The notes beneath the pieces are model-generated. The model searched no databases, was not told the origin of the DNA, and was given only the letters and a program-made list of their open reading frames with translations. Position numbers and translations under genes: made by a program. A stretch of 49,735 bases of DNA from a virus, in IMG/VR virus record IMGVR_UViG_3300042897_001741, positions 1 to 49,735 of that record; one strand, written 5' to 3'. Below are positions 1 through 49,735 of this stretch, piece after piece. Numbering within the stretch: the stretch's first letter is position 1; the number at the start of each line of letters is the position of its first letter.

Positions 1-387
1 ATGTCCATCCGCCCCATTCTCACCGCCGGCCTGCTGCTGGCCTGTGGCCTGACGCCTGCTTTCGCCAAGACCAAGGACAAACCGGATCCCTATGTGCCCA
101 GCGGCGATCCGGTCGATTGCATCTCGATAAGCCAGATCCGATCGAGCAGCGTCCGCGACGATCGCACCATCGATTTCGAGGTGAGCGGCAAGAAAATCTA
201 CCGCAACAGCCTGCCCAACAGCTGCCCCAGCCTGGGCTTCGAGCGACGCTTTTCCTATCGCACCAGCATCTCGCAGCTCTGTTCGGTCGACATCATCACC
301 GTGCTGTTCAACGCCGGGCCGGGCCTGCAACCGGGCGCCAGCTGTGGCCTGGGCAAATTCCAGCCGATGGTGAAGGCCCCGAAATAA
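1..387 (+). CDS. Small secreted host protein, DUF6491-like
   Basis: A 128-residue protein with a clear signal peptide: charged start, hydrophobic core at about residues 7-20 and a cleavage site after Ala-Phe-Ala near residue 22. The mature part contains four cysteines, a motif reading CISISQIRSS and a run GFERRFSYRTS. This arrangement resembles the short periplasmic DUF6491-like proteins common in sphingomonads; the family name is from memory. The ATG is at base 1, so its promoter lies outside the window. It is the only protein gene clearly belonging to the host chromosome and sits upstream of the tRNA used for integration. No function is known. Confidence 0.8.
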   Translation: MSIRPILTAGLLLACGLTPAFAKTKDKPDPYVPSGDPVDCISISQIRSSSVRDDRTIDFEVSGKKIYRNSLPNSCPSLGFERRFSYRTSISQLCSVDIITVLFNAGPGLQPGASCGLGKFQPMVKAPK

Positions 388-462
388 GTTTCGGGAACAG
401 GTGATTTTGTGGCTGGCGCGGTTCGAAGCCCTTTGCTAAGCGCCCCTTCTGACCAGCGTCAT

Positions 463-539
463 GCACCCATAGCTCAGCTGGATAGAGCGTTGCCCTCCGA
501 AGGCAAAGGCCGCAAGTTCGAATCTTGCTGGGTGCACCA
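463..539 (+). tRNA. tRNA-Arg(CCG)
   Basis: A 77-nt cloverleaf. Acceptor arm GCACCCA pairs with TGGGTGC, followed by discriminator A and an encoded CCA (537-539). The D arm carries AGCTCAGCTGG and the T arm GTTCGAATC. The anticodon stem TTGCC/GGCAA encloses loop CTCCGAA, giving anticodon CCG, which reads the arginine codon CGG. The gene is intact, as expected when a phage integrates into a tRNA 3' half and restores the sequence. The integrase gene lies about 600 bases downstream. Confidence 0.96.
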
Positions 540-545
540 ATTTTT
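500..545. other. Probable left attachment site (attL) in the tRNA 3' half
   Basis: Tyrosine integrases of this class usually recombine within the anticodon-to-3'-end part of a tRNA gene. All genes from 618 onward are phage-like and the integrase is the nearest large gene, so the crossover most likely lies here. The partner copy (attR) would be beyond the right edge of the window, so the core length cannot be set from this sequence. Confidence 0.5.
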
Positions 546-617
546 CAACAACTTAGCCACTCCTGCCATGACCGGTATCTGGTCATCGTGTGCGGTAATG
601 TGTGCGCTACGCTCTTT

Positions 618-995
618 TCATGCAGCGTATTCAGGCCTGCTTTGCGGCCTCAGCCTGCGCCACAGATTGTCAGAACGATTGTTGGACTGCTGCCTCGGAG
701 TTGCCCAACGGCAGTTCCAGTGCGCATAGGGTCCATCGTTATCGATCCTGTCCAGACTATGGTCCGGCGTAGGCTTTGCGCCCATATCGAGCAGAAAGCG
801 TTCAACACCTTCAGGGCCGTGCCACTCCTCAGCGACATAAATTCCCCTTCCGCCATATCGGTGGAATGAGGCATTGTTCTTGTTGTAACAGCGATCCCAG
901 GCAGAGTGTATGGCGGCTTCTTCACTTATCCTTTTCGGATAAGGCCACCCCTTCTGCACCCATCCTTTTCGCCATTCGTTTTCTGCATCGATCAT
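618..995 (-). CDS. Phage HNH/AP2-like small protein
   Basis: A 125-residue protein starting at the ATG at 995, behind a strong GGAGGA eight bases upstream; a TTG at 1025 would add ten residues but lacks such a site. It contains the signature seen in many phage proteins near homing endonucleases: a WDRCYN segment, YGGRGIYV, then DMGAKP, LDRIDNDG and NCRWAT followed by a QSNNRS run. These segments are typical of a compact HNH/AP2-type DNA-binding fold. Catalysis is not certain. It is the last phage gene before the tRNA and its 5' end overlaps the preceding small gene by 74 bases, so the two are probably translated from one message. Confidence 0.75.
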   Translation of the reverse strand: MIDAENEWRKGWVQKGWPYPKRISEEAAIHSAWDRCYNKNNASFHRYGGRGIYVAEEWHGPEGVERFLLDMGAKPTPDHSLDRIDNDGPYAHWNCRWATPRQQSNNRSDNLWRRLRPQSRPEYAA

Positions 996-1092
996 AAATC
1001 CTCCAGCGCTGTCGCTGGCCGGCAAGCTTGTCAGCTTCTATCTTTGCCAACTCTGCCCGCTCTGCGTCAGTCAGATAATCAGTCCATTTCAT
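922..1092 (-). CDS. Small conserved phage protein (56 aa)
   Basis: A 56-residue charged protein beginning MKWTDYLTDAERAELAKIEA and containing RIYDRCRKRM, a pattern I recognise from short phage and plasmid proteins of unknown function. The ATG at 1092 follows directly on a pair of palindromes (1091-1134). Its 3' end contains the ribosome binding site and start of the HNH-like gene in another frame (74-base overlap). A basic patch in the middle suggests nucleic acid binding, but this is inference. Confidence 0.65.
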   Translation of the reverse strand: MKWTDYLTDAERAELAKIEADKLAGQRQRWRIYDRCRKRMAKRMGAEGVALSEKDK

Positions 1093-1134
1093 TCTATGCC
1101 TATATCATAGAATTCCATGACATGCACATGGAAT
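1091..1134. promoter_or_regulatory. Two tandem perfect palindromes between int and the terminal genes
   Basis: Two inverted repeats of identical design lie end to end: ATTCTATG-N7-CATAGAAT at 1091-1113 and ATTCCATG-N7-CATGGAAT at 1112-1134, sharing two bases. Half-sites are therefore spaced at 15-base steps. The block fills the gap between the integrase stop (1135) and the ATG of the 56-residue gene (1092). It looks like a multi-dimer binding site, either an operator for the two terminal genes or integrase arm sites. It has no T-run, so it is not a standard terminator. Confidence 0.7.
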
Positions 1135-2205
1135 TTATCCGCGACGGTTGAAAGCATCCAGGGCTTCCCCCTGAAAATCAGGGTGGTGATGGGCATAAAG
1201 CTCTGTCGTCCGCGCGTCGGAGTGGTCCAGCCATCCTCCGATCTGGAAGAGTGGAACCCCCTTCTGCGCCAGCCATGTGCCGCAGGTGTGTCGGAGCGTA
1301 TGCGGCGTCACGTCGGACAGTCCCGCGCGGTCGCGAGCCGTGCCGAAGCTACCGCTCTTGCCGTCACCGATATCGATGATGCGCCGGCCCTTGTCGTGGA
1401 TGACATAGCCGAGATCGCTGTAGCGCCGGCGGTGCGCCAAGCGGAGGAATGTCATCAGGCGATTCGGGATCGGTTGCCGTCCGCGGCGCTTGCTGGTCTG
1501 CCCCTGAATATCGCCGTCATCGTCACGCTTGCGGAAGTCGATCAGCCTGTTCTTCATGTCGACCTGTGGCCAGCGCAGTTCAAGGATCGCCTGCTTCCTC
1601 TTCCCGGTGTAGAGGCCGAGCACGATGAACAGCGGAAGATAGGCCCGCACATCGCTGCGCCCGGTCCTTGCTGCGTTCAACAGCGCCGCCGCTTCATCGC
1701 GGGTCAGCCACCGGTCTTTACCATCGGGCTTTTCCGGCAGCCAGACCGGGACCGGCCGCGTCAGAATGCCTTCTGTGTGCCCGAAGTTGATGGCAGCGCG
1801 CAGGGTGGTCAGCTCGCGTCGAACGGTGCCGACAGCTTTCGCGCGCTCCCGCTGATAGCGTTGGCAGGTGGCCTTGGTCACTCCATCGACCATGACGCCT
1901 ATCCAGAACGGGACCAGCGCCTTGACGGCCTGCTTGATCCGGGTGGGATCCGCAACCGTCTCGGCATGATGCTCGATGTAATAGGCCAGCACGTCGGTGA
2001 CTAGCAGTTGCCCCGGTTCGCGCGGGCCGGAAACGCGCTGACGCTGCCGCTCGGCGATGAACTGCGCAAGGGCGCCTTCGGCGTCGTGCACATCTGCAAA
2101 GCCAGTCGAGCGCTTTCGTGGGCGTCCCTGCTCATACCACTGGATATAGAAGCAGCCCCGGTCCTCGATCCACTTGAGGTAGGCGCCGCGATTCGGTCTT
2201 GGCAT
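1135..2205 (-). CDS. int: Tyrosine-type site-specific integrase
   Basis: A 356-residue tyrosine recombinase. An N-terminal arm-binding part (about 1-60) and a core-binding domain (about 65-150) precede the catalytic domain. Expected active-site residues are visible: Arg203 in the TGKR segment, His302 and Arg305 in HTLRHT, His328 in LDHS, and Tyr337 in ELYAHHHP as nucleophile. It would recombine the phage site with the tRNA-Arg gene at 463. The ATG at 2205 follows AAAGGAATCGAA and lies inside the preceding HTH reading frame, so expression is probably coupled to it. Its place at the end of the long minus-strand operon matches the lambda arrangement in which early left transcription reaches int. 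Confidence 0.95.
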   Translation of the reverse strand: MPRPNRGAYLKWIEDRGCFYIQWYEQGRPRKRSTGFADVHDAEGALAQFIAERQRQRVSGPREPGQLLVTDVLAYYIEHHAETVADPTRIKQAVKALVPFWIGVMVDGVTKATCQRYQRERAKAVGTVRRELTTLRAAINFGHTEGILTRPVPVWLPEKPDGKDRWLTRDEAAALLNAARTGRSDVRAYLPLFIVLGLYTGKRKQAILELRWPQVDMKNRLIDFRKRDDDGDIQGQTSKRRGRQPIPNRLMTFLRLAHRRRYSDLGYVIHDKGRRIIDIGDGKSGSFGTARDRAGLSDVTPHTLRHTCGTWLAQKGVPLFQIGGWLDHSDARTTELYAHHHPDFQGEALDAFNRRG

Positions 2206-2372
2206 TTCGATTCCTTTGCCCCCTGGATGAAGGCGATCACGTCGGCGCGGTCGTATAGGAAGGCCTTGCCCAAGCGGACAGATGGCAATCCCTGATCGCG
2301 CATTGTGCGCACGGTGCGAGGCGACGGCAAGCCGAAGTCCTTCGCCACCTGCTCAGCGGTCATCAGGCGCAT
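2001..2372 (-). CDS. MerR/AlpA-like helix-turn-helix protein, probable excisionase
   Basis: Residues 1-55 form a winged-helix domain of the HTH_17/AlpA kind: LMTAEQVAKDFGL, then RTVRTMRDQGLPSVRLG and YDRADVIAFI. Proteins of this type next to an integrase usually act as excisionases or int regulators. The frame continues 205 bases into the integrase gene, where the translation becomes a low-complexity Ser/Ala/Arg stretch that looks like antiphase reading rather than a folded domain. A strong GGGGAGGGG precedes the ATG, and only three bases separate it from the upstream gene. The function is inferred from family and position. Confidence 0.7.
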   Translation of the reverse strand: MRLMTAEQVAKDFGLPSPRTVRTMRDQGLPSVRLGKAFLYDRADVIAFIQGAKESKCQDRIAAPTSSGSRTGAASISSGMSRDAHESARLALQMCTTPKAPLRSSSPSGSVSAFPARANRGNC

Positions 2373-2375
2373 GGT

Positions 2376-2660
2376 TCACCCCTCCCCCACAAGAGCGGCG
2401 TCGATGGCGGCTTCATAGATCTGCAGCCCACGATACCTGCCAACCGTGCAATCTCGACGGCATCCGATCTCTATTGCCCCCACCGCCTCAAGCATCTGGT
2501 CGCTCGGCTCGCGCATAGCCTTGATGGCTGCGGCGGCGATCCTGCGATACGGTTCTGGCGATCCCTGACTTTCATTCAGGTTGGGCCAAGGCCACGCCTT
2601 ATGCCACGGGTCGTCTTCCTCGTAGATGGCTTTGGCCACCCTCTCGATCATCTCGCTCAC
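2376..2660 (-). CDS. Conserved phage hypothetical protein
   Basis: A 94-residue protein. I place the start at the GTG at 2660, which overlaps the previous stop (GTGA) and is seven bases after GGGAGG. The sequence begins VSEMIERVAKAIYEEDD and contains AIKAMREPSDQMLEAVG and a terminal YEAAIDAAL. The same layout (amphipathic N-terminus, REPS-x-x-ML, aromatic-x-AxIDAxL) recurs in the gene at 25503-25757 on the other arm of this prophage, so the two are probably paralogues. Function unknown. Confidence 0.75.
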   Translation of the reverse strand: MSEMIERVAKAIYEEDDPWHKAWPWPNLNESQGSPEPYRRIAAAAIKAMREPSDQMLEAVGAIEIGCRRDCTVGRYRGLQIYEAAIDAALVGEG

Positions 2661-3127
2661 GGCTTCACCTCCCGGATGGCGGGCGCGTCGGGGAGCGGGC
2701 GCCAGTGGGTGACATCGCCTTGATACCAGTGATTGTTGCCTGTCACTTCCCAATGACCGGGGCGATCATCACCAACCCATGTGCAGAAAAACCCGCAATC
2801 GACTAACTGCTCATCTGCGTTGAATAGCAGAACTGTCTCTCCCGCCCTCGGTGCCGTCTCAATCGGCTGCCAACCCGTCTCAGCCGCCTCCAACCGATCC
2901 AGCAGGGCTGGGAGGTGGTTGATGGCGGCGACGATGAGGGTGGCGTTGGCGCGAATTTCGGCATCGGAGGTCAGCCCAAAGCCTTCACGATGTCCGTTAG
3001 GCAGCAGCGCGAGCCATTCGCCCGCACCACCTGCTATCGCGCGCTGGTTCGCCCTGACGCCCAAAGCCCATTCCCCCGGCGTCGCCTCCGCGATCAGCCC
3101 GCGCAACTCCTGGATGATGTCAGTCAT
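2657..3127 (-). CDS. Ead/Ea22-like protein with DUF551 C-terminus
   Basis: A 156-residue two-part protein. Residues 1-80 match the amphipathic helices of Ead/Ea22-like phage early proteins (IIQELRGLIAEATPGEW, then ATLIVAAINHLPALLDRLE). From residue 85 it carries a DUF551-type module: WQPIETAPRAGETVLLF followed by a conserved THWRPLPDAP. Both modules are widespread in accessory parts of temperate phage genomes and have no assigned biochemical role. It overlaps both neighbours and so belongs to the left early operon. Confidence 0.8.
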   Translation of the reverse strand: MTDIIQELRGLIAEATPGEWALGVRANQRAIAGGAGEWLALLPNGHREGFGLTSDAEIRANATLIVAAINHLPALLDRLEAAETGWQPIETAPRAGETVLLFNADEQLVDCGFFCTWVGDDRPGHWEVTGNNHWYQGDVTHWRPLPDAPAIREVKP

Positions 3128-3359
3128 GGGCGGGGTCCTTCATCCTCGGGGCTTGGAACCAGTCGTAAAGTTCGCTCGAACATGCGGGGCAAAGGTCAGC
3201 CCACTGCGGCGTTAACGATCGCTGCGTTCCTATCCAGCGGTGCGAATTGGTCTCGGAGTAGTTCAGGCCGGCCCAATTGTAGCCGTCCTCTGGGCGGCGA
3301 AATCCAGACCTTGCGCCGCAACGATCACAAGTCATCGAAACTATGATTGCCTTCGCCAT
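3120..3359 (-). CDS. Small zinc-ribbon-like protein
   Basis: A 79-residue protein with CDRCG near the N-terminus and CPAC about 45 residues later, a spacing typical of a structural zinc-binding knuckle. The ATG at 3359 (TGATG junction) lies six bases after GGGAGG and is preferred over the GTG one codon upstream. It overlaps the next gene's start by eight bases. Function unknown; a DNA- or protein-binding role is only suggested by the cysteines. Confidence 0.7.
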   Translation of the reverse strand: MAKAIIVSMTCDRCGARSGFRRPEDGYNWAGLNYSETNSHRWIGTQRSLTPQWADLCPACSSELYDWFQAPRMKDPAHD

Positions 3360-3508
3360 CACAAACCTCCCGCCCGCGCGCGCAGCGCTGCCTCTGCCGC
3401 CTTGTAGCGAGCCATCGCCGCATCGAAGACCGGGCCATTGTGCGTCGGCGCTCGCTCCAGTTCGTCGGTCGCCCGCACATATTCAACGATCAGGTCAAGG
3501 TCAGTCAT
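3359..3508 (-). CDS. Small helical protein (49 aa)
   Basis: A 49-residue predicted all-helical protein starting MTDLDLIVEYVRATDELERA and ending in an alanine/arginine-rich helix. I use the ATG at 3508 because it follows GGAGGTGGG closely; the longer open frame upstream translates to antiphase sequence. It overlaps the upstream DUF4326 gene by eight bases and meets the next gene at a TGATG junction. No recognisable domain. Confidence 0.65.
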   Translation of the reverse strand: MTDLDLIVEYVRATDELERAPTHNGPVFDAAMARYKAAEAALRARAGGL

Positions 3509-4292
3509 GTCCCACCTCCTCCCTCGCAGCCGGATCGACATCATCGGAGAAGATGGTCCGGGGGCGGTTGTCGTTGGCGAGTTGCAGCAGCACATCGGCG
3601 TGACACGGCTGATCCAGCGGGCACCAGCACGCAAGGTTCTTGCCGCGTAGTTCGGCGACAGGCAGATTCTTCACGTGCAGCGCTTGGAACGCAGCGACCG
3701 CCGATGCCGCGGTCATTTCAGGCCCGACGCGGTAGGGATTGCCCCACCGGCCCGGCCGAGCAACGCTCACCGTGTTCGCCGGCATCTTCCATCCCTTCTT
3801 GCGGGAAAGCTGGACGCGGTGCGGCGGCTCGGTGGCGAGTTGCCGGAACCGCTTGGCGCGCTCTTCCCTGTCCGCCAGTTCGGCCGCAGTGGGTCGATAT
3901 AGACACGGATGCGAGGGCCACAGATCACCGTCGCCGGCGACCATCCAACCACCGGTTGGCCACGTCCCGAAATAGTGTGCGCGGTGAATGCCGGTGCTGC
4001 CAGCCTCGACAACATCGAACTCGCTGCCATCCTTGGGGCAATAGATCGCCTCTCGCCAGCCAAGTTCGCGAAGCCGAAGGTGCGCCTGATGCATCAGATC
4101 AATGGCGTCCTGTTCGGTCGGCATCAGATCGGCGCGGGCCTTCTTCTCGGCGTCACCAGCAGAAACCAGCATATCCCACTGATCGGCATCAGCATGAACC
4201 ACGCCGCACGGGTTGTGGTTCGGGATGATGGACACGACCGCTTCGCCATGCGCTTTGATCGCGGCCTTCAAGGTTTCGAGACGGTCAGTCAT
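3501..4292 (-). CDS. DUF4326-containing protein
   Basis: A 263-residue protein with two parts. The first 145 residues have no family I recognise but contain tryptophan-rich motifs such as YFGTWPTGGWMVAG. From about 155 there is a clear DUF4326 domain: VQLSRKKGWKMPANTVSVAR, then RWGNPY, and the terminal signature LACWCPLDQPCHADVLLQLA with paired cysteines. DUF4326 is frequent in phages but not biochemically characterised. The start overlaps the preceding 37-residue gene by ATGA. The fusion of an unknown N-terminal part to DUF4326 is the notable point. Confidence 0.8.
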   Translation of the reverse strand: MTDRLETLKAAIKAHGEAVVSIIPNHNPCGVVHADADQWDMLVSAGDAEKKARADLMPTEQDAIDLMHQAHLRLRELGWREAIYCPKDGSEFDVVEAGSTGIHRAHYFGTWPTGGWMVAGDGDLWPSHPCLYRPTAAELADREERAKRFRQLATEPPHRVQLSRKKGWKMPANTVSVARPGRWGNPYRVGPEMTAASAVAAFQALHVKNLPVAELRGKNLACWCPLDQPCHADVLLQLANDNRPRTIFSDDVDPAAREEVGHD

Positions 4293-4402
4293 TCGACCAC
4301 CTCCACCTTGACGAACTCCCCACCCTTAAGAACCCACTGGCCGGGGCGCTTGGGCGTAGGCTGGAAGGGCTTGGGCGCGGGGTGTTTGCGGGGCGGGGTC
4401 AT
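4289..4402 (-). CDS. Proline- and lysine-rich micropeptide (37 aa)
   Basis: A 37-residue basic peptide (MTPPRKHPAPKPFQPTPKRP, then a short hydrophobic tail) that fills the gap between the DUF5131 and DUF4326 genes. Both ends use a four-base ATGA overlap, so it sits in the translational relay of the operon, which supports it being expressed. The GGTGGAGGTGG near its end supplies the binding site for the next gene. No function can be assigned. Confidence 0.6.
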   Translation of the reverse strand: MTPPRKHPAPKPFQPTPKRPGQWVLKGGEFVKVEVVE

Positions 4403-5157
4403 GCGGGCACCTGTTCGACCTGCGGACGGGCGAAATAGGTCTTGCCATCCAGTTCGTGGCCGCCCTTGTCAGCGCCGCGACCGCCGACCTGCTTGAAGTT
4501 GAACACGCGGCCCAATTCCAGCGACTGGTCGCGCAGGTCACGCGCCCACTGGATATCCATCGGACGAGCATTGCGGCCGCTCTCGCCGCCGACGATGATC
4601 CAGTCAGGCGCGTTGCAATCGAGGATCACCGGGCCAAGCAGCGGCTCGAAACTGCCGAAGGTGAAAAGCGCATCCAGCGCCGCGCCGGCATTCTTCAGCT
4701 TGATCCGGTCGCGGTCATATTCGGCCTGGCTGCCGAACGTCGCGCCCAGCGCCGCATTGGGAGGGAAGCCGCCGCACTCGATAGCCATGTCGATCGCATT
4801 GCCGATCCGCTTGGACAGGTAGAGCATGACGAGGTTGGGGCATTCCCGTGCCCGGTCGAACGCTTCGCGGCGCCATGCCATCGGGACGCGGTTGTCCCAG
4901 ATGTCGCCAAGGCTCAGCGAGAACACGAACGCGCGCTTGCCTTCCTCGCCCGCGATTCGGTTCCATTTGCGCAACTGCGCCCATGTCGAGGACGAGGTGC
5001 GCACCCGGTCGCCGTCGTTGCCCCAGGCAACCTTGCCATAGCGGTTGTCCATGAGGTCTTCGGCATAGCAGTTGTCGCACGGCGCGCCGACCTTCGTGCA
5101 GCCCATCCACGGGTTCCATGTGTGGTCGGCCCATTCGATCTTCGTGTTCTGTGCCAT
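4399..5157 (-). CDS. DUF5131 family protein (phage Gp37/Gp68-like)
   Basis: A 252-residue protein beginning MAQNTKIEWADHTWNPW, the hallmark of the DUF5131 (Gp37/Gp68) family. A cysteine cluster CTKVGAPCDNCYAE at about residues 19-32 resembles iron-sulfur or zinc ligation, and later segments FVFSLSLGDIWD, LFTFGSFEPLLG and WIIVGGESG match the family. A radical-SAM-like barrel has been proposed for such proteins; this is general knowledge, not shown here. The ATG at 5157 follows TAAGGA; the 78-residue upstream extension of the frame is antiphase. A strong hairpin lies just upstream. Confidence 0.88.
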   Translation of the reverse strand: MAQNTKIEWADHTWNPWMGCTKVGAPCDNCYAEDLMDNRYGKVAWGNDGDRVRTSSSTWAQLRKWNRIAGEEGKRAFVFSLSLGDIWDNRVPMAWRREAFDRARECPNLVMLYLSKRIGNAIDMAIECGGFPPNAALGATFGSQAEYDRDRIKLKNAGAALDALFTFGSFEPLLGPVILDCNAPDWIIVGGESGRNARPMDIQWARDLRDQSLELGRVFNFKQVGGRGADKGGHELDGKTYFARPQVEQVPA

Positions 5158-5165
5158 AATCCTTA

Positions 5166-5200
5166 CCCCGCCGCTATCAGCTTGCGCCGTCGCGGCGGGG
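5166..5200 (-). promoter_or_regulatory. GC-rich hairpin in the leader of the DUF5131 gene
   Basis: A perfect 9-bp inverted repeat, CCCCGCCGC at 5166-5174 and GCGGCGGGG at 5192-5200, with a 17-base loop. On the minus strand it ends eight bases before the DUF5131 start codon, next to its ribosome binding site, and begins just after the previous gene's stop. There is no T-run, so it could act as a translational control or RNA-stability element rather than a terminator. Confidence 0.5.
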
Positions 5201-5216
5201 CCTCCTTGGTGAATGG

Positions 5217-5501
5217 TTAGGCGGCGGCCGGATCGGCGGCCTTCGCGCGATCCTTCGCCGCTTTGGCGCGGGCACGGTCCTGATCGATCTTGCCGCGCGC
5301 CATGTGGATGGCGTCGTAGAGGTGGACAGCCTCGCAGGTCGCTTCGTCGCTGCCATCGCGGACAGTCGCCACAGCGCTGCCGTTCTTGCAATCGAAGCTG
5401 GGGGCGATCACGCCGAACGAAATGACCACGCGGTCGCCGCTGAAATGATCGCGGACCTTGTGGAGCATGGCGCCGAGGTCGTTCACTTCGTCGCGGGTCA
5501 T
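5217..5501 (-). CDS. Conserved phage hypothetical protein
   Basis: A 94-residue protein with an N-terminal helix (MTRDEVNDLGAMLHKVRDHF), a short beta-rich centre and an Ala/Lys/Arg-rich C-terminal helix ending ADPAAA. Start taken at the ATG at 5501 (TGATG overlap), seven bases after GGAGG, rather than the GTG before it. No family recognised; the basic tail suggests nucleic-acid contact but this is weak. Confidence 0.65.
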   Translation of the reverse strand: MTRDEVNDLGAMLHKVRDHFSGDRVVISFGVIAPSFDCKNGSAVATVRDGSDEATCEAVHLYDAIHMARGKIDQDRARAKAAKDRAKAADPAAA

Positions 5502-5806
5502 CACGCCACCTCCGTCTTCGCGCGCGGGATCAGGCGGCCGGTCTTGGGGTCGCGAAGCTGGCCGTTGGCGCGCCAGTGATCGAGTTCAGCGCCGACGACA
5601 TCGAGACGCGCACGAATGGCGTCCCTGGTCCGGATCGCATCCATGGTCTGATTGTCAGCCACGGCCATTCGTTCCAGCAGCTTGGCATTCTCGCGCTGCA
5701 ACCGGCCGATCGTCGCCTCGCGGACCATCAGCGTGTCATCGCGCTCGACAATCTGGCGGCCCATTTCACGGGTGACCGCATCGTATTCTTTCTTCCAGAC
5801 GAACAT
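5501..5806 (-). CDS. Coiled-coil phage protein
   Basis: A 101-residue, strongly charged protein in which residues 15-80 form a probable coiled coil (REATIGRLQRENAKLLERMA and following heptads). The ATG at 5806 follows AGGAGAACAAGC. It lies directly downstream of ninB and upstream of the 94-residue gene, overlapping the latter by one base. No known domain; could be a structural or scaffolding partner for a recombination protein, by position only. Confidence 0.65.
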   Translation of the reverse strand: MFVWKKEYDAVTREMGRQIVERDDTLMVREATIGRLQRENAKLLERMAVADNQTMDAIRTRDAIRARLDVVGAELDHWRANGQLRDPKTGRLIPRAKTEVA

Positions 5807-5818
5807 GCTTGTTCTCCT

Positions 5819-6223
5819 CTAGGCCGCGAAGGCCGGTTCAATCTCGTCGGAGAGGGCAATCCCCTTCTCCGCAGCGAAGGCGTGGATCGCCTCGATAAGG
5901 TCGGAAAACTCGGCCTTGTTCAGGCGCGAGGACTTGAAGCCCAGCGGGATCACGCCAGTGCCATCAAGGGTCGGCTCGAAGGTGCATTTGAAGCCGGCGG
6001 CATCCATGAACAGGCACTTCCACACCTCAGGCGAGAGGCAGCGGCCATCGGGCTTCGCGCGGCTGATCTCGCTCAGCAACGCCCACATCAGGGCGTTCTG
6101 ATCGTTCGTGCGGCGCGCCGGGCGGACATTCAGCACTGCGCCCTGCGGAACCTGCTCGATCAGCCTATGCGCCTGCATCCGGCGATAGTCGCTGTTTAGG
6201 ATGATGGTCTGTCCGTCAGCCAC
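5819..6223 (-). CDS. ninB: NinB-like recombination protein
   Basis: A 134-residue member of the NinB (Orf/YbcN) family. Lambda Orf replaces host RecFOR functions in phage recombination by binding single-stranded DNA and SSB. Typical segments are RRTNDQNALMWALLSEIS, CLSPEVWKCLFMDAAGF and GFKSSRLNKAEFSDLIEAI followed by a terminal helix. I place the start at the GTG at 6223, six bases after GGGAGGAAAGCC, with an eight-base overlap with the HNH gene. The neighbours SSB and Rad52-like annealase support a recombination module. The longer upstream frame is antiphase. Confidence 0.88.
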   Translation of the reverse strand: MADGQTIILNSDYRRMQAHRLIEQVPQGAVLNVRPARRTNDQNALMWALLSEISRAKPDGRCLSPEVWKCLFMDAAGFKCTFEPTLDGTGVIPLGFKSSRLNKAEFSDLIEAIHAFAAEKGIALSDEIEPAFAA

Positions 6224-6572
6224 GGCTTTCCTCCCATGCGCGACAGCCAGGCCAAGCCCTCCAATAGGCTTTCGATGCTTCCAGCGCGTCGATCTTGAAA
6301 TTCGCTTCAAAGGTCTTCCAGCCCCAGGAATGCTGGGACCGATGATGGCCGGAGCAGAGCGGGACGGCGAAGCGGTCTGCGACCTTGAGCGCCATCCCCT
6401 TTCCGCCGGCATAGTCGACATGGGCAGCCTCGATCCGGCCTTCGCACCCGCCCTTGTCGCAGAGCAGGCAGTTCCGGCCGCGCAGCCACTGGAGGAAGGA
6501 CGGGGCGCGCAATTGGAAATCAGCCTTGTGGCTGTTCTTCTTGCGTGGCGCGAAGGCGGATCGGCTCAGCAT
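6216..6572 (-). CDS. HNH-type nuclease-like protein (DUF968/Ref-like)
   Basis: A 118-residue protein with a zinc-binding HNH-like core: CLLCDKGGCEG, then IEAAHVDYAGGKGM and FAVPLCSGHHRSQHS. The order C-x2-C, A-H, and P-L-C-x2-H-H is that of DUF968 and of the RecA-dependent nuclease Ref of phage P1. The candidate catalytic histidine is in the AHVD segment. It sits between ssb and ninB and is coupled to both, which suggests DNA processing during recombination. Which of the two families it belongs to cannot be settled by eye. Confidence 0.78.
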   Translation of the reverse strand: MLSRSAFAPRKKNSHKADFQLRAPSFLQWLRGRNCLLCDKGGCEGRIEAAHVDYAGGKGMALKVADRFAVPLCSGHHRSQHSWGWKTFEANFKIDALEASKAYWRAWPGCRAWEESRG

Positions 6573-7063
6573 CAGTCGAAGCCCGGCACGAAGTCGTCAT
6601 CGAGATCGTTGCCCCATCCGCCGCCGCCCTGGTCGCCGGAGAAGCCGCCGCGCCCACCGAAGCCGTTCTGGTTCTGGTGCGTCAGGTCGCGCTGGCCGCC
6701 CTGCCCGCCATTCGGGCTATCCAGCATCGTGAGGACGGCGCCTGGCCCGGACAGCGCGACTTCCGTGCTGTATCGGTCGTTGCCGTTGTTGTCCTGCCAC
6801 TTGCGGGTGCGAAGCTGCCCTTCGACATAGACCTTGCTGCCCTTGCGCAGGAAGCGCTCAGCGACGCCGGCCAGCCCCTCGCCGGTGATGACGACGGAGT
6901 GCCATTCAACACGCTCCTTTCGCTCGCCGCTGGCCCGGTCCTTCCAGCTTTCGGACGTGGCGATCCGCAGATTGCAGATCTTGCCGCCGTTCTGGAAGCT
7001 CTTCACCTCAGGATCGGAACCGAGGTTGCCGATCAGGATCACCTTGTTGACGCTGCCAGCCAT
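6572..7063 (-). CDS. ssb: Single-stranded DNA-binding protein
   Basis: A 163-residue SSB. The OB-fold spans about residues 3-112 ([18 protein letters not shown], then [19 protein letters not shown] and [15 protein letters not shown]). A Gly/Gln/Asn-rich linker follows. The C-terminus reads [11 protein letters not shown], so the acidic tip is present but is not the canonical DDDIPF that recruits host repair proteins. It overlaps both neighbours by one base. Its likely partners are the Rad52-like annealase and NinB. Confidence 0.95.
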
Positions 7064-8031
7064 CAGACCACCTTCTCTTCGCGGAATTTGAAGCCGGGGA
7101 CGCCGCGCAGGCGATGCGCTTCGATCTTGGCATCCCGATCGGCCCAGCGCTGGATGAGCGCGTGGAATTCGGCCATGAACTCGGGGTTCTGCTTGTAGTG
7201 GCCGTAGGCGAGGCCCCAGCTTGCCGGATCATCGATCCGCTCGGCGTGGTAGATCGTGCGCAGGGTGACGGCGCGGAAACCTGCACCGGCATCGACGCGG
7301 ACTTTCTCCTTGGCGACGCCCTTGGCCTCGCGCAGCAGCGCCTCGGCACCGGCCAGCGCATCTTCGGAACGGTCCATGACGGCGAGGTCGGTTGTTTCCT
7401 TGGCCTCTTCACGCAGTGCGATTGCTTCCTTGGCAGCCGCCAAAGCTGCATCAGTAGCCGCCTTCTCGCGTGCCTTGCGCGCCTCTTCCTGCTTGGTCAG
7501 CCATGCCGCCGACAGGCGCCCGGTGGCCGCAATGGCCTTGGTCAGGCTGCCGTCCGGCGTGCCCTTGAGGCCCTTGGCGACATAGCCGTTCTGCCATGCC
7601 TGGATCGCGGCCACAGCATCGCTGTGTGGCTTCTTCTCGGCGGTCGCGTTATCCTTGACCAGTTCGCCGGCTTCTTGCAGCGAGCGGTGGAGCTTGCCGA
7701 CTTCAGCCGCCTGACCGTCATTCTCGATCGCCGCGCCATCGGCCCAATTCACAGCCTCGGTCAGAAGGTCGGAAACATGGGCATCAATCGCCTGACGGCC
7801 CGAAATCTTGACGGCCGACGCGGGTTCTTCCGGCGGCTGGTTATCGCCAACGACGGCGCGGGAATTGTCAGGGCCTTCCGCTTCGAGCTTTGCGATATGC
7901 TCGGTCAGCGCCTTGATTTCCTCGATCCGCTCGGGGCTTTCCCGGTTCAGCTTCTTGAGCGCGTTGGTGGCGTATGGGAATGGCATGGTGGCGATCGGGA
8001 CCGCCCCTTTGCTCGACAGATACATCGTCAT
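7063..8031 (-). CDS. Coiled-coil protein of the recombination module, unknown function
   Basis: A 322-residue mostly helical protein. Residues 35-55 and about 165-235 are rich in Ala, Glu and Lys with coiled-coil character, and a GDNQPPEE segment at about residue 62 recurs in my experience in alphaproteobacterial phage proteins at this position. The C-terminal third (about 240-320) looks folded, with [20 protein letters not shown]. It lies between the annealase and ssb, the place where many phages encode an exonuclease or a Gam-like protein, but I see no nuclease motif. Function unknown. Confidence 0.75.
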
Positions 8032-8042
8032 CGTCGGTCCTC

Positions 8043-8789
8043 TCAGTAGGGGATTTCGTCGTCCAGCTCGGCGCTGTGCTGCGGGTTGCGCTGGCGCTGC
8101 TGGTTGGCCTTGGCGAGAATGTCGCTGAGGGCCTTCATGGCTTCGGGGAATTTCTCGGCGGGCAGTTCGCTCGACTTCGAGACGCCAGCGCCGCCGCGCA
8201 GGAATTTGACCGGATCGACGCCAGCTTCACGCATCTTGTCGTCCAGCATCAGTTCCTGCTCGGGTGTGACGCGCTCGGGGCCATCCTGCTTCTTGGTCTG
8301 CAGCTCCGCGCTGGCGTCATCGTCGCCGTGCAGGTCGCCCTTGTGCCAGAGGTCCAGCGCGGCGCCGAAGCGCATCGCGGCATTGCGCAGCGCGTCACCG
8401 ATCACCTCTTTCTCGCGAGCGCCAGGATCAACGCCCTGCTTGGAAGCGGCATGGCCATATCCGAGGCGAGTGACGCCGCAGACGGTCAGCTTGATCCATA
8501 GGCCGCCGGTCTGGTCGAAGGCGGGAAGCCCATCACGAAACGCCACAGGCTCCCACGACCAGTGCGGATCAGTGTCCAGCAGCCGGTCGGTCAGCGCCGC
8601 GTGTCCGACATAATCCAAATGGACCACGTCGGGATGATGCCAGCTTCCGCATTCCTTGCAGCGGATGCCCTTCTTGAAGTCGGCGCGCACCGCTTCGGTC
8701 TGCGCCTTGGTCGGCTTCGGCAACTTGCTGATGTGGTTCGGAGCGAACGGCTCGCGAAGCTTGGCCAATGCGGCTGATGCGTCAGTCAT
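8043..8789 (-). CDS. Rad52/Rad22-like single-strand annealing protein
   Basis: A 248-residue annealase. The conserved Rad52-like core covers about residues 50-155: LTDRLLDTDPHWSWEPVAF, GGLWIKLTVCGVTRLGYG and IGDALRNAAMRFGAALDLW. Such proteins pair complementary strands during phage recombination and coat ssDNA. A CKECGSWHHP segment near residue 44 may bind zinc. The C-terminus ends ELDDEIPY, which closely resembles the acidic tip of bacterial SSB; see findings. It is followed 11 bases later by the coiled-coil gene and then ssb. Confidence 0.88.
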   Translation of the reverse strand: MTDASAALAKLREPFAPNHISKLPKPTKAQTEAVRADFKKGIRCKECGSWHHPDVVHLDYVGHAALTDRLLDTDPHWSWEPVAFRDGLPAFDQTGGLWIKLTVCGVTRLGYGHAASKQGVDPGAREKEVIGDALRNAAMRFGAALDLWHKGDLHGDDDASAELQTKKQDGPERVTPEQELMLDDKMREAGVDPVKFLRGGAGVSKSSELPAEKFPEAMKALSDILAKANQQRQRNPQHSAELDDEIPY

Positions 8790-8949
8790 TGTTCTGACCT
8801 TTCGAGAAAAACGGATCAGGATCGGCCCGGCCAGCTTCGTGAGCGGCGATGAGCCATGCGATAGGGATGGAAGCCCGGCAGGGGCGAAACGCGCAGCGGT
8901 TCGACGGCGAAGCCGCGACAGCCCGGCCCGAAGGGATCGCCCGGCTCAT
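8782..8949 (-). CDS. Small hypothetical protein (55 aa)
   Basis: A 55-residue protein beginning MSRAIPSGRAVAASPSN and containing FRPCRASIPIAWLIAAHEAG, then a polar end. The ATG at 8949 overlaps the stop of the small membrane gene (ATGA), and its 3' end overlaps the annealase start by eight bases. The continuous overlaps on both sides are the main support. No family recognised. Confidence 0.5.
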   Translation of the reverse strand: MSRAIPSGRAVAASPSNRCAFRPCRASIPIAWLIAAHEAGRADPDPFFSKGQNND

Positions 8950-9080
8950 ACGGCCACCAGCCAAGCCATCATGAACACCACAGCCCCCGCCCCGATCAGC
9001 TCGGCATAGGGAGGGTGTAGGCCGATGCGGGCTTCGCGGTTGGTCAGGGCGGCGATCGCGGCGTGGATGGTTGAGATCAT
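8946..9080 (-). CDS. Small single-pass membrane protein (44 aa)
   Basis: A 44-residue protein starting MISTIHAAIAALTNREARIG and ending in one hydrophobic segment (about residues 27-44, ELIGAGAVVFMMAWLVAV). It has a good binding site, GGGAGG six bases before the ATG, and a TGATG junction with the upstream gene. Small inner-membrane proteins are common in early phage operons; the role is unknown. Confidence 0.65.
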   Translation of the reverse strand: MISTIHAAIAALTNREARIGLHPPYAELIGAGAVVFMMAWLVAV

Positions 9081-9379
9081 CAGAAGCCTCCCATCAGCTG
9101 GTCACGGCGGCTCTGCGCGCGCCATTCTTCCGCCTCAGCGGCCTCCTCGGCCCAATCAGCCAAGCATTCGGCGATCAGTTCGTCCGTCGCCTCGTAATCG
9201 TCGGGAAGCGGACAGCCCTCGATGACCTTGATCTCGTCAATTTCGACGGTCGCAGGTTCAGGCGGGTCGATATGGTCGCCGCGAAAGCCCTTGTGGCCAG
9301 TGTAGCGGACGCCGACATAGGCTTCGCATTCACCGCCCTTGCTGTCGTGCCACATGATGCTGGTTTTCAGGTAGCTCAT
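9080..9379 (-). CDS. Acidic hypothetical phage protein
   Basis: A 99-residue acidic protein. The first half is beta-rich (YLKTSIMWHDSKGGECEAY, VRYTGHKGFRGDH); the second half is a helix rich in Glu and Ala (LADWAEEAAEAEEWRAQSRR). The start ATG at 9379 overlaps the previous stop by ATGA. The pattern resembles short phage proteins that carry a C-terminal trunk of acidic helix, but I recognise no named family. Confidence 0.65.
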   Translation of the reverse strand: MSYLKTSIMWHDSKGGECEAYVGVRYTGHKGFRGDHIDPPEPATVEIDEIKVIEGCPLPDDYEATDELIAECLADWAEEAAEAEEWRAQSRRDQLMGGF

Positions 9380-9693
9380 GCCACCTCTCCCGTCAGCTCA
9401 GACAGTTCGGCCCGAAGCCTCTTGACCCGCTGTTCCTTGGCGATGTCAGCGTTGTAGACCTCGCGGCAGCAAGCCTGGATATAGGCCTCCACCTTGTCGG
9501 CGAATGTGTCACCGCCGATGTGGCTGTGCTGCGTTCCGGCAGGCGTCCAGAACGTCAGATCATGCGAGGGCTTCGCAATGCCTTCGTAGTGAGCGAAGTA
9601 GATCTGAGCGGACGACCGGTGCGCCGTGCGCGTTTCGATGATCTCCATCGCGTCGTTGAGCGTCTTGCGCTCGGCTTCGGTAAGATGCGTCAC
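9376..9693 (-). CDS. Hypothetical phage protein
   Basis: A 105-residue protein, start placed at the GTG at 9693 (GTGA overlap with the upstream gene); the 83-residue longer frame is antiphase. It begins VTHLTEAERKTLNDAMEIIE and contains IGGDTFADKVEAYIQACC, with a closing coiled-coil stretch. No recognised domain. Confidence 0.65.
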   Translation of the reverse strand: MTHLTEAERKTLNDAMEIIETRTAHRSSAQIYFAHYEGIAKPSHDLTFWTPAGTQHSHIGGDTFADKVEAYIQACCREVYNADIAKEQRVKRLRAELSELTGEVA

Positions 9694-9887
9694 ATCCCCA
9701 TCCTTTCGATCTGGGCCACGGTCACCCCATGGGGCGCCAGGATTGCGTTGAGTTCGGCGCGGATGGACTGCTCCAGATGAAACGCCTCGTTGCTGGCGGT
9801 CTGAGCAGCGGCACCATTGCCGTCGATGTCGTGCTGGGCTTCCGCAGCGCGCGCCGCGAAGAAGCGGGTCATGTCGGCGCCGATCAT
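9690..9887 (-). CDS. Small helical hypothetical protein (65 aa)
   Basis: A 65-residue helical protein (MIGADMTRFFAARAAEAQHD, ending AQIERMGM). It shares ATGA and GTGA junctions with its neighbours, placing it second in the left early operon. The C-terminal LNAILAPHGVTVAQIER could fold as a short HTH-like or winged element, but this is speculative. Confidence 0.6.
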   Translation of the reverse strand: MIGADMTRFFAARAAEAQHDIDGNGAAAQTASNEAFHLEQSIRAELNAILAPHGVTVAQIERMGM

Positions 9888-10183
9888 GCCGCGATCCCCC
9901 GCCCCGCATTGACCGCGACCGCAATGTCGATCGCCTCGTCAACGCTCAGGCCGACAGCGATGCGCGCGGCTTCACGGCCACCAAGGCGCTCGGCGGCAAG
10001 GAAATGCTCGTTCTGGATGGCCGACAGCTTGGCGACACGGTCGCCGCTCTCGTCGTAGGCCAGCCATTCGTCGCTGGTCAGGTAGAACTGCTTGACGTGC
10101 CGCAGCTTAGCCGGCGGTTCGATCGCGCAGGACGCGAGGATCGCGATTGCCTGCGGAGTGTCCTGCCATGGAATGATGCGCAT
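9884..10183 (-). CDS. First gene of the left early operon, hypothetical
   Basis: A 99-residue protein beginning MRIIPWQDTPQAIAILASCA with a middle segment RHVKQFYLTSDEWLAYDESG and a helical C-terminus. It is the first gene downstream of the left early promoter, with a leader of roughly 70 bases and GGAG seven bases before the ATG. It should be among the first phage proteins made on induction. In lambda the equivalent position holds the antiterminator N, but this protein lacks an arginine-rich RNA-binding N-terminus, so I do not call it that. Confidence 0.7.
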   Translation of the reverse strand: MRIIPWQDTPQAIAILASCAIEPPAKLRHVKQFYLTSDEWLAYDESGDRVAKLSAIQNEHFLAAERLGGREAARIAVGLSVDEAIDIAVAVNAGRGIAA

Positions 10184-10255
10184 GTTGGTGCTCCATCTCG
10201 CGGTTTCCCGCTGGTGCCGGGTCTGCTTGGGAGCGGGCCGGGCTGATGGAGTGAT

Positions 10256-10307
10256 GTTTGCGCTATGCTAACCGCACAGTCAAGAAAAATGTTTGCTCTG
10301 CGCTAAC
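10256..10307 (-). promoter_or_regulatory. Left early promoter with two repressor operators
   Basis: Two 17-bp imperfect palindromes of the form GTTTGC-N5-GCTAAC occupy 10256-10272 and 10291-10307, with centres 35 bp apart. Between them on the minus strand is a -35-like TTGACT (10283-10278). The hexamer CAAACA 17 bp downstream, inside the first operator, would serve as the -10, so bound repressor would block the promoter. The same operator occurs at 12413-12429 beside the repressor gene, which identifies this as the phage left promoter. The -10 is weak by E. coli standards. Confidence 0.75.
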
Positions 10308-10323
10308 TTTCTTCACCGCCCAC

Positions 10324-10357
10324 AAAAAAGCCCCGCAGCGAACGAGCGCGCGGGGCT
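10324..10357 (-). terminator. Rho-independent terminator (minus strand)
   Basis: Read on the minus strand, an 8-bp stem AGCCCCGC/GCGGGGCT (10350-10357 with 10329-10336) with a 13-base loop is followed by a run of six T (10329-10324). It would stop transcription from the 60-residue gene at 10441-10623 before the left early promoter. Its stem and the flanking CTAG-TCG are identical to the terminator at 10746-10777. Confidence 0.85.
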
Positions 10358-10440
10358 AGTCGGGGAGGAAGGCGAGCAGGGGTGTGCCGCCGTCAGCCGC
10401 TAAAGCAGGGTTGTGTTACGACGATGTGGCAGACCGACGC

Positions 10441-10623
10441 CTAAGCCATCTCAAGATCGTTGCCCTGTTCAGCATCCGCCTCCATTGAGCGAACGTGATT
10501 GAGATAGTTGGCCGCCAGAGCGAGATGAACCCTTTTGGCTGACGGATCGCTGGTCATATTGGCTTTCCGGATCTCAGTCCTGGCGCGGCGCTCATAATAG
10601 GCCTTGTCCGAAATTCTGCGCAT
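10441..10623 (-). CDS. Small conserved sphingomonad-type protein (60 aa)
   Basis: A 60-residue protein, MRRISDKAYYERRARTEIRK and later RVHLALAANYLNHVRSMEAD. The YY-x2-RA-x-EI and HLALA-x2-Y pattern is common in small sphingomonad proteins of unknown function. The ATG at 10623 is six bases after AAGGAGG, so the eight-residue upstream extension is unlikely. It has its own probable promoter (10702-10731) and terminator (10324-10357), making it a one-gene unit that could be expressed in the lysogen. Confidence 0.75.
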   Translation of the reverse strand: MRRISDKAYYERRARTEIRKANMTSDPSAKRVHLALAANYLNHVRSMEADAEQGNDLEMA

Positions 10624-10701
10624 TTTGCTCCTCCTTGAGTTGAACAAAAGCGACCTCGTTGAGAGACCGCTATCCCAGGCAGCGAGCCTTGGGACGCTCC
10701 G

Positions 10702-10731
10702 AATTTACCAAAGAGCGGCTCGATTCTTCAA
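10702..10731 (-). promoter_or_regulatory. Probable sigma-70-type promoter for the 60-aa gene
   Basis: On the minus strand, TTGAAG (10731-10726) and TAAATT (10707-10702) are 18 bases apart, about 80 bases upstream of the ATG at 10623. It carries no copy of the phage operator, so it may be active in the lysogen. The upstream terminator at 10746-10777 isolates it. Confidence 0.6.
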
Positions 10732-10745
10732 GAGGGGGGGGCCAC

Positions 10746-10777
10746 GAAAAAGCCCCGCTCGATCACTCGGCGGGGCT
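10746..10777 (-). terminator. Rho-independent terminator (minus strand)
   Basis: Read on the minus strand, stem AGCCCCGC/GCGGGGCT (10770-10777 with 10751-10758), 11-base loop, then a T-run (10751-10746). It ends transcription of the membrane-protein pair at 10903-11702. The 125 bases between this hairpin and 10903 hold no gene that I can support. Confidence 0.85.
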
Positions 10778-10902
10778 AGTCGAAGGTCAGCGAGCAACGG
10801 GGGGATGCTCGTTGGAAGGTATTACACCCCGGCGGCGAGATCGTTCCATGGGGGGCCGCCGCGAGCTGGTCGGGCGGGGTTGTGGGAAGGCGCTTAGTTA
10901 AA

Positions 10903-11388
10903 TCAGCAGTGGGTCGCCCTGCCTCCTACCCGGTAAAATCCACCAAAGGGTGACAGCTTCAACTTCGTTTCGCTCAGCGCGAGGAGGCCGAAAATAAGGG
11001 CGTACAGAGGAACCCATACAGCGCCCAGAAATGGGTTGGCCGCCAACATGGAAATGAACGACAGCTTCGTGAGCCGAGCCATCTTCTCCTTGGGAACCTG
11101 GCGCATCACTGGGGTCATTTCCGGCGCGCCAGCTAGGAATTGGAACAGCACAACCAGCGGGCTGAGCAGCATTATGAAGCCGCTGAAGAAGGATGTCGAA
11201 GTGGCAAGCATCAATTCAAGCCCGTCGCGCTCGTATTTGCTCAGCCCCTCGTAGGCCTTAATCTCTTCACCCAGGGCAACCATCTCTCGCCGAAGCGGAT
11301 GAACCAGCATCGCGGCAATAGCCATAATAGCGAAAATTCCAACGATCATTGCGATCAGCAGCAGCAAAGCTCCATGTCCCGCCATCAT
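10903..11388 (-). CDS. Multi-pass membrane protein of the SOS-box pair
   Basis: A 161-residue inner-membrane protein. Hydrophobic segments lie at about residues 7-28, 65-87 and 112-145, the last long enough for two passes. A charged loop (LRREMVALGEEIKAYEGLSK) and MRQVPKEKMARLTKL separate them. No family recognised. It overlaps the upstream membrane gene by ATGA, so both are made from one message under the LexA-like box at 11797. Their place beside the repressor recalls superinfection-exclusion or abortive-infection genes, but that is inference from position. Confidence 0.75.
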   Translation of the reverse strand: MMAGHGALLLLIAMIVGIFAIMAIAAMLVHPLRREMVALGEEIKAYEGLSKYERDGLELMLATSTSFFSGFIMLLSPLVVLFQFLAGAPEMTPVMRQVPKEKMARLTKLSFISMLAANPFLGAVWVPLYALIFGLLALSETKLKLSPFGGFYRVGGRATHC

Positions 11389-11702
11389 TGTCGTTTTCCT
11401 TTCCGCCGATTCTCTGCTCGCACCTGTTTCAGGTCAACGCGCAAACGCCATCGCATGATCCGCCATGCGCTATGGCAGGCCATCCAAACCAAGTAGCACA
11501 CGATAAGAGTCGTGTCACTTTTAGCCGCTTCCTCTTTCATCTTACTGAACGATAGGCTGACCTCTGCCAGCCCCAGGAATGACCCGAGTGCCGTCAGAAA
11601 CGCAGCGTGCATGATGACGACCGAATAGATCAGCGAATTGACGACCTGCGCCGCAGGAGAGATATCCGCCGCGCCCGCCCCCTGTTTCCTGGCGTCAACC
11701 AA
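11385..11702 (-). CDS. Membrane protein, first gene of the SOS-box pair
   Basis: A 105-residue protein with two hydrophobic segments (about residues 22-47 and 64-82) and a basic C-terminus (RIMRWRLRVDLKQVRAENRR). The start is a TTG at 11702, seven bases after GGGGGAGG, which is better supported than any internal ATG. It is coupled to the next membrane gene by ATGA. Upstream are a DnaA-box-like site, short repeats and a GTTC-N7-GTTC box. Unknown function; basic tail facing the cytoplasm is likely by the positive-inside rule. Confidence 0.72.
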   Translation of the reverse strand: MVDARKQGAGAADISPAAQVVNSLIYSVVIMHAAFLTALGSFLGLAEVSLSFSKMKEEAAKSDTTLIVCYLVWMACHSAWRIMRWRLRVDLKQVRAENRRKGKRQ

Positions 11703-11719
11703 CCGATCGCCTCCCCCAC

Positions 11720-11775
11720 TTATCCACAGCTAAATCCCGATAGGAAACACCCTGCCCTGCTTTTCCTATTTCCTA
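11720..11775. repeat. DnaA-box match and three TTTCCTA repeats
   Basis: TTATCCACA (11720-11728) is a perfect match to the DnaA box. Just beyond it TAGGAAA (11741-11747) is followed by TTTCCTA at 11762-11768 and again at 11769-11775, giving one inverted and one direct copy. The block lies in the 179-base gap between the membrane pair and the repressor. It could be a regulatory site or chance; one DnaA box is not evidence of an origin. Confidence 0.4.
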
Positions 11776-11796
11776 CACGCCCCGCGTTCCGGTAGA

Positions 11797-11811
11797 GAAC
11801 AAAAAGAGAAC
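11797..11811 (-). promoter_or_regulatory. Alphaproteobacterial LexA (SOS) box
   Basis: The minus strand reads GTTC-TCTTTTT-GTTC, an exact match to the alphaproteobacterial LexA consensus GTTC-N7-GTTC. It is about 95 bases upstream of the membrane-protein pair (11702 start) and the nearest open gene in that direction. An adjoining GTTC-N7-GAAC palindrome covers 11786-11800. If bound by host LexA, it would repress the pair until DNA damage. Confidence 0.65.
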
Positions 11812-11881
11812 GGATGAGTCGAGGCGTTGGCGATGGCGGTGCTAGCAGAACCAGCATGCGAAGTAGGGTGCCGAACGTGCC

Positions 11882-12343
11882 TCATGGGTTGCGCGATCCT
11901 GCCCGCTCGCCTTTCTTGGTGGGAGCGCGAGATTGAGCGGCTTTGTCGGGAACGGTCGGTTCGCCCTGGCTCGATCGAAATCCGCCGGCAGCTTTCAACT
12001 GCTCTAGCTGCGCATGAAGGCTTGACGCGACAACACGCTGATAGTCCTCGTTCGTTGCACCAACCGGCAGTTCGCGCATTGCAAGCGCGATCATCTCTTC
12101 CAAATCGGCAGCACTAAGTGTCGGACCGCCATCCTGAGAACCGTCGATTAACTCGCCCGGCGTCCGGCCAAGCGCCTTGGCAATCGCCTCTAGGGTTGAC
12201 TGCCTAGGCCTGCGCTTGCCGCTTTCATACTGGCTGATCATGCCTTTTGAAGAAGGCGGGTCCATTGCGGCGGCCAGCTCGTCCATCGTCAATCCCGCCG
12301 CTTTCCGGCAGGCAGCAATGTGATTCTTCCAACGGTCGGTCAT
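11882..12343 (-). CDS. Phage repressor, HTH without peptidase domain
   Basis: A 153-residue XRE-family regulator. The HTH spans about residues 10-65: MDELAAAMDPPSSKGMISQY, ESGKRRPRQSTLEAIAKALG. The rest is a short helical region (ADLEEMIALAMRELPVG) and a disordered basic tail; there is no S24/LexA-like peptidase, so RecA-stimulated self-cleavage is not expected. Start at the ATG at 12343 fits the family; one at 12373 would add ten residues, and neither has a clear binding site, so leaderless translation is possible. Divergent from the Cro-like gene, with operators between, it is the probable lysogeny repressor (CI equivalent). Confidence 0.8.
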   Translation of the reverse strand: MTDRWKNHIAACRKAAGLTMDELAAAMDPPSSKGMISQYESGKRRPRQSTLEAIAKALGRTPGELIDGSQDGGPTLSAADLEEMIALAMRELPVGATNEDYQRVVASSLHAQLEQLKAAGGFRSSQGEPTVPDKAAQSRAPTKKGERAGSRNP

Positions 12344-12377
12344 TCCGCCGTTTTGACGGAAGCGCGCCGCCATGGCG

Positions 12378-12429
12378 TTATGCGCAGTGCTAACATTTCC
12401 ACTTGAATAAATGTTAGCACTGTGCAAAC
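12378..12429. promoter_or_regulatory. Immunity operator region between repressor and Cro-like gene
   Basis: A long inverted repeat, AGTGCTAACATTT (12386-12398) and AAATGTTAGCACT (12409-12421), is perfect over 13 bp. Within it sit two operators: GTTAGC-N5-GCAAAC at 12413-12429, which is the exact complement of the GTTTGC-N5-GCTAAC consensus at 10256, and a weaker one, TTATGC-N5-GCTAAC, at 12378-12394. A TTGAAT (12403-12408) placed 16-17 bases before CAAACA could drive the Cro-like gene, the same layout as the left promoter. Confidence 0.8.
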
Positions 12430-12437
12430 AATGCATC

Positions 12438-12653
12438 ATGCCAGACGCACTCACTCCCACATCACTGAGCAATGCCGCGGGCATTAGCGTTCCTTATGCA
12501 TGTCAGATCCTCAAGGGGAAGCGGCAGCCGTCGAGGGAAATTGCTCTCGCGATCTACCGGGCAACGGGCCGCAAGTTCGGTCATTTGTCTGGCCTCAGTG
12601 ACCGCGACGCGAAGGCTCTTGCTCGTTTGGAAGCGAAGGCGGTCGCGGCATGA
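12438..12653 (+). CDS. Cro-like HTH regulator
   Basis: A 71-residue DNA-binding protein consisting of a single HTH: LTPTSLSNAAGISVPYACQI, then KGKRQPSREIALAIYRATG. It is of the YdaS/Cro-like size and lies divergent from the repressor with its start nine bases after an operator. It is the first gene of the right early operon and should oppose the repressor on induction. The ATG at 12438 is chosen over 12411, which lies inside the operator. No Shine-Dalgarno is evident, so translation may be leaderless. Confidence 0.82.
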   Translation: MPDALTPTSLSNAAGISVPYACQILKGKRQPSREIALAIYRATGRKFGHLSGLSDRDAKALARLEAKAVAA

Positions 12654-12874
12654 CGCTCCCGAAATCCATCCGAACCGCCACGGTCCCGCTCTATGGCGTC
12701 GATCTGATCGTCCATCATTTGGACAACGGCGAGCGCGTCATTGAAGAGGCGTCCATGCTGGCGCTGCTCGACGCGATGGCAAGCCTGCCCAGCGCACCCG
12801 ATGATGCTGAAATGGTGCAGGCCGCAATCGAAGCGATCTTTGGCCCCACCAAGCCCGCGAGCGCGGCGGCGTGA
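12650..12874 (+). CDS. Hypothetical protein of the right early operon
   Basis: A 74-residue protein: a beta-rich N-terminus (KSIRTATVPLYGVDLIVHHL) followed by a helix and a disordered Ala-rich end. It overlaps the Cro-like gene by ATGA and the next gene by GTGA. No named domain. Confidence 0.68.
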   Translation: MTLPKSIRTATVPLYGVDLIVHHLDNGERVIEEASMLALLDAMASLPSAPDDAEMVQAAIEAIFGPTKPASAAA

Positions 12875-13143
12875 GCTGGGAATGGAAAGCCGGCGATCTG
12901 GCCGTGTGCGTCAACGAGGACGCCGTCACCCTGCAATACCGGTCTATCTATCGGGTTGAAGCGGTGACACCAGTGATAGAGTGGAACCGCGGATACGTAG
13001 GCGTAGGACTGATTTTGGCGGGTTTCCGTCATCCGCTCAACAAGAGCGGTCACTTCTGCTCGCGACACTTCCGACCCGTCGAACCGGCTGAACCCGCCTT
13101 CACCAATGCCATGCGTGAACTCCGCCCGCTGGTGGAGGCCTGA
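12871..13143 (+). CDS. Small SH3-like phage protein
   Basis: A 90-residue protein from a GTG start (GTGA overlap). The sequence WEWKAGDLAVCVNEDAV, a short beta meander and HFCSRHFRPVEPAEP resemble phage proteins with an SH3-like barrel followed by a conserved F-R-P motif. The function of this group is unknown. It is followed by six bases before the next gene. Confidence 0.7.
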   Translation: MSWEWKAGDLAVCVNEDAVTLQYRSIYRVEAVTPVIEWNRGYVGVGLILAGFRHPLNKSGHFCSRHFRPVEPAEPAFTNAMRELRPLVEA

Positions 13144-13149
13144 CAGCAC

Positions 13150-13422
13150 ATGCAGCACCGCCTCACCGATCGTTTTCCAGGCATCACCCTGTTCAAGCGG
13201 GCCGGCAACACCCGCGTCTGGCGCCAGCGTCCCATCGCCCACCTGTTCGCGAACCATCGCACGGTGGCCGAGGTCGATGCCGGCCAGTTGGTGAGCGGTC
13301 GCAACGCTATTTCCAATCCTGTCGGGTCGCAACCGCAGGACGGCGCCGAGTTGGGTGTCCCCCTCTCTGCTCAGCTCGGCGCTAATTTCCAGACCAATCT
13401 TCATGAGGATGCTTCTGCATGA
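13150..13422 (+). CDS. Hypothetical protein, uncertain
   Basis: A 90-residue frame that keeps the plus-strand operon continuous: it starts six bases after the previous stop and ends with an ATGATG overlap into the CII-like gene. The first 20 residues (QHRLTDRFPGITLFKRAG) look protein-like; the rest is low in recognisable structure and polar. The binding site is weak (GGAGG eleven bases upstream). It may be real but has no homologue that I recognise. Confidence 0.5.
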   Translation: MQHRLTDRFPGITLFKRAGNTRVWRQRPIAHLFANHRTVAEVDAGQLVSGRNAISNPVGSQPQDGAELGVPLSAQLGANFQTNLHEDASA

Positions 13423-13895
13423 TGCACCGCAACACCACAGCGGAAGAAACAGGCGTCGTATCTCGCAATTGCGTCATCGACACCATGCGCACCCTTCTTC
13501 GCAATGCGGTAGTCGTGCGCCGCCGCTTCACCGTCGAGCAGCTTGCTGAACTGTCGGGCGTCAAGGTCCGTGCGATCCGCAGCTACATGGTGATGGACGA
13601 TGGCGAGGTGCGCGAGCCTTCGCTTTCCACCGCGCTGAGCATCGCGACCGTGCTTGGCACCGAAGCGGTCAACGCGATCCTGGCGAACATCGGCTATGCA
13701 GCCCGCCCGCTGGACGAGGCGGAAGACGCCTGCCCGATGGTGATGACCGCCGCCGCCATGCAGCATCTGTCGGTGATCGCCACCGCCGCTGCTGATGGCC
13801 GGATCGATCATGTCGAGCGCCCTGCCGTGCGCGAGGCCGCTGACATGCTGATCGCCACTGTCCTGCCGGTTTCCAGTCATGGAGAGGCAGCATGA
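13419..13895 (+). CDS. CII/CP76-like phage regulatory protein
   Basis: A 158-residue protein. Residues 37-80 form an HTH (FTVEQLAELSGVKVRAIRSY), followed by SLSTALSIATVLGTEAVNAI and GYAARPLDEAE. The C-terminal part (about 110-158) has the pattern G-x-ID-x2-E then an amphipathic helix, as in phage CII-type regulators of the CP76 group. Such proteins activate lysogeny promoters in lambda-like phages. The position after the Cro-like gene agrees. The HTH and layout are visible; the activator role is inferred. Confidence 0.72.
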   Translation: MMHRNTTAEETGVVSRNCVIDTMRTLLRNAVVVRRRFTVEQLAELSGVKVRAIRSYMVMDDGEVREPSLSTALSIATVLGTEAVNAILANIGYAARPLDEAEDACPMVMTAAAMQHLSVIATAAADGRIDHVERPAVREAADMLIATVLPVSSHGEAA

Positions 13896-14524
13896 GCCAG
13901 AACCGCAGCACCGCGGTCATGCAGCGCCGGGTGGAAGCGCATGACTCGCTGGATGATTTCCCCACGCCGCCTTGGGCGACGCGTGCGCTTTGCGAGTGGC
14001 TAGTGTCGAGGCAGTTGCGCCGGCTCGACAATTGCACCTGTCGGGAACCTGCCGCGAACCGTGGCCACATGGTCGCGCCGCTGCGTGAATATTTCGCGCG
14101 CGTCGAAGGATCCGACGTGTTCGATTACGGGGCTGGCTTTCCGCAGGTCGACTATCTCTTCGGCCCTGCCCCTGCCCCAGTCGACTGGACCATCACGAAC
14201 CCTCCGTTCCGCTTGGCCGAGCAATTCATCGAACGGATGCAGGCAACAAGTCGGGAAGGATGCGCCGTGATCGTTCGGGCCGCCTTTCTCGAAGGGCAAG
14301 GCCGCTATGAGAGGCTTTTCGCCAAGAACCCGCCTTCGCACGTCCTGCAATTCACCGAGCGCGTGGTCATGCACAAGGGCAGGCTCGCACCGGAAGGTTC
14401 AACTGCCACCGCCTACGCCTGGCTGGTTTGGATGGGTGACGGCGCAAGCACCCGGCTTAGTTGGATCGCCCCGTGCCGCCGACTGCTGGAGCGCCCCACA
14501 GATTACACGGAGGCAGCCGCATGA
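13892..14524 (+). CDS. Adenine-specific DNA methyltransferase
   Basis: A 210-residue N6-adenine methyltransferase. The catalytic motif IV is NPPF (TNPPFRLAEQFIERM, about residue 108), and motif I is represented by REPAANRGHM near residue 51, a variant of the usual EPAxGxG. The N-terminus DDFPTPPWATRALCEWL is typical of phage MTases of this size. No restriction endonuclease is next to it, so it probably protects phage DNA from host restriction or marks it for another purpose. Overlaps both neighbours by ATGA. Confidence 0.85.
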   Translation: MSQNRSTAVMQRRVEAHDSLDDFPTPPWATRALCEWLVSRQLRRLDNCTCREPAANRGHMVAPLREYFARVEGSDVFDYGAGFPQVDYLFGPAPAPVDWTITNPPFRLAEQFIERMQATSREGCAVIVRAAFLEGQGRYERLFAKNPPSHVLQFTERVVMHKGRLAPEGSTATAYAWLVWMGDGASTRLSWIAPCRRLLERPTDYTEAAA

Positions 14525-14724
14525 CCGGCCCCCAGGAAGCCGCGCTGGCTGAGGCTGTGCGGAAGGCGCGGCACTCGGATCGCATTGCCCGCCAGATGGA
14601 AGCGGCCGCGATGAACGATGCGGTTGCCGCGACTGTCAGCCCGGTCATTGCCGAAGCTGCCAAGCACTATGGCGTCAAGCCCCGCACGGTCGCCCGGATC
14701 GCGCTGGCAAGGATCGTCCCATGA
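14521..14724 (+). CDS. Small HTH-like phage protein (67 aa)
   Basis: A 67-residue protein with an N-terminal helix rich in Ala/Arg and a C-terminal segment AKHYGVKPRTVARIALARI that looks like an HTH recognition unit. Overlaps the methyltransferase and the next gene by ATGA. It may bind DNA, but no family is recognised. Confidence 0.62.
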   Translation: MTGPQEAALAEAVRKARHSDRIARQMEAAAMNDAVAATVSPVIAEAAKHYGVKPRTVARIALARIVP

Positions 14725-14888
14725 ACTGGCGCCGCATCTTCGCGCGCCGCGCTGCGCCGAACCCCGCCCGTGAGCTGGCCCTTATCGGTCACCACCAGCA
14801 CCGCGAAGCCGTCAAGGCCCGTGCCCGCCTGATGCGCGAGCAGCTTTGCCTGCCGCCCCTGCCCATTCTCAACCCGGAAGGAAAATGA
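14721..14888 (+). CDS. Basic micropeptide (55 aa)
   Basis: A 55-residue arginine-rich protein ([20 protein letters not shown], later [20 protein letters not shown]). It fills exactly the space between two ATGA junctions, which is the main support. A conserved-looking closing LPPLP segment is seen. No function known. Confidence 0.6.
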
Positions 14889-14890
14889 CC

Positions 14891-15133
14891 ATGTCCGAAG
14901 GAAACGTTGCCGCCGACCAGCTCCGCCTCCTGATCGAGCGCATCGAGCGCCTGGAGGAGGAAAAGAAGGGCATCGGGGACGACATCAAGGATGTCTATCT
15001 GGAGGCGAAGGCGACCGGATACGACCCCAAGATCATGCGCGAGATCATCAAGCTGCGGAAGATGCAGCCTCACGACCGCCAGGAAATGGAGCACATCCTC
15101 CAGACCTATCTGGCGGCACTCGGCATGGAGTGA
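14891..15133 (+). CDS. DUF2312 family protein
   Basis: An 80-residue DUF2312 member: [20 protein letters not shown], then [20 protein letters not shown] and EIIKLRKM. The family is common in alphaproteobacterial genomes and phages; the N-terminal coiled coil resembles GapR, a Caulobacter DNA-binding protein that prefers overtwisted DNA. The ATG at 14891 lies eight bases after GGAAGGA; the one at 14885 gives an ATGA overlap with two extra residues. Role in this phage could be DNA topology during replication, which is inference from the family. Confidence 0.88.
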
Positions 15134-15194
15134 GCCACTGGCATCACCGGACCCCGGAGCAATCCGGGGCGAGGATGAAACCAGTGGACGCGAT

Positions 15195-15545
15195 ATGAAA
15201 TTCGACCTGCCCTTCCCCGCATCCTCTCTCGCTGGCCACGCCAAGGGCAACGGCCAGTGGAAGAAGATCGCGGACACCAAGAAGCACCGGGAGTGGGCGC
15301 GCAACGCCGCGTTTGCTGTTCGCACCGCCATGCCGGCCACGGGCGATATCACAGTGCGCGTCCGGTTCGTGCCCGCCAACCGGCGCGGCGACCGGGTGAA
15401 CTATCCCAACCGGATGAAGCCCTATTTCGACGGCATCGCTGATGCGCTGGGCGTGAATGATAGCCGGTTTGTGCCGGCCTATGAGTTCGCCGCGCCCGAA
15501 GCGCCTGGGCGGGTTGAGGTGGAGGTGGAGGTGGTGGCGATATGA
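15195..15545 (+). CDS. rusA: RusA-like Holliday junction resolvase
   Basis: A 116-residue RusA-type endonuclease. The conserved acidic motif NYPNRMKPYFDGIADALGVN at about residues 74-93 contains the metal-binding aspartates, and the later ND-x-RF completes the signature. RusA resolves four-way junctions in phage recombination. Start at the ATG at 15195, overlapping a seven-codon open frame (15175-15198, MKPVDAI) that itself has GGGGCGAGG ahead of it; the resolvase has only a weak site of its own, so coupling is possible. The long upstream frame is antiphase to DUF2312. Confidence 0.88.
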   Translation: MKFDLPFPASSLAGHAKGNGQWKKIADTKKHREWARNAAFAVRTAMPATGDITVRVRFVPANRRGDRVNYPNRMKPYFDGIADALGVNDSRFVPAYEFAAPEAPGRVEVEVEVVAI

Positions 15546-15727
15546 GCAACGTTGTCCGCATCAACACCCAGATCGATGTCGCCCACCTGTGGGAGGAATA
15601 TGCGGCCCTGATCCGCGCCACCCAGGAAGACGCATCCCTGCTGTCCAATGTCCGCCACATGCAGGCCGCCGCGCGCGCCCATGCCCGTTGGCAGAAGGCT
15701 TTCCTCGCTTCGGAGAATGCTGCGTGA
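15542..15727 (+). CDS. Small helical protein upstream of DnaB (61 aa)
   Basis: A 61-residue helical protein (MSNVVRINTQIDVAHLWEEY, then AARAHARWQKAFLASENAA). It is coupled on both sides (ATGA, GTGA). Its position directly before the helicase suggests a helper or loader partner, but there is no motif to support that. Confidence 0.65.
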   Translation: MSNVVRINTQIDVAHLWEEYAALIRATQEDASLLSNVRHMQAAARAHARWQKAFLASENAA

Positions 15728-17118
15728 TCGAGAGCCAGAAAATCGAAGCGGTCAAGAACGTCGAGAGCGAGGCCACCATCGTTGGCGCGCTGATGATCGA
15801 GAACAAGCTGATCGATCGCGTCGCTGACCGCCTGAGCGCCGACGACTTCTCCGAAACCCTGTTCGGCCGCATCTATTCCGCGATCGTCAAGGAAGCCGCT
15901 CTGGGCCGCGCCGCGAACCCGGTGACGCTCAAGCCATATCTCCATGACGATCCGGCCCTCGTTGAGCTTGGCGGTATCAGCTATCTCGCCAACCTGACCG
16001 CCAGCACCGGCGCCGTCCTGATGCTCGAAACCTGCGTGCAGCAGGTGATCGACATGGCCAAGCGCCGCAAGCTGATCGACGGGCTGACGCAGGCCGCCAT
16101 GCTCGCCGCCGATATGGACGCGACGAATGAGGAAGTGGTCGGCGCCGCGGATGCTGCCCTGTCCAGCATATCTGACCATAGCGATGGCGTCGTGCAGGTC
16201 AGCGCGGCCAAGGCGTTCGATGAAATGCTCGCGGCCTATGCCGAGCAGGCCTATGGCGTCACCAGCGGCGGCCAGATCGATTGCCTCGATCAGGTGCTTG
16301 GCCCGATCAAGCCACACCACCTCGATATCCTCGCCGGGCGCCCCGGCATGGGCAAGACCAGCGCGGCGCTGTCCTATGCGCTGGGCGCTGCCGCCGCCGG
16401 CCATGGCGTCCTGTTCGTCAGCCTGGAAATGAACCGGCTCGAACTGATGCAGCGCGCCACCAGCGACGTGATTTTCGATGGCCGCGCCGGCATCCCCTAT
16501 GAGGCGATCCGCGACGGTCGATTCACCTCCGACAATGCCAAGCGCCGCGTCTATGAGGCTGGGCGCGTGTTCCGCGATCTGCCGCTGAATCTGATCGACG
16601 CTTCGTCGCTGACGATCGGCCGCCTCAACATGCTGGTGCGCCGTTACAAGCGACGGATGGAGGCCGTCGGCCAAAAGCTGGAACTGGTCATGGTCGACTA
16701 TCTCCAGCTTCTCCGCCCCGACTTCCGCACCGACAACATGAACCTGGCCGTGTCCGAGGTGTCGCGCGGGCTGAAGGCGATCGCCAAGCAATATGATGTC
16801 GGCGTTCTCGCGCTGGCCCAGCTCAATCGCAGCGTGGAGAGCCGGCCCGACAAGCGCCCGATGCTCTCCGACCTGCGCGACAGCGGACAGATCGAGCAGG
16901 ACGCCGATGCCGTCGTGTTCCTCTATCGCGACGAATATTATCTGCGCCAGGGCAAGCCGCCGGAAACAGACCCGAAGTTCATCGACTGGTCGGCTGCACT
17001 GGAGCGTTGCGAGGGCAATATCGACTTCATTGTCGCCAAGCGCCGCAACGGTCCCAGCGGCACCGCCACGGGTCGGTTCTTCGGCGCCTATCAAGCTGTG
17101 CGGGGTGCGCTGCAATGA
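15724..17118 (+). CDS. dnaB: Replicative DNA helicase DnaB
   Basis: A 464-residue DnaB-family helicase from a GTG start overlapping the previous stop. The N-terminal primase-binding domain covers about residues 5-110 (NVESEATIVGALMIENKLID). The RecA-like domain has Walker A GRPGMGKT at 205-212, Walker B LVMVDYLQLL, a Q-x-NRSVE segment (motif H4), and an arginine-finger region KRRNGPSG near the end. It would unwind phage DNA at the fork as a hexamer. With the DUF1376 protein next to it, this is the replication module. Confidence 0.95.
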   Translation: MIESQKIEAVKNVESEATIVGALMIENKLIDRVADRLSADDFSETLFGRIYSAIVKEAALGRAANPVTLKPYLHDDPALVELGGISYLANLTASTGAVLMLETCVQQVIDMAKRRKLIDGLTQAAMLAADMDATNEEVVGAADAALSSISDHSDGVVQVSAAKAFDEMLAAYAEQAYGVTSGGQIDCLDQVLGPIKPHHLDILAGRPGMGKTSAALSYALGAAAAGHGVLFVSLEMNRLELMQRATSDVIFDGRAGIPYEAIRDGRFTSDNAKRRVYEAGRVFRDLPLNLIDASSLTIGRLNMLVRRYKRRMEAVGQKLELVMVDYLQLLRPDFRTDNMNLAVSEVSRGLKAIAKQYDVGVLALAQLNRSVESRPDKRPMLSDLRDSGQIEQDADAVVFLYRDEYYLRQGKPPETDPKFIDWSAALERCEGNIDFIVAKRRNGPSGTATGRFFGAYQAVRGALQ

Positions 17119-17867
17119 GCAAGGAAGCCTCGGCTTGGATGCCGTTCTATATCGGGGACTATCTGGGCGACACCCAGCGCCTCACGACGGAGCAGCACGG
17201 GGCCTACCTCCTGCTGATTCTTGACTATTGGCGCAACGGCCCAGCGCCTGATGATGACGCGGTTCTCCAGCAGATCACGAAGCTGGACAGCAAGGGGTGG
17301 AAGCGGTGCCGTCCGGCCATTTCCCGGCTGTTCCAGACCGTCGATGGCGAATGGCGTCACAAGCGGATCGATGCCGAGCTGGTGAAGGCCAAGGCCAATG
17401 CCGACCGCCGATCCGAGAAGGCCTCGAAGGCTGCGCAAGCACGCTGGGGGGAAAGCCCGAAGGATGCCAAGAGCAATGCTCCGAGAATGCCACAAGCATT
17501 GCTTGGAGAATGCCCGCCACAATCACCTTCACCAGAAGCTAACGCTTCTCCGCGCGAGGTGTCCGGGCTGATGGTCGAATTGTGCGCCGTGGCCGGGATC
17601 GAAGTCCCAGACCCTGGCAAGCATTTCGACAGGCACCGCGCCGCCATTCAGACCGTCGAAGATTGGATCGCAGCCGGTGCCGACCCGGAGCTGATCCGTG
17701 CAACCCTGACCCAACGCTGCGCCAATCTGCGCACGTCGCCCCGGTCACTCGCATTCTTCGACAAGCCCGTGCGGGACGCTGCGGACGCCCGCCGCACCGC
17801 GCAATCGCAACTCAGCGCTGACACCGGTTCGCTGGTGGATCGCATCCTCAAGAGGGACGCCGCATGA
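17115..17867 (+). CDS. DUF1376 (YdaU-like) replication-associated protein
   Basis: A 250-residue protein. Residues 5-90 are a DUF1376/YdaU domain: AWMPFYIGDYLGDTQRLTTE, HGAYLLLILDYWRNG and a closing W-R-H. In phages this winged-helix domain often sits at the N-terminus of proteins next to a helicase and probably acts in initiation. A linker rich in Ser/Pro/Asn (about 115-155) leads to a helical C-terminal part of unknown type. Start at the ATG at 17115 (ATGA with dnaB). Confidence 0.85.
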   Translation: MSKEASAWMPFYIGDYLGDTQRLTTEQHGAYLLLILDYWRNGPAPDDDAVLQQITKLDSKGWKRCRPAISRLFQTVDGEWRHKRIDAELVKAKANADRRSEKASKAAQARWGESPKDAKSNAPRMPQALLGECPPQSPSPEANASPREVSGLMVELCAVAGIEVPDPGKHFDRHRAAIQTVEDWIAAGADPELIRATLTQRCANLRTSPRSLAFFDKPVRDAADARRTAQSQLSADTGSLVDRILKRDAA

Positions 17868-17992
17868 CCGCACCCCGCATCAAAGAAATCGCCTGCCTCT
17901 GCGGCGCCCGCGAGCGCGACACCGGGCAGAACCGCCCCCGGCCTTGCTGGGGCTGTGGGGACAAGGACGGCATGGGAAGGTTTGACCGATGA
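17864..17992 (+). CDS. Zinc-knuckle micropeptide (42 aa)
   Basis: A 42-residue peptide with four cysteines in a C-x-C...C-x2-C layout (IACLCGARERD, then RPCWGCGDKDGMG), suggesting a small zinc-binding fold. Both junctions are ATGA overlaps. Function unknown. Confidence 0.6.
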   Translation: MTAPRIKEIACLCGARERDTGQNRPRPCWGCGDKDGMGRFDR

Positions 17993-18630
17993 GCGGATCA
18001 CCTGCCGAGCGCGAAATCCGCGACTATGCCGCCGATCGCCTGCGTCAGATGATCCCCGGTGCCAGGATCATCCATGAGCTTGTCGTTGGCGGTTGCCGCG
18101 CCGATCTGGCGGCTGTCACCGAGGAGCGGGTAACGCTGGTCGAGATCAAGTCGGAGCGCGACACATTGAAGCGCCTGCCCGAGCAGGTCCGCCAGTTCAG
18201 CCGGGCGGCGCATGAGGTGATCGTCATCGCGCATGCACGCTGGTGGGACACCACACCCTACCACAACGGCGCGCCTCGCTTCGTGCCTGGCAAAGATCTT
18301 GCCGATGGGCTGAAGGAGGCATGTGTCTGGGGCTATCCCGAGGTTGCCGATCGATACCCTTATGGCGCGTGGTCGATGCAGCGCTTTTGGTCCGCTCAGC
18401 CCGAGCCGCACGCCGCGCGCCTGCTGGAACTGTGCTGGAAAGCTGAACTGCTGGCGGAATGCTCGCGCCACCGGATCGCAGCATCTTCGCGGACCAACAT
18501 GATGACCCTGATCCGCGACATGGCTTGGCACATGACCGGCGCCGAGATCACCCGCGCCGTCTGCCGCCAACTGCGGATGCGCGAATTTCCCGAAGCAGAT
18601 GCCCCGATTATCGAGAGGATCGCAGCATGA
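17989..18630 (+). CDS. PD-(D/E)XK nuclease-like protein (MmcB-like)
   Basis: A 213-residue protein with a PD-(D/E)XK core in residues 1-85: GGCRADLAAVTEERVTLVEI gives the aspartate, then KSERDTL supplies the E-x-K. The sequence following (RLPEQVRQFSRAAHEVIVIA) resembles the MmcB family and VRR-Nuc-like proteins, known in alphaproteobacteria as DNA-repair factors. The C-terminal half is helical and unassigned. A function in processing recombination or replication intermediates is likely. It is coupled by ATGA on both sides. Confidence 0.8.
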   Translation: MSGSPAEREIRDYAADRLRQMIPGARIIHELVVGGCRADLAAVTEERVTLVEIKSERDTLKRLPEQVRQFSRAAHEVIVIAHARWWDTTPYHNGAPRFVPGKDLADGLKEACVWGYPEVADRYPYGAWSMQRFWSAQPEPHAARLLELCWKAELLAECSRHRIAASSRTNMMTLIRDMAWHMTGAEITRAVCRQLRMREFPEADAPIIERIAA

Positions 18631-18770
18631 AATCCGCCCTCCAGCAAGCCCGCGAGAACGTCGCGGCGCGCCTCCATCAGCCATATCAGCAAAGGGCTGT
18701 GCTCGAAGGTTCCTGGGATCGCGGCTCCCTCGTTCGGGATGAGATCGCCAAGGTTGAGGGGAGGAAGTGA
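18627..18770 (+). CDS. Small hypothetical protein (47 aa)
   Basis: A 47-residue polar protein (MKSALQQARENVAARLHQPY, ending DEIAKVEGRK). It is defined by an ATGA overlap with the nuclease gene and ends next to the GGGGAGGAA that serves the following gene. No family recognised. Confidence 0.6.
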   Translation: MKSALQQARENVAARLHQPYQQRAVLEGSWDRGSLVRDEIAKVEGRK

Positions 18771-19009
18771 TGGGGGAGGATTATTTCGTCAGTCTCGTGG
18801 AAGACCGGCCTGATAGCGGAATGTGGCACACCGGCCCGAACGCGGCTTGGGTGACCGTCACGCATCGGCCCACGATGATCAGCGCCCGCATGTTCGACAT
18901 GAGCCACTTCGCCGCGCGCGAAGCCGCATTGGCCTGCTGCCAGATGATGGTCGACCAGTCCCGGCTGCTGAAATGCCAGTTCCCGGATCGCATCGGAGCC
19001 GCAGCATGA
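18770..19009 (+). CDS. Hypothetical phage protein (79 aa)
   Basis: A 79-residue protein: EDYFVSLVEDRPDSGMWHTG, VTVTHRPTMISARMFDMSHF and a C-terminal helix with a CC pair. I use the ATG at 18770, five bases after GGGGAGG; a GTG at 18767 is possible. No named domain. Confidence 0.65.
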   Translation: MGEDYFVSLVEDRPDSGMWHTGPNAAWVTVTHRPTMISARMFDMSHFAAREAALACCQMMVDQSRLLKCQFPDRIGAAA

Positions 19010-19206
19010 ACCCCCGCGCCGCCCGCCAGGCATCCGGCATGACCCGCACCGAATGGGCAAGGGCCATGGGGGTGTCAGTGCTGACGACCAAGCGGTGGGA
19101 AGCACCCGGCAGCCGATACGCCCGCTCGCCAACGCAGCACCGCGTCGAGCGCATGGAGCGCGTGCTTACCGGGTGTGGGGTCGATTTGAGGGAGGTGATG
19201 GGATGA
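19006..19206 (+). CDS. Small HTH protein (66 aa)
   Basis: A 66-residue protein with a compact helix-turn-helix: MTRTEWARAMGVSVLTTKRW followed by E-x-P-GSR. Its size and arrangement resemble phage DNA-binding regulators of the antirepressor or Cox type. It sits late in the right early operon, so it might act on the late switch, but this is only positional. Confidence 0.65.
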   Translation: MNPRAARQASGMTRTEWARAMGVSVLTTKRWEAPGSRYARSPTQHRVERMERVLTGCGVDLREVMG

Positions 19207-19514
19207 ACAAACTTGCCATCATCGCGGCTGTTGCCGGATTCGTCGCCGGTCGCATCCAGTTCGTCCAGCATGGCCACGTCCCGACGCTGCCAGAGCCGGA
19301 GGTTGATCACGATGTCGTCGCGTTCAGCACCGGCGATATGCGCGATGGCGATCCCGAACTGGTCGAACGCAACCTGCCATCGATCATGCTGTCAAACGCA
19401 TTCGGATGCGACATCGCGATCAGTCGCGACGGCGGACGAGCGCAATGGCTGACTGATGGCGGGGAGCCTGACAGGGGCGGTTTTCTGGTGGTGCGCAGGG
19501 AGGATCGGGTATGA
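19203..19514 (+). CDS. Membrane-anchored hypothetical protein
   Basis: A 103-residue protein with one N-terminal hydrophobic segment (NKLAIIAAVAGFVAG, about residues 2-17) and a polar, acidic remainder. It may be an anchored or exported protein. Overlaps neighbours by ATGA. No family recognised. Confidence 0.62.
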   Translation: MNKLAIIAAVAGFVAGRIQFVQHGHVPTLPEPEVDHDVVAFSTGDMRDGDPELVERNLPSIMLSNAFGCDIAISRDGGRAQWLTDGGEPDRGGFLVVRREDRV

Positions 19515-20044
19515 ACGCTGTTGCTGTGATTGAGGCGGCGGTGACGCCTGCCGAGGAATGGATCGACCGTGGCCGCACGCTCGCCGCCAAGCGCCGCGAT
19601 GTCGATTGGGCAATTGCTGACTGGATGGTCGAGGGCAAGGCCGCCGGCCACCTCGATCAGGCCGGCTTCGACTTCCTCGCGGACAATCTGGGCATCGGGC
19701 CAGCCAAGCTGAAGCTGATCCACAAGGCTGCGGCGATCCCGGCGCACCTGCGCGACACCAGCCTGACGGTCGAGCATCACGCCCATGTCGCTGAGTTGCC
19801 GGTGCAAGAGCAGATCGAACTGCTGACCGAGGCCAAGCGCCAGCACTGGAGCGACGATGACCTGCGCAAGCAGACGATCAGCCGCCGCGCCCAGATCGGG
19901 GGGTATGAAATGCTGACCCCGGAGGAGTGGGAATATCACTCCCTCATGGCGATGCAGCACGCATGGAACCGCGCGCCAAAGCAGGCCCGCATCGATTTTC
20001 TGGAGATCGCGACAAAGGCAAACGGGGGTTTGATCGACGTATGA
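19511..20044 (+). CDS. Hypothetical protein, possible ParB-like regulator
   Basis: A 177-residue helical protein. Segment AEEWIDRGRTLAAKRRDVDW is followed by GFDFLADNLGIGPAKLKLIH, then LTVEHHAHVAELPVQEQIEL and DDLRKQTISRRAQIGG. The last two parts resemble the HTH and helical spacer of ParB/Noc-type proteins. It lies just before the packaging genes, so a role in late regulation is conceivable. I do not claim a specific function. Confidence 0.62.
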   Translation: MNAVAVIEAAVTPAEEWIDRGRTLAAKRRDVDWAIADWMVEGKAAGHLDQAGFDFLADNLGIGPAKLKLIHKAAAIPAHLRDTSLTVEHHAHVAELPVQEQIELLTEAKRQHWSDDDLRKQTISRRAQIGGYEMLTPEEWEYHSLMAMQHAWNRAPKQARIDFLEIATKANGGLIDV

Positions 20045-20280
20045 AGTGGAAACGCCCATCATCGAAGAAGCTGTGGCCTGTGCCGCCAGAGTTTGCCGAA
20101 GCCTTCCGCGAAGGCGGCCACCGCAAGGTTGAGCGATGCTACAACATGCGGAACGACCTCAAGCGCAAATGGCAGGAGATGGCCGGCGGAGATGAAAACC
20201 TGAAGCTGGAGCGCAAGCAGTTCATGACTGTGGCGCGCAAGGCTCGGCAGGGTGATACGGCTGGGAGGCGGAAGGGATGA
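20041..20280 (+). CDS. Small basic protein before the terminase
   Basis: A 79-residue strongly basic protein (WKRPSSKKLWPVPPEFAEAF, later RNDLKRKWQEMAGGDENLKL). It overlaps both neighbours by ATGA and directly precedes the terminase small subunit. DNA binding is plausible from its charge only. Confidence 0.65.
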   Translation: MKWKRPSSKKLWPVPPEFAEAFREGGHRKVERCYNMRNDLKRKWQEMAGGDENLKLERKQFMTVARKARQGDTAGRRKG

Positions 20281-20714
20281 CTCCGAAGCAGGAGAAATTC
20301 TGCCAGTTATATGTCGAGCTGGGCAACGCGTCCGAGGCGTATCGGCAGGCATATGACGCGGCGCGGATGAAGCCCGAGAGCGTAGCGGTGCAGGCCGCGA
20401 AGATGCTCATCAGCCCTAAGATTGCCCTAAGGGTCGATGAATTGAAGGCTGCGGCCGCCGAGCGGCATGGCGTTACGGTGGATGACATCGCCGCGATGCT
20501 GCGTGAGGATCGCGATTTCGCCCGGCAGTGCGAAACGCCCGCCGCTGCCGTCAGTGCTACCATGGGGCTGGCCAAGCTATACGGACACCTGCGTGATAAG
20601 GTCGAGCATACCGGCAAGGACGGCAAGCCGATCCAGACCGAAGATGTGACCGAAGCCAACCTGATCGAGAAGGCGCGCCGCCTTGGTATTGACCCTACCA
20701 CAATCGGCCTCTGA
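20277..20714 (+). CDS. terS: Terminase small subunit
   Basis: A 145-residue small terminase of the Terminase_2 type: TPKQEKFCQLYVELGNASEA with YRQAYDAARMKPESV forms the HTH for pac/cos recognition, followed by KIALRVDELKAAAAERHGVT and a C-terminal helical part. It recognises the packaging site and regulates the large subunit. It overlaps the large-subunit frame by 32 bases. Confidence 0.9.
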   Translation: MTPKQEKFCQLYVELGNASEAYRQAYDAARMKPESVAVQAAKMLISPKIALRVDELKAAAAERHGVTVDDIAAMLREDRDFARQCETPAAAVSATMGLAKLYGHLRDKVEHTGKDGKPIQTEDVTEANLIEKARRLGIDPTTIGL

Positions 20715-22188
20715 TGACCGCGCCGCTCGGCTCGCTCTGCTGGCTGGGCTGGTGGCGAAGCGGAAGAAGGAGGCCCTCGCCCCAGAAGGCAAACTACTCG
20801 ACTTCGCGCGCTGGTATTTCCCCGAGCGCGAGGGGATGGAGTTCATCGAAGGACCGCACCATCGGGTGATCGGTGAAACGCTCGATCGTGTCCTGCGCGG
20901 CGAAATCACCCGCCTCATCATCAATGTGCCGCCCGGATACACGAAGACCGAAGCGGCGGTGGTCAACTTCATCGCCAAGGGCTTCCATGTGAACCCCAAG
21001 GCGCGCTTCATCCACTCCACCTTCTCCGACGACCTGGCGCGTGAGAACAGCGACAAGGTGCTGCAGCTCATCGCCTTGGATGGATATCAGTCGATCAAGC
21101 CTGTCACCATCCGCGTCGATAGCAAGGCGAAGGACCGGTGGAAGACGGCTCAAGGCGGCGGGATGCTGGCCAAGGCTGCAGGTGGGCCTATCACCGGGTT
21201 CCGCGCCGGATACATGGACCGGACTATGTTCACGGGCGCGCTCGTCATCGATGATCCGCTCAAGCCGGATGACGCGTTCTCGGTCGCCAAGCGGAAGACG
21301 GTCAACCAGCGCGCCACCAACACCTTCCGCTCCCGCCTAGCGCATGACGACGTGCCGATCATTGTCATCATGCAGCGCCTGCATTCCGACGACTTCGTTG
21401 GGCACCTCCTCACCGGGGGCACAGGCGAAAAGTGGCATCACCTCAACCTGCCGGTGCTGATCAACAGCGCAGACGCTTATCCGCCTGAATGGACCCATGG
21501 TATCCCGATCATGCATGGCCTGCCTGACGGGCCGCTATGGGACGAGAAGCATGACGCCGCCGAAATCGAGGTGCTGAAGGCTGACGCCTACACCTTCGCC
21601 AGCCAATACATGCAGCGGCCGGTGTCGATCGAGGGCGCGTTGTTCGACATGGCGGGCTTCAAATGGTGGACCGACCTGCCGCCCATGGAATATTACTCCA
21701 TCTTCGCCGATACCGCGCAGAAGACTGGCGAACGCAATGACTATTCGGTCATCCAGCTTTGGGGCAAGGCACAGGGCGCCAAGGCAATTTATCTGGTCGA
21801 TCAGGTGCGCGGAAAATGGGAGGCGCCCCAACTGGAAACGACGGCGCGCGCATTCTGGGACAAGCATGTCGGCAAGGTAGTTCGGGGCTTCAATGTCGAG
21901 GATAAGGCATCAGGGACCGGCCTGATCCAATCGCTCAAAACCAAAGGCGTCCCGATCATTGGCATTCCGCGCGACCGCGACAAATACACCCGAGGCCTTG
22001 ACGCCGCGCCGTGGATATCGACCGGCATGGTCCACCTGCCCGCCAATGAGGAGTGGACGCCGGCGCTGCGGTCTGAGTTGCAGATGTTTGATGGCCTCGG
22101 CACCGGATGGGACGATCAGGTGGATCCGCTGATGGATGCGGTGGCTTCGATGCTGAGCGGCGGCGCTTCGTGGGGCGCGTCTCTCTAG
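20683..22188 (+). CDS. terL: Terminase large subunit
   Basis: A 501-residue packaging motor. The ATPase domain has a P-loop variant NVPPGYTKT at 81-89 and a Walker B ALVIDDP at about 186-192. The RNase H-like nuclease domain starts near 340 with FADTAQKTGERNDYSVI (Asp343 and Asp353) and includes VEDKASGTG and a closing DDQVDPLMDAV. No internal ATG gives a better N-terminus; the TTG at 20683, nine bases after AGAAGG, keeps the family-like SASDDRAARLALLAGL. The 32-base overlap with terS is typical. Confidence 0.92.
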   Translation: MVLTLPQSASDDRAARLALLAGLVAKRKKEALAPEGKLLDFARWYFPEREGMEFIEGPHHRVIGETLDRVLRGEITRLIINVPPGYTKTEAAVVNFIAKGFHVNPKARFIHSTFSDDLARENSDKVLQLIALDGYQSIKPVTIRVDSKAKDRWKTAQGGGMLAKAAGGPITGFRAGYMDRTMFTGALVIDDPLKPDDAFSVAKRKTVNQRATNTFRSRLAHDDVPIIVIMQRLHSDDFVGHLLTGGTGEKWHHLNLPVLINSADAYPPEWTHGIPIMHGLPDGPLWDEKHDAAEIEVLKADAYTFASQYMQRPVSIEGALFDMAGFKWWTDLPPMEYYSIFADTAQKTGERNDYSVIQLWGKAQGAKAIYLVDQVRGKWEAPQLETTARAFWDKHVGKVVRGFNVEDKASGTGLIQSLKTKGVPIIGIPRDRDKYTRGLDAAPWISTGMVHLPANEEWTPALRSELQMFDGLGTGWDDQVDPLMDAVASMLSGGASWGASL

Positions 22189-22189
22189 C

Positions 22190-22202
22190 CTACCGTCCGT
22201 AG
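22190..22202 (+). repeat. Intergenic 13-mer, copy 1 (before portal)
   Basis: CTACCGTCCGTAG followed by CATAT, starting one base after the terL stop (TAG, 22186-22188) and 32 bases before the portal ATG. First of six copies in the late region. Confidence 0.85.
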
Positions 22203-22234
22203 CATATCGCCCCCTGTCGCCGCAGCGTTCTGGC

Positions 22235-24184
22235 ATGGCCCAACTGCTCGACCATCGCGGCAATCCGATCCAATCTGCCGCGCGCAGCAATGTCGTGCCG
22301 ATGGTGCGGGATGGCCTTGGCGGGCTGGTCAATGGCGCGACCGGCGCAGGCACGGGGATTGACCGCAGCGTCTGGGATTCCTGGCATTTCGTGCCGATGA
22401 CGCCGCATGAAATCGTCTCCGGCTATCGGTCCAACTGGCTGCTCGGCAAGATCGTGGACATTCCCGCCGAGGACATGGTGCGGGAATGGCGCGACTGGCA
22501 GGCCGATGAGGCCCAGATCGAGACACTGGAAGAGGCAGAGCGCAATTTCGATATCGTCGGCAAGGTGCAGCAGGCCATTGCCTACGGGCGTTTGGGCGGC
22601 GGCGCGATGCTTCTCGGATATGGTGACGCCAACCCCGAAGCCCCCGCCCCGCAGCCAGGTAAGGACAGCCTGAAATATGTCCACGTCTTCAACCGCTGGG
22701 AGCTGACGATCGGCGAGGAACAGCGCGACATCACGTCGCCATGGTTCGGCCAGCCCCAATATTTCCAGATCAACGGCAAGCTCGACAATCCGAAGATCCA
22801 CCCGTCCCGCGTGATAGTGTTCAAGGGTTCGCCTGTGCCCCGCTTCCCCGGCGTGACATGGGAAGATCATTTCTGGGGCGATAGCATCGTCTTCCGCATC
22901 GACCGGGCCGTGAAGAACGCAATCAAGGCCAACGACGGCTTCGCGCGCATGATCGATGAAGCGAAGATCGACATCTACCGCCTGTCTGGCTTCATGCAGA
23001 ACCTCATCAGCAACGAGGATGAGGTGCGCAAGCGGGTGCAATATACTGATGCGGGCAAATCGTCGCTGCGAGGCGTCTATCTCGACAAGGACGACGAGTT
23101 CACCCAGCGCCAGCTCACGCTGACCGGGATGCCGGAAATGATCGAGGCGCTGCTTTCGGTTGTTGCTGGCGCTGCCGATATCCCCGCCACTCGGCTGCTC
23201 GGCCGCGCGCCGCAGGGCATGAACAGCACCGGCGATCACGACGAGCAGAACTACCACACGATGATCCGCAGCAAGCAGCGGCTCTATTTGTCCCCCTCGG
23301 TCGATCGCCTCGATGCCACGCTCATCCCGTCCGCGCTCGGCAACCGGCCGAAGGAAATCGGCTATAAGTGGTCGCCTCTCTCTCTGCCCAGCGAGAAGGA
23401 GCAGGCTGAAACGAACAAGCTCAAGGCTGAGACGATCAAGATCTACGTCGATGCGGCGCTGCTGCCGTCGAGTGCGATCGAGAAGGCCACGCAGTCCATG
23501 CTTTCCGATGACCAGTGGTTGCCGGGCCTGGACAAGGCGCTGGCCGAAGCTGAGGCCGCCGGTGAAGAGCCAGGCGGCGACGAATCCGAACTGGGGATCG
23601 TGCCCCTCGGAGAGAAAGGAGGTGGTCAGGGATCTGCCGGTAGCGGCGGGAATGCTGACCCCAATCCCGCCCGCCGTGCTGTGAATGATGCCGCGACCTG
23701 GCTATCCGACGCCACGCCGCGACCGCTCTATGTCCAGCGCAAGCTTCTGAACGCCGCCGATCTGATCGCATGGGCCAAGGACAACGGCTTTGCGACCACC
23801 CTGCCCGCCAGCGACATGCACGTCACGGTCCTCTATTCCCGCAGCCCGGTCGATCCGATGAAAATGGGCCGCGACTGGCGCGAGGATGAGAAGGGCCAGA
23901 TCATCGTTCGGCCCGGCGGCCCGCGCGTTATCGAGAAGCTGGGCGAGAACGCCGTTGTGCTGCGGTTCGCCTGCCCCGATCTGGACTGGCGCCACAAGGA
24001 CATGATCGAAGCCGGCGGTTCGCATGATTGGCCGGAATATGCGCCGCACGTCACGATCAGTTACACCGCGCCCGATGGTGTCGACCTTGACGAGCTCAAG
24101 GCTTTCAACGGCGTGCTGCGGTTCGGGCCTGAGGAGTTCTCGGCGCTCGATCTGGATTGGAAGTCCAAGATCGCGGAGGCCTGA
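22235..24184 (+). CDS. Portal protein fused to an Acb1-type 2H phosphoesterase
   Basis: A 649-residue two-domain protein. Residues about 30-430 are the DUF1073 portal (SWHFVPMTPHEIVSGYRSNW, GRLGGGAMLLGYG, ATRLLGRAPQGMNSTGDHDE). A Gly/Ser/Glu-rich linker (about 430-475) leads to a domain with two H-x-T motifs, His529-Val-Thr531 and His605-Val-Thr607, plus PLYVQRKLLNAADLIAWAKD, RHKDMIEAGGSHDWPEYAPH. These match Acb1, the 2H phosphodiesterase of T4 that degrades cyclic nucleotides of CBASS defence. Both catalytic pairs are intact. The portal would form the DNA-translocating dodecamer at a head vertex; the second domain may be active while attached or after cleavage. Confidence 0.88.
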   Translation: MAQLLDHRGNPIQSAARSNVVPMVRDGLGGLVNGATGAGTGIDRSVWDSWHFVPMTPHEIVSGYRSNWLLGKIVDIPAEDMVREWRDWQADEAQIETLEEAERNFDIVGKVQQAIAYGRLGGGAMLLGYGDANPEAPAPQPGKDSLKYVHVFNRWELTIGEEQRDITSPWFGQPQYFQINGKLDNPKIHPSRVIVFKGSPVPRFPGVTWEDHFWGDSIVFRIDRAVKNAIKANDGFARMIDEAKIDIYRLSGFMQNLISNEDEVRKRVQYTDAGKSSLRGVYLDKDDEFTQRQLTLTGMPEMIEALLSVVAGAADIPATRLLGRAPQGMNSTGDHDEQNYHTMIRSKQRLYLSPSVDRLDATLIPSALGNRPKEIGYKWSPLSLPSEKEQAETNKLKAETIKIYVDAALLPSSAIEKATQSMLSDDQWLPGLDKALAEAEAAGEEPGGDESELGIVPLGEKGGGQGSAGSGGNADPNPARRAVNDAATWLSDATPRPLYVQRKLLNAADLIAWAKDNGFATTLPASDMHVTVLYSRSPVDPMKMGRDWREDEKGQIIVRPGGPRVIEKLGENAVVLRFACPDLDWRHKDMIEAGGSHDWPEYAPHVTISYTAPDGVDLDELKAFNGVLRFGPEEFSALDLDWKSKIAEA

Positions 24185-24186
24185 CG

Positions 24187-25035
24187 GTGGCCTATTCCCT
24201 CTCCCGCATGGCCCGCCAAGCAGGCAAGCGCCGCGACATCACCCTTCGCCCCATTATCCCCACCCAAGCCGCCGCAACCGACCTCGCTGCGATCTACGCG
24301 CCCGCCTGGCAGATATGGTCCGACAACATCGACCGCATTCTTGCCGGCTATGACCCGCAACCGCTGCCCACCGCCGACACGCTGACGATCGACACCGTAG
24401 ATCAGGTGCAGGCCGCCATCAGCAGCGTGGCGCAGGAGTTCCTGACGGTACTCACCGCACGGATCGCGCCGGGGCTGCGGCAATGGGCTGTTCGTGCTGA
24501 GCGAATCCACCGCTCGAAATGGTCGGCCGCGATCAAGGCGGGCGTGGGCGTGGACCTTGATCTGATCCTGTCAGCGCAGCCGGTGGAGGAGACGCTTGCG
24601 ACGTGGTTGGCGCGTAATGTTGCGCTGGTGCAGAACGTGTCGGATCAGGCGCAGGGCCGTATCGCTGACGCCGTGTTCCGGGGCTATGAGCAGCGGACGC
24701 CGGTGCGGGATGTGGCCAAGGAAATCCGCGAGGCGACTGGCATGGGGCGCGACCGGGCTTTGCGTGTGGCGGCTGATCAGTCGAGCAAGATATCAGCCCA
24801 GCTCGACCGCGAACGGCAGGCAGAGGCCGGGCTGACGCAGTTCAAATGGCGCCATTCCGGGAAGCTGCATCCGCGATCCTGGCACAAGGCGCGCGATGGC
24901 AAGATCTATTTCAGCCGCAGCGGAAAGCCAGTGGACGGCGGCGAGGCCATCCCCGCCGACGATCGCGCAGGGATGGCGCCTTGGTGCGGCTGCCGTGAGC
25001 AGGCCTATATCGCGCTGCTGGATGAGGTGGATTAA
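24187..25035 (+). CDS. Phage head morphogenesis protein (Mu gpF/SPP1 gp7-like)
   Basis: A 282-residue protein from a GTG start seven bases after GGAGG. The long helical N-terminus is followed by a typical gp7-like C-terminal domain: FRGYEQRTPVRDVAKEIREA, RALRVAADQSSKISAQLDRE, then HPRSWHKARDGKIYF and a cysteine-containing APWCGCREQ. Such proteins bind the portal and help early head assembly and DNA ejection. The order portal then gp7-like supports the call. Confidence 0.85.
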   Translation: MAYSLSRMARQAGKRRDITLRPIIPTQAAATDLAAIYAPAWQIWSDNIDRILAGYDPQPLPTADTLTIDTVDQVQAAISSVAQEFLTVLTARIAPGLRQWAVRAERIHRSKWSAAIKAGVGVDLDLILSAQPVEETLATWLARNVALVQNVSDQAQGRIADAVFRGYEQRTPVRDVAKEIREATGMGRDRALRVAADQSSKISAQLDRERQAEAGLTQFKWRHSGKLHPRSWHKARDGKIYFSRSGKPVDGGEAIPADDRAGMAPWCGCREQAYIALLDEVD

Positions 25036-25073
25036 CTAGGAAACCCGGCGATTCGTTGCTATCATGCGGGCCA

Positions 25074-25091
25074 GCGGTGCGGGAACACCGC
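25074..25091. other. Short hairpin between head gene and accessory cassette
   Basis: GCGGTG (25074-25079) and CACCGC (25086-25091) form a perfect 6-bp stem with loop CGGGAA in the 87-base gap after the head morphogenesis gene. No T-run follows. It may stabilise the upstream message; otherwise nothing more is seen in this gap. Confidence 0.35.
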
Positions 25092-25122
25092 CGACCCTGA
25101 CCACAGCGCAATGGAGTGCGAT

Positions 25123-25506
25123 ATGGCTGATGAGCACGATAGCCAGTTTGCCCTAAAATACTACAGGAACCACCGGCGAGAGTGGGATGCCTGCCAGTCA
25201 GTTGAGGACGCTGTTGCAAGCGCATACTGGATGCAGGAAGACGGCCACGGCGCCCCTGATGAGGTCGTGTCCTTGGCTGGTGAGGTCGTGCTGCGAGGGG
25301 CGGAATTGGAGGCCGCAATGAACCGCTATGAGCGGGATTGCCCGAAGAGCGCTCCTCTTCCCCCTATCAAGCCTGTGTCGGGGGAAGATGCTGATGCTGC
25401 GTCCTTACTCGCCCAATTCCTTGGAGTTTCGTTCATCAGCGATAGTGAATGGCGGGATGTTCCAGATTTTGCTAGGGAAGTATGGCGCGAGAGGGCTTCA
25501 GCATGA
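25123..25506 (+). CDS. Accessory hypothetical protein 1 of the head-cluster cassette
   Basis: A 127-residue protein (ADEHDSQFALKYYRNHRREW, YWMQEDGHGAPDEVVSLAGE), start at the ATG at 25123, six bases after GGAG. It is one of three coupled small genes inserted between the head morphogenesis and protease genes. No known structural function; more like early accessory proteins. No family recognised. Confidence 0.65.
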   Translation: MADEHDSQFALKYYRNHRREWDACQSVEDAVASAYWMQEDGHGAPDEVVSLAGEVVLRGAELEAAMNRYERDCPKSAPLPPIKPVSGEDADAASLLAQFLGVSFISDSEWRDVPDFAREVWRERASA

Positions 25507-25757
25507 CCCCGCTTGAACGTGCGGCTCGGGCGCTATTCGAATATGAGCCCGGTCCTTATGGCGATTGCGTTGAATGGGCCATCGAGCAACCCTTTGGCTG
25601 GCGGGATCGTGTGGACGAAGTACGTTTAGTCCTCACCTCGATCCGCGAGCCGAGCGAGGCGATGCTTAATCGGGCGTATAACCACATGGAGGCCAATGGG
25701 AACGATCCGCGCTTCGCATGGGAAGCCATGATCGACGCCATGCTGGAGGAAGGTTGA
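25503..25757 (+). CDS. Accessory hypothetical protein 2, paralogue of the 2376-2660 gene
   Basis: An 84-residue protein starting MTPLERAARALFEYEPGPYG, with SIREPSEAMLNRAYNHME and a final AWEAMIDAML. The same skeleton (helix, REPS-x2-ML, A-x-IDA-x-L) is found in the left-arm gene at 2376-2660. ATGA overlap with the preceding gene. Function unknown. Confidence 0.68.
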   Translation: MTPLERAARALFEYEPGPYGDCVEWAIEQPFGWRDRVDEVRLVLTSIREPSEAMLNRAYNHMEANGNDPRFAWEAMIDAMLEEG

Positions 25758-26146
25758 TGGCTGAACCTCGCAAGATCTACGGCATGAAGCTGAGCATTGA
25801 GAGCGACCCAGGCGATTTTATCCCCCTGCGCCCAGTCGATCTACCGATGAAGATCAAGCCGCTTGATGTATCGCTAGATTTCAAATGCGCACTGACCGAC
25901 GAAGCGGTCAGCAGCCTCAACAGCCTCGCCTCTGATCAAGCCAAGGTTCATGCCGAGAGATTGCAGGCGGAAACTGATCGATGGTGCTGGAAAGCCATCG
26001 CACAAGGGGTCGGCAACCGGGTGTGGCGATCCGATCCCGTCGTCAATGATGGGACGTTCGTGGTGACATATCAGTTCATGATTTTGAAGCCCGGCATGCA
26101 TCCGCCCGGCGCAGGCGTCATCTTCGGACCATTCTCCAACGGATAG
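25757..26146 (+). CDS. Accessory hypothetical protein 3
   Basis: A 129-residue protein (AEPRKIYGMKLSIESDPGDF, WCWKAIAQGVGNRVWRSDPV, ending PGAGVIFGPFSNG) from the ATG at 25757, which meets the previous stop as TGATG. It is followed by the second copy of the intergenic 13-mer. No family recognised. Confidence 0.65.
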   Translation: MAEPRKIYGMKLSIESDPGDFIPLRPVDLPMKIKPLDVSLDFKCALTDEAVSSLNSLASDQAKVHAERLQAETDRWCWKAIAQGVGNRVWRSDPVVNDGTFVVTYQFMILKPGMHPPGAGVIFGPFSNG

Positions 26147-26152
26147 CACGCC

Positions 26153-26165
26153 CTACCGTCCGTAG
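26153..26165 (+). repeat. Intergenic 13-mer, copy 2 (before protease)
   Basis: CTACCGTCCGTAG, six bases after the preceding stop and 15 bases before the ATG of the DUF2213 gene. Identical to copies 1 and 6. Confidence 0.85.
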
Positions 26166-26180
26166 AGCCTAGCCAAGACC

Positions 26181-27560
26181 ATGCGGCAGACAAGCCCCAT
26201 GGTGCTATTCTCCGACGCCCTGACCCTTGACGCGCCCCGCCGGACTTCTGACGGCTACATGGCCGTGCGGGCAAAGGCGGCTCGGACTGGAACATACGCA
26301 TACCTGGGCAGCGAAATCGATCCCGACAACAAGCATGGCCTGCGCGATGCGGGAATGGTGAACGTCCTGCGCGATGCCGAAGCGGTTTTTGACCCGCTGT
26401 CCGCGCATAGCTTCATCGGCAAGCCGATCACCGACAATCACCCTACCGTAGCGGTCAACGCCAAGAACTGGCGCGATCACGCGCGCGGGACGGTGATGGG
26501 CGCGAAGTGGGAGGAAGGCGGCTATCTCGCCTTCGACCTGATGCTGACGGATGCCGACACCATCGATGCGGTCAACGCCGGCAAGCGCGAACTGTCGAAC
26601 GGCTACGCGGCGGAACTGCAATTCGGCGATTTCGATGGCCCCGGCGGCGTCAAATGCGTGGCCAAGCAGATCGCCATCAAGGGCAATCACGTAGCGATAG
26701 TGGACCGGGGCCGCGCTGGCCCGTCCTGCGCCATCACCGATGCCGCTCGCTGCGACAGCGCCCCTCGTTCCATCTTCGACAGCCTTACCACCGACGGAGC
26801 CGCAGAGGCCATTGCGTGGCTGAAGAAGGCCATCGCTCTGCATAAAAAGCATATGGACGGCACCGCTCCCACGACAGGTAGCGATGGCGAAAAAAGCCAA
26901 ATGCTCATGATGACGCAAATGAAAAACGCGTTGTCCGAGCTTGAGTCCGGATCGTCCGGCAAATCCATGAAGATGGACCAGTCCACTTACGGAGCCCCTG
27001 CCATGAAGACCATGTTGATCGACGGGCTGACCGTCGACGTGTCCAACGCCGATACGGCCGAGGCCACGATCAAGACCCTGATCGCCGCGCGTGATGCGGC
27101 CACTGCGCAGGTCACCGACCTGACCAGTAAGGTGTCAACCCTCACTGCCGAGAGCCAGACCAAGGACGCGCAGATCACCACGCTCGAACAGCAGGTGAAG
27201 GACGCCAAGCCGACGCCCGCGCAGCTTCGTGAAGCCGGCAAGTCGCTGATGCAGACCGCCGACAAGGCCAAGACCCTCGGCATCGCCGTCACCGACGCGA
27301 TGGACGAAGCGCAGATCATGCGCGCCACCGTCGACAAGCACATGGGCGAGAAGGCCAAGGACTGGTCGGATGAATCGATCGCCGCCTCGTTCGCCGTGCT
27401 GACCAAGGACGCCAAGCCGGCGGACCCGCTGCGGCAGGTGATTTCGGATGGCGTGCAGACCTTCGGTGATGCCGAAGCCGCGTTCGCCGATGCTCAGCGC
27501 AAGGCCAGCGAAGAGCGCCGCAACGCCTGGAAGACCCCCGCCACCTCGGCCGCAGCGTAA
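26181..27560 (+). CDS. DUF2213 prohead protease with C-terminal scaffold
   Basis: A 459-residue fusion. The N-terminal DUF2213 domain (about 1-200) has TGTYAYLGSEI, KPITDNHPTVAVN with the candidate His, RELSNGYAAELQFGDFDGPG with the candidate Ser, and AIKGNHVAIVDRGRAGPSC. These fit the family called prohead protease. The C-terminal half (about 275-459) is coiled-coil and acidic (ARDAATAQVTDLTSKVSTLT), as expected for an internal scaffold. An in-frame ATG at 27003 with its own GGAG would make the scaffold alone. Confidence 0.82.
   Translation: MRQTSPMVLFSDALTLDAPRRTSDGYMAVRAKAARTGTYAYLGSEIDPDNKHGLRDAGMVNVLRDAEAVFDPLSAHSFIGKPITDNHPTVAVNAKNWRDHARGTVMGAKWEEGGYLAFDLMLTDADTIDAVNAGKRELSNGYAAELQFGDFDGPGGVKCVAKQIAIKGNHVAIVDRGRAGPSCAITDAARCDSAPRSIFDSLTTDGAAEAIAWLKKAIALHKKHMDGTAPTTGSDGEKSQMLMMTQMKNALSELESGSSGKSMKMDQSTYGAPAMKTMLIDGLTVDVSNADTAEATIKTLIAARDAATAQVTDLTSKVSTLTAESQTKDAQITTLEQQVKDAKPTPAQLREAGKSLMQTADKAKTLGIAVTDAMDEAQIMRATVDKHMGEKAKDWSDESIAASFAVLTKDAKPADPLRQVISDGVQTFGDAEAAFADAQRKASEERRNAWKTPATSAAA
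27003..27560 (+). CDS. Nested in-frame scaffold protein (internal start)
   Basis: The same reading frame as the DUF2213 protein, from Met275. It is eight bases after GGAG (26991-26994) and begins MKTMLIDGLTVDVSNADTAE, exactly where the coiled-coil scaffold begins. The product would be 185 residues. This copies the lambda C/Nu3 arrangement, in which an internal start produces excess scaffold. The evidence is the placement and the binding site; expression is not shown. Confidence 0.55.
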   Translation: MKTMLIDGLTVDVSNADTAEATIKTLIAARDAATAQVTDLTSKVSTLTAESQTKDAQITTLEQQVKDAKPTPAQLREAGKSLMQTADKAKTLGIAVTDAMDEAQIMRATVDKHMGEKAKDWSDESIAASFAVLTKDAKPADPLRQVISDGVQTFGDAEAAFADAQRKASEERRNAWKTPATSAAA

Positions 27561-27572
27561 GGAAACCGCGAC

Positions 27573-28046
27573 ATGGCAATCACCATCCAGACCACTTACG
27601 CCGAGGACTATGCCAAGGGTTACCCCGGCATGGTTGCCAATGGCGAAACCTCCAACCGCATCAGCCGCACGGTCGAATCCGCTGCGGGCGCTGCGTTCGG
27701 CGCGCCTCTCTATCGTGGCGCGGGCGACCATGGCTGCGTCACCACCGTTGGCACGCTGGCCACCTTCCTGGGCTGGGCCATTGCCGATCGCGGCATCGTC
27801 CCGACCGTCGTGACCGGCGCGGTGGACACCTATCCGCAGTATTCGACCGCCGGCATCCTGACGCTCGGCGCCATCTACGTGACTGTCACTGGCTCTGTCT
27901 CGGACGGCCAGGCGATCACTGTCGGGACCGGCGCTGGCGCCGCCGATGGCATTGGCGGCACCGCTGCTGACGCAACCCATATCGCGACCGGGTGGGTCGC
28001 GGACGAAACCGTGACGAACGGCATCTGCCGTATCGTGCGCCGCTAA
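27573..28046 (+). CDS. Capsid decoration/cement protein
   Basis: A 157-residue protein of mostly short beta strands, with GDHGCVTTVGTLATFLGWAI and TGAVDTYPQYSTAGILTLGA and a Gly/Ala-rich tail of beta segments. This is the composition and position of DUF2190-like and related cement proteins between protease and major capsid protein. It would stabilise the expanded head. Confidence 0.75.
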   Translation: MAITIQTTYAEDYAKGYPGMVANGETSNRISRTVESAAGAAFGAPLYRGAGDHGCVTTVGTLATFLGWAIADRGIVPTVVTGAVDTYPQYSTAGILTLGAIYVTVTGSVSDGQAITVGTGAGAADGIGGTAADATHIATGWVADETVTNGICRIVRR

Positions 28047-28053
28047 GGGGGGA

Positions 28054-29010
28054 ATGACCCAAATGACTGGCCTGATCTTCACCGACGCGCAGCAGGCAAT
28101 CGGCTTCGCCCGCCCCGCGCTCTATCGCACTCACTCCACCGTCATGGAAGAGAAGTACCCGGCGTTCGAATATGCCAAGTACATCCCCACCAACGAAGAC
28201 GGCGACATGTGGGATGTCGGCACCGTCGTGACCTCGCTGAACGGTCCCGCTGGCCGCGCCGAATATCTCTCGGGCAAGGGCTTCGACATTCCCAACGTGT
28301 CGGCCCAGATGTCGCAGGGCGTCAGCAACTTCTACCTGGCCGGCTGCGGCTATGAATTGTCGCTGCAGGAGGTCAATCGCGCATCAAAGATGGGCGTCGA
28401 CATCAACACCCGCGACGCTTCGGACGCGCGCAAGATCGCTGAGAAGTTCATCTACGACCGGGCGATGACCGGTTCGACGGAAAAGGGCTTCACCGGCCTC
28501 CTGAACAACGTGACCGTTCCCACCGCGAACGTGCCGGCAGATGGCACCGGCTCGGTCACCTCTTGGTCGGCCAAGAACGCGGACCAGAAGGCGCGCGACA
28601 TCAATCTCGCGCTGACCGATGTCTATGCCGCCACCAAGGAAACGGAACTCGCGGACACCCTGCTCCTGCCGACCTCCAGCTTCCTCGATGCTTCGACCAC
28701 CCGCATGGGTGATACGGGCATGACGGTGCTGGCGTTCCTCCAGCAGAACAACGCCTATACCGCGATCACTGGTCTGCCGCTGAACATCATGCCGGCGCGT
28801 GAACTGGAAACCGCGGGCGCTGGCGGCACCAAGCGCATGGTCGCCTATGCGCGGAATCCGGGCATCCTCGAATTCTTCCTTCCCGGCGCCTTCACCTTCC
28901 TGCCGCTGCATCCGCTGTCGTCCATGTCCTGGCGCGTCGACGGGATCATGAACGTCGGCCAGACCGAAATCTATCGCCCCAAGGGCATCAGCTACCGGGA
29001 TGGGATCTAA
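28054..29010 (+). CDS. Major capsid protein (DUF2184 family)
   Basis: A 318-residue HK97-fold coat protein of the DUF2184 group: FEYAKYIPTNEDGDMWDVGT, YELSLQEVNRASKMGVDINT, FIYDRAMTGSTEKGFTGLLN and the closing WRVDGIMNVGQTEIYRPKGI. It forms the icosahedral shell. The first ATG (28054) abuts GGGGGGA; a second ATG three codons later has better spacing and may be the true start. Confidence 0.9.
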   Translation: MTQMTGLIFTDAQQAIGFARPALYRTHSTVMEEKYPAFEYAKYIPTNEDGDMWDVGTVVTSLNGPAGRAEYLSGKGFDIPNVSAQMSQGVSNFYLAGCGYELSLQEVNRASKMGVDINTRDASDARKIAEKFIYDRAMTGSTEKGFTGLLNNVTVPTANVPADGTGSVTSWSAKNADQKARDINLALTDVYAATKETELADTLLLPTSSFLDASTTRMGDTGMTVLAFLQQNNAYTAITGLPLNIMPARELETAGAGGTKRMVAYARNPGILEFFLPGAFTFLPLHPLSSMSWRVDGIMNVGQTEIYRPKGISYRDGI

Positions 29011-29013
29011 GCC

Positions 29014-29331
29014 ATGAAGTCGTTCACGAACCACACCGCCGGCCCCAAGGGCGTCAATATCGTCGGCGGATCGACCGTATGGATCGATCCCGGCCAGACC
29101 GTCGATATCGATCCGAAGACGATCGACGGCAAGGTGCCCGATCTCGGCAAGGCCGCCGACGCTTCGTCCAATGCCGATGACGGCGCAATTGAAGCGCTCG
29201 CCGCGCAGGTCGCTGACCTCACCAAGCAGGTCGAGGCCCTGGCGACCGAGCGCGACGGCCTGGCGAAGGACAAGGAAGACCTCACCAAGCAGGTCGAGGC
29301 CCTGACCAAGCCCGCCGACGCCAAGAAGTAA
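29014..29331 (+). CDS. Coiled-coil head-associated protein
   Basis: A 105-residue protein with a short beta-rich N-terminus (TAGPKGVNIVGGSTVWIDPG) and a C-terminal coiled coil in which the block LTKQVEAL is repeated (residues about 70-77 and 90-97). It lies between coat and connector genes and may be a head fibre or assembly factor. No family recognised. Confidence 0.65.
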   Translation: MKSFTNHTAGPKGVNIVGGSTVWIDPGQTVDIDPKTIDGKVPDLGKAADASSNADDGAIEALAAQVADLTKQVEALATERDGLAKDKEDLTKQVEALTKPADAKK

Positions 29332-29353
29332 CCGCATCCTCCGGGGGCAAACG

Positions 29354-29382
29354 GGGCCGCTGCTCACACCGGGCGGCGGCCC
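29354..29382. other. GC-rich hairpin after the head-associated gene
   Basis: GGGCCGC (29354-29360) pairs with GCGGCCC (29376-29382) over 7 bp with a 15-base loop, in the 70-base gap before the connector gene. It is followed by TATTCG, not a T-run. It could reduce but not fully stop read-through, lowering expression of connectors relative to coat protein. Confidence 0.4.
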
Positions 29383-29401
29383 TATTCGTAAGGACTGACC
29401 C

Positions 29402-29860
29402 ATGGCCTACACCCCGCCGACGAAGGCGACGTTCATTGCGATCTTCCCGGCGTTTGCCGCGGTGACGGACGAGGCCTATGCGTTCTGGTCTGCGCGCGCC
29501 GGGCGGATCGTGGACCCGATGCAGGCCTGCCTTGCCGATGACGCTGATCTGGCCGCCATGCTGCTCACGGCGCACCTCCTCACGCTCCAGGGCATCGGCA
29601 CCGGGGCAGAGGCAGAAATGGCCGCCCAAGGCGCGAGCGGGTTCAAGCGGATCAAGTCGGGCACGATCGAACTAGAGCGCGGCGATGCGGCGTCCAGTGG
29701 TGCCGACATGGGCGAATATGGCGCGACCAGCTATGGCCAGCGACTCTATCCCATGCTCAAGGCCTGCCTGGCCGGCCCGCGCGTGACCGGAACCGGCCCC
29801 GTCATCGGCGGCTGCGGCTTCAACGGGTTCGCGGGGCCTCTGCCCTATGGGAGATTCTGA
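29402..29860 (+). CDS. Head-tail connector (DUF4054)
   Basis: A 152-residue DUF4054 protein: FIAIFPAFAAVTDEAYAFWS, MLLTAHLLTLQGIGTGAEAE, then GATSYGQRLYPMLKACLAGP and a Gly-rich end. DUF4054 members are adaptor proteins that attach to the portal ring. The adjacent tail-completion genes agree. Confidence 0.85.
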   Translation: MAYTPPTKATFIAIFPAFAAVTDEAYAFWSARAGRIVDPMQACLADDADLAAMLLTAHLLTLQGIGTGAEAEMAAQGASGFKRIKSGTIELERGDAASSGADMGEYGATSYGQRLYPMLKACLAGPRVTGTGPVIGGCGFNGFAGPLPYGRF

Positions 29861-30228
29861 TGGGGTTGTTGGATGGCGGGATCGCCCGGATCTTCAACGC
29901 TGCACTCTCGGGCCTGTATCTCGACGGCGCCCTGCATCGCGACGGCACCGACCCGATCTATGAAAATGAGGGCAACATCACCGGCTATGCTGGTGGCGCG
30001 GATATCCCGATCAAGGTCCAGCGCGACGCCTGCACATATGCCATGCGCCAGAGCGAGGGCTATTCGGAGGGCGACGTGATGCTGCTGATCCTGGATGCCC
30101 CGCTCAATGGGGTGAAGGTGACAACCGACATGCAGGCGACCGATGGGGACGGCGATCGGTGGATGATCAGGTCGGCCGATCTGGATGCGGCCAGCTCGCA
30201 TTGGGTTTGTCGGGGGCGGGCGGCGTAG
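29860..30228 (+). CDS. Head-tail joining protein, unassigned family
   Basis: A 122-residue protein beginning MGLLDGGIARIFNAALSGLY and with central beta segments (GADIPIKVQRDACTYAMRQS, GDRWMIRSADLDAASSHWVC). Its place between the DUF4054 connector and the HK97-gp10-like gene is where head-closure proteins lie. No named family recognised. Confidence 0.7.
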   Translation: MGLLDGGIARIFNAALSGLYLDGALHRDGTDPIYENEGNITGYAGGADIPIKVQRDACTYAMRQSEGYSEGDVMLLILDAPLNGVKVTTDMQATDGDGDRWMIRSADLDAASSHWVCRGRAA

Positions 30229-30629
30229 TGGCTCGGATGAAGGGGGCCGATGCGCACCTTAAGCGGCTCAGAAACATGACAAGAGGGATGCGCAAGGAGG
30301 CGTCAAAGCTTGTCTATGTGCTGGCCGATATGCACGCGACCGAAGCCGCATTGAGCATTACCGAAGGTGCAGTGAGCGGAAAAGGCCACGTTCCGTCAAA
30401 GTCTGGAGAATCGCCAAACGCAGACACCCATTTTCTGGACAGATCAGTGCATGTGGAGCGGACGGGCGAACTCACCGCACAATCTATCGCAGACGCCCCT
30501 TATGCGGCCAGGCTAGAATTTGAAATGGATCGCCCCTTCATGCGGCCAGCAGCCAAGAAGATCCGCAAGGCCGCAAGTAAGCTGGCTGCGAAGGGTGTAT
30601 CGATCATCGTGAAGGGCGGCAAGCTGTAG
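30228..30629 (+). CDS. HK97 gp10-like tail completion protein
   Basis: A 133-residue protein from a GTG (TAGTG junction). It has the HK97-gp10 pattern: a helical N-terminus (RLRNMTRGMRKEASKLVYVL), a GAVSGKGHVPSKSGESPN loop, and APYAARLEFEMDRPFMRPAA. Codon use is more A/T-rich than in its neighbours, suggesting a recently exchanged segment. It would cap the tail tube or join it to the head. Confidence 0.72.
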   Translation: MARMKGADAHLKRLRNMTRGMRKEASKLVYVLADMHATEAALSITEGAVSGKGHVPSKSGESPNADTHFLDRSVHVERTGELTAQSIADAPYAARLEFEMDRPFMRPAAKKIRKAASKLAAKGVSIIVKGGKL

Positions 30630-30630
30630 G

Positions 30631-30639
30631 CGTCCGTAG
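30631..30639 (+). repeat. Intergenic element, copy 3 (CGTCCGTAG)
   Basis: The core CGTCCGTAG (preceded by TAGG instead of CTAC) begins two bases after the stop of the gp10-like gene and 40 bases before the next ATG. Confidence 0.7.
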
Positions 30640-30670
30640 CAAATCCGGCCCCTTGCACGGCCAATAGGCT

Positions 30671-30982
30671 ATGGCCAAAATCACCTTCACCTCCGACTAT
30701 AACCATCGGTGGCCATCGCGCGCCGTTACCCACTTCAAGGCGGGTTGGAGCGGCACTGTCAAACGCGAGGTGGCAGACGCGGCTATCGCTCTTGGGAAGG
30801 GGACAGGCGGCGGCAAGCCTGCTAGACAGAAATCCGATGGGGATCAGGTTCGATATCGACGTGCTGGCGATCTGGATGGATGCCATTCTGGATCGGATGG
30901 AAACGGAACATCCGGAAACGAATTGGAATCTGCTCGCGCTCCTGGGGGAGATGATGTCCCTGCCGTTGTGGTTGGGGGCTGA
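30671..30982 (+). CDS. Short tail-region protein, C-terminus doubtful
   Basis: A 103-residue frame. The first 50 residues (AKITFTSDYNHRWPSRAVTH, AGWSGTVKREVADAAIALGK) match the short phage proteins of about 50-60 residues found between tail-completion genes. The second half reads as antiphase translation of the next gene (rich in Gly/Ser/Arg). Either the overlap is real or a frameshift has removed an earlier stop. Confidence 0.5.
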   Translation: MAKITFTSDYNHRWPSRAVTHFKAGWSGTVKREVADAAIALGKGTGGGKPARQKSDGDQVRYRRAGDLDGCHSGSDGNGTSGNELESARAPGGDDVPAVVVGG

Positions 30983-31007
30983 CAATGACAATCAGCCCGA
31001 CCGTTGA
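30837..31007 (+). CDS. Small protein overlapping two tail genes (56 aa)
   Basis: A 56-residue protein (GIRFDIDVLAIWMDAILDRM, PLWLGADNDNQPDR). Its codon use is normal for this phage, so this frame is more likely to be coding over 30837-30980 than the overlapping one. It shares 146 bases with the frame before it and 23 with the DUF3168 gene after it. Binding site weak. Confidence 0.5.
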   Translation: MGIRFDIDVLAIWMDAILDRMETEHPETNWNLLALLGEMMSLPLWLGADNDNQPDR

Positions 31008-31389
31008 GGCCCGCTCGGTAATCATCAGCGCGCTCAAGTCGTCCCCGTCCGTCACGACGTTGATACCCGCGAGCCGCCTCTACCCCACGGTAACGCCGGC
31101 AAGCCCCGAAAAGCCATTTGGCAAGTACGGCGTAGAGGATTCCGAGCCGCTGCGGGCCTCAGGATGGCGGGGTGGGGACGTGGACGCATCATACGATGTC
31201 GTCGTTGCCAAGAGCGCGGCCATTCCTGATCCCAAGACTTACGCCGAGAAGGCCGTCGCAGCTATCGCAGATGCCATCGACGCGCTGCCAGATTGCAATG
31301 TCGATCGAACCGTTATGGTCCAAAGCTCTGAGGCCGACAGTTGGCGGGGTGTCGTCTATTTCACCGTCAGCATAGTCAAGCAGCTTTAG
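30985..31389 (+). CDS. Tail completion protein (DUF3168)
   Basis: A 134-residue DUF3168 member: VEARSVIISALKSSPSVTTL, IPASRLYPTVTPASPEKPFG, then YDVVVAKSAAIPDPKTYAEK and a closing YFTVSIVKQL. DUF3168 proteins (HK97-type tail terminators) cap the tail tube and define the head-tail interface. The 3' end is followed by the fourth copy of the intergenic element. Confidence 0.85.
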   Translation: MTISPTVEARSVIISALKSSPSVTTLIPASRLYPTVTPASPEKPFGKYGVEDSEPLRASGWRGGDVDASYDVVVAKSAAIPDPKTYAEKAVAAIADAIDALPDCNVDRTVMVQSSEADSWRGVVYFTVSIVKQL

Positions 31390-31390
31390 G

Positions 31391-31399
31391 CGTCCGTAG
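31391..31399 (+). repeat. Intergenic element, copy 4 (CGTCCGTAG)
   Basis: TAGGCGTCCGTAGC overlaps the stop of the DUF3168 gene, the same junction type as copy 3. It is 58 bases before the ATG of the tail tube gene. Confidence 0.7.
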
Positions 31400-31457
31400 C
31401 GCATAGCAGCCCTCCCCCCGCAAAGTCGGCCAAATCTCATCAACGAGGGTATCGGCA

Positions 31458-31913
31458 ATGGCATACGCGGCGAAGGTAAAGGGCAATTACGCCGACATCA
31501 TGTTCGGCGATGGCGACAGCCCGGAAGTGTTCACCCAGCTCTGCGGGATCAACACGCGCGGCATCACCATCACCTATGCCAACGCCTTCGAGTTGACCGA
31601 CTATGATTGCGCTGACCCGGAAGATGCCGGCCAGACGATCCGTGATGTCGGCGCGCAGGACTGGTCGATCACCGGTTCTGGCCTGTATAATCGCGCTCAG
31701 ATGGCGGCGATCCGCGGCCTGATGGGATCGACGCAGAACTGGCGCTTCGCTCTGGACGAGCCGCCTGCCCCCGCCGCCGCTGTTGACGATGGTTACTGGC
31801 AAGGCCCCGGCTTCATCTCGTCGTTCGAAATCACTGGCAACGATGGCGAGTGGACGCAGGCGAGCATCACCATCACCGGCGCCGGCCTGCTCGAATGGGC
31901 TGACGCAGCCTGA
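31458..31913 (+). CDS. Major tail tube protein
   Basis: A 151-residue beta-rich protein with TP901-1-like tail tube features: GNYADIMFGDGDSPEVFTQL, DVGAQDWSITGSGLYNRAQM, NWRFALDEPP and GFISSFEITGNDGEWTQASI. It polymerises as hexamer rings to form the tube. Spaced directly before the tail chaperone pair, as usual. Confidence 0.85.
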   Translation: MAYAAKVKGNYADIMFGDGDSPEVFTQLCGINTRGITITYANAFELTDYDCADPEDAGQTIRDVGAQDWSITGSGLYNRAQMAAIRGLMGSTQNWRFALDEPPAPAAAVDDGYWQGPGFISSFEITGNDGEWTQASITITGAGLLEWADAA

Positions 31914-32305
31914 TGCAAAACCATCTGACGCTTGATTTCGGCGACGGCATCTATGATTTCAGGCTGCCCTGGGCGGCCTGCGCCGAGATCGAGCGCAAGG
32001 CGGACGCGGGCATTCAGACGATCTATGAGCGCGTGATGGCCGGGCATTCCCGCTTGATCGATGTCTCCGAGATCATCCGCCAGGGGCTTCTCTGCGGCGC
32101 GGGAGGAACGGTTGATGGGCAGCCGGTCGAATGCACGCCTCGCGTCGTAACTGCGCTGGTGGAGCGCTACGTGACCGGACCGGAAGCCCGCCCCTTCATC
32201 GAGAGTTGGAATCTCGCTGCGTCGGCCCTGCACACCTTCATGCAGGGCTATGAAGACGCACAGGAAGGCTCAAAAAAAAAGGAAGACGCGGAAGCGGCCG
32301 AATAG
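31913..32305 (+). CDS. Tail assembly chaperone (gene-transfer-agent type), zero-frame product
   Basis: A 130-residue protein similar to the GTA tail chaperone family (Phage_TAC_11): LDFGDGIYDFRLPWAACAEI, IDVSEIIRQGLLCGAGGTVD and a helical tail. It ends in Lys/Glu-rich sequence that is encoded over a slippery A-run (32272-32280). It would bind the tape measure during tail assembly. The following frame continues after a -1 shift. Confidence 0.85.
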   Translation: MQNHLTLDFGDGIYDFRLPWAACAEIERKADAGIQTIYERVMAGHSRLIDVSEIIRQGLLCGAGGTVDGQPVECTPRVVTALVERYVTGPEARPFIESWNLAASALHTFMQGYEDAQEGSKKKEDAEAAE

Positions 32306-32517
32306 ACATCGGCCAGATCCTCGCCAATTGCGCCATGATGGGCGGCATCCCCCCATCTGAGGCAAAACAACTCACCCTCTACGAATACCAGGCGATGCTC
32401 CATAATTGGGAGCAGGCGCACAAGACTGGTGAAGAGCAGCCAGAGCCGCCGTCGATCGAGGAAACGGAAGAGCGTCGGCGCAGTCTTGAGGCGAGAGGGG
32501 TTGCAGTTCTGGGTTAG
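31913..32517 (+). CDS. Tail assembly chaperone, -1 frameshift product (G-T equivalent)
   Basis: If ribosomes slip by -1 at A-AAA-AAG (32275-32281), reading continues open for 78 codons to the TAG at 32515-32517. The product is about 201 residues. The added part contains RIDIGQILANCAMMGGIPPS and KQLTLYEYQAMLHNWEQAHK, which resembles the second chaperone (rcc01693/TAC_6) of gene transfer agents. No ATG with a good binding site starts that second part alone. Lambda makes gpG-T in the same way. Confidence 0.8.
32275..32281 (+). other. Programmed -1 frameshift site A-AAA-AAG
   Basis: The heptamer A-AAA-AAG in the zero frame lies within a run of nine A followed by GG, the most slippery heptamer known in bacteria. 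It is in the expected place, near the 3' end of the tail chaperone gene, and the -1 frame is open downstream. Confidence 0.85.
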
Positions 32518-32843
32518 CAGCCCATCTGTGACCAGACGTTCGAAAATTCAGCAGCATCCATCTGAGACGAAAGCACGGTGGCATCGCCGCCGTTCGACAC
32601 ATATCGTTCGAATCCGGTCATGCCACCAAAGCCATTTTTGGCGTTTACCTCTCCGCAAACAACCGAGACGCTTTGGTAGCTGCCAAGTTTTTCGTTGCGA
32701 TACTCTGCTGATCCGGGGTCTCTGAGTTTCTGTTCAACTGCCTTGTGGGCAAGAATGATCATCCCATCTTTTTTCTCTCGGACGGATGATTGCTGTCCGC
32801 ACGCCGACATGAGCAACAAACAAACTACAAGATTTTTTTTCAT
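32514..32843 (-). CDS. Lipoprotein encoded antisense in the tail cluster
   Basis: A 109-residue lipoprotein: Lys-rich start, hydrophobic core VVCLLLMSAC with the lipobox cysteine at about residue 15. The mature part contains AVEQKLRDPGSAEYRNEKLG and VSVVCGEVNAKNGFGGMTGF, a motif seen in small plasmid- and phage-encoded proteins. It lies on the opposite strand to the tail genes, and its stop shares four bases with the tail chaperone stop. Such cargo genes (morons) are often expressed in the lysogen and alter the envelope or exclude related phages; that is inference. Confidence 0.8.
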   Translation of the reverse strand: MKKNLVVCLLLMSACGQQSSVREKKDGMIILAHKAVEQKLRDPGSAEYRNEKLGSYQSVSVVCGEVNAKNGFGGMTGFERYVSNGGDATVLSSQMDAAEFSNVWSQMGC

Positions 32844-32857
32844 GGTGCCCCGCCTTA

Positions 32858-33145
32858 TTACATTCCCGGCAAAACCGCTTTGAGGGCCACTGCTGCCGAG
32901 CTTTGACCAGAGTTGTAACCTGTAAAGATCAGGTCGTAATCCTGTCCTCCACCATCACGGATCAGCTTGGCTTCACCTTTTTCGAACGCAACCTGTAGTG
33001 TTCCGGGGTCCGCCTCTATTCTTCCATCCGCGATCTTTGATCCGTGAGCTCCATTCCTCACATCAATCACGTAAGTGACCAGTCCCCGTTCAACCCCGCT
33101 AACGACCAGCACGCCGCTTCCTTTCAATGTCCTCGAAAAGGCCAT
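32858..33145 (-). CDS. Second antisense cargo protein, unknown function
   Basis: A 95-residue beta-rich protein (AFSRTLKGSGVLVVSGVERG, LVTYVIDVRNGAHGSKIADG, ending AALKAVLPGM-like). It is upstream of the lipoprotein on the same strand, with GGAGAGAT before its ATG, and probably shares the promoter at 33179-33206. It has no signal peptide. No family recognised. Confidence 0.68.
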   Translation of the reverse strand: MAFSRTLKGSGVLVVSGVERGLVTYVIDVRNGAHGSKIADGRIEADPGTLQVAFEKGEAKLIRDGGGQDYDLIFTGYNSGQSSAAVALKAVLPGM

Positions 33146-33166
33146 CTATCTCTCCATAGGTCCGAT

Positions 33167-33178
33167 TACCGTCCGTAG
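33167..33178 (+). repeat. Intergenic element, copy 5 (TTACCGTCCGTAG-like)
   Basis: TACCGTCCGTAG followed by CATAT, in the gap between the antisense cargo genes and the tape measure, 32 bases before the tape measure ATG. Twelve of the 13 consensus bases are present. Its spacing to the gene equals that of copy 1. Confidence 0.82.
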
Positions 33179-33206
33179 CATATGACCAACCCGCATGGCC
33201 AATCAA
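33179..33206 (-). promoter_or_regulatory. Possible promoter for the antisense cargo genes
   Basis: On the minus strand, TTGATT (33206-33201) and CATATG (33184-33179) are 16 bases apart and about 35 bases upstream of the 95-residue gene. It lies next to copy 5 of the intergenic element. The match is moderate. Confidence 0.4.
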
Positions 33207-33210
33207 TGGC

Positions 33211-36078
33211 ATGCCAACCGCAGACGAAGTGATTGTCGAGTTCGAGGCTCGCGTCGGCAAATATGAGGCCGATCTTCGTCGATCTGCCGCCACCTTCGAG
33301 CGCGTCACACAGGCGCAGCAGCGTCAGATGGTGGCCCTCGAACGCCAGATTTCCATGTCGTCTGGCCGGATCGGTTCTGCCTTCAAATCTCTCGCTGGGC
33401 TGTTCGGCGCACAGCAGGTCATTGGCCTCTCAGATTCCTACACCCGCCTCCAGAACAGTTTGAAGGTAGCCGGCCTTGAAGGCGAGGCGTTGGCCGAGAC
33501 GCAGGCGAAGCTACTCGACCTCGGCGGTAAATATGGTGTGTCCGTCAATACCTTGGCCGACCTCTACGGCAACCTCGCCCAAGTCAGTGGTGAACTGGGG
33601 GCGAGTCAATCACAATTGATGACAATCAACGAGGCTGTTGCGCAGTCTCTGATCGTTACCGGGAAAAGCTCGCAGGAGGCGTCTGGAGCCGTTCTCGGCC
33701 TTGTGCAGGCGTTTGGCAATGGGAAGCTCCAAGCGGAAGAGTGGGCGCAGATCAACGAGGGCGGACTTCGCCCGCTGCTAGAAGCGGCGGCGGCTTCTGA
33801 GAAATATGCTGGCTCCGTCCAGAAGTTGAGGAAGGCTGTCTACGACGGCAAGGTCAGCAGTCAGGAATTTTTCCAGGCAATCCTGGCGGGCGCGAGCGTC
33901 ATCGAGGGCAAGGCAGCGAATGCAACTTTGACCTTGGAGGGAGCGTATACTAGCCTCAACAATCGCCTAATTGAGTTTGTCGGCTCTGCGGCTTCCACCA
34001 GCGGGGCTGCGGGAGCAATTGCTTCAGGCCTGCAAGCGCTTTCCAACAATCTTGAGACTGTATCAAATGCATTGGCGGTGATTACAACCGTCATGGGGGT
34101 CCGATACGTTGCGGCTGCTGGTGCCTCCGTTATTGCGACAACAGCTAAGAATGCGGCGGAAGTCAGGGCGCTACTCACTACTCGCGCACTTACTGGCGCC
34201 ACCTATCAGGCAAACGCGGCTATCCTCGGCGAGGCTTCCGCGGCAAGGATAGCTACGGCATCAGTGTCTGGCCTAGCCGTGGCTCAAGGTGTAGCCGCCC
34301 GCGCTGGTGCTGTTCTTCTTGGTGCAGTTGGTGGGCCCATAGGGGCGGCAGTTCTCGCTCTTGGCGCGGGAATACTTTACCTTTCAACCCGCACAGATGA
34401 GGCGGCAACCGCATCTGGCGAATATGCAAAGGCGCAGGATAGACTTGCCAAAATTCAAGATAAATCGGCGGCTGCGGCTTCGAATGTAGCTATCGCCACC
34501 GGCAAGGCGAGAGTTGAAGCACTCGCCAATGCAAAAGCGCTGCAGCAAGAGACACAGCAGTATATTGCGAATGCCAAAGCGGCAGCCGCAGCGGCCAGGG
34601 CCAAGGCTTCACAGGCCGCGCAAGATGCAAGAATCATAGCAGCCTCTTCCGGCGCTCAATCTGTGTCTACCGGGTCAGCGATGATTGTGGGCGGGAACAT
34701 TGTGGGTCAGAGGACTGATACCGCAAATAGGCAGGCGCAAACAAACCTGCGGGTCGCCGAAGAGAATCTGAAAAAGGCAGAAGAAGAGCTTAAGAGGATC
34801 AACGCGACCGTCGATGGACTTACCGCGCCTAGAGTGGTTACCCCTGCCGCCGACGACCCCAAGAAAAAGCCGAAATCCAAAGCTGACAAGCCAGACCCGC
34901 TCGCTGCCGATCGCGAGCTTGCTCAGTTGCGCATTGAGGAATTGCAGGCCCGCCTAGACCTCGCCACCACTGCCGAGGCCCGCGCCGATCTGCAGCGCAA
35001 AATTCTCGCGGAAGAGCGCGCCCAACGCGTTGCCGAGATTGCGGCAAACAAGGATCTCTCTGATAAGCAGCGGAAGGCTGCTCTGGACGCTATCGACCGG
35101 CTGTATGGCGCGCAGGGTGAGAATGGCGATATCGTCGTCGCTCCGGGCCGATATGACCAGCGGGTTTCCCGCGATCTGGAGCGCGAGCAGGCACAGCGGG
35201 CGCAAGACATCGCAGATGAGCGGTTCCGCGCAGAGCAGGAAATCCTGCGCAACCAGTATGATCTGGCTGACAGCAGCGCCGAGCGAAAGCGCCTGGCGCT
35301 GGCCTCGATCGACCTTGATGAGCGGTATCAGCGCGCGCAGTTGCAGGCGATCATCGATCTGGAAGGGGCCAATTCTGCCGAAGGGCAGCGCGCCCAAGCT
35401 GGATTGGATAGTTTGGGCGAGATCAGCGATGGGCGCCGAAAAGTTGCAGAGCGTTCAAATCAATCGCCTTTGGAGGCGTATCGCGACCGCCTCAATCGAG
35501 ACGGCAATGAAACCAGCGACATGGTTGAGGGCTATGTCGTAGACGAGCTTCAGCACGTCCGAGATAGCATCCGTGGCGGCATCGAAAAGCAGCTTGGTAT
35601 CAAAGATCCACTGATCAGCGGTCTATTGAACATGCTGATCGAAGATGTGCTGATCAAGCCCATCACCGATGCGCTGTCGGAGGCATCTAAGGACGGCAGC
35701 GGCGCGGGTGGCCTGTTGCAATCGCTGGGCGCTGCGGCAAGCAAGATATTCGGTGGCGGACGCGCGATCGGCGGCCCTGTTCAGGCTGGGACGCCATACA
35801 TGGTGGGCGAAAGTGGGCGCGAGATGTTCGTGCCGCAGCAGTCTGGCGTGATCGTTCCGAATCATCGCCTCAGCGGCCGATCCGCAGGCCAGCAAACCGT
35901 CATCAATTACATCGGCCCCGGCGCGGAAGAGTTCTGGGGTTCGGTCGACGCGCGGTCGGCGCGCGTTGCTGCTCCGATCGCCCGCACTGAATCCTCTCGG
36001 TCAGGCGCCGCGTCCTATGCGCAAGGTCAGAAGTCCGCCCCCGGCACCATGTACAAATATTCTCAGTTGAAGGGCTGA
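33211..36078 (+). CDS. Tail tape measure protein
   Basis: A 955-residue protein. The N-terminal tape-measure domain (about 60-240) has SDSYTRLQNSLKVAGLEGEA, VSVNTLADLYGNLAQVSGEL and EEWAQINEGGLRPLLEAAAA. A long Ala-rich helical middle with hydrophobic stretches (about 340-395) follows, then Glu/Arg-rich coiled coils (about 560-780). The C-terminus has GGPVQAGTPYMVGESGREMF, typical of the family. It sets tail length and is ejected before DNA. Base composition falls in the first 1500 bases compared with the rest, suggesting a mosaic joint. Confidence 0.9.
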   Translation: MPTADEVIVEFEARVGKYEADLRRSAATFERVTQAQQRQMVALERQISMSSGRIGSAFKSLAGLFGAQQVIGLSDSYTRLQNSLKVAGLEGEALAETQAKLLDLGGKYGVSVNTLADLYGNLAQVSGELGASQSQLMTINEAVAQSLIVTGKSSQEASGAVLGLVQAFGNGKLQAEEWAQINEGGLRPLLEAAAASEKYAGSVQKLRKAVYDGKVSSQEFFQAILAGASVIEGKAANATLTLEGAYTSLNNRLIEFVGSAASTSGAAGAIASGLQALSNNLETVSNALAVITTVMGVRYVAAAGASVIATTAKNAAEVRALLTTRALTGATYQANAAILGEASAARIATASVSGLAVAQGVAARAGAVLLGAVGGPIGAAVLALGAGILYLSTRTDEAATASGEYAKAQDRLAKIQDKSAAAASNVAIATGKARVEALANAKALQQETQQYIANAKAAAAAARAKASQAAQDARIIAASSGAQSVSTGSAMIVGGNIVGQRTDTANRQAQTNLRVAEENLKKAEEELKRINATVDGLTAPRVVTPAADDPKKKPKSKADKPDPLAADRELAQLRIEELQARLDLATTAEARADLQRKILAEERAQRVAEIAANKDLSDKQRKAALDAIDRLYGAQGENGDIVVAPGRYDQRVSRDLEREQAQRAQDIADERFRAEQEILRNQYDLADSSAERKRLALASIDLDERYQRAQLQAIIDLEGANSAEGQRAQAGLDSLGEISDGRRKVAERSNQSPLEAYRDRLNRDGNETSDMVEGYVVDELQHVRDSIRGGIEKQLGIKDPLISGLLNMLIEDVLIKPITDALSEASKDGSGAGGLLQSLGAAASKIFGGGRAIGGPVQAGTPYMVGESGREMFVPQQSGVIVPNHRLSGRSAGQQTVINYIGPGAEEFWGSVDARSARVAAPIARTESSRSGAASYAQGQKSAPGTMYKYSQLKG

Positions 36079-36079
36079 C

Positions 36080-36628
36080 ATGCGCGAGGCATTTGGCATC
36101 CGCATCGATAGCGACCCGGTGGCGAGGCTTTGGACCGGATTCGGCAGTCTGTTGATCCCCGCCGACATCGTGGAGAGCGCGCCAGCCCTTTATCTCGGCG
36201 GAGGGCAGTTGCTCAGCGCGCCGGATTTCGAGCATCCACTTAACGGTCAGGCTGAGCGCCTGGATATCCGACTGTCCGGTGTGAGCGCCGATGTGGTCGC
36301 CATCGGCACTACCGAGGCGGCATCCGTCAAGGGCGCCAAGGTCCACTTCGTCCGCTTCTACTTCGATGACAATTGGGCGCTGGATGGCGTCGAATATGAG
36401 GCGGTATTCCGCGCTGACAAGCTGACGTTCAGCAGTGAGGATGACGGCAACGGCGGGCGCACTCGCACGCTCACCCTGTCGATCGCGACCGACGACACGA
36501 ACCGCAACCGATCGCCTGCCGCGTTCTTCACCGATCAGGATCAGCGCCGCCGGTCCCCGACCGACGCGATTTTCAGCCATGTCGCGGGCATCACCCAGGG
36601 TGTGCTGCGGAGGTTCGGCACACGATGA
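36080..36628 (+). CDS. Distal tail protein
   Basis: A 182-residue beta-rich protein (SLLIPADIVESAPALYLGGG, ERLDIRLSGVSADVVAIGTT, YFDDNWALDGVEYEAVFRAD). It starts one base after the tape measure stop, in the place of a distal tail or baseplate protein. The layout resembles DUF2163-like proteins of GTA-type tails, but I am not certain of the family. Confidence 0.72.
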   Translation: MREAFGIRIDSDPVARLWTGFGSLLIPADIVESAPALYLGGGQLLSAPDFEHPLNGQAERLDIRLSGVSADVVAIGTTEAASVKGAKVHFVRFYFDDNWALDGVEYEAVFRADKLTFSSEDDGNGGRTRTLTLSIATDDTNRNRSPAAFFTDQDQRRRSPTDAIFSHVAGITQGVLRRFGTR

Positions 36629-37014
36629 ACCTTGGCGACTTCCTCAAATCCCCGCGGCCGGAATGGGACTGGCAGACGCATGACTGCTCGCGCTGGCTCG
36701 ACCGGTGGCTGGTTCTCAGCGGACACGCCAGCGCCATGGAGGCGATCGGCATATCCTATGACAGCGAGCGCAGTGCGGCCCGCGTGATCGTGCGCGGCGG
36801 CGGCCTCCTGCATCTATGGCGGCGTGGCATGGAAGCGATCGGGCTTCCTGCGGTCGATGATCCGCAGATGGGTGACGCGGCCATTCTGGATAAGCCGACC
36901 GACGACGGCCACAACCGGACGACTGGAATCTGGACCGGCGAGCGCTGGGCTAGCGTCCACCGTCACGGCCTGGTCTGCGCGCCGGGCACTCCTCTTGCGA
37001 TCTGGAGGGTCTGA
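36625..37014 (+). CDS. DUF6950 / NlpC-P60-like tail protein
   Basis: A 129-residue protein with the pattern of DUF6950: DWQTHDCSRWLDRWLVLSGH gives the Asp-Cys pair expected for a cysteine peptidase nucleophile, followed by GDAAILDKP and RWASVHRHGL with the candidate His. In long-tailed phages such proteins occur between distal tail and tail tip genes and degrade peptidoglycan or act as hydrolase remnants. Overlaps both neighbours. Confidence 0.8.
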   Translation: MNLGDFLKSPRPEWDWQTHDCSRWLDRWLVLSGHASAMEAIGISYDSERSAARVIVRGGGLLHLWRRGMEAIGLPAVDDPQMGDAAILDKPTDDGHNRTTGIWTGERWASVHRHGLVCAPGTPLAIWRV

Positions 37015-39071
37015 TGGGCGGCGTCGTCAGGGCGATTGTCTCGCCGCTCAGTCTGATCGACAAGGATCTGGGGCGCATATCGCTACAGATCGTCGCTGTG
37101 GCCGCCGCCTTCATCCCCGGTGGCCAGCCCTTTGCCGCCGCCGCTGCGCTGGCGCTGGCCGTCCTCTACAAGCCGAAGGGGCCAAAGCCCGAGCAGCAGG
37201 AGCGCTCAATCAAGAGCAGCACGCCGCCGCGCATCGGCGCGTTCGGCAGGGTCAGGCTGTACGGCGCCTATATCCTCTACGTCACCAACGAGGATGGCTA
37301 TGCGGTCGATGTCTGGGCCTATCATGACGGCCGGGTAGACTTCATCGAGCGCATCTATCTGGGTGACAAGCAGGTCAAGCTGAATGGCTCTGGCTTCGTC
37401 ATTGGCCAGGACAATGGCGAGTTCGGCTCGGGCAATGACACGATCAAGATCGGAACGCGCCTCGGCCTCGATACCGAAACCGCCTTCGCCGAGGTCATTT
37501 CCCGTCTGCCAGGCATCTGGACATCGAGCCATCGGGGCGACGGCGTTGTCACTGGATGCATGATCTCCAAGCCGGTGAAGGCGAAGAACTACAACGATGT
37601 CTATCCGACCGGCGGGCCGGATGCGAACCAGATGTCGCTTGTCGTCCGTGGCCGCCGCGTCTTCGACTGGCGTGACCCGACTCAGAACATCAGCAACCGC
37701 AGCACATGGAAGTGGTCTGAGAACGCGGCGCTTGCGATTGCCTATTACTATCTGAACCACAACAACAAGGATTGGGACACGCATTTCGCGCCCACCCTCG
37801 CTTATTGGACTGCGTTCGCTGACGACTGCGATGTTCAGATGGCGGTTCAGAATGGTGCTGGCGTGTTCGTGGATGACGCGGATTCGAGCGACACAAGCTT
37901 TGAGCTGACCAGCGTTGAGGGCCTCACGCCGGGCAAGACGATCACCCTTGCCGCCTATGGCATCAACAAGGTCGTGTCGTCCGTCAGCGGCAATATCGTC
38001 ACGATCACTACCTCGCTAGGGGATGATTATCGCGCCGGGACCGTGATGCGCTGGACCGGAGGCGGGACCGAGGCGCGCTACCGTGTCGCGCTGGCCTACA
38101 AATACACCGACCAGCACAAGGTCACGCTTGGCAATCTGCTGGCGGCCTGCGACGGCATGGTGACGCCGCGCGGCGATGGCGCGCTTATCCCGTGGTCGGG
38201 GCGCTATGTCGAGCCAGACCCTGACGATGCGATTGGCCCGGCGGAGATCATCACGTGGACCATGGACGATGGCATTGTCGATGAGGATCAGGCCAACGTC
38301 GTATCCCTGACCTACCTGTCGTCGGATCACAATTTCACGAGCGTCGACACCACCGCCTGGCGCGACGAGGACAGCATTGCCGATGTTGGCGAGAAGTCCA
38401 CCAGCCTGGATAACAGCGTCCCGAGCCATGCGCAGGCCCGGCGGCTTGCAAAGCGACTGCTCGACAAGTCTATGGCGCCATATCGGGGCACGCTGGTCCT
38501 CAACACCAAGGGCCGGAAACTGTTGGGTAAGCGCTTTTTCCCGCTCAACATCACGGAAGCTGGCACCACATTCTTTGCCGGGCCTGCAGAGATTGTGCGC
38601 ATCCGGCGGACGCAGACGGGCGTTGAACTCGACTGGGTTCGCGCCAATCCCAACATCGACGCCTGGAACCCCGCGACCGAGGAAGGTGAGCCGGCCCCCG
38701 TTGGCGCGCGTCCGGCAGCCATTCCCCTCGACGCCCCAACCATCACTTCCGCCGTTGCCGAACTGAGCGAAGACAGCGCGAATGCTCGCGTTCGCATCAC
38801 GGTCGATGGCTTCGATCGCGACGACATCACTTGGTATGCCCGCTGGCGCGTCACCACTGACACGACGTGGAACGAGCAGGAATATAGCGACATCGACCCT
38901 GGCGCGTCTGCCGTGCTGCTGACCAACCTAGTACCTACCGATCTCGCTGTCGATGTTGCTGTGGCCTATGGCGTAGGCGATGGGCGGATTTCGCCATGGT
39001 CCGCGCAGGAGACGGTCAGCACCGAAGTGGATCTCATCTTTGATGGCGGCGACGCCACGACGGAGGCCTGA
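37014..39071 (+). CDS. Tail tip / host-specificity protein (J-like)
   Basis: A 685-residue tail tip protein. A hydrophobic segment (about 22-52) is followed by the hub region GRVRLYGAYILYVTNEDGYA, YHDGRVDFIERIYLGDKQVK and a long tail-hub domain to about 560. Residues 580-670 form a fibronectin type III module (VRITVDGFDRDDITWYARWR). J-like proteins attach the fibre and recognise the host receptor. The size is smaller than lambda gpJ but normal for sphingomonad siphophages. Confidence 0.82.
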   Translation: MGGVVRAIVSPLSLIDKDLGRISLQIVAVAAAFIPGGQPFAAAAALALAVLYKPKGPKPEQQERSIKSSTPPRIGAFGRVRLYGAYILYVTNEDGYAVDVWAYHDGRVDFIERIYLGDKQVKLNGSGFVIGQDNGEFGSGNDTIKIGTRLGLDTETAFAEVISRLPGIWTSSHRGDGVVTGCMISKPVKAKNYNDVYPTGGPDANQMSLVVRGRRVFDWRDPTQNISNRSTWKWSENAALAIAYYYLNHNNKDWDTHFAPTLAYWTAFADDCDVQMAVQNGAGVFVDDADSSDTSFELTSVEGLTPGKTITLAAYGINKVVSSVSGNIVTITTSLGDDYRAGTVMRWTGGGTEARYRVALAYKYTDQHKVTLGNLLAACDGMVTPRGDGALIPWSGRYVEPDPDDAIGPAEIITWTMDDGIVDEDQANVVSLTYLSSDHNFTSVDTTAWRDEDSIADVGEKSTSLDNSVPSHAQARRLAKRLLDKSMAPYRGTLVLNTKGRKLLGKRFFPLNITEAGTTFFAGPAEIVRIRRTQTGVELDWVRANPNIDAWNPATEEGEPAPVGARPAAIPLDAPTITSAVAELSEDSANARVRITVDGFDRDDITWYARWRVTTDTTWNEQEYSDIDPGASAVLLTNLVPTDLAVDVAVAYGVGDGRISPWSAQETVSTEVDLIFDGGDATTEA

Positions 39072-40231
39072 TGCCTACGGTTCGCTTTCAGCTTCGCCGA
39101 GACACCGCGGCAAATTGGACCAGCGTCAATCCGACGCTGGCCGATGGCGAGCCTGCCGTTGAAACTGATACCCAACGTCAGAAGCTGGGCAACGGCGCAA
39201 CGCCATGGAATTCACTGGCCTATGTGGCTGACGGCACGGTCAAGAGCGTCAACGTATCGGGCGGCTCGACTGGCCTGACCTTCTCCGGCGGCCCGATCAC
39301 TGCAACCGGATCGCTGACACTCGGCGGCACGCTGTCGATCGCCAACGGCGGCACCGGTGCGACGACGCAGGCCGGCGCACGGACGGCGCTCGGTCTGGGC
39401 ACAGCCGCGACGCAGAATATCGGTACATCCGGTGCGACCGTTCCCTTGATATCGTCCACAATCATTTGGTCTGGCGGGCATACATTCACGTCAGCCATGA
39501 CTCTCGCGCCAGTGGCCCTCAATGCCAGCTTCTTCGTAAATGCCGACGCTGGCTATGCGGCGCGGACCGTCTATCGCCGGGGCTCGTCGGCGAGATGGCT
39601 GACCGGCATGGACGGCAGCACGGAAAGCGGAAGCAATGTCGGCACCGATTTCTACATCGATCGATACAGCGACGCCGGGGCCTATGTCGCCCACGCCCTG
39701 ACGATCGAGCGCGCCAGCGGGGCGCTGACGCTCGGTGGCCCGGCGCGTCCCGGTGCGGACAATAGCTACACGCTGGGCACCGCCTCGCTGCGCTGGGGCC
39801 AGATCTATTCAGGCACCTCGACAATCAGCACCTCCGACCGGCGGGCAAAGCAGAATGTCGAAGCGATCCCGGCGGAGTGGCTCGATGCCTGGGGTGATGT
39901 CGAGTGGTGCAGATATCGGTTTCGCGATGCGGTTCGCGCCAAAGCAGGCGATGCCCGCTGGCATGTCGGGCTGGTGGCGCAGCAGGTGCATGAGGCCTTT
40001 GCAGCGCATGGGATCGACGCCTTCGATATCGGCCTGCTGTGCTTCGATGATTGGGGCGAGCAGCGTGAGCCGGTCATCAGCAAGACGGGGACGATAACCA
40101 AGCGGACGCGCGTGGCGGTGAAAGCGGGGAACCGCTGGGGCCTGCGCTACGACGAATGTTTTGCGGTCGAAGCCGCTTATCAGCGGCGGCGCATGGACCG
40201 CCTGGAAGCCCTGATTTCCGCAAAATCCTGA
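39071..40231 (+). CDS. Tail fibre with S74 intramolecular chaperone
   Basis: A 386-residue fibre. The N-terminus (VRFQLRRDTAANWTSVNPTL) is the short adaptor seen in many phage fibres. Central Gly/Thr-rich beta repeats (STGLTFSGGPITATGSLTLG) form the shaft. The C-terminal domain begins at TSDRRAKQNVEAIPAEWLDA near residue 255 and continues with GLVAQQVHEAFAAHG: this is the peptidase S74 chaperone of endosialidase type, which assists trimer folding and cuts itself off. It is followed by the last copy of the intergenic element. Confidence 0.88.
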   Translation: MPTVRFQLRRDTAANWTSVNPTLADGEPAVETDTQRQKLGNGATPWNSLAYVADGTVKSVNVSGGSTGLTFSGGPITATGSLTLGGTLSIANGGTGATTQAGARTALGLGTAATQNIGTSGATVPLISSTIIWSGGHTFTSAMTLAPVALNASFFVNADAGYAARTVYRRGSSARWLTGMDGSTESGSNVGTDFYIDRYSDAGAYVAHALTIERASGALTLGGPARPGADNSYTLGTASLRWGQIYSGTSTISTSDRRAKQNVEAIPAEWLDAWGDVEWCRYRFRDAVRAKAGDARWHVGLVAQQVHEAFAAHGIDAFDIGLLCFDDWGEQREPVISKTGTITKRTRVAVKAGNRWGLRYDECFAVEAAYQRRRMDRLEALISAKS

Positions 40232-40244
40232 CAACAGGACGCAT

Positions 40245-40257
40245 CTACCGTCCGTAG
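40245..40257 (+). repeat. Intergenic 13-mer, copy 6
   Basis: CTACCGTCCGTAG, 13 bases after the stop of the S74 fibre gene and 32 bases before the next ATG at 40290. Identical to copies 1 and 2. Confidence 0.85.
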
Positions 40258-40289
40258 CTTGAGCCAGCCCGCATAATCATCGTTCGGCC

Positions 40290-40988
40290 ATGCTGCCGAT
40301 CTTTCCCACGCACCGGTTCAATCCGCAGAATATCAAGGCGGACGTGGTGCCGACCATGATTGACGGCGGCACCGCGATCAACGGTGACCATACGACCATC
40401 CAGACCGATGGCGGCGGGCGGTGGGAGATCACCTATTCCGGCATCATGCTGCGCAGCCCGGCGATCATCCGCCTGTGGGATGCATGGACCGCCTACATGC
40501 CGGGCCGCAGTTTCTGGGTGCCGCTGGTGTCGCTCTACACCGGCCCTCGCCCCGCCAATGGCGCTCACCCCGCCCGCCCTTCCTCGATCCACGCCAATGA
40601 CCCCGATTTCCCCACGGAAGTCCGATATGCCGTTCCGTACATCGTCGCGGAGGTGGTGACCCCGCCGACCACGATCCCGACACAGATGACAGTGAACGTG
40701 ACGCAGGGCGCGCGCCTGCAGGCTGGCATGAAGGGTAATGTCGGCGGGCGGCCGTTCAAGATTGAGCGCATCCTGTCACGCGACGGCCAAGAGGCGGAGT
40801 TCTCTTTCCTGCCCCCTATCCGCGACGCAATCGCGGCTGGTGAACCGGTCAATTTTGACTGGCCCCTGGCACTGTGCAAGCTGGTGCTGGGCCAAGACCT
40901 CGCGCCAGATCTGTCGTTTGGCCGTAGCGCACAGATGGCGATCAACTTCGTGGAAGATCGGTCCACTCCGCTGGCGGAGGCGGCCTGA
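40290..40988 (+). CDS. Tail-associated structural protein
   Basis: A 232-residue protein (LPIFPTHRFNPQNIKADVVP, GRWEITYSGIMLRSPAIIRL, GRSFWVPLVSLYTGPRPANG). Mostly beta with aromatic-rich loops. It resembles minor tail proteins found downstream of fibre genes in sphingomonad prophages. No named family. Confidence 0.68.
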   Translation: MLPIFPTHRFNPQNIKADVVPTMIDGGTAINGDHTTIQTDGGGRWEITYSGIMLRSPAIIRLWDAWTAYMPGRSFWVPLVSLYTGPRPANGAHPARPSSIHANDPDFPTEVRYAVPYIVAEVVTPPTTIPTQMTVNVTQGARLQAGMKGNVGGRPFKIERILSRDGQEAEFSFLPPIRDAIAAGEPVNFDWPLALCKLVLGQDLAPDLSFGRSAQMAINFVEDRSTPLAEAA

Positions 40989-41356
40989 TGCCTAGCACCT
41001 GGCAGATGGACATCGAGCTTCCCCGCTCTGGTTCGGCGCAATTCACCATCCTCGCACAAGACGTGAATGGCGGCTCCGTCGACCTGACCGGCGTCGATAT
41101 CGTGATGGAGTTCCGCGACCAGTCTGGCGACGCTGCCACGATCTCCACGGCTGGCATCGAAACGAACGACGATGTGACCGGCGTGATCGTCACCGACGCG
41201 ACCGGTGGCCAGATCCTCTGCACGATCTACGGATCCGACTTCGCCGCGCTGGACGGCGCTTATGAGGTCGTCCGCCTCTCCCACAAAATCCGTTTCACCA
41301 AGACCGGAGACGCCCCGCTGCTGATCTACGGCCAGGTGAACCTCCTGCCGGAGTAG
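40988..41356 (+). CDS. BppU-like baseplate upper protein
   Basis: A 122-residue beta-sandwich protein: DIELPRSGSAQFTILAQDVN, VDIVMEFRDQSGDAATISTA and a closing YEVVRLSHKIRFTKTGDAPL. The pattern of alternating strands (Q-F-T-I-x-D-V-N, x-D-L-T-G) resembles the N-terminal domain of BppU-type tail proteins that hold receptor-binding fibres. One base overlaps the previous gene. Confidence 0.65.
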   Translation: MPSTWQMDIELPRSGSAQFTILAQDVNGGSVDLTGVDIVMEFRDQSGDAATISTAGIETNDDVTGVIVTDATGGQILCTIYGSDFAALDGAYEVVRLSHKIRFTKTGDAPLLIYGQVNLLPE

Positions 41357-41359
41357 AGC

Positions 41360-43558
41360 ATGGCCCTGTCCGATGTGAAAGTTATTAAGGTCACGACTGC
41401 TTTGGCGGACCCGCTTGCGGCCAAGGCAGATTCTGCGGCGGTCAACGCCAGCCTCACTGCACTTCAGGGCAATCTCAACGAGATTGAGGCAGAGTCGGTG
41501 TCGCGCGACGATGCTCTCGGCACTCGCATCGATGGCGTCGAAGATGAACTGGCGAACAAGGCGGAGGCCGGCGCCGTAAATGCTAGCCTGCTCGCGCTTC
41601 AGGGGAACCTCAACGAAGTCGAAAGCGAATCCGTCGCCCGCGATGATGTGTTGACCGCCGCTGTGGCTACAAAAGCCAGCGCGGCAGATTTGACAGCTCT
41701 GGAAACCGAAGTCGCCACCAAGGCCAATGCGGGCGACGTAAACACCGGCCTCAACACCCTGCAGACCGAAATCAATGCGATTGAGGGGGAGTCCATTGCG
41801 CGGGATAACGATCTGGGCGCCCGCGTCGATGCCGCCGAAACCGAGATCGCGACGAAGGCGAATGCTGGGGATGTCAACACCGGACTGAACACGCTCCAGA
41901 CCAACCTGAACGGCGAAACCAACGCCAGGGCGGCAGCCGATGCGGCGGAAAGCGCAACCCGACTGGGTGCCGATAATCGCGGGTTCGATTATGTCGGCGC
42001 TATCATCGCCTCGGTGCGGGCATTCGTTATCCGCATGGTTGGCAATGCCGAGAGTCGCCTTGAGGGCCGCGCGGACCTGCGTGCCATCGCGGCAAGGGAT
42101 CTCATGCGAAAGCGCACGGGCGCGGTGCAGAGCCTGTCCATCGACATGACTCGCTCCATGCGTTCGGTGCGCCGTGAGGGCATGCCGGCGGCCGCGCTGG
42201 AGATCGAAGACGTAATCTGGTCGGTCGCCGGCAACGTCGTATCGGTGCAGGCCGGGCGCACCGCTTTACGTTCCGCCGGCCGGGCAATCTATCCGATCGG
42301 CAGTGTCTCCATTGATCCGATCGCTTCTGCTTCGATCGTCGGCGAGGAAGCGAGCATTGTCTATGTGGCCAACACCGCGGCGGCCAGCTTCGCACTTGCG
42401 GGTGCCGGGGGACGCCTAGATCACGCCCGGCTCTCCAACGTCGTGGTGCGCGACGCGGCGACTGATGATGTTCTGGCATTGGGCACCGATTATCTGCTCA
42501 ACGCCGAACAGGGTGCGATCCAGAGGGCTGCGGCAGGATCCGCGCTGGCCGTCGAAGTCGATTACGATTATTCGGACGTGCGCTATGACCTGATCGAGAC
42601 GGACCTAACCGGCGCGCTGAGCGTCAAGAAAGGGACGGTGCGCAACCGCGACGTTGCCGAATATCTGCCGGCGCGATCGGCCGGAAAATATCCGCTGCTG
42701 ATTGTGCGCGTCACCGCCGCCGGCATGACAATCTGGCGCTGGCAGGATCAGGAACGGTCGCAGGTTCAGGCGCCGGCGATCATCCAGCGGGGTCGCGCGA
42801 AGGCGCTCGGCAATTTCCATCGCGCATTGCGGGAAGGCGGGACGGTTCGGATTGCCGGCTACGGGACGAGCCGGACCAACCTGGGCGGCGTGGCGGCATC
42901 GCTCTATGCAGCGAACGGGCAGCAGCGCGACCGCATGGCCGACAGCGGCTTCATGGCGGCGCAGGATGCCGCGTTCATCGCTACCCTGCCGCTGTTCGAT
43001 CATGGTGACGGCGCGGGGCAGGTCCATACCCACATAGGCTGGAACTGGACGCTGAAGGCGGCGATCGAGCAGCGCTATCCCAATATCGTCGAATATCTCA
43101 ATTTCGGGATCGGCGGGACCACCAGCGGCAACACCGACAATGGCGGGACGGTTCCGGCGCGCCTGGCCGGGTTGACCGGCAGCGGTGCGCATCTGGCCGT
43201 GATCGAATTCGGAATGAATGAATTGGGGTCGGCTGGGGCCGACACCATCACCAACCTGATTGCGATCGGGGAAGCTTGCCGGGCGGCAAATATCGACCCG
43301 GTGTTTATCGCGCCCGCTCGGCCCAATGCGACCTATTCAGCGGACATTCTGGATCGATGGGTCGTTGAAAATCGACAAATCGCCGCCGCTGCGGATTATC
43401 TCGCGGCCCCCTTCATCGATACAGCTTCGGTGTTCGGCGTCGATCGCCTGGGGCCACTCGACCCTCGCGACATGTGCGGCTCCAACCTCTTCAATCATGA
43501 CAGCGTATTTGAGCTTGGCCTGATCGGCCGGGCGCTAACCTCCATCGTTCTCGGCTGA
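41360..43558 (+). CDS. Tail fibre with coiled-coil repeats and SGNH-like esterase domain
   Basis: A 732-residue protein. Residues about 25-200 form a coiled coil with repeats: VNASL-x-ALQGNLNE twice and TKANAGDVNTGLNTLQT twice. A beta-rich middle follows (about 230-430). The C-terminal region (about 490-732) fits an SGNH/GDSL fold: block I is GYGTS with Ser504, block II is NFGIGGTTS (about 581-589), block III GMNE (Asn620), and a late His713 in FNHD. Deviations are GTS in place of GDS and no Asp three residues before the His. It may de-acetylate surface polysaccharide, with sphingans as obvious targets, but activity is uncertain. Confidence 0.82.
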   Translation: MALSDVKVIKVTTALADPLAAKADSAAVNASLTALQGNLNEIEAESVSRDDALGTRIDGVEDELANKAEAGAVNASLLALQGNLNEVESESVARDDVLTAAVATKASAADLTALETEVATKANAGDVNTGLNTLQTEINAIEGESIARDNDLGARVDAAETEIATKANAGDVNTGLNTLQTNLNGETNARAAADAAESATRLGADNRGFDYVGAIIASVRAFVIRMVGNAESRLEGRADLRAIAARDLMRKRTGAVQSLSIDMTRSMRSVRREGMPAAALEIEDVIWSVAGNVVSVQAGRTALRSAGRAIYPIGSVSIDPIASASIVGEEASIVYVANTAAASFALAGAGGRLDHARLSNVVVRDAATDDVLALGTDYLLNAEQGAIQRAAAGSALAVEVDYDYSDVRYDLIETDLTGALSVKKGTVRNRDVAEYLPARSAGKYPLLIVRVTAAGMTIWRWQDQERSQVQAPAIIQRGRAKALGNFHRALREGGTVRIAGYGTSRTNLGGVAASLYAANGQQRDRMADSGFMAAQDAAFIATLPLFDHGDGAGQVHTHIGWNWTLKAAIEQRYPNIVEYLNFGIGGTTSGNTDNGGTVPARLAGLTGSGAHLAVIEFGMNELGSAGADTITNLIAIGEACRAANIDPVFIAPARPNATYSADILDRWVVENRQIAAAADYLAAPFIDTASVFGVDRLGPLDPRDMCGSNLFNHDSVFELGLIGRALTSIVLG

Positions 43559-43569
43559 AAGGATCTCCC

Positions 43570-44331
43570 ATGCCTCGCCCCCTGCGCTCGCCTGCCTTTC
43601 CCAACGGCCTTGTGCGGTTCACGCCATCGGACCCGGATGAAGCCTATTTTGTCGATCACGCGAACCTTGTTGCGTGGATCAGCGGCAGCGGTCTGGCCAT
43701 TCGTGAGATGGACAACATCTGGGACGATCTGGCCAAGGAGGCGCTGAGCTATCGGACCCCCGGTAGCGTTGAAACCGGCGCCAAGCCGTCCATGGCCTTT
43801 GGTTCGCGGCCGACCATCCGCATCAATGGTGCGGCGGCACGACTGATCGGCTCGCTGACCATGCCTGCCAGCTTCACGATCGCAACATCCTTCGTGATGG
43901 ATAACCCCGTTGGTTCCCAGCAACTTCTGGCGGGTCCGGCCAATACCGTGCCGCGCGTGTCGTTCGGGCCGCAGGCATCGGGGTATCTCCAACTGCACTT
44001 CAACACCGGAAGCACCGTCGCGGCAACCGCTCAGGGCGTGATACCGACAACGCCATGCGTGGCGTGGGCTGACTTCAACAGTTCGACCCTGTTGGCGCGC
44101 CTTGGTCTCAACAATTTCACCAGCGGCGGCACCGTGTTTTTCGGCGCGGGGCACTCAACGCCCGCGGGCATCGGCATCGGTGCATTCGGTGACGGCGCGC
44201 AGCCGATGACCGGCGACATCGGTGATCTTCTGATCTTCAATGCACCCCTATCCGATGCTGATCGCGGCAGGCTGCTTGCGATGCTGGGGCGTCGTTCGGG
44301 CATCGTCGTAGCCAATCTGCCCAACGTCTGA
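43570..44331 (+). CDS. LamG/concanavalin-like tail protein
   Basis: A 253-residue protein whose C-terminal 180 residues resemble a LamG-type beta sandwich: GSLTMPASFTIATSFVMDNP, SGYLQLHFNTGSTVAATAQG and GDIGDLLIFNAPLSDADRGR, the typical end of such domains. These domains bind sugars. It has AAAGGA nine bases before the ATG and is the last plus-strand structural gene, so a receptor-binding accessory role is likely. Confidence 0.78.
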   Translation: MPRPLRSPAFPNGLVRFTPSDPDEAYFVDHANLVAWISGSGLAIREMDNIWDDLAKEALSYRTPGSVETGAKPSMAFGSRPTIRINGAAARLIGSLTMPASFTIATSFVMDNPVGSQQLLAGPANTVPRVSFGPQASGYLQLHFNTGSTVAATAQGVIPTTPCVAWADFNSSTLLARLGLNNFTSGGTVFFGAGHSTPAGIGIGAFGDGAQPMTGDIGDLLIFNAPLSDADRGRLLAMLGRRSGIVVANLPNV

Positions 44332-44348
44332 TGCGCGGTTGCTTCACA

Positions 44349-44558
44349 TCACATGAAATACCACCCGCCCACCAGCAGGCTGATGACGAGGAAGGCCGCA
44401 GTGACCATGACGAACGTCAGGTTGTTGCGCGCCTCCTCGTCCAGGCCGAGCGGGCTGTTCATGGCGTTGTTGGGGTCGGCTTCCTGCTCGGCGCGGTCGC
44501 GCTCAAGCAGGGCGTTCCATTCTTCGTCGCTCAGTTCCGTAGTGCGTTCGCGGGTCAA
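44349..44558 (-). CDS. Small C-terminally anchored membrane protein (antisense)
   Basis: A 69-residue protein starting at a TTG (44558), five bases after AAGGAGG; the longer frame upstream has no such site. The first 45 residues are acidic and helical (LSDEEWNALLERDRAEQEAD); the last 20 are one hydrophobic segment (FVMVTAAFLVISLLVGGWYF). It is on the opposite strand between the structural and lysis genes. Could be a lysis inhibitor or envelope moron; unknown. Confidence 0.65.
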   Translation of the reverse strand: MTRERTTELSDEEWNALLERDRAEQEADPNNAMNSPLGLDEEARNNLTFVMVTAAFLVISLLVGGWYFM

Positions 44559-44701
44559 AGCATCCTCCTTGCGTCCTATGCCAACACGCCGCGCAGGTGG
44601 CGGGTTGCATGCCGCGGCGGGCTTTCCACCTTTCGAAGGGATATAGTGCGGATGCCCATCCATCAACCGACAGCGGCGAAGACGCCATGGGGTGAGGCGG
44701 G

Positions 44702-45013
44702 ATGAGCGCGGAGCCGTTCAGCAGCGTGGCTTACACGATCATGGCGGCCCTCGCCGGCGCGGTGACGGCGCTTGCCTTCCGCCCCTGGAAGAAGATGACC
44801 GGGTTGGAGATCGCCCTGACGCTGTTCGTCGGCTTCTCGTTCGCGATCTTCGTCAGCCCATGGGTTGCGCATTCCATCATGCAGGTGCCGGCGAACGAGC
44901 CGCGCGCTGCATCCTTCATCACCTATGTCATGGGAGCAGGCTCGAACATCCTTCTGCCTCGGATCATTCAGTTCTTCGAGCGCCTCCTTGGAGCGAAAGG
45001 AGACGGGCAATGA
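44702..45013 (+). CDS. Holin-like membrane protein
   Basis: A 103-residue protein with three hydrophobic segments (about 8-26, 35-55, 71-90) and a positively charged C-terminus (FFERLLGAKGDGQ). Three passes and a basic end are typical of class I holins. It is the first gene of the lysis cassette and overlaps the next by ATGA. Direct evidence for pore formation is not available. Confidence 0.75.
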   Translation: MSAEPFSSVAYTIMAALAGAVTALAFRPWKKMTGLEIALTLFVGFSFAIFVSPWVAHSIMQVPANEPRAASFITYVMGAGSNILLPRIIQFFERLLGAKGDGQ

Positions 45014-45363
45014 CCGATTTCTTCGTGTTCGACCTGCTCAACACCTGCCTGCGCGTCGCGGTGACGCTCATCGTGGCCTACAAGCTGGTCGAGTTCTACG
45101 ACGACTATAAGCCTGCCGAGCGTGTCGGTCTGGCGTTGATGGGGTCTGGCTCCTTCCTGACCGTGCCGCCGATCTGGGCCTATCAGGTCGGCCAGGGCGT
45201 GTTCGATGGCTGGGCCGTCACCGTCATGACGCTGGGCATCATCCTCATGCTGTTCGGGCGCATGTCGCGGCATATCCGGCATCGGGCGAACAATGCCCGG
45301 CATGCGGCGCAGATGGAGCGGGATATTGCAGAGCGGCGCCGGGCGCGCGGGGGAGAAGTGTGA
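45010..45363 (+). CDS. Second holin/antiholin-like membrane protein
   Basis: A 117-residue protein with three hydrophobic segments (about 5-25, 44-63, 70-85) and a very basic C-terminus (RHIRHRANNARHAAQMERDI). It is coupled to the previous membrane gene and to the endolysin. With two adjacent holin-like proteins, one could be the antiholin. The family is not recognised. Confidence 0.72.
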   Translation: MTDFFVFDLLNTCLRVAVTLIVAYKLVEFYDDYKPAERVGLALMGSGSFLTVPPIWAYQVGQGVFDGWAVTVMTLGIILMLFGRMSRHIRHRANNARHAAQMERDIAERRRARGGEV

Positions 45364-46052
45364 TGGACCACGTCCAACTCCAGCGCCGCCTGGCCGATCG
45401 CGGCTTCTACAATGGCGCGATTGACGGGAAATTCGGGCCAGCGAGCAAGGCTGCCACTCTCGCCTGCCTGACCGATGGCCCAGACCATCCGGTGACAGCC
45501 AGCGACATCGAGGCGGCCGCGCGCGGACTAAATGTCGACCCTGCGAAAATCTGGGCCGTCTACGATGTCGAGGCCGCCGGTGACGCATTCATTGACGGCC
45601 GGCCCGCGATCCTGTTCGAGCCGCACCGGTTCAGCAAGGCGACCGGGCGCCGCTATGACGCGAGCCATCCCAACCTTTCGTCGCGAGTCTGGAATCGCAA
45701 GCTCTATCCCAAGGCGCAGGCCGCGCGCTGGCAACAGCTGCTCGATGCCGTCGCGCTGAACGTCGACGCCGGCCTCGCATCGGCCAGCTATGGCGCGTTC
45801 CAGATCCTGGGCGAGAACTTCGCAGTCTGCGGCGCGGCCGATCCGTGGTCCTTCGCGTGGCGGCAATCCCAGACCGAGGGCGACCAGTTGGAGGCGTTTT
45901 TGCGCTTCGTAGAAGGACGCGGCCTCAAGGGGGCGTTGCAGCGCGGCGATTGGGCTGCATTTGCTAAGGGCTACAACGGCACAGCCTATCGCGAGAACAA
46001 ATATGACGAGAAGCTGGCTAAGGCCTATGTGAAGCGGAGTGAGGTGGCATGA
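45363..46052 (+). CDS. Endolysin: N-acetylmuramidase with peptidoglycan-binding domain
   Basis: A 229-residue endolysin. Residues 4-60 are a peptidoglycan-binding module (HVQLQRRLADRGFYNGAIDG). The catalytic N-acetylmuramidase (DUF3380) domain starts near 65: AILFEPHRFSKATGRRYDAS with the candidate catalytic Glu, ASYGAFQILGENFAVCG and KGYNGTAYRENKYDEKLAKA. No signal peptide, so it needs a holin. Start at the ATG at 45363 rather than the GTG before it; binding site GGGGGAG. Confidence 0.92.
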   Translation: MDHVQLQRRLADRGFYNGAIDGKFGPASKAATLACLTDGPDHPVTASDIEAAARGLNVDPAKIWAVYDVEAAGDAFIDGRPAILFEPHRFSKATGRRYDASHPNLSSRVWNRKLYPKAQAARWQQLLDAVALNVDAGLASASYGAFQILGENFAVCGAADPWSFAWRQSQTEGDQLEAFLRFVEGRGLKGALQRGDWAAFAKGYNGTAYRENKYDEKLAKAYVKRSEVA

Positions 46053-46303
46053 CCAACCGCCACAACGTGATCGCCTATCTCGCCACCCTCGCGGCGATCG
46101 TCATCATGTCGTTGGCCGGCGCCGCGGTGTGCATCTTCGCTCAGGCCGACACCGAAGTGAACCTGGCGCGCATCATCGGGGCGCTGGCCTTCATCGGTTC
46201 CGCCATCGCCGGCCTGACAGGGGTGATCGGCACGTTCAAGGCGCGCGACAATAGCGAGCAGCTGATCGCCAAGCTGCCGCCGGTTCAGGAGGAAGCACGA
46301 TGA
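46049..46303 (+). CDS. Two-pass membrane protein of the lysis cassette
   Basis: An 84-residue protein with two hydrophobic segments (about 10-30 and 42-62) and a charged C-terminus. It is coupled to the endolysin by ATGA and resembles small holin-like proteins, but its location after the endolysin is more like an accessory or second holin. No family recognised. Confidence 0.7.
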   Translation: MTNRHNVIAYLATLAAIVIMSLAGAAVCIFAQADTEVNLARIIGALAFIGSAIAGLTGVIGTFKARDNSEQLIAKLPPVQEEAR

Positions 46304-46392
46304 TCTTCGCCGCTGGATTTTTCATGGGCGCCGCAACCGTGGCCGGCGGACTGGTGATCGCGGCATGCCTGATCTGGAAGCAACTGGCATGA
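46300..46392 (+). CDS. Thirty-residue membrane micropeptide
   Basis: A 30-residue peptide, FAAGFFMGAATVAGGLVIAA then CLIWKQLA, that is almost wholly one hydrophobic segment. It has GGAGGAAGC before the ATG and ATGA junctions at both ends. Micropeptides of this type in lysis cassettes can act as pinholins or lysis regulators; not shown here. Confidence 0.65.
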   Translation: MIFAAGFFMGAATVAGGLVIAACLIWKQLA

Positions 46393-46907
46393 TCCCCCTC
46401 CCCGCCACCCTACGCCCCTATCTGCTCGGCGCGGCCGGCATCGCGATCCTCGCCGCTGCGATCTGGGTCTGGCGCATCGACAGCCTGCGCGCATTCCACA
46501 AGGCCGACGCGGCGAACGTGCGGCAGGAAAAAGCCCTGTTCCGCGAGCAGGTGGAAGCCAAGGCCGCGCAAGCCCTGATAGCCCAGAAGGCGGTCAACGC
46601 TGCCCAGGAACAGAAGTGGAAGGAGGAAGCCCATGCGGCCGACCAGAAGCATGAAACCGAACTGGCTGCGGCGAACGCTGCTGCTGAGCGCTATATTCGC
46701 GACAACCGCCTGCTGCGGCAAGCAGTCGATCGAAGTGCGGCCAGGGAAACCGGTGGAGCCGCCCAAGGTGACGGCGCCCAAGGTGGCGACCGATCCGGTG
46801 CGACTGCCGACCTGGTTGCAGTGACGGCGGATGATGTCCGGATCTGCACCGAGAACACCCGCCGGCTGATCGATGTGCGGGATTGGGCGCTGGGGCTTAA
46901 TCCTTAG
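46389..46907 (+). CDS. Rz: Rz-like i-spanin
   Basis: A 172-residue protein with one N-terminal membrane anchor (LLGAAGIAILAAAIWVW, about residues 12-28) and a long periplasmic coiled coil (FREQVEAKAAQALIAQKAVN and following). This is the inner-membrane spanin that spans the periplasm and joins the outer-membrane partner to fuse the membranes in lysis. The partner gene lies inside it in another frame. Start at the ATG at 46389 (ATGA overlap). Confidence 0.88.
   Translation: MIPLPATLRPYLLGAAGIAILAAAIWVWRIDSLRAFHKADAANVRQEKALFREQVEAKAAQALIAQKAVNAAQEQKWKEEAHAADQKHETELAAANAAAERYIRDNRLLRQAVDRSAARETGGAAQGDGAQGGDRSGATADLVAVTADDVRICTENTRRLIDVRDWALGLNP
46633..46824 (+). CDS. Rz1: Rz1-like o-spanin lipoprotein, nested in Rz
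   Basis: A 63-residue lipoprotein in the +1 frame entirely inside Rz. Signal segment WLRRTLLLSAIFATTAC ends in a lipobox cysteine at about residue 27, and the mature part is proline-rich (RPGKPVEPPKVTAPKVATDP), as in Rz1. GAAGGAGG lies six bases before the ATG at 46633. Nested Rz1 is a hallmark of lambda-like spanins. Confidence 0.88.
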   Translation: MRPTRSMKPNWLRRTLLLSAIFATTACCGKQSIEVRPGKPVEPPKVTAPKVATDPVRLPTWLQ

Positions 46908-47466
46908 CCCCCGCCTCCCGCGCTTCGGAGAGGGCGGAAGCCTGTTGGATGATGGAAATAGCCGCATCAATGCCTGACATTACGCCCCAGATATTTGCAA
47001 TCTGGTCTTCACCCAGGCCTTCATTTTTTGATGCGACTTCCATCTTGTCGCGGGCTGCGCTCAGCCGTTTCATGATCTCCGCATCCTTCGCGGCGGTTGC
47101 AGCGGCGACGGACTGGAGGCGGTGGCGGGCGAAGGCTTGGACAAGATGCCAGCTATCGACAACGCCCTGCCTGACATTGAGCGGGTTCGGGCGGGAAAGA
47201 CCGTGCTCAACGCATTTTGCCGCCGCCTCCCGATCAGCATCCGTTACCCCGCAAGCGTCCGCGACCGGCTGGGCGTGGACGCGGCGGTTCCATTGTCCGA
47301 CTTGCCAAGGGTCATCGGTCGGAACCGTGCATTTCCTGTCGTGCATCCAGCAGCCTTCGGTTTCGCACCGGCCATATGGGTTCATCTTGTTGCCGTTGAA
47401 AAACAGCGGCGCCCCACAAAACGGGCACGGCTCCAGCGCCTCGGGTTCGTTCGGCTTAGTGGTCAT
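46897..47466 (-). CDS. Zinc-ribbon (Lar-like) protein of the right accessory operon
   Basis: A 189-residue protein. Residues 13-70 form a Lar-type zinc ribbon: LEPCPFCGAPLFFNGNKMNP, then CETEGCWMHDRKC and a closing VGQWNRR. Lar proteins relieve type I restriction in lambda-like phages, but the module is also found in many accessory proteins. The rest is helical (CVEHGLSRPNPLNVRQGVVD) and unassigned. Start at the ATG at 47466 (ATGA overlap). Its stop overlaps the Rz stop by 11 bases on the other strand. Confidence 0.75.
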   Translation of the reverse strand: MTTKPNEPEALEPCPFCGAPLFFNGNKMNPYGRCETEGCWMHDRKCTVPTDDPWQVGQWNRRVHAQPVADACGVTDADREAAAKCVEHGLSRPNPLNVRQGVVDSWHLVQAFARHRLQSVAAATAAKDAEIMKRLSAARDKMEVASKNEGLGEDQIANIWGVMSGIDAAISIIQQASALSEAREAGAKD

Positions 47467-47693
47467 TTGTCCCTCTTGCGCTTGATATTCGAGCGATTGC
47501 GGGTGGCGATAAAATCGTAGCGACCATACCAATCCGGCTCGCTTTCGAACTTCGCCTCGATCAGGAAGATATAATCGCCCGGTTCGGTTGATCCGTAAGC
47601 GACCGAAATGGCTTCTTCCCTCGTGTCACATGGCCCGGCGAGGTCGTATTCGTCCTCATTTTTACCGGCCCACCATTTCCATCCTTCTTCCAT
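47463..47693 (-). CDS. Small hypothetical protein (76 aa)
   Basis: A 76-residue protein (EEGWKWWAGKNEDEYDLAGP, CDTREEAISVAYGSTEPGDY) with a basic tail. The sequence W-x2-G-x5-E-Y-x3-G-P-x-x-T-R-E-E-A-I is a pattern I associate with small phage accessory proteins. Start at the ATG at 47693 (TGATG junction), with GGGGAGGAAGG before it. Confidence 0.68.
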   Translation of the reverse strand: MEEGWKWWAGKNEDEYDLAGPCDTREEAISVAYGSTEPGDYIFLIEAKFESEPDWYGRYDFIATRNRSNIKRKRDK

Positions 47694-48397
47694 CACCCTT
47701 CCTCCCCGCGCTTGGCGCTGGAGAGGGCGGCGAGCCACAACGCAATTCTAGTCCAAGGAACGGAATAATCCCCACTCTCGTCAGCATCTCGCCACTGAAA
47801 TTTCACATATCCGTCGCCAGCCAATCGCGCAGAGACGAACTTGCTTTCCCTCATGTTCTCTTCCCACCAACGCTTTGCGTCTCGCGGATCGAACTTTAGT
47901 GGGAGTTCGCCGTCGAACGCCTGCCCGCGAGATTGGGGCGGAAAGCGCTTGTGTAGCAATTCAAGTCCGCGCTTGGCTAATTGACGCCACTCGTCCTTGA
48001 CCAGCATTTCAGCACGTGGATCATGCCAAGTCATGTCGCCCACGCTTTCGAAAAGCATAGCGGCCAACGTCTCGGCTTCCTCCCCCGCGTCGAACTCTTG
48101 GCCGAGACGCTTCCCGCACACTGCGCATGGATTGTTTTCAGCTGATGGCGTGTCGTCGCATGCAACGCAGGCAACCGGCTCCCCGGCCTGCTCAAGGGCG
48201 GCGAGGATGTTGAGCATATCGGCGGCGCGCGAATAGGCCGATGCCATTGCTGTCCCGTATGCCGACATGATTTCAGAAACGGCAGCCATCGGGTCAATGC
48301 CCTCATCGCAACCGGTCGCGCATTCGATCGACGTGCGGATATCCGTCAGCGCCTCAATCGCCACCTTCACAGCATCAGTGGTATCTGCTCCGTTCAT
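47693..48397 (-). CDS. Ead/Ea22-like protein with zinc ribbon
   Basis: A 234-residue protein. An N-terminal helical part (DAVKVAIEALTDIRTSIECA, YSRAADMLNILAALEQAG) is followed by a C-x2-C...C-x2-C ribbon (ACVACDDTPSAENNPCAVCG). The C-terminal half has WWEENMRESKFVSARLAG. The type is common in accessory regions of temperate phages. Start at the ATG at 48397, seven bases after AAGGAG and overlapping the TnpB-like stop by ATGA. Confidence 0.7.
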   Translation of the reverse strand: MNGADTTDAVKVAIEALTDIRTSIECATGCDEGIDPMAAVSEIMSAYGTAMASAYSRAADMLNILAALEQAGEPVACVACDDTPSAENNPCAVCGKRLGQEFDAGEEAETLAAMLFESVGDMTWHDPRAEMLVKDEWRQLAKRGLELLHKRFPPQSRGQAFDGELPLKFDPRDAKRWWEENMRESKFVSARLAGDGYVKFQWRDADESGDYSVPWTRIALWLAALSSAKRGEEG

Positions 48398-49506
48398 ATG
48401 ACGGCTCCTTCTGCAAGCGTATCCAGCCCGATACGGAGAATGTTCTTGGCGGCGTTCACGTCACGGTCATGAACCGCACCGCAATCGCCACAGCCCCATT
48501 CTCTTATTCCAAGACCTGCGATACCTCTCGGCCTCGAAGCGGGAAGTGATCCACACTCCGAACAGGTCTGGGTAGTTAGGCGCTCGTTGACCTCAACCAT
48601 CTTCCCGCCATGCATAACTGCCTTGTACGAGATCATGCATTTGAGGCCCGACCATCCAGCATCGAGCACGCTCTTTGCCATTTTGGTCTGAGCCAACTTC
48701 GATGGACTGACATCGCCAACTGCGATGAACCCATATTGCTTCGCCAAGGCGATCGAGGCCTTGTGAAGAAAATCTTTGCGCCGGTTAGCGATCTTTCGGT
48801 GGATAGATCTGGCGCGCTTCGTCTTTCGCGCTCGCTGCAACGTCGCCAACGCCGCTTCGCTCTTGCGGTAGAACGCGGGCATCTCGATCTTTTTGCCGTC
48901 GCTGAGTGTGGCGAGTTCTTTCAATCCGAGGTCTATGCCGACAGCGCAGTCAGGGCGCGCGTCAGAACATTCAACCTCAATCGGGAGATTGATGTACCAG
49001 TGGCCTCGGTTGTCCTGATTGAAACTACCAGCGCCGATCTTACCGCCAGGGGCGAGGCGAGGATTTAGGTGCATAGCCTGATAGATGGCACCCCGAAATT
49101 TCAGCGTTTCGCCGTTGAATGTGACGTGCCCGGTATTGAACGGCACCCACCCAAGAGCCTTCTTCCCTCGCCAGCGAAGACCAGCACGACGAGCCTTGTC
49201 GCGGGATATGGAGAATTGCTGACAAACCTTCTGGATAGTGTGAGCATGAATATCGAGATACTTTGAAGCGCCAGATGTGAGCTTCTGCAGGTCGTATTTG
49301 GACAACCATTTGTGATCACGCTGCCATGCCGTGCGCGACACTTCATTGAGATAGTTCCAGACATAATTCACCGCCCGAGCTTGTCGATTAAGCTCGGCGG
49401 CGTGCTTGTCGCGAAGGCGGATTTTAATTGTGAGCGTCTGCATAATAGACTCGCTGCCCATGCCCTGAACAACGGCAGCGCTCGCGCCAGATTTAATCAA
49501 GCTCAT
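48394..49506 (-). CDS. TnpB-like (IS200/IS605 OrfB) protein in a phage operon
   Basis: A 370-residue TnpB. The N-terminal part (TLTIKIRLRDKHAAELNRQA, AVNYVWNYLNEVSRTAW) and the RuvC-like nuclease are typical. RuvC-I Asp192 (GIDLGLKELATLSDG) and RuvC-III Asp349 (HDRDVNAAKNIL) are present, as is the zinc ribbon CSEC...CGDC (315, 318, 339, 342). At the usual RuvC-II position the sequence is VGDVSPSK: the expected Glu is replaced by Gly264. Glutamates 305 and 308 (VEVNE) just before the ribbon could take its place. There is no TnpA, and both ends overlap phage genes, so it appears domesticated or cargo. The start at 49506 has AAGGAA; 49443 is the family-typical alternative. Confidence 0.88.
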   Translation of the reverse strand: MSLIKSGASAAVVQGMGSESIMQTLTIKIRLRDKHAAELNRQARAVNYVWNYLNEVSRTAWQRDHKWLSKYDLQKLTSGASKYLDIHAHTIQKVCQQFSISRDKARRAGLRWRGKKALGWVPFNTGHVTFNGETLKFRGAIYQAMHLNPRLAPGGKIGAGSFNQDNRGHWYINLPIEVECSDARPDCAVGIDLGLKELATLSDGKKIEMPAFYRKSEAALATLQRARKTKRARSIHRKIANRRKDFLHKASIALAKQYGFIAVGDVSPSKLAQTKMAKSVLDAGWSGLKCMISYKAVMHGGKMVEVNERLTTQTCSECGSLPASRPRGIAGLGIREWGCGDCGAVHDRDVNAAKNILRIGLDTLAEGAVI

Positions 49507-49735
49507 GTTCGGGTTCCTTGGATAGGAGGTGGGCGCGGACGGCGAGGCCGAGCGGGGTGAGGCGGTCGCGGTTGAGCGTGAGAAACTGCGCCACGCCCTC
49601 CGGCCATGGATCAGATGTGACCTGCGCGGTGAGGAACGGATAGCCGCCGTGGTTGGACATCATGTCCTCGGCTTCCATGATCGACCTGCGCTGCGCCTCC
49701 GTCAGCTTCTCGGCTATCTGGTGGGCGGGGGTCAT
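49493..49735 (-). CDS. Hypothetical protein at the window edge
   Basis: An 80-residue protein (TPAHQIAEKLTEAQRRSIME, later QFLTLNRDRLTPLGLAVRAH). The ATG is the last three bases of the window, so an earlier start is possible. The PEGVAQFLTLN and LTPLGLAVRAHL segments are typical of small phage proteins that precede DUF551- or Ead-like genes. It overlaps the TnpB-like gene by 14 bases. Confidence 0.65.
   Translation of the reverse strand: MTPAHQIAEKLTEAQRRSIMEAEDMMSNHGGYPFLTAQVTSDPWPEGVAQFLTLNRDRLTPLGLAVRAHLLSKEPEHELD

Follow-up and report, generated by a model that had tools for sequence, protein, structure and literature searches.

A phage portal protein carrying an Acb1-type phosphoesterase domain as an exchangeable C-terminal cassette

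Acb1, the phage enzyme of T4 (57B) and FBB1, is a 2H phosphodiesterase that breaks down bacterial alarm molecules; its catalytic tetrad consists of H44, T46, H113 and T115, with Y12, W74, F107 and W147 as stacking residues, E141 as the adenine contact and a lid at the C-terminus (residues 145-152; PMC9117128). The portal is the ring by which DNA passes into and out of the phage head. Fusions of 2H domains to portal and MuF domains, comparable to those of the PBECR effectors, were described by Iyer et al. in 2017 (PMC5512222), who in the passages on these fusions propose either RNase action or degradation of the nucleotides of nucleotide-activated defence systems; the proposal for 2H-portal proteins was restated in 2022 together with injection (PMC9503650). 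The relevant sections of both papers treat such fusions as probable packaged and injected counter-immunity enzymes, so the architecture reported below, and its proposed role, are not new; those same sections contain neither Acb1-type naming of the domain nor cassette exchange at the portal tail, and in the literature we searched we likewise found no description of such exchange. Portal-Acb1 architectures are present in at least 32 phage records, and Pfam now names the domain Acb1. Our literature search returned no report of activity for any portal-fused member.

Two described proteins are of particular relevance. The portal of Pseudanabaena phage Pam3 (8hds, UQS95074), a solved member of this group, matches DUF1073 and Acb1 across its full length and is 34% identical to the portal studied here, but differs from it in that its second motif is H-x-S, its annotation reads ‘portal’ only, and the domain is absent from the structure model. 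CBB_118 of Pectobacterium phage CBB (L195:2414-2860) is likewise an Acb1-family 2H protein (PF23474, 1e-15), but is free-standing, 148 aa in length and encoded by a jumbo phage. To this background we add the exchange behaviour of the domain, the alternative occupants found in near-identical portals, the links to Pam3 and CBB_118, and a survey of residue conservation.

The sequence analysed here (the window) is the whole of IMGVR_UViG_3300042897_001741, a 49,735-base IMG/VR virus contig with a phage head operon in the order terminases, portal, MuF-like protein, three small ORFs, DUF2213 protease, cement protein and major capsid protein. Its features of interest are as follows.

20277-20714: small terminase, head operon
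20683-22188: large terminase, head operon
22235..24184, + strand: portal with C-terminal Acb1-type 2H phosphoesterase domain, 649 aa (open reading frame and profile matches)
22409..23440, + strand: DUF1073 portal body (Phage_portal_3), residues 59-402 (E 6.2e-92; Pam3 portal 8hds_A, Z 27.4)
23561..23695, + strand: disordered Gly/Ser/Glu linker, approximately residues 443-487 (pLDDT <50)
23667..24192, + strand: exchanged cassette (93% DNA similarity to L010; absent from the similarity to L006)
23672..23690, + strand: left cassette junction CGCCGTGCTGTGAATGATG (RRAVND; conserved at the DNA level, with otherwise rare codons, in diverged portals)
23723..24166, + strand: Acb1 domain (PF23474), residues 497-644 (profile; model pLDDT 87.5; FBB1 Acb1, Z 15.8)
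23819..23827, + strand: first H-x-T motif, H529/T531 (H44/T46 of T4 Acb1)
24047..24055, + strand: second H-x-T motif, H605/T607 (H113/T115 of T4 Acb1)
24187..25035, + strand: MuF-like minor head protein (PF04233, phrog_324; start site inferred)
26181..27560, + strand: DUF2213 head maturation protease candidate (PF09979, 1.2e-50; phrog_530)

A preliminary description of this locus, made from the sequence alone, had read the 649-residue portal frame as a complete DUF1073 portal joined by a flexible Gly/Ser/Glu linker to an Acb1-type domain next to a DUF2213 protease. The coordinates, frame and length of the gene proved exact, and a predicted enzymatic effector domain is fused to a virion protein encoded within the late head operon, as in the effector-fused (polyvalent-type) virion proteins of Iyer et al. 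The protease does belong to the same operon, but it is not adjacent to the portal, as the MuF-like protein and three small ORFs intervene. The MuF gene would probably begin at a GTG 3 bp past the portal stop, and a GGAGG within the last portal (cassette) codons is its likely ribosome-binding site. No model of PADLOC, which covers defence rather than counter-defence, matched the portal, the MuF-like protein or the three adjoining small ORFs. Elsewhere in the window, a 732-aa protein of the tail region (41360-43558, + strand) ends in a GDSL lipase/acylhydrolase domain and is possibly a surface-sugar deacetylase of the receptor-binding apparatus, and a TnpB-like gene with OrfB_IS605 and Cas12f1-like TNB domains lies near the right end (48394-49506, - strand).

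Profile searches and structure prediction agree with the preliminary description on both halves of the protein. Phage_portal_3 (DUF1073, PF06381) is matched at positions 2-356 of 357, which amounts to a full-length portal core, while PF23474 (Acb1) scores 131.8 bits (E 2e-38; curated cut-off 27) over positions 2-143 of its 144. Residues 481-649, modelled with 31 relatives (mean pLDDT 87.5), are predicted to adopt a compact 2H fold, and the best solved match of this model is FBB1 Acb1 in the apo and product-bound forms (7t26, Z 15.8, and 7t27, Z 15.3, with 131-132 residues aligned at an rmsd of 2.1-2.2), followed by the BCSR5 phosphodiesterase, deposited as an anti-CBASS Acb1 (Z 14.8), LigT (10.4) and Usb1 (~9). 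For the BCSR5 entries (9q2y/9q2g) a literature search found nothing. In a full-length model the portal of Pam3 is the top match, over 391 residues, and the tail matches Acb1; the region joining the two is of low complexity, rich in Gly, Ser, Glu and Asp, as expected of the proposed flexible linker.

The two H-x-T motifs lie at the residues originally assigned to them, and the prediction that they would persist among homologues was borne out. We surveyed 103 distinct domains, taken from viral contigs and from genomes; none has lost either histidine, a signal far beyond chance, and Y499 (Y12 of Acb1), H529 (H44), T531 (T46) and H605 (H113) are invariant. Position 607 (T115) is Thr in 91 and Ser in 10 of the 103; position 599 (F107, W599 here) is aromatic (W/F/Y) in 101, and W642 (W147) is kept as Trp in 85. 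The domain shares with the T4 and FBB1 enzymes the predicted 2H fold, the HxT/HxT tetrad, the whole-domain profile and, as aligned, most of the stacking positions. It differs from T4 Acb1, a free-standing protein of 150 aa, in being fused to a portal, in its separate position in the family tree and, by alignment, at two ligand-contact positions: E141 aligns with S636, although 77 of the 103 relatives have Glu there, and W74 aligns to I566 or E567, depending on the sequence alignment used, with no aromatic in either case. Substrate choice and base recognition may therefore depart from those of Acb1, while the catalytic chemistry would be kept. Purifying selection acts on the cassettes, with dN/dS of approximately 0.04-0.16 between related cassettes, including the L010 copy. 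Three domains (L069, L076 and L077) have H-V-I or H-V-A in place of H-V-T as their second motif, a rare state that possibly marks weakened alleles.

Comparison with related viral loci shows that the Acb1 domain is an accessory cassette, swapped into and out of the portal gene and moving independently of the portal. Relative to L006 the contig portal is 98% identical in the body and 43% in the domain, whereas relative to L010 the body is only 33% identical and the domain 96%. The same mosaic is seen in the DNA: similarity to L006 is 95.8% up to position 23692 and 88.7% from 24187, with nothing detectable in between, while similarity to L010 extends over 23667-24192 at 93% and elsewhere in the portal/MuF region comprises a single 48-bp stretch. 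The breakpoints at 23692 and 24187 coincide with the borders of the domain. Over 595 pairs, the correlation of identities is 0.95 between one half of the portal body and the other (our control) and 0.63 between body and MuF, against 0.12 between body and domain.

The domain is present in 44 and absent from 18 of the 62 viral loci that are related to the whole portal (L062, which the table of body clusters lists as ‘none’ because its body fell under the length filter, does carry it). Presence and absence alternate between close relatives: the bodies of L058 (without) and L042 (with) are 97% alike, and the switch recurs between L061 and L024 (93%) and between L059 and L010 (91%). Loss through sequencing artefact was considered and rejected, since the state is found in many independent contigs, with an in-frame end at the junction and an intact MuF gene after it.

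The left border of the cassette is an RRA(A/V)ND motif that is kept in portals carrying either Acb1 subtype, PBECR3 or no domain at all. Conservation extends to the DNA, CGCCGTGC-G-GAATGATG, in which codons otherwise rare in these portals are used: CGT makes up 9% of CGN arginine codons in the bodies versus 33 of 43 at the junction, and AAT 22% versus 34 of 43, counts that are not independent, as the portals are related, although the pattern recurs across several body clusters of less than 60% identity. An exact-match scan of viral contigs located 34 such sites, 28 of them in recognisable portals; one further site, at a contig edge, continues into an Acb1 domain. On the right the cassette is bordered by the portal stop, three bases ahead of the probable MuF start. 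On the simplest reading the junction would be a patch of shared homology at which recombination joins cassettes; a site-specific recombination signal is unnecessary, given that shared homology accounts for the pattern equally well. We also considered an internal start (GTG in GCTGTGAATGAT) that would yield the domain alone, and rejected it as a general device, as most relatives have GCG or GCC at this position.

The same position is open to other occupants. A PBECR3 nuclease replaces Acb1 in L047 (5980-7776; 1e-13) and L050 (5956-7947; 5e-15), and in L121 (2576-5053) the portal tail bears Acb1 and then PBECR3, an order repeated in L127, where the PBECR3 match is weak. Across 78 loci with the domain a DUF1073 body is present in 74, and the other four are three cut contigs and L116 (2420-4714), in which a portal of the Portal_Mu family (PF06074) holds the Acb1 domain before its last helical segment. 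The portal-borne domains, those of Pam3 and L116 included, form one group in our tree (support 95/94) that excludes the free-standing enzymes, although long branches make its deep placement uncertain.

Two further observations concern the surroundings of this slot. In L029 (3712-6414, on a contig shared with L118) approximately 240 residues follow the Acb1 domain, and Pfam matches in the protein are limited to portal and Acb1/2H. At the start of these extra residues stands a motif of the type NPNHDPHNGQFTSG, similar to the (D/N)P-x-QPR-x(3)-G-(K/R/E)-W found ahead of PBECR3 in L047 and L050; tail effectors may use it generally as a linker or a processing signal. The gap between portal and MuF forms a second accessory slot, with variable small ORFs of ~90-250 aa in L002, L012, L030, L051, L059 and L061 that also follow portals without the Acb1 domain.

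Judging from these comparisons and the predicted structure, we think it likely that the contig encodes an active, portal-fused Acb1-type phosphodiesterase that serves in counter-defence against CBASS-type signalling. We infer that the enzyme would sit on the flexible C-terminal tail of the portal, on the side of the capsid interior, and that its H529/T531/H605/T607 tetrad would perform an Acb1-like, metal-free acid-base cutting of cyclic di- or trinucleotide signals, the destruction of which would blunt the defence. The cassette is exchanged, lost or replaced (by a PBECR3 nuclease or by nothing) while the portal body stays in place, through recombination that would occur at the conserved linker junction and at the portal stop/MuF start. 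Action could occur from the new portal in the late-infected cell, from a portal-tethered or cleaved enzyme in the virion, or from both.

An RNA enzyme, cutting RNA or opening 2',3'-cyclic phosphates in the style of Usb1 or LigT (e.g. on host or phage tRNA) instead of breaking CBASS signals, would share its fold with both of those proteins; it would also agree with the RNase role that Iyer et al. (PMC5512222), drawing on the analogy of PBECR-portal fusions, give as one possibility in their treatment of the 2H fusions, and with the occupation of the same slot by the predicted RNase PBECR3. We nevertheless regard it as unlikely, in that Acb1 is clearly the nearest solved fold and family, the 2'-5' RNA ligase model PF13563 scores 14.0 bits on the portal frame, below its cut-off of 27, and the stacking positions equivalent to Y12, F107 and W147 are largely retained. 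The fusion of the domain to a portal throughout its group could instead speak for a structural or assembly part (a crown extension, for example, or an element that contacts DNA or serves packaging) whose active site is a relict. This is highly improbable given that 18 of the 62 close portals dispense with the domain, even where bodies are nearly identical, that its alleles swap independently of the portal, that the catalytic residues are invariant, and that the domain is absent from the resolved Pam3 structure.

Where a counter-defence enzyme of the Acb1 type would act is a separate matter. In solved portals the C-terminal side faces the capsid interior, and portals are normally not ejected. 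The deposited Pam3 chain has 442 modelled residues out of 621 and its alignment ends at residue 437, before the 2H domain, which implies that the domain is either flexible and mobile or else cleaved and missing in virions. Mass spectrometry identified CBB_118 among the proteins of purified CBB virions, with 7 unique peptides and 60.4% coverage, and its authors gave it only the label ‘structural protein’ (PMC5259590), so an Acb1-family protein can be a particle component, which does not imply injection. It is conceivable, though less likely than not, that the portal C-terminus is a dedicated anti-defence slot, with a short conserved DNA junction at which recombination swaps in Acb1 alleles, PBECR nucleases or nothing, and that the portal ring of each particle bears some twelve enzyme copies that infection would release or expose. 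That the enzyme is not delivered by the particle, and acts only in the infected cell from late-made portal before or beside assembly, is a serious possibility, if one that falls somewhat short of probable. It accords with the place of the gene among the late head genes and the lack of any sign of separate expression, with the usual retention of portals, and with the finding that lysates from phage infection show activity at the time of the late onset of CBASS cell death (PMC9117128). Against this reading, two portal families carry the domain as a fusion to a virion protein, which is hard to explain if free protein sufficed; a free Acb1 relative is present in virions; and the pertinent part of PMC5512222 predicts injection for PBECR effectors, which occupy this slot too.

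The closest relatives in bacterial genomes are from Sphingobium, Stakelama and other Alphaproteobacteria. Among 398 Sphingomonadales genomes the Acb1 domain is present in 8, in 7 of them within long open frames of 610-711 aa; extending the Acb1 survey to the whole class yielded just two more genomes above cut-off, of which one had been counted before. A SMODS (CBASS-type) synthase scores above cut-off in 3 of the 8 genomes with the domain versus 34 of the 390 without (Fisher p 0.03), an association that is suggestive only, as there are just 8 carriers, the thresholds were set afterwards, and genome size and kinship are uncorrected.

Portal-2H fusions have been predicted since 2017, while the literature we searched treats Acb1 as a free enzyme. 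If the tentative reading of some twelve particle-borne copies is true, a cyclic-nucleotide defence would be met before phage gene expression. The unresolved tail of Pam3 and the virion-borne CBB_118 point to samples already in existence that bear on delivery. Nature also provides near-isogenic pairs, in which the same portal bears other Acb1 alleles, PBECR3 or nothing, and which make two questions directly testable: whether a structural protein of the virion doubles as a counter-defence enzyme, and whether the swapping of its alleles tracks the CBASS signals of the host.
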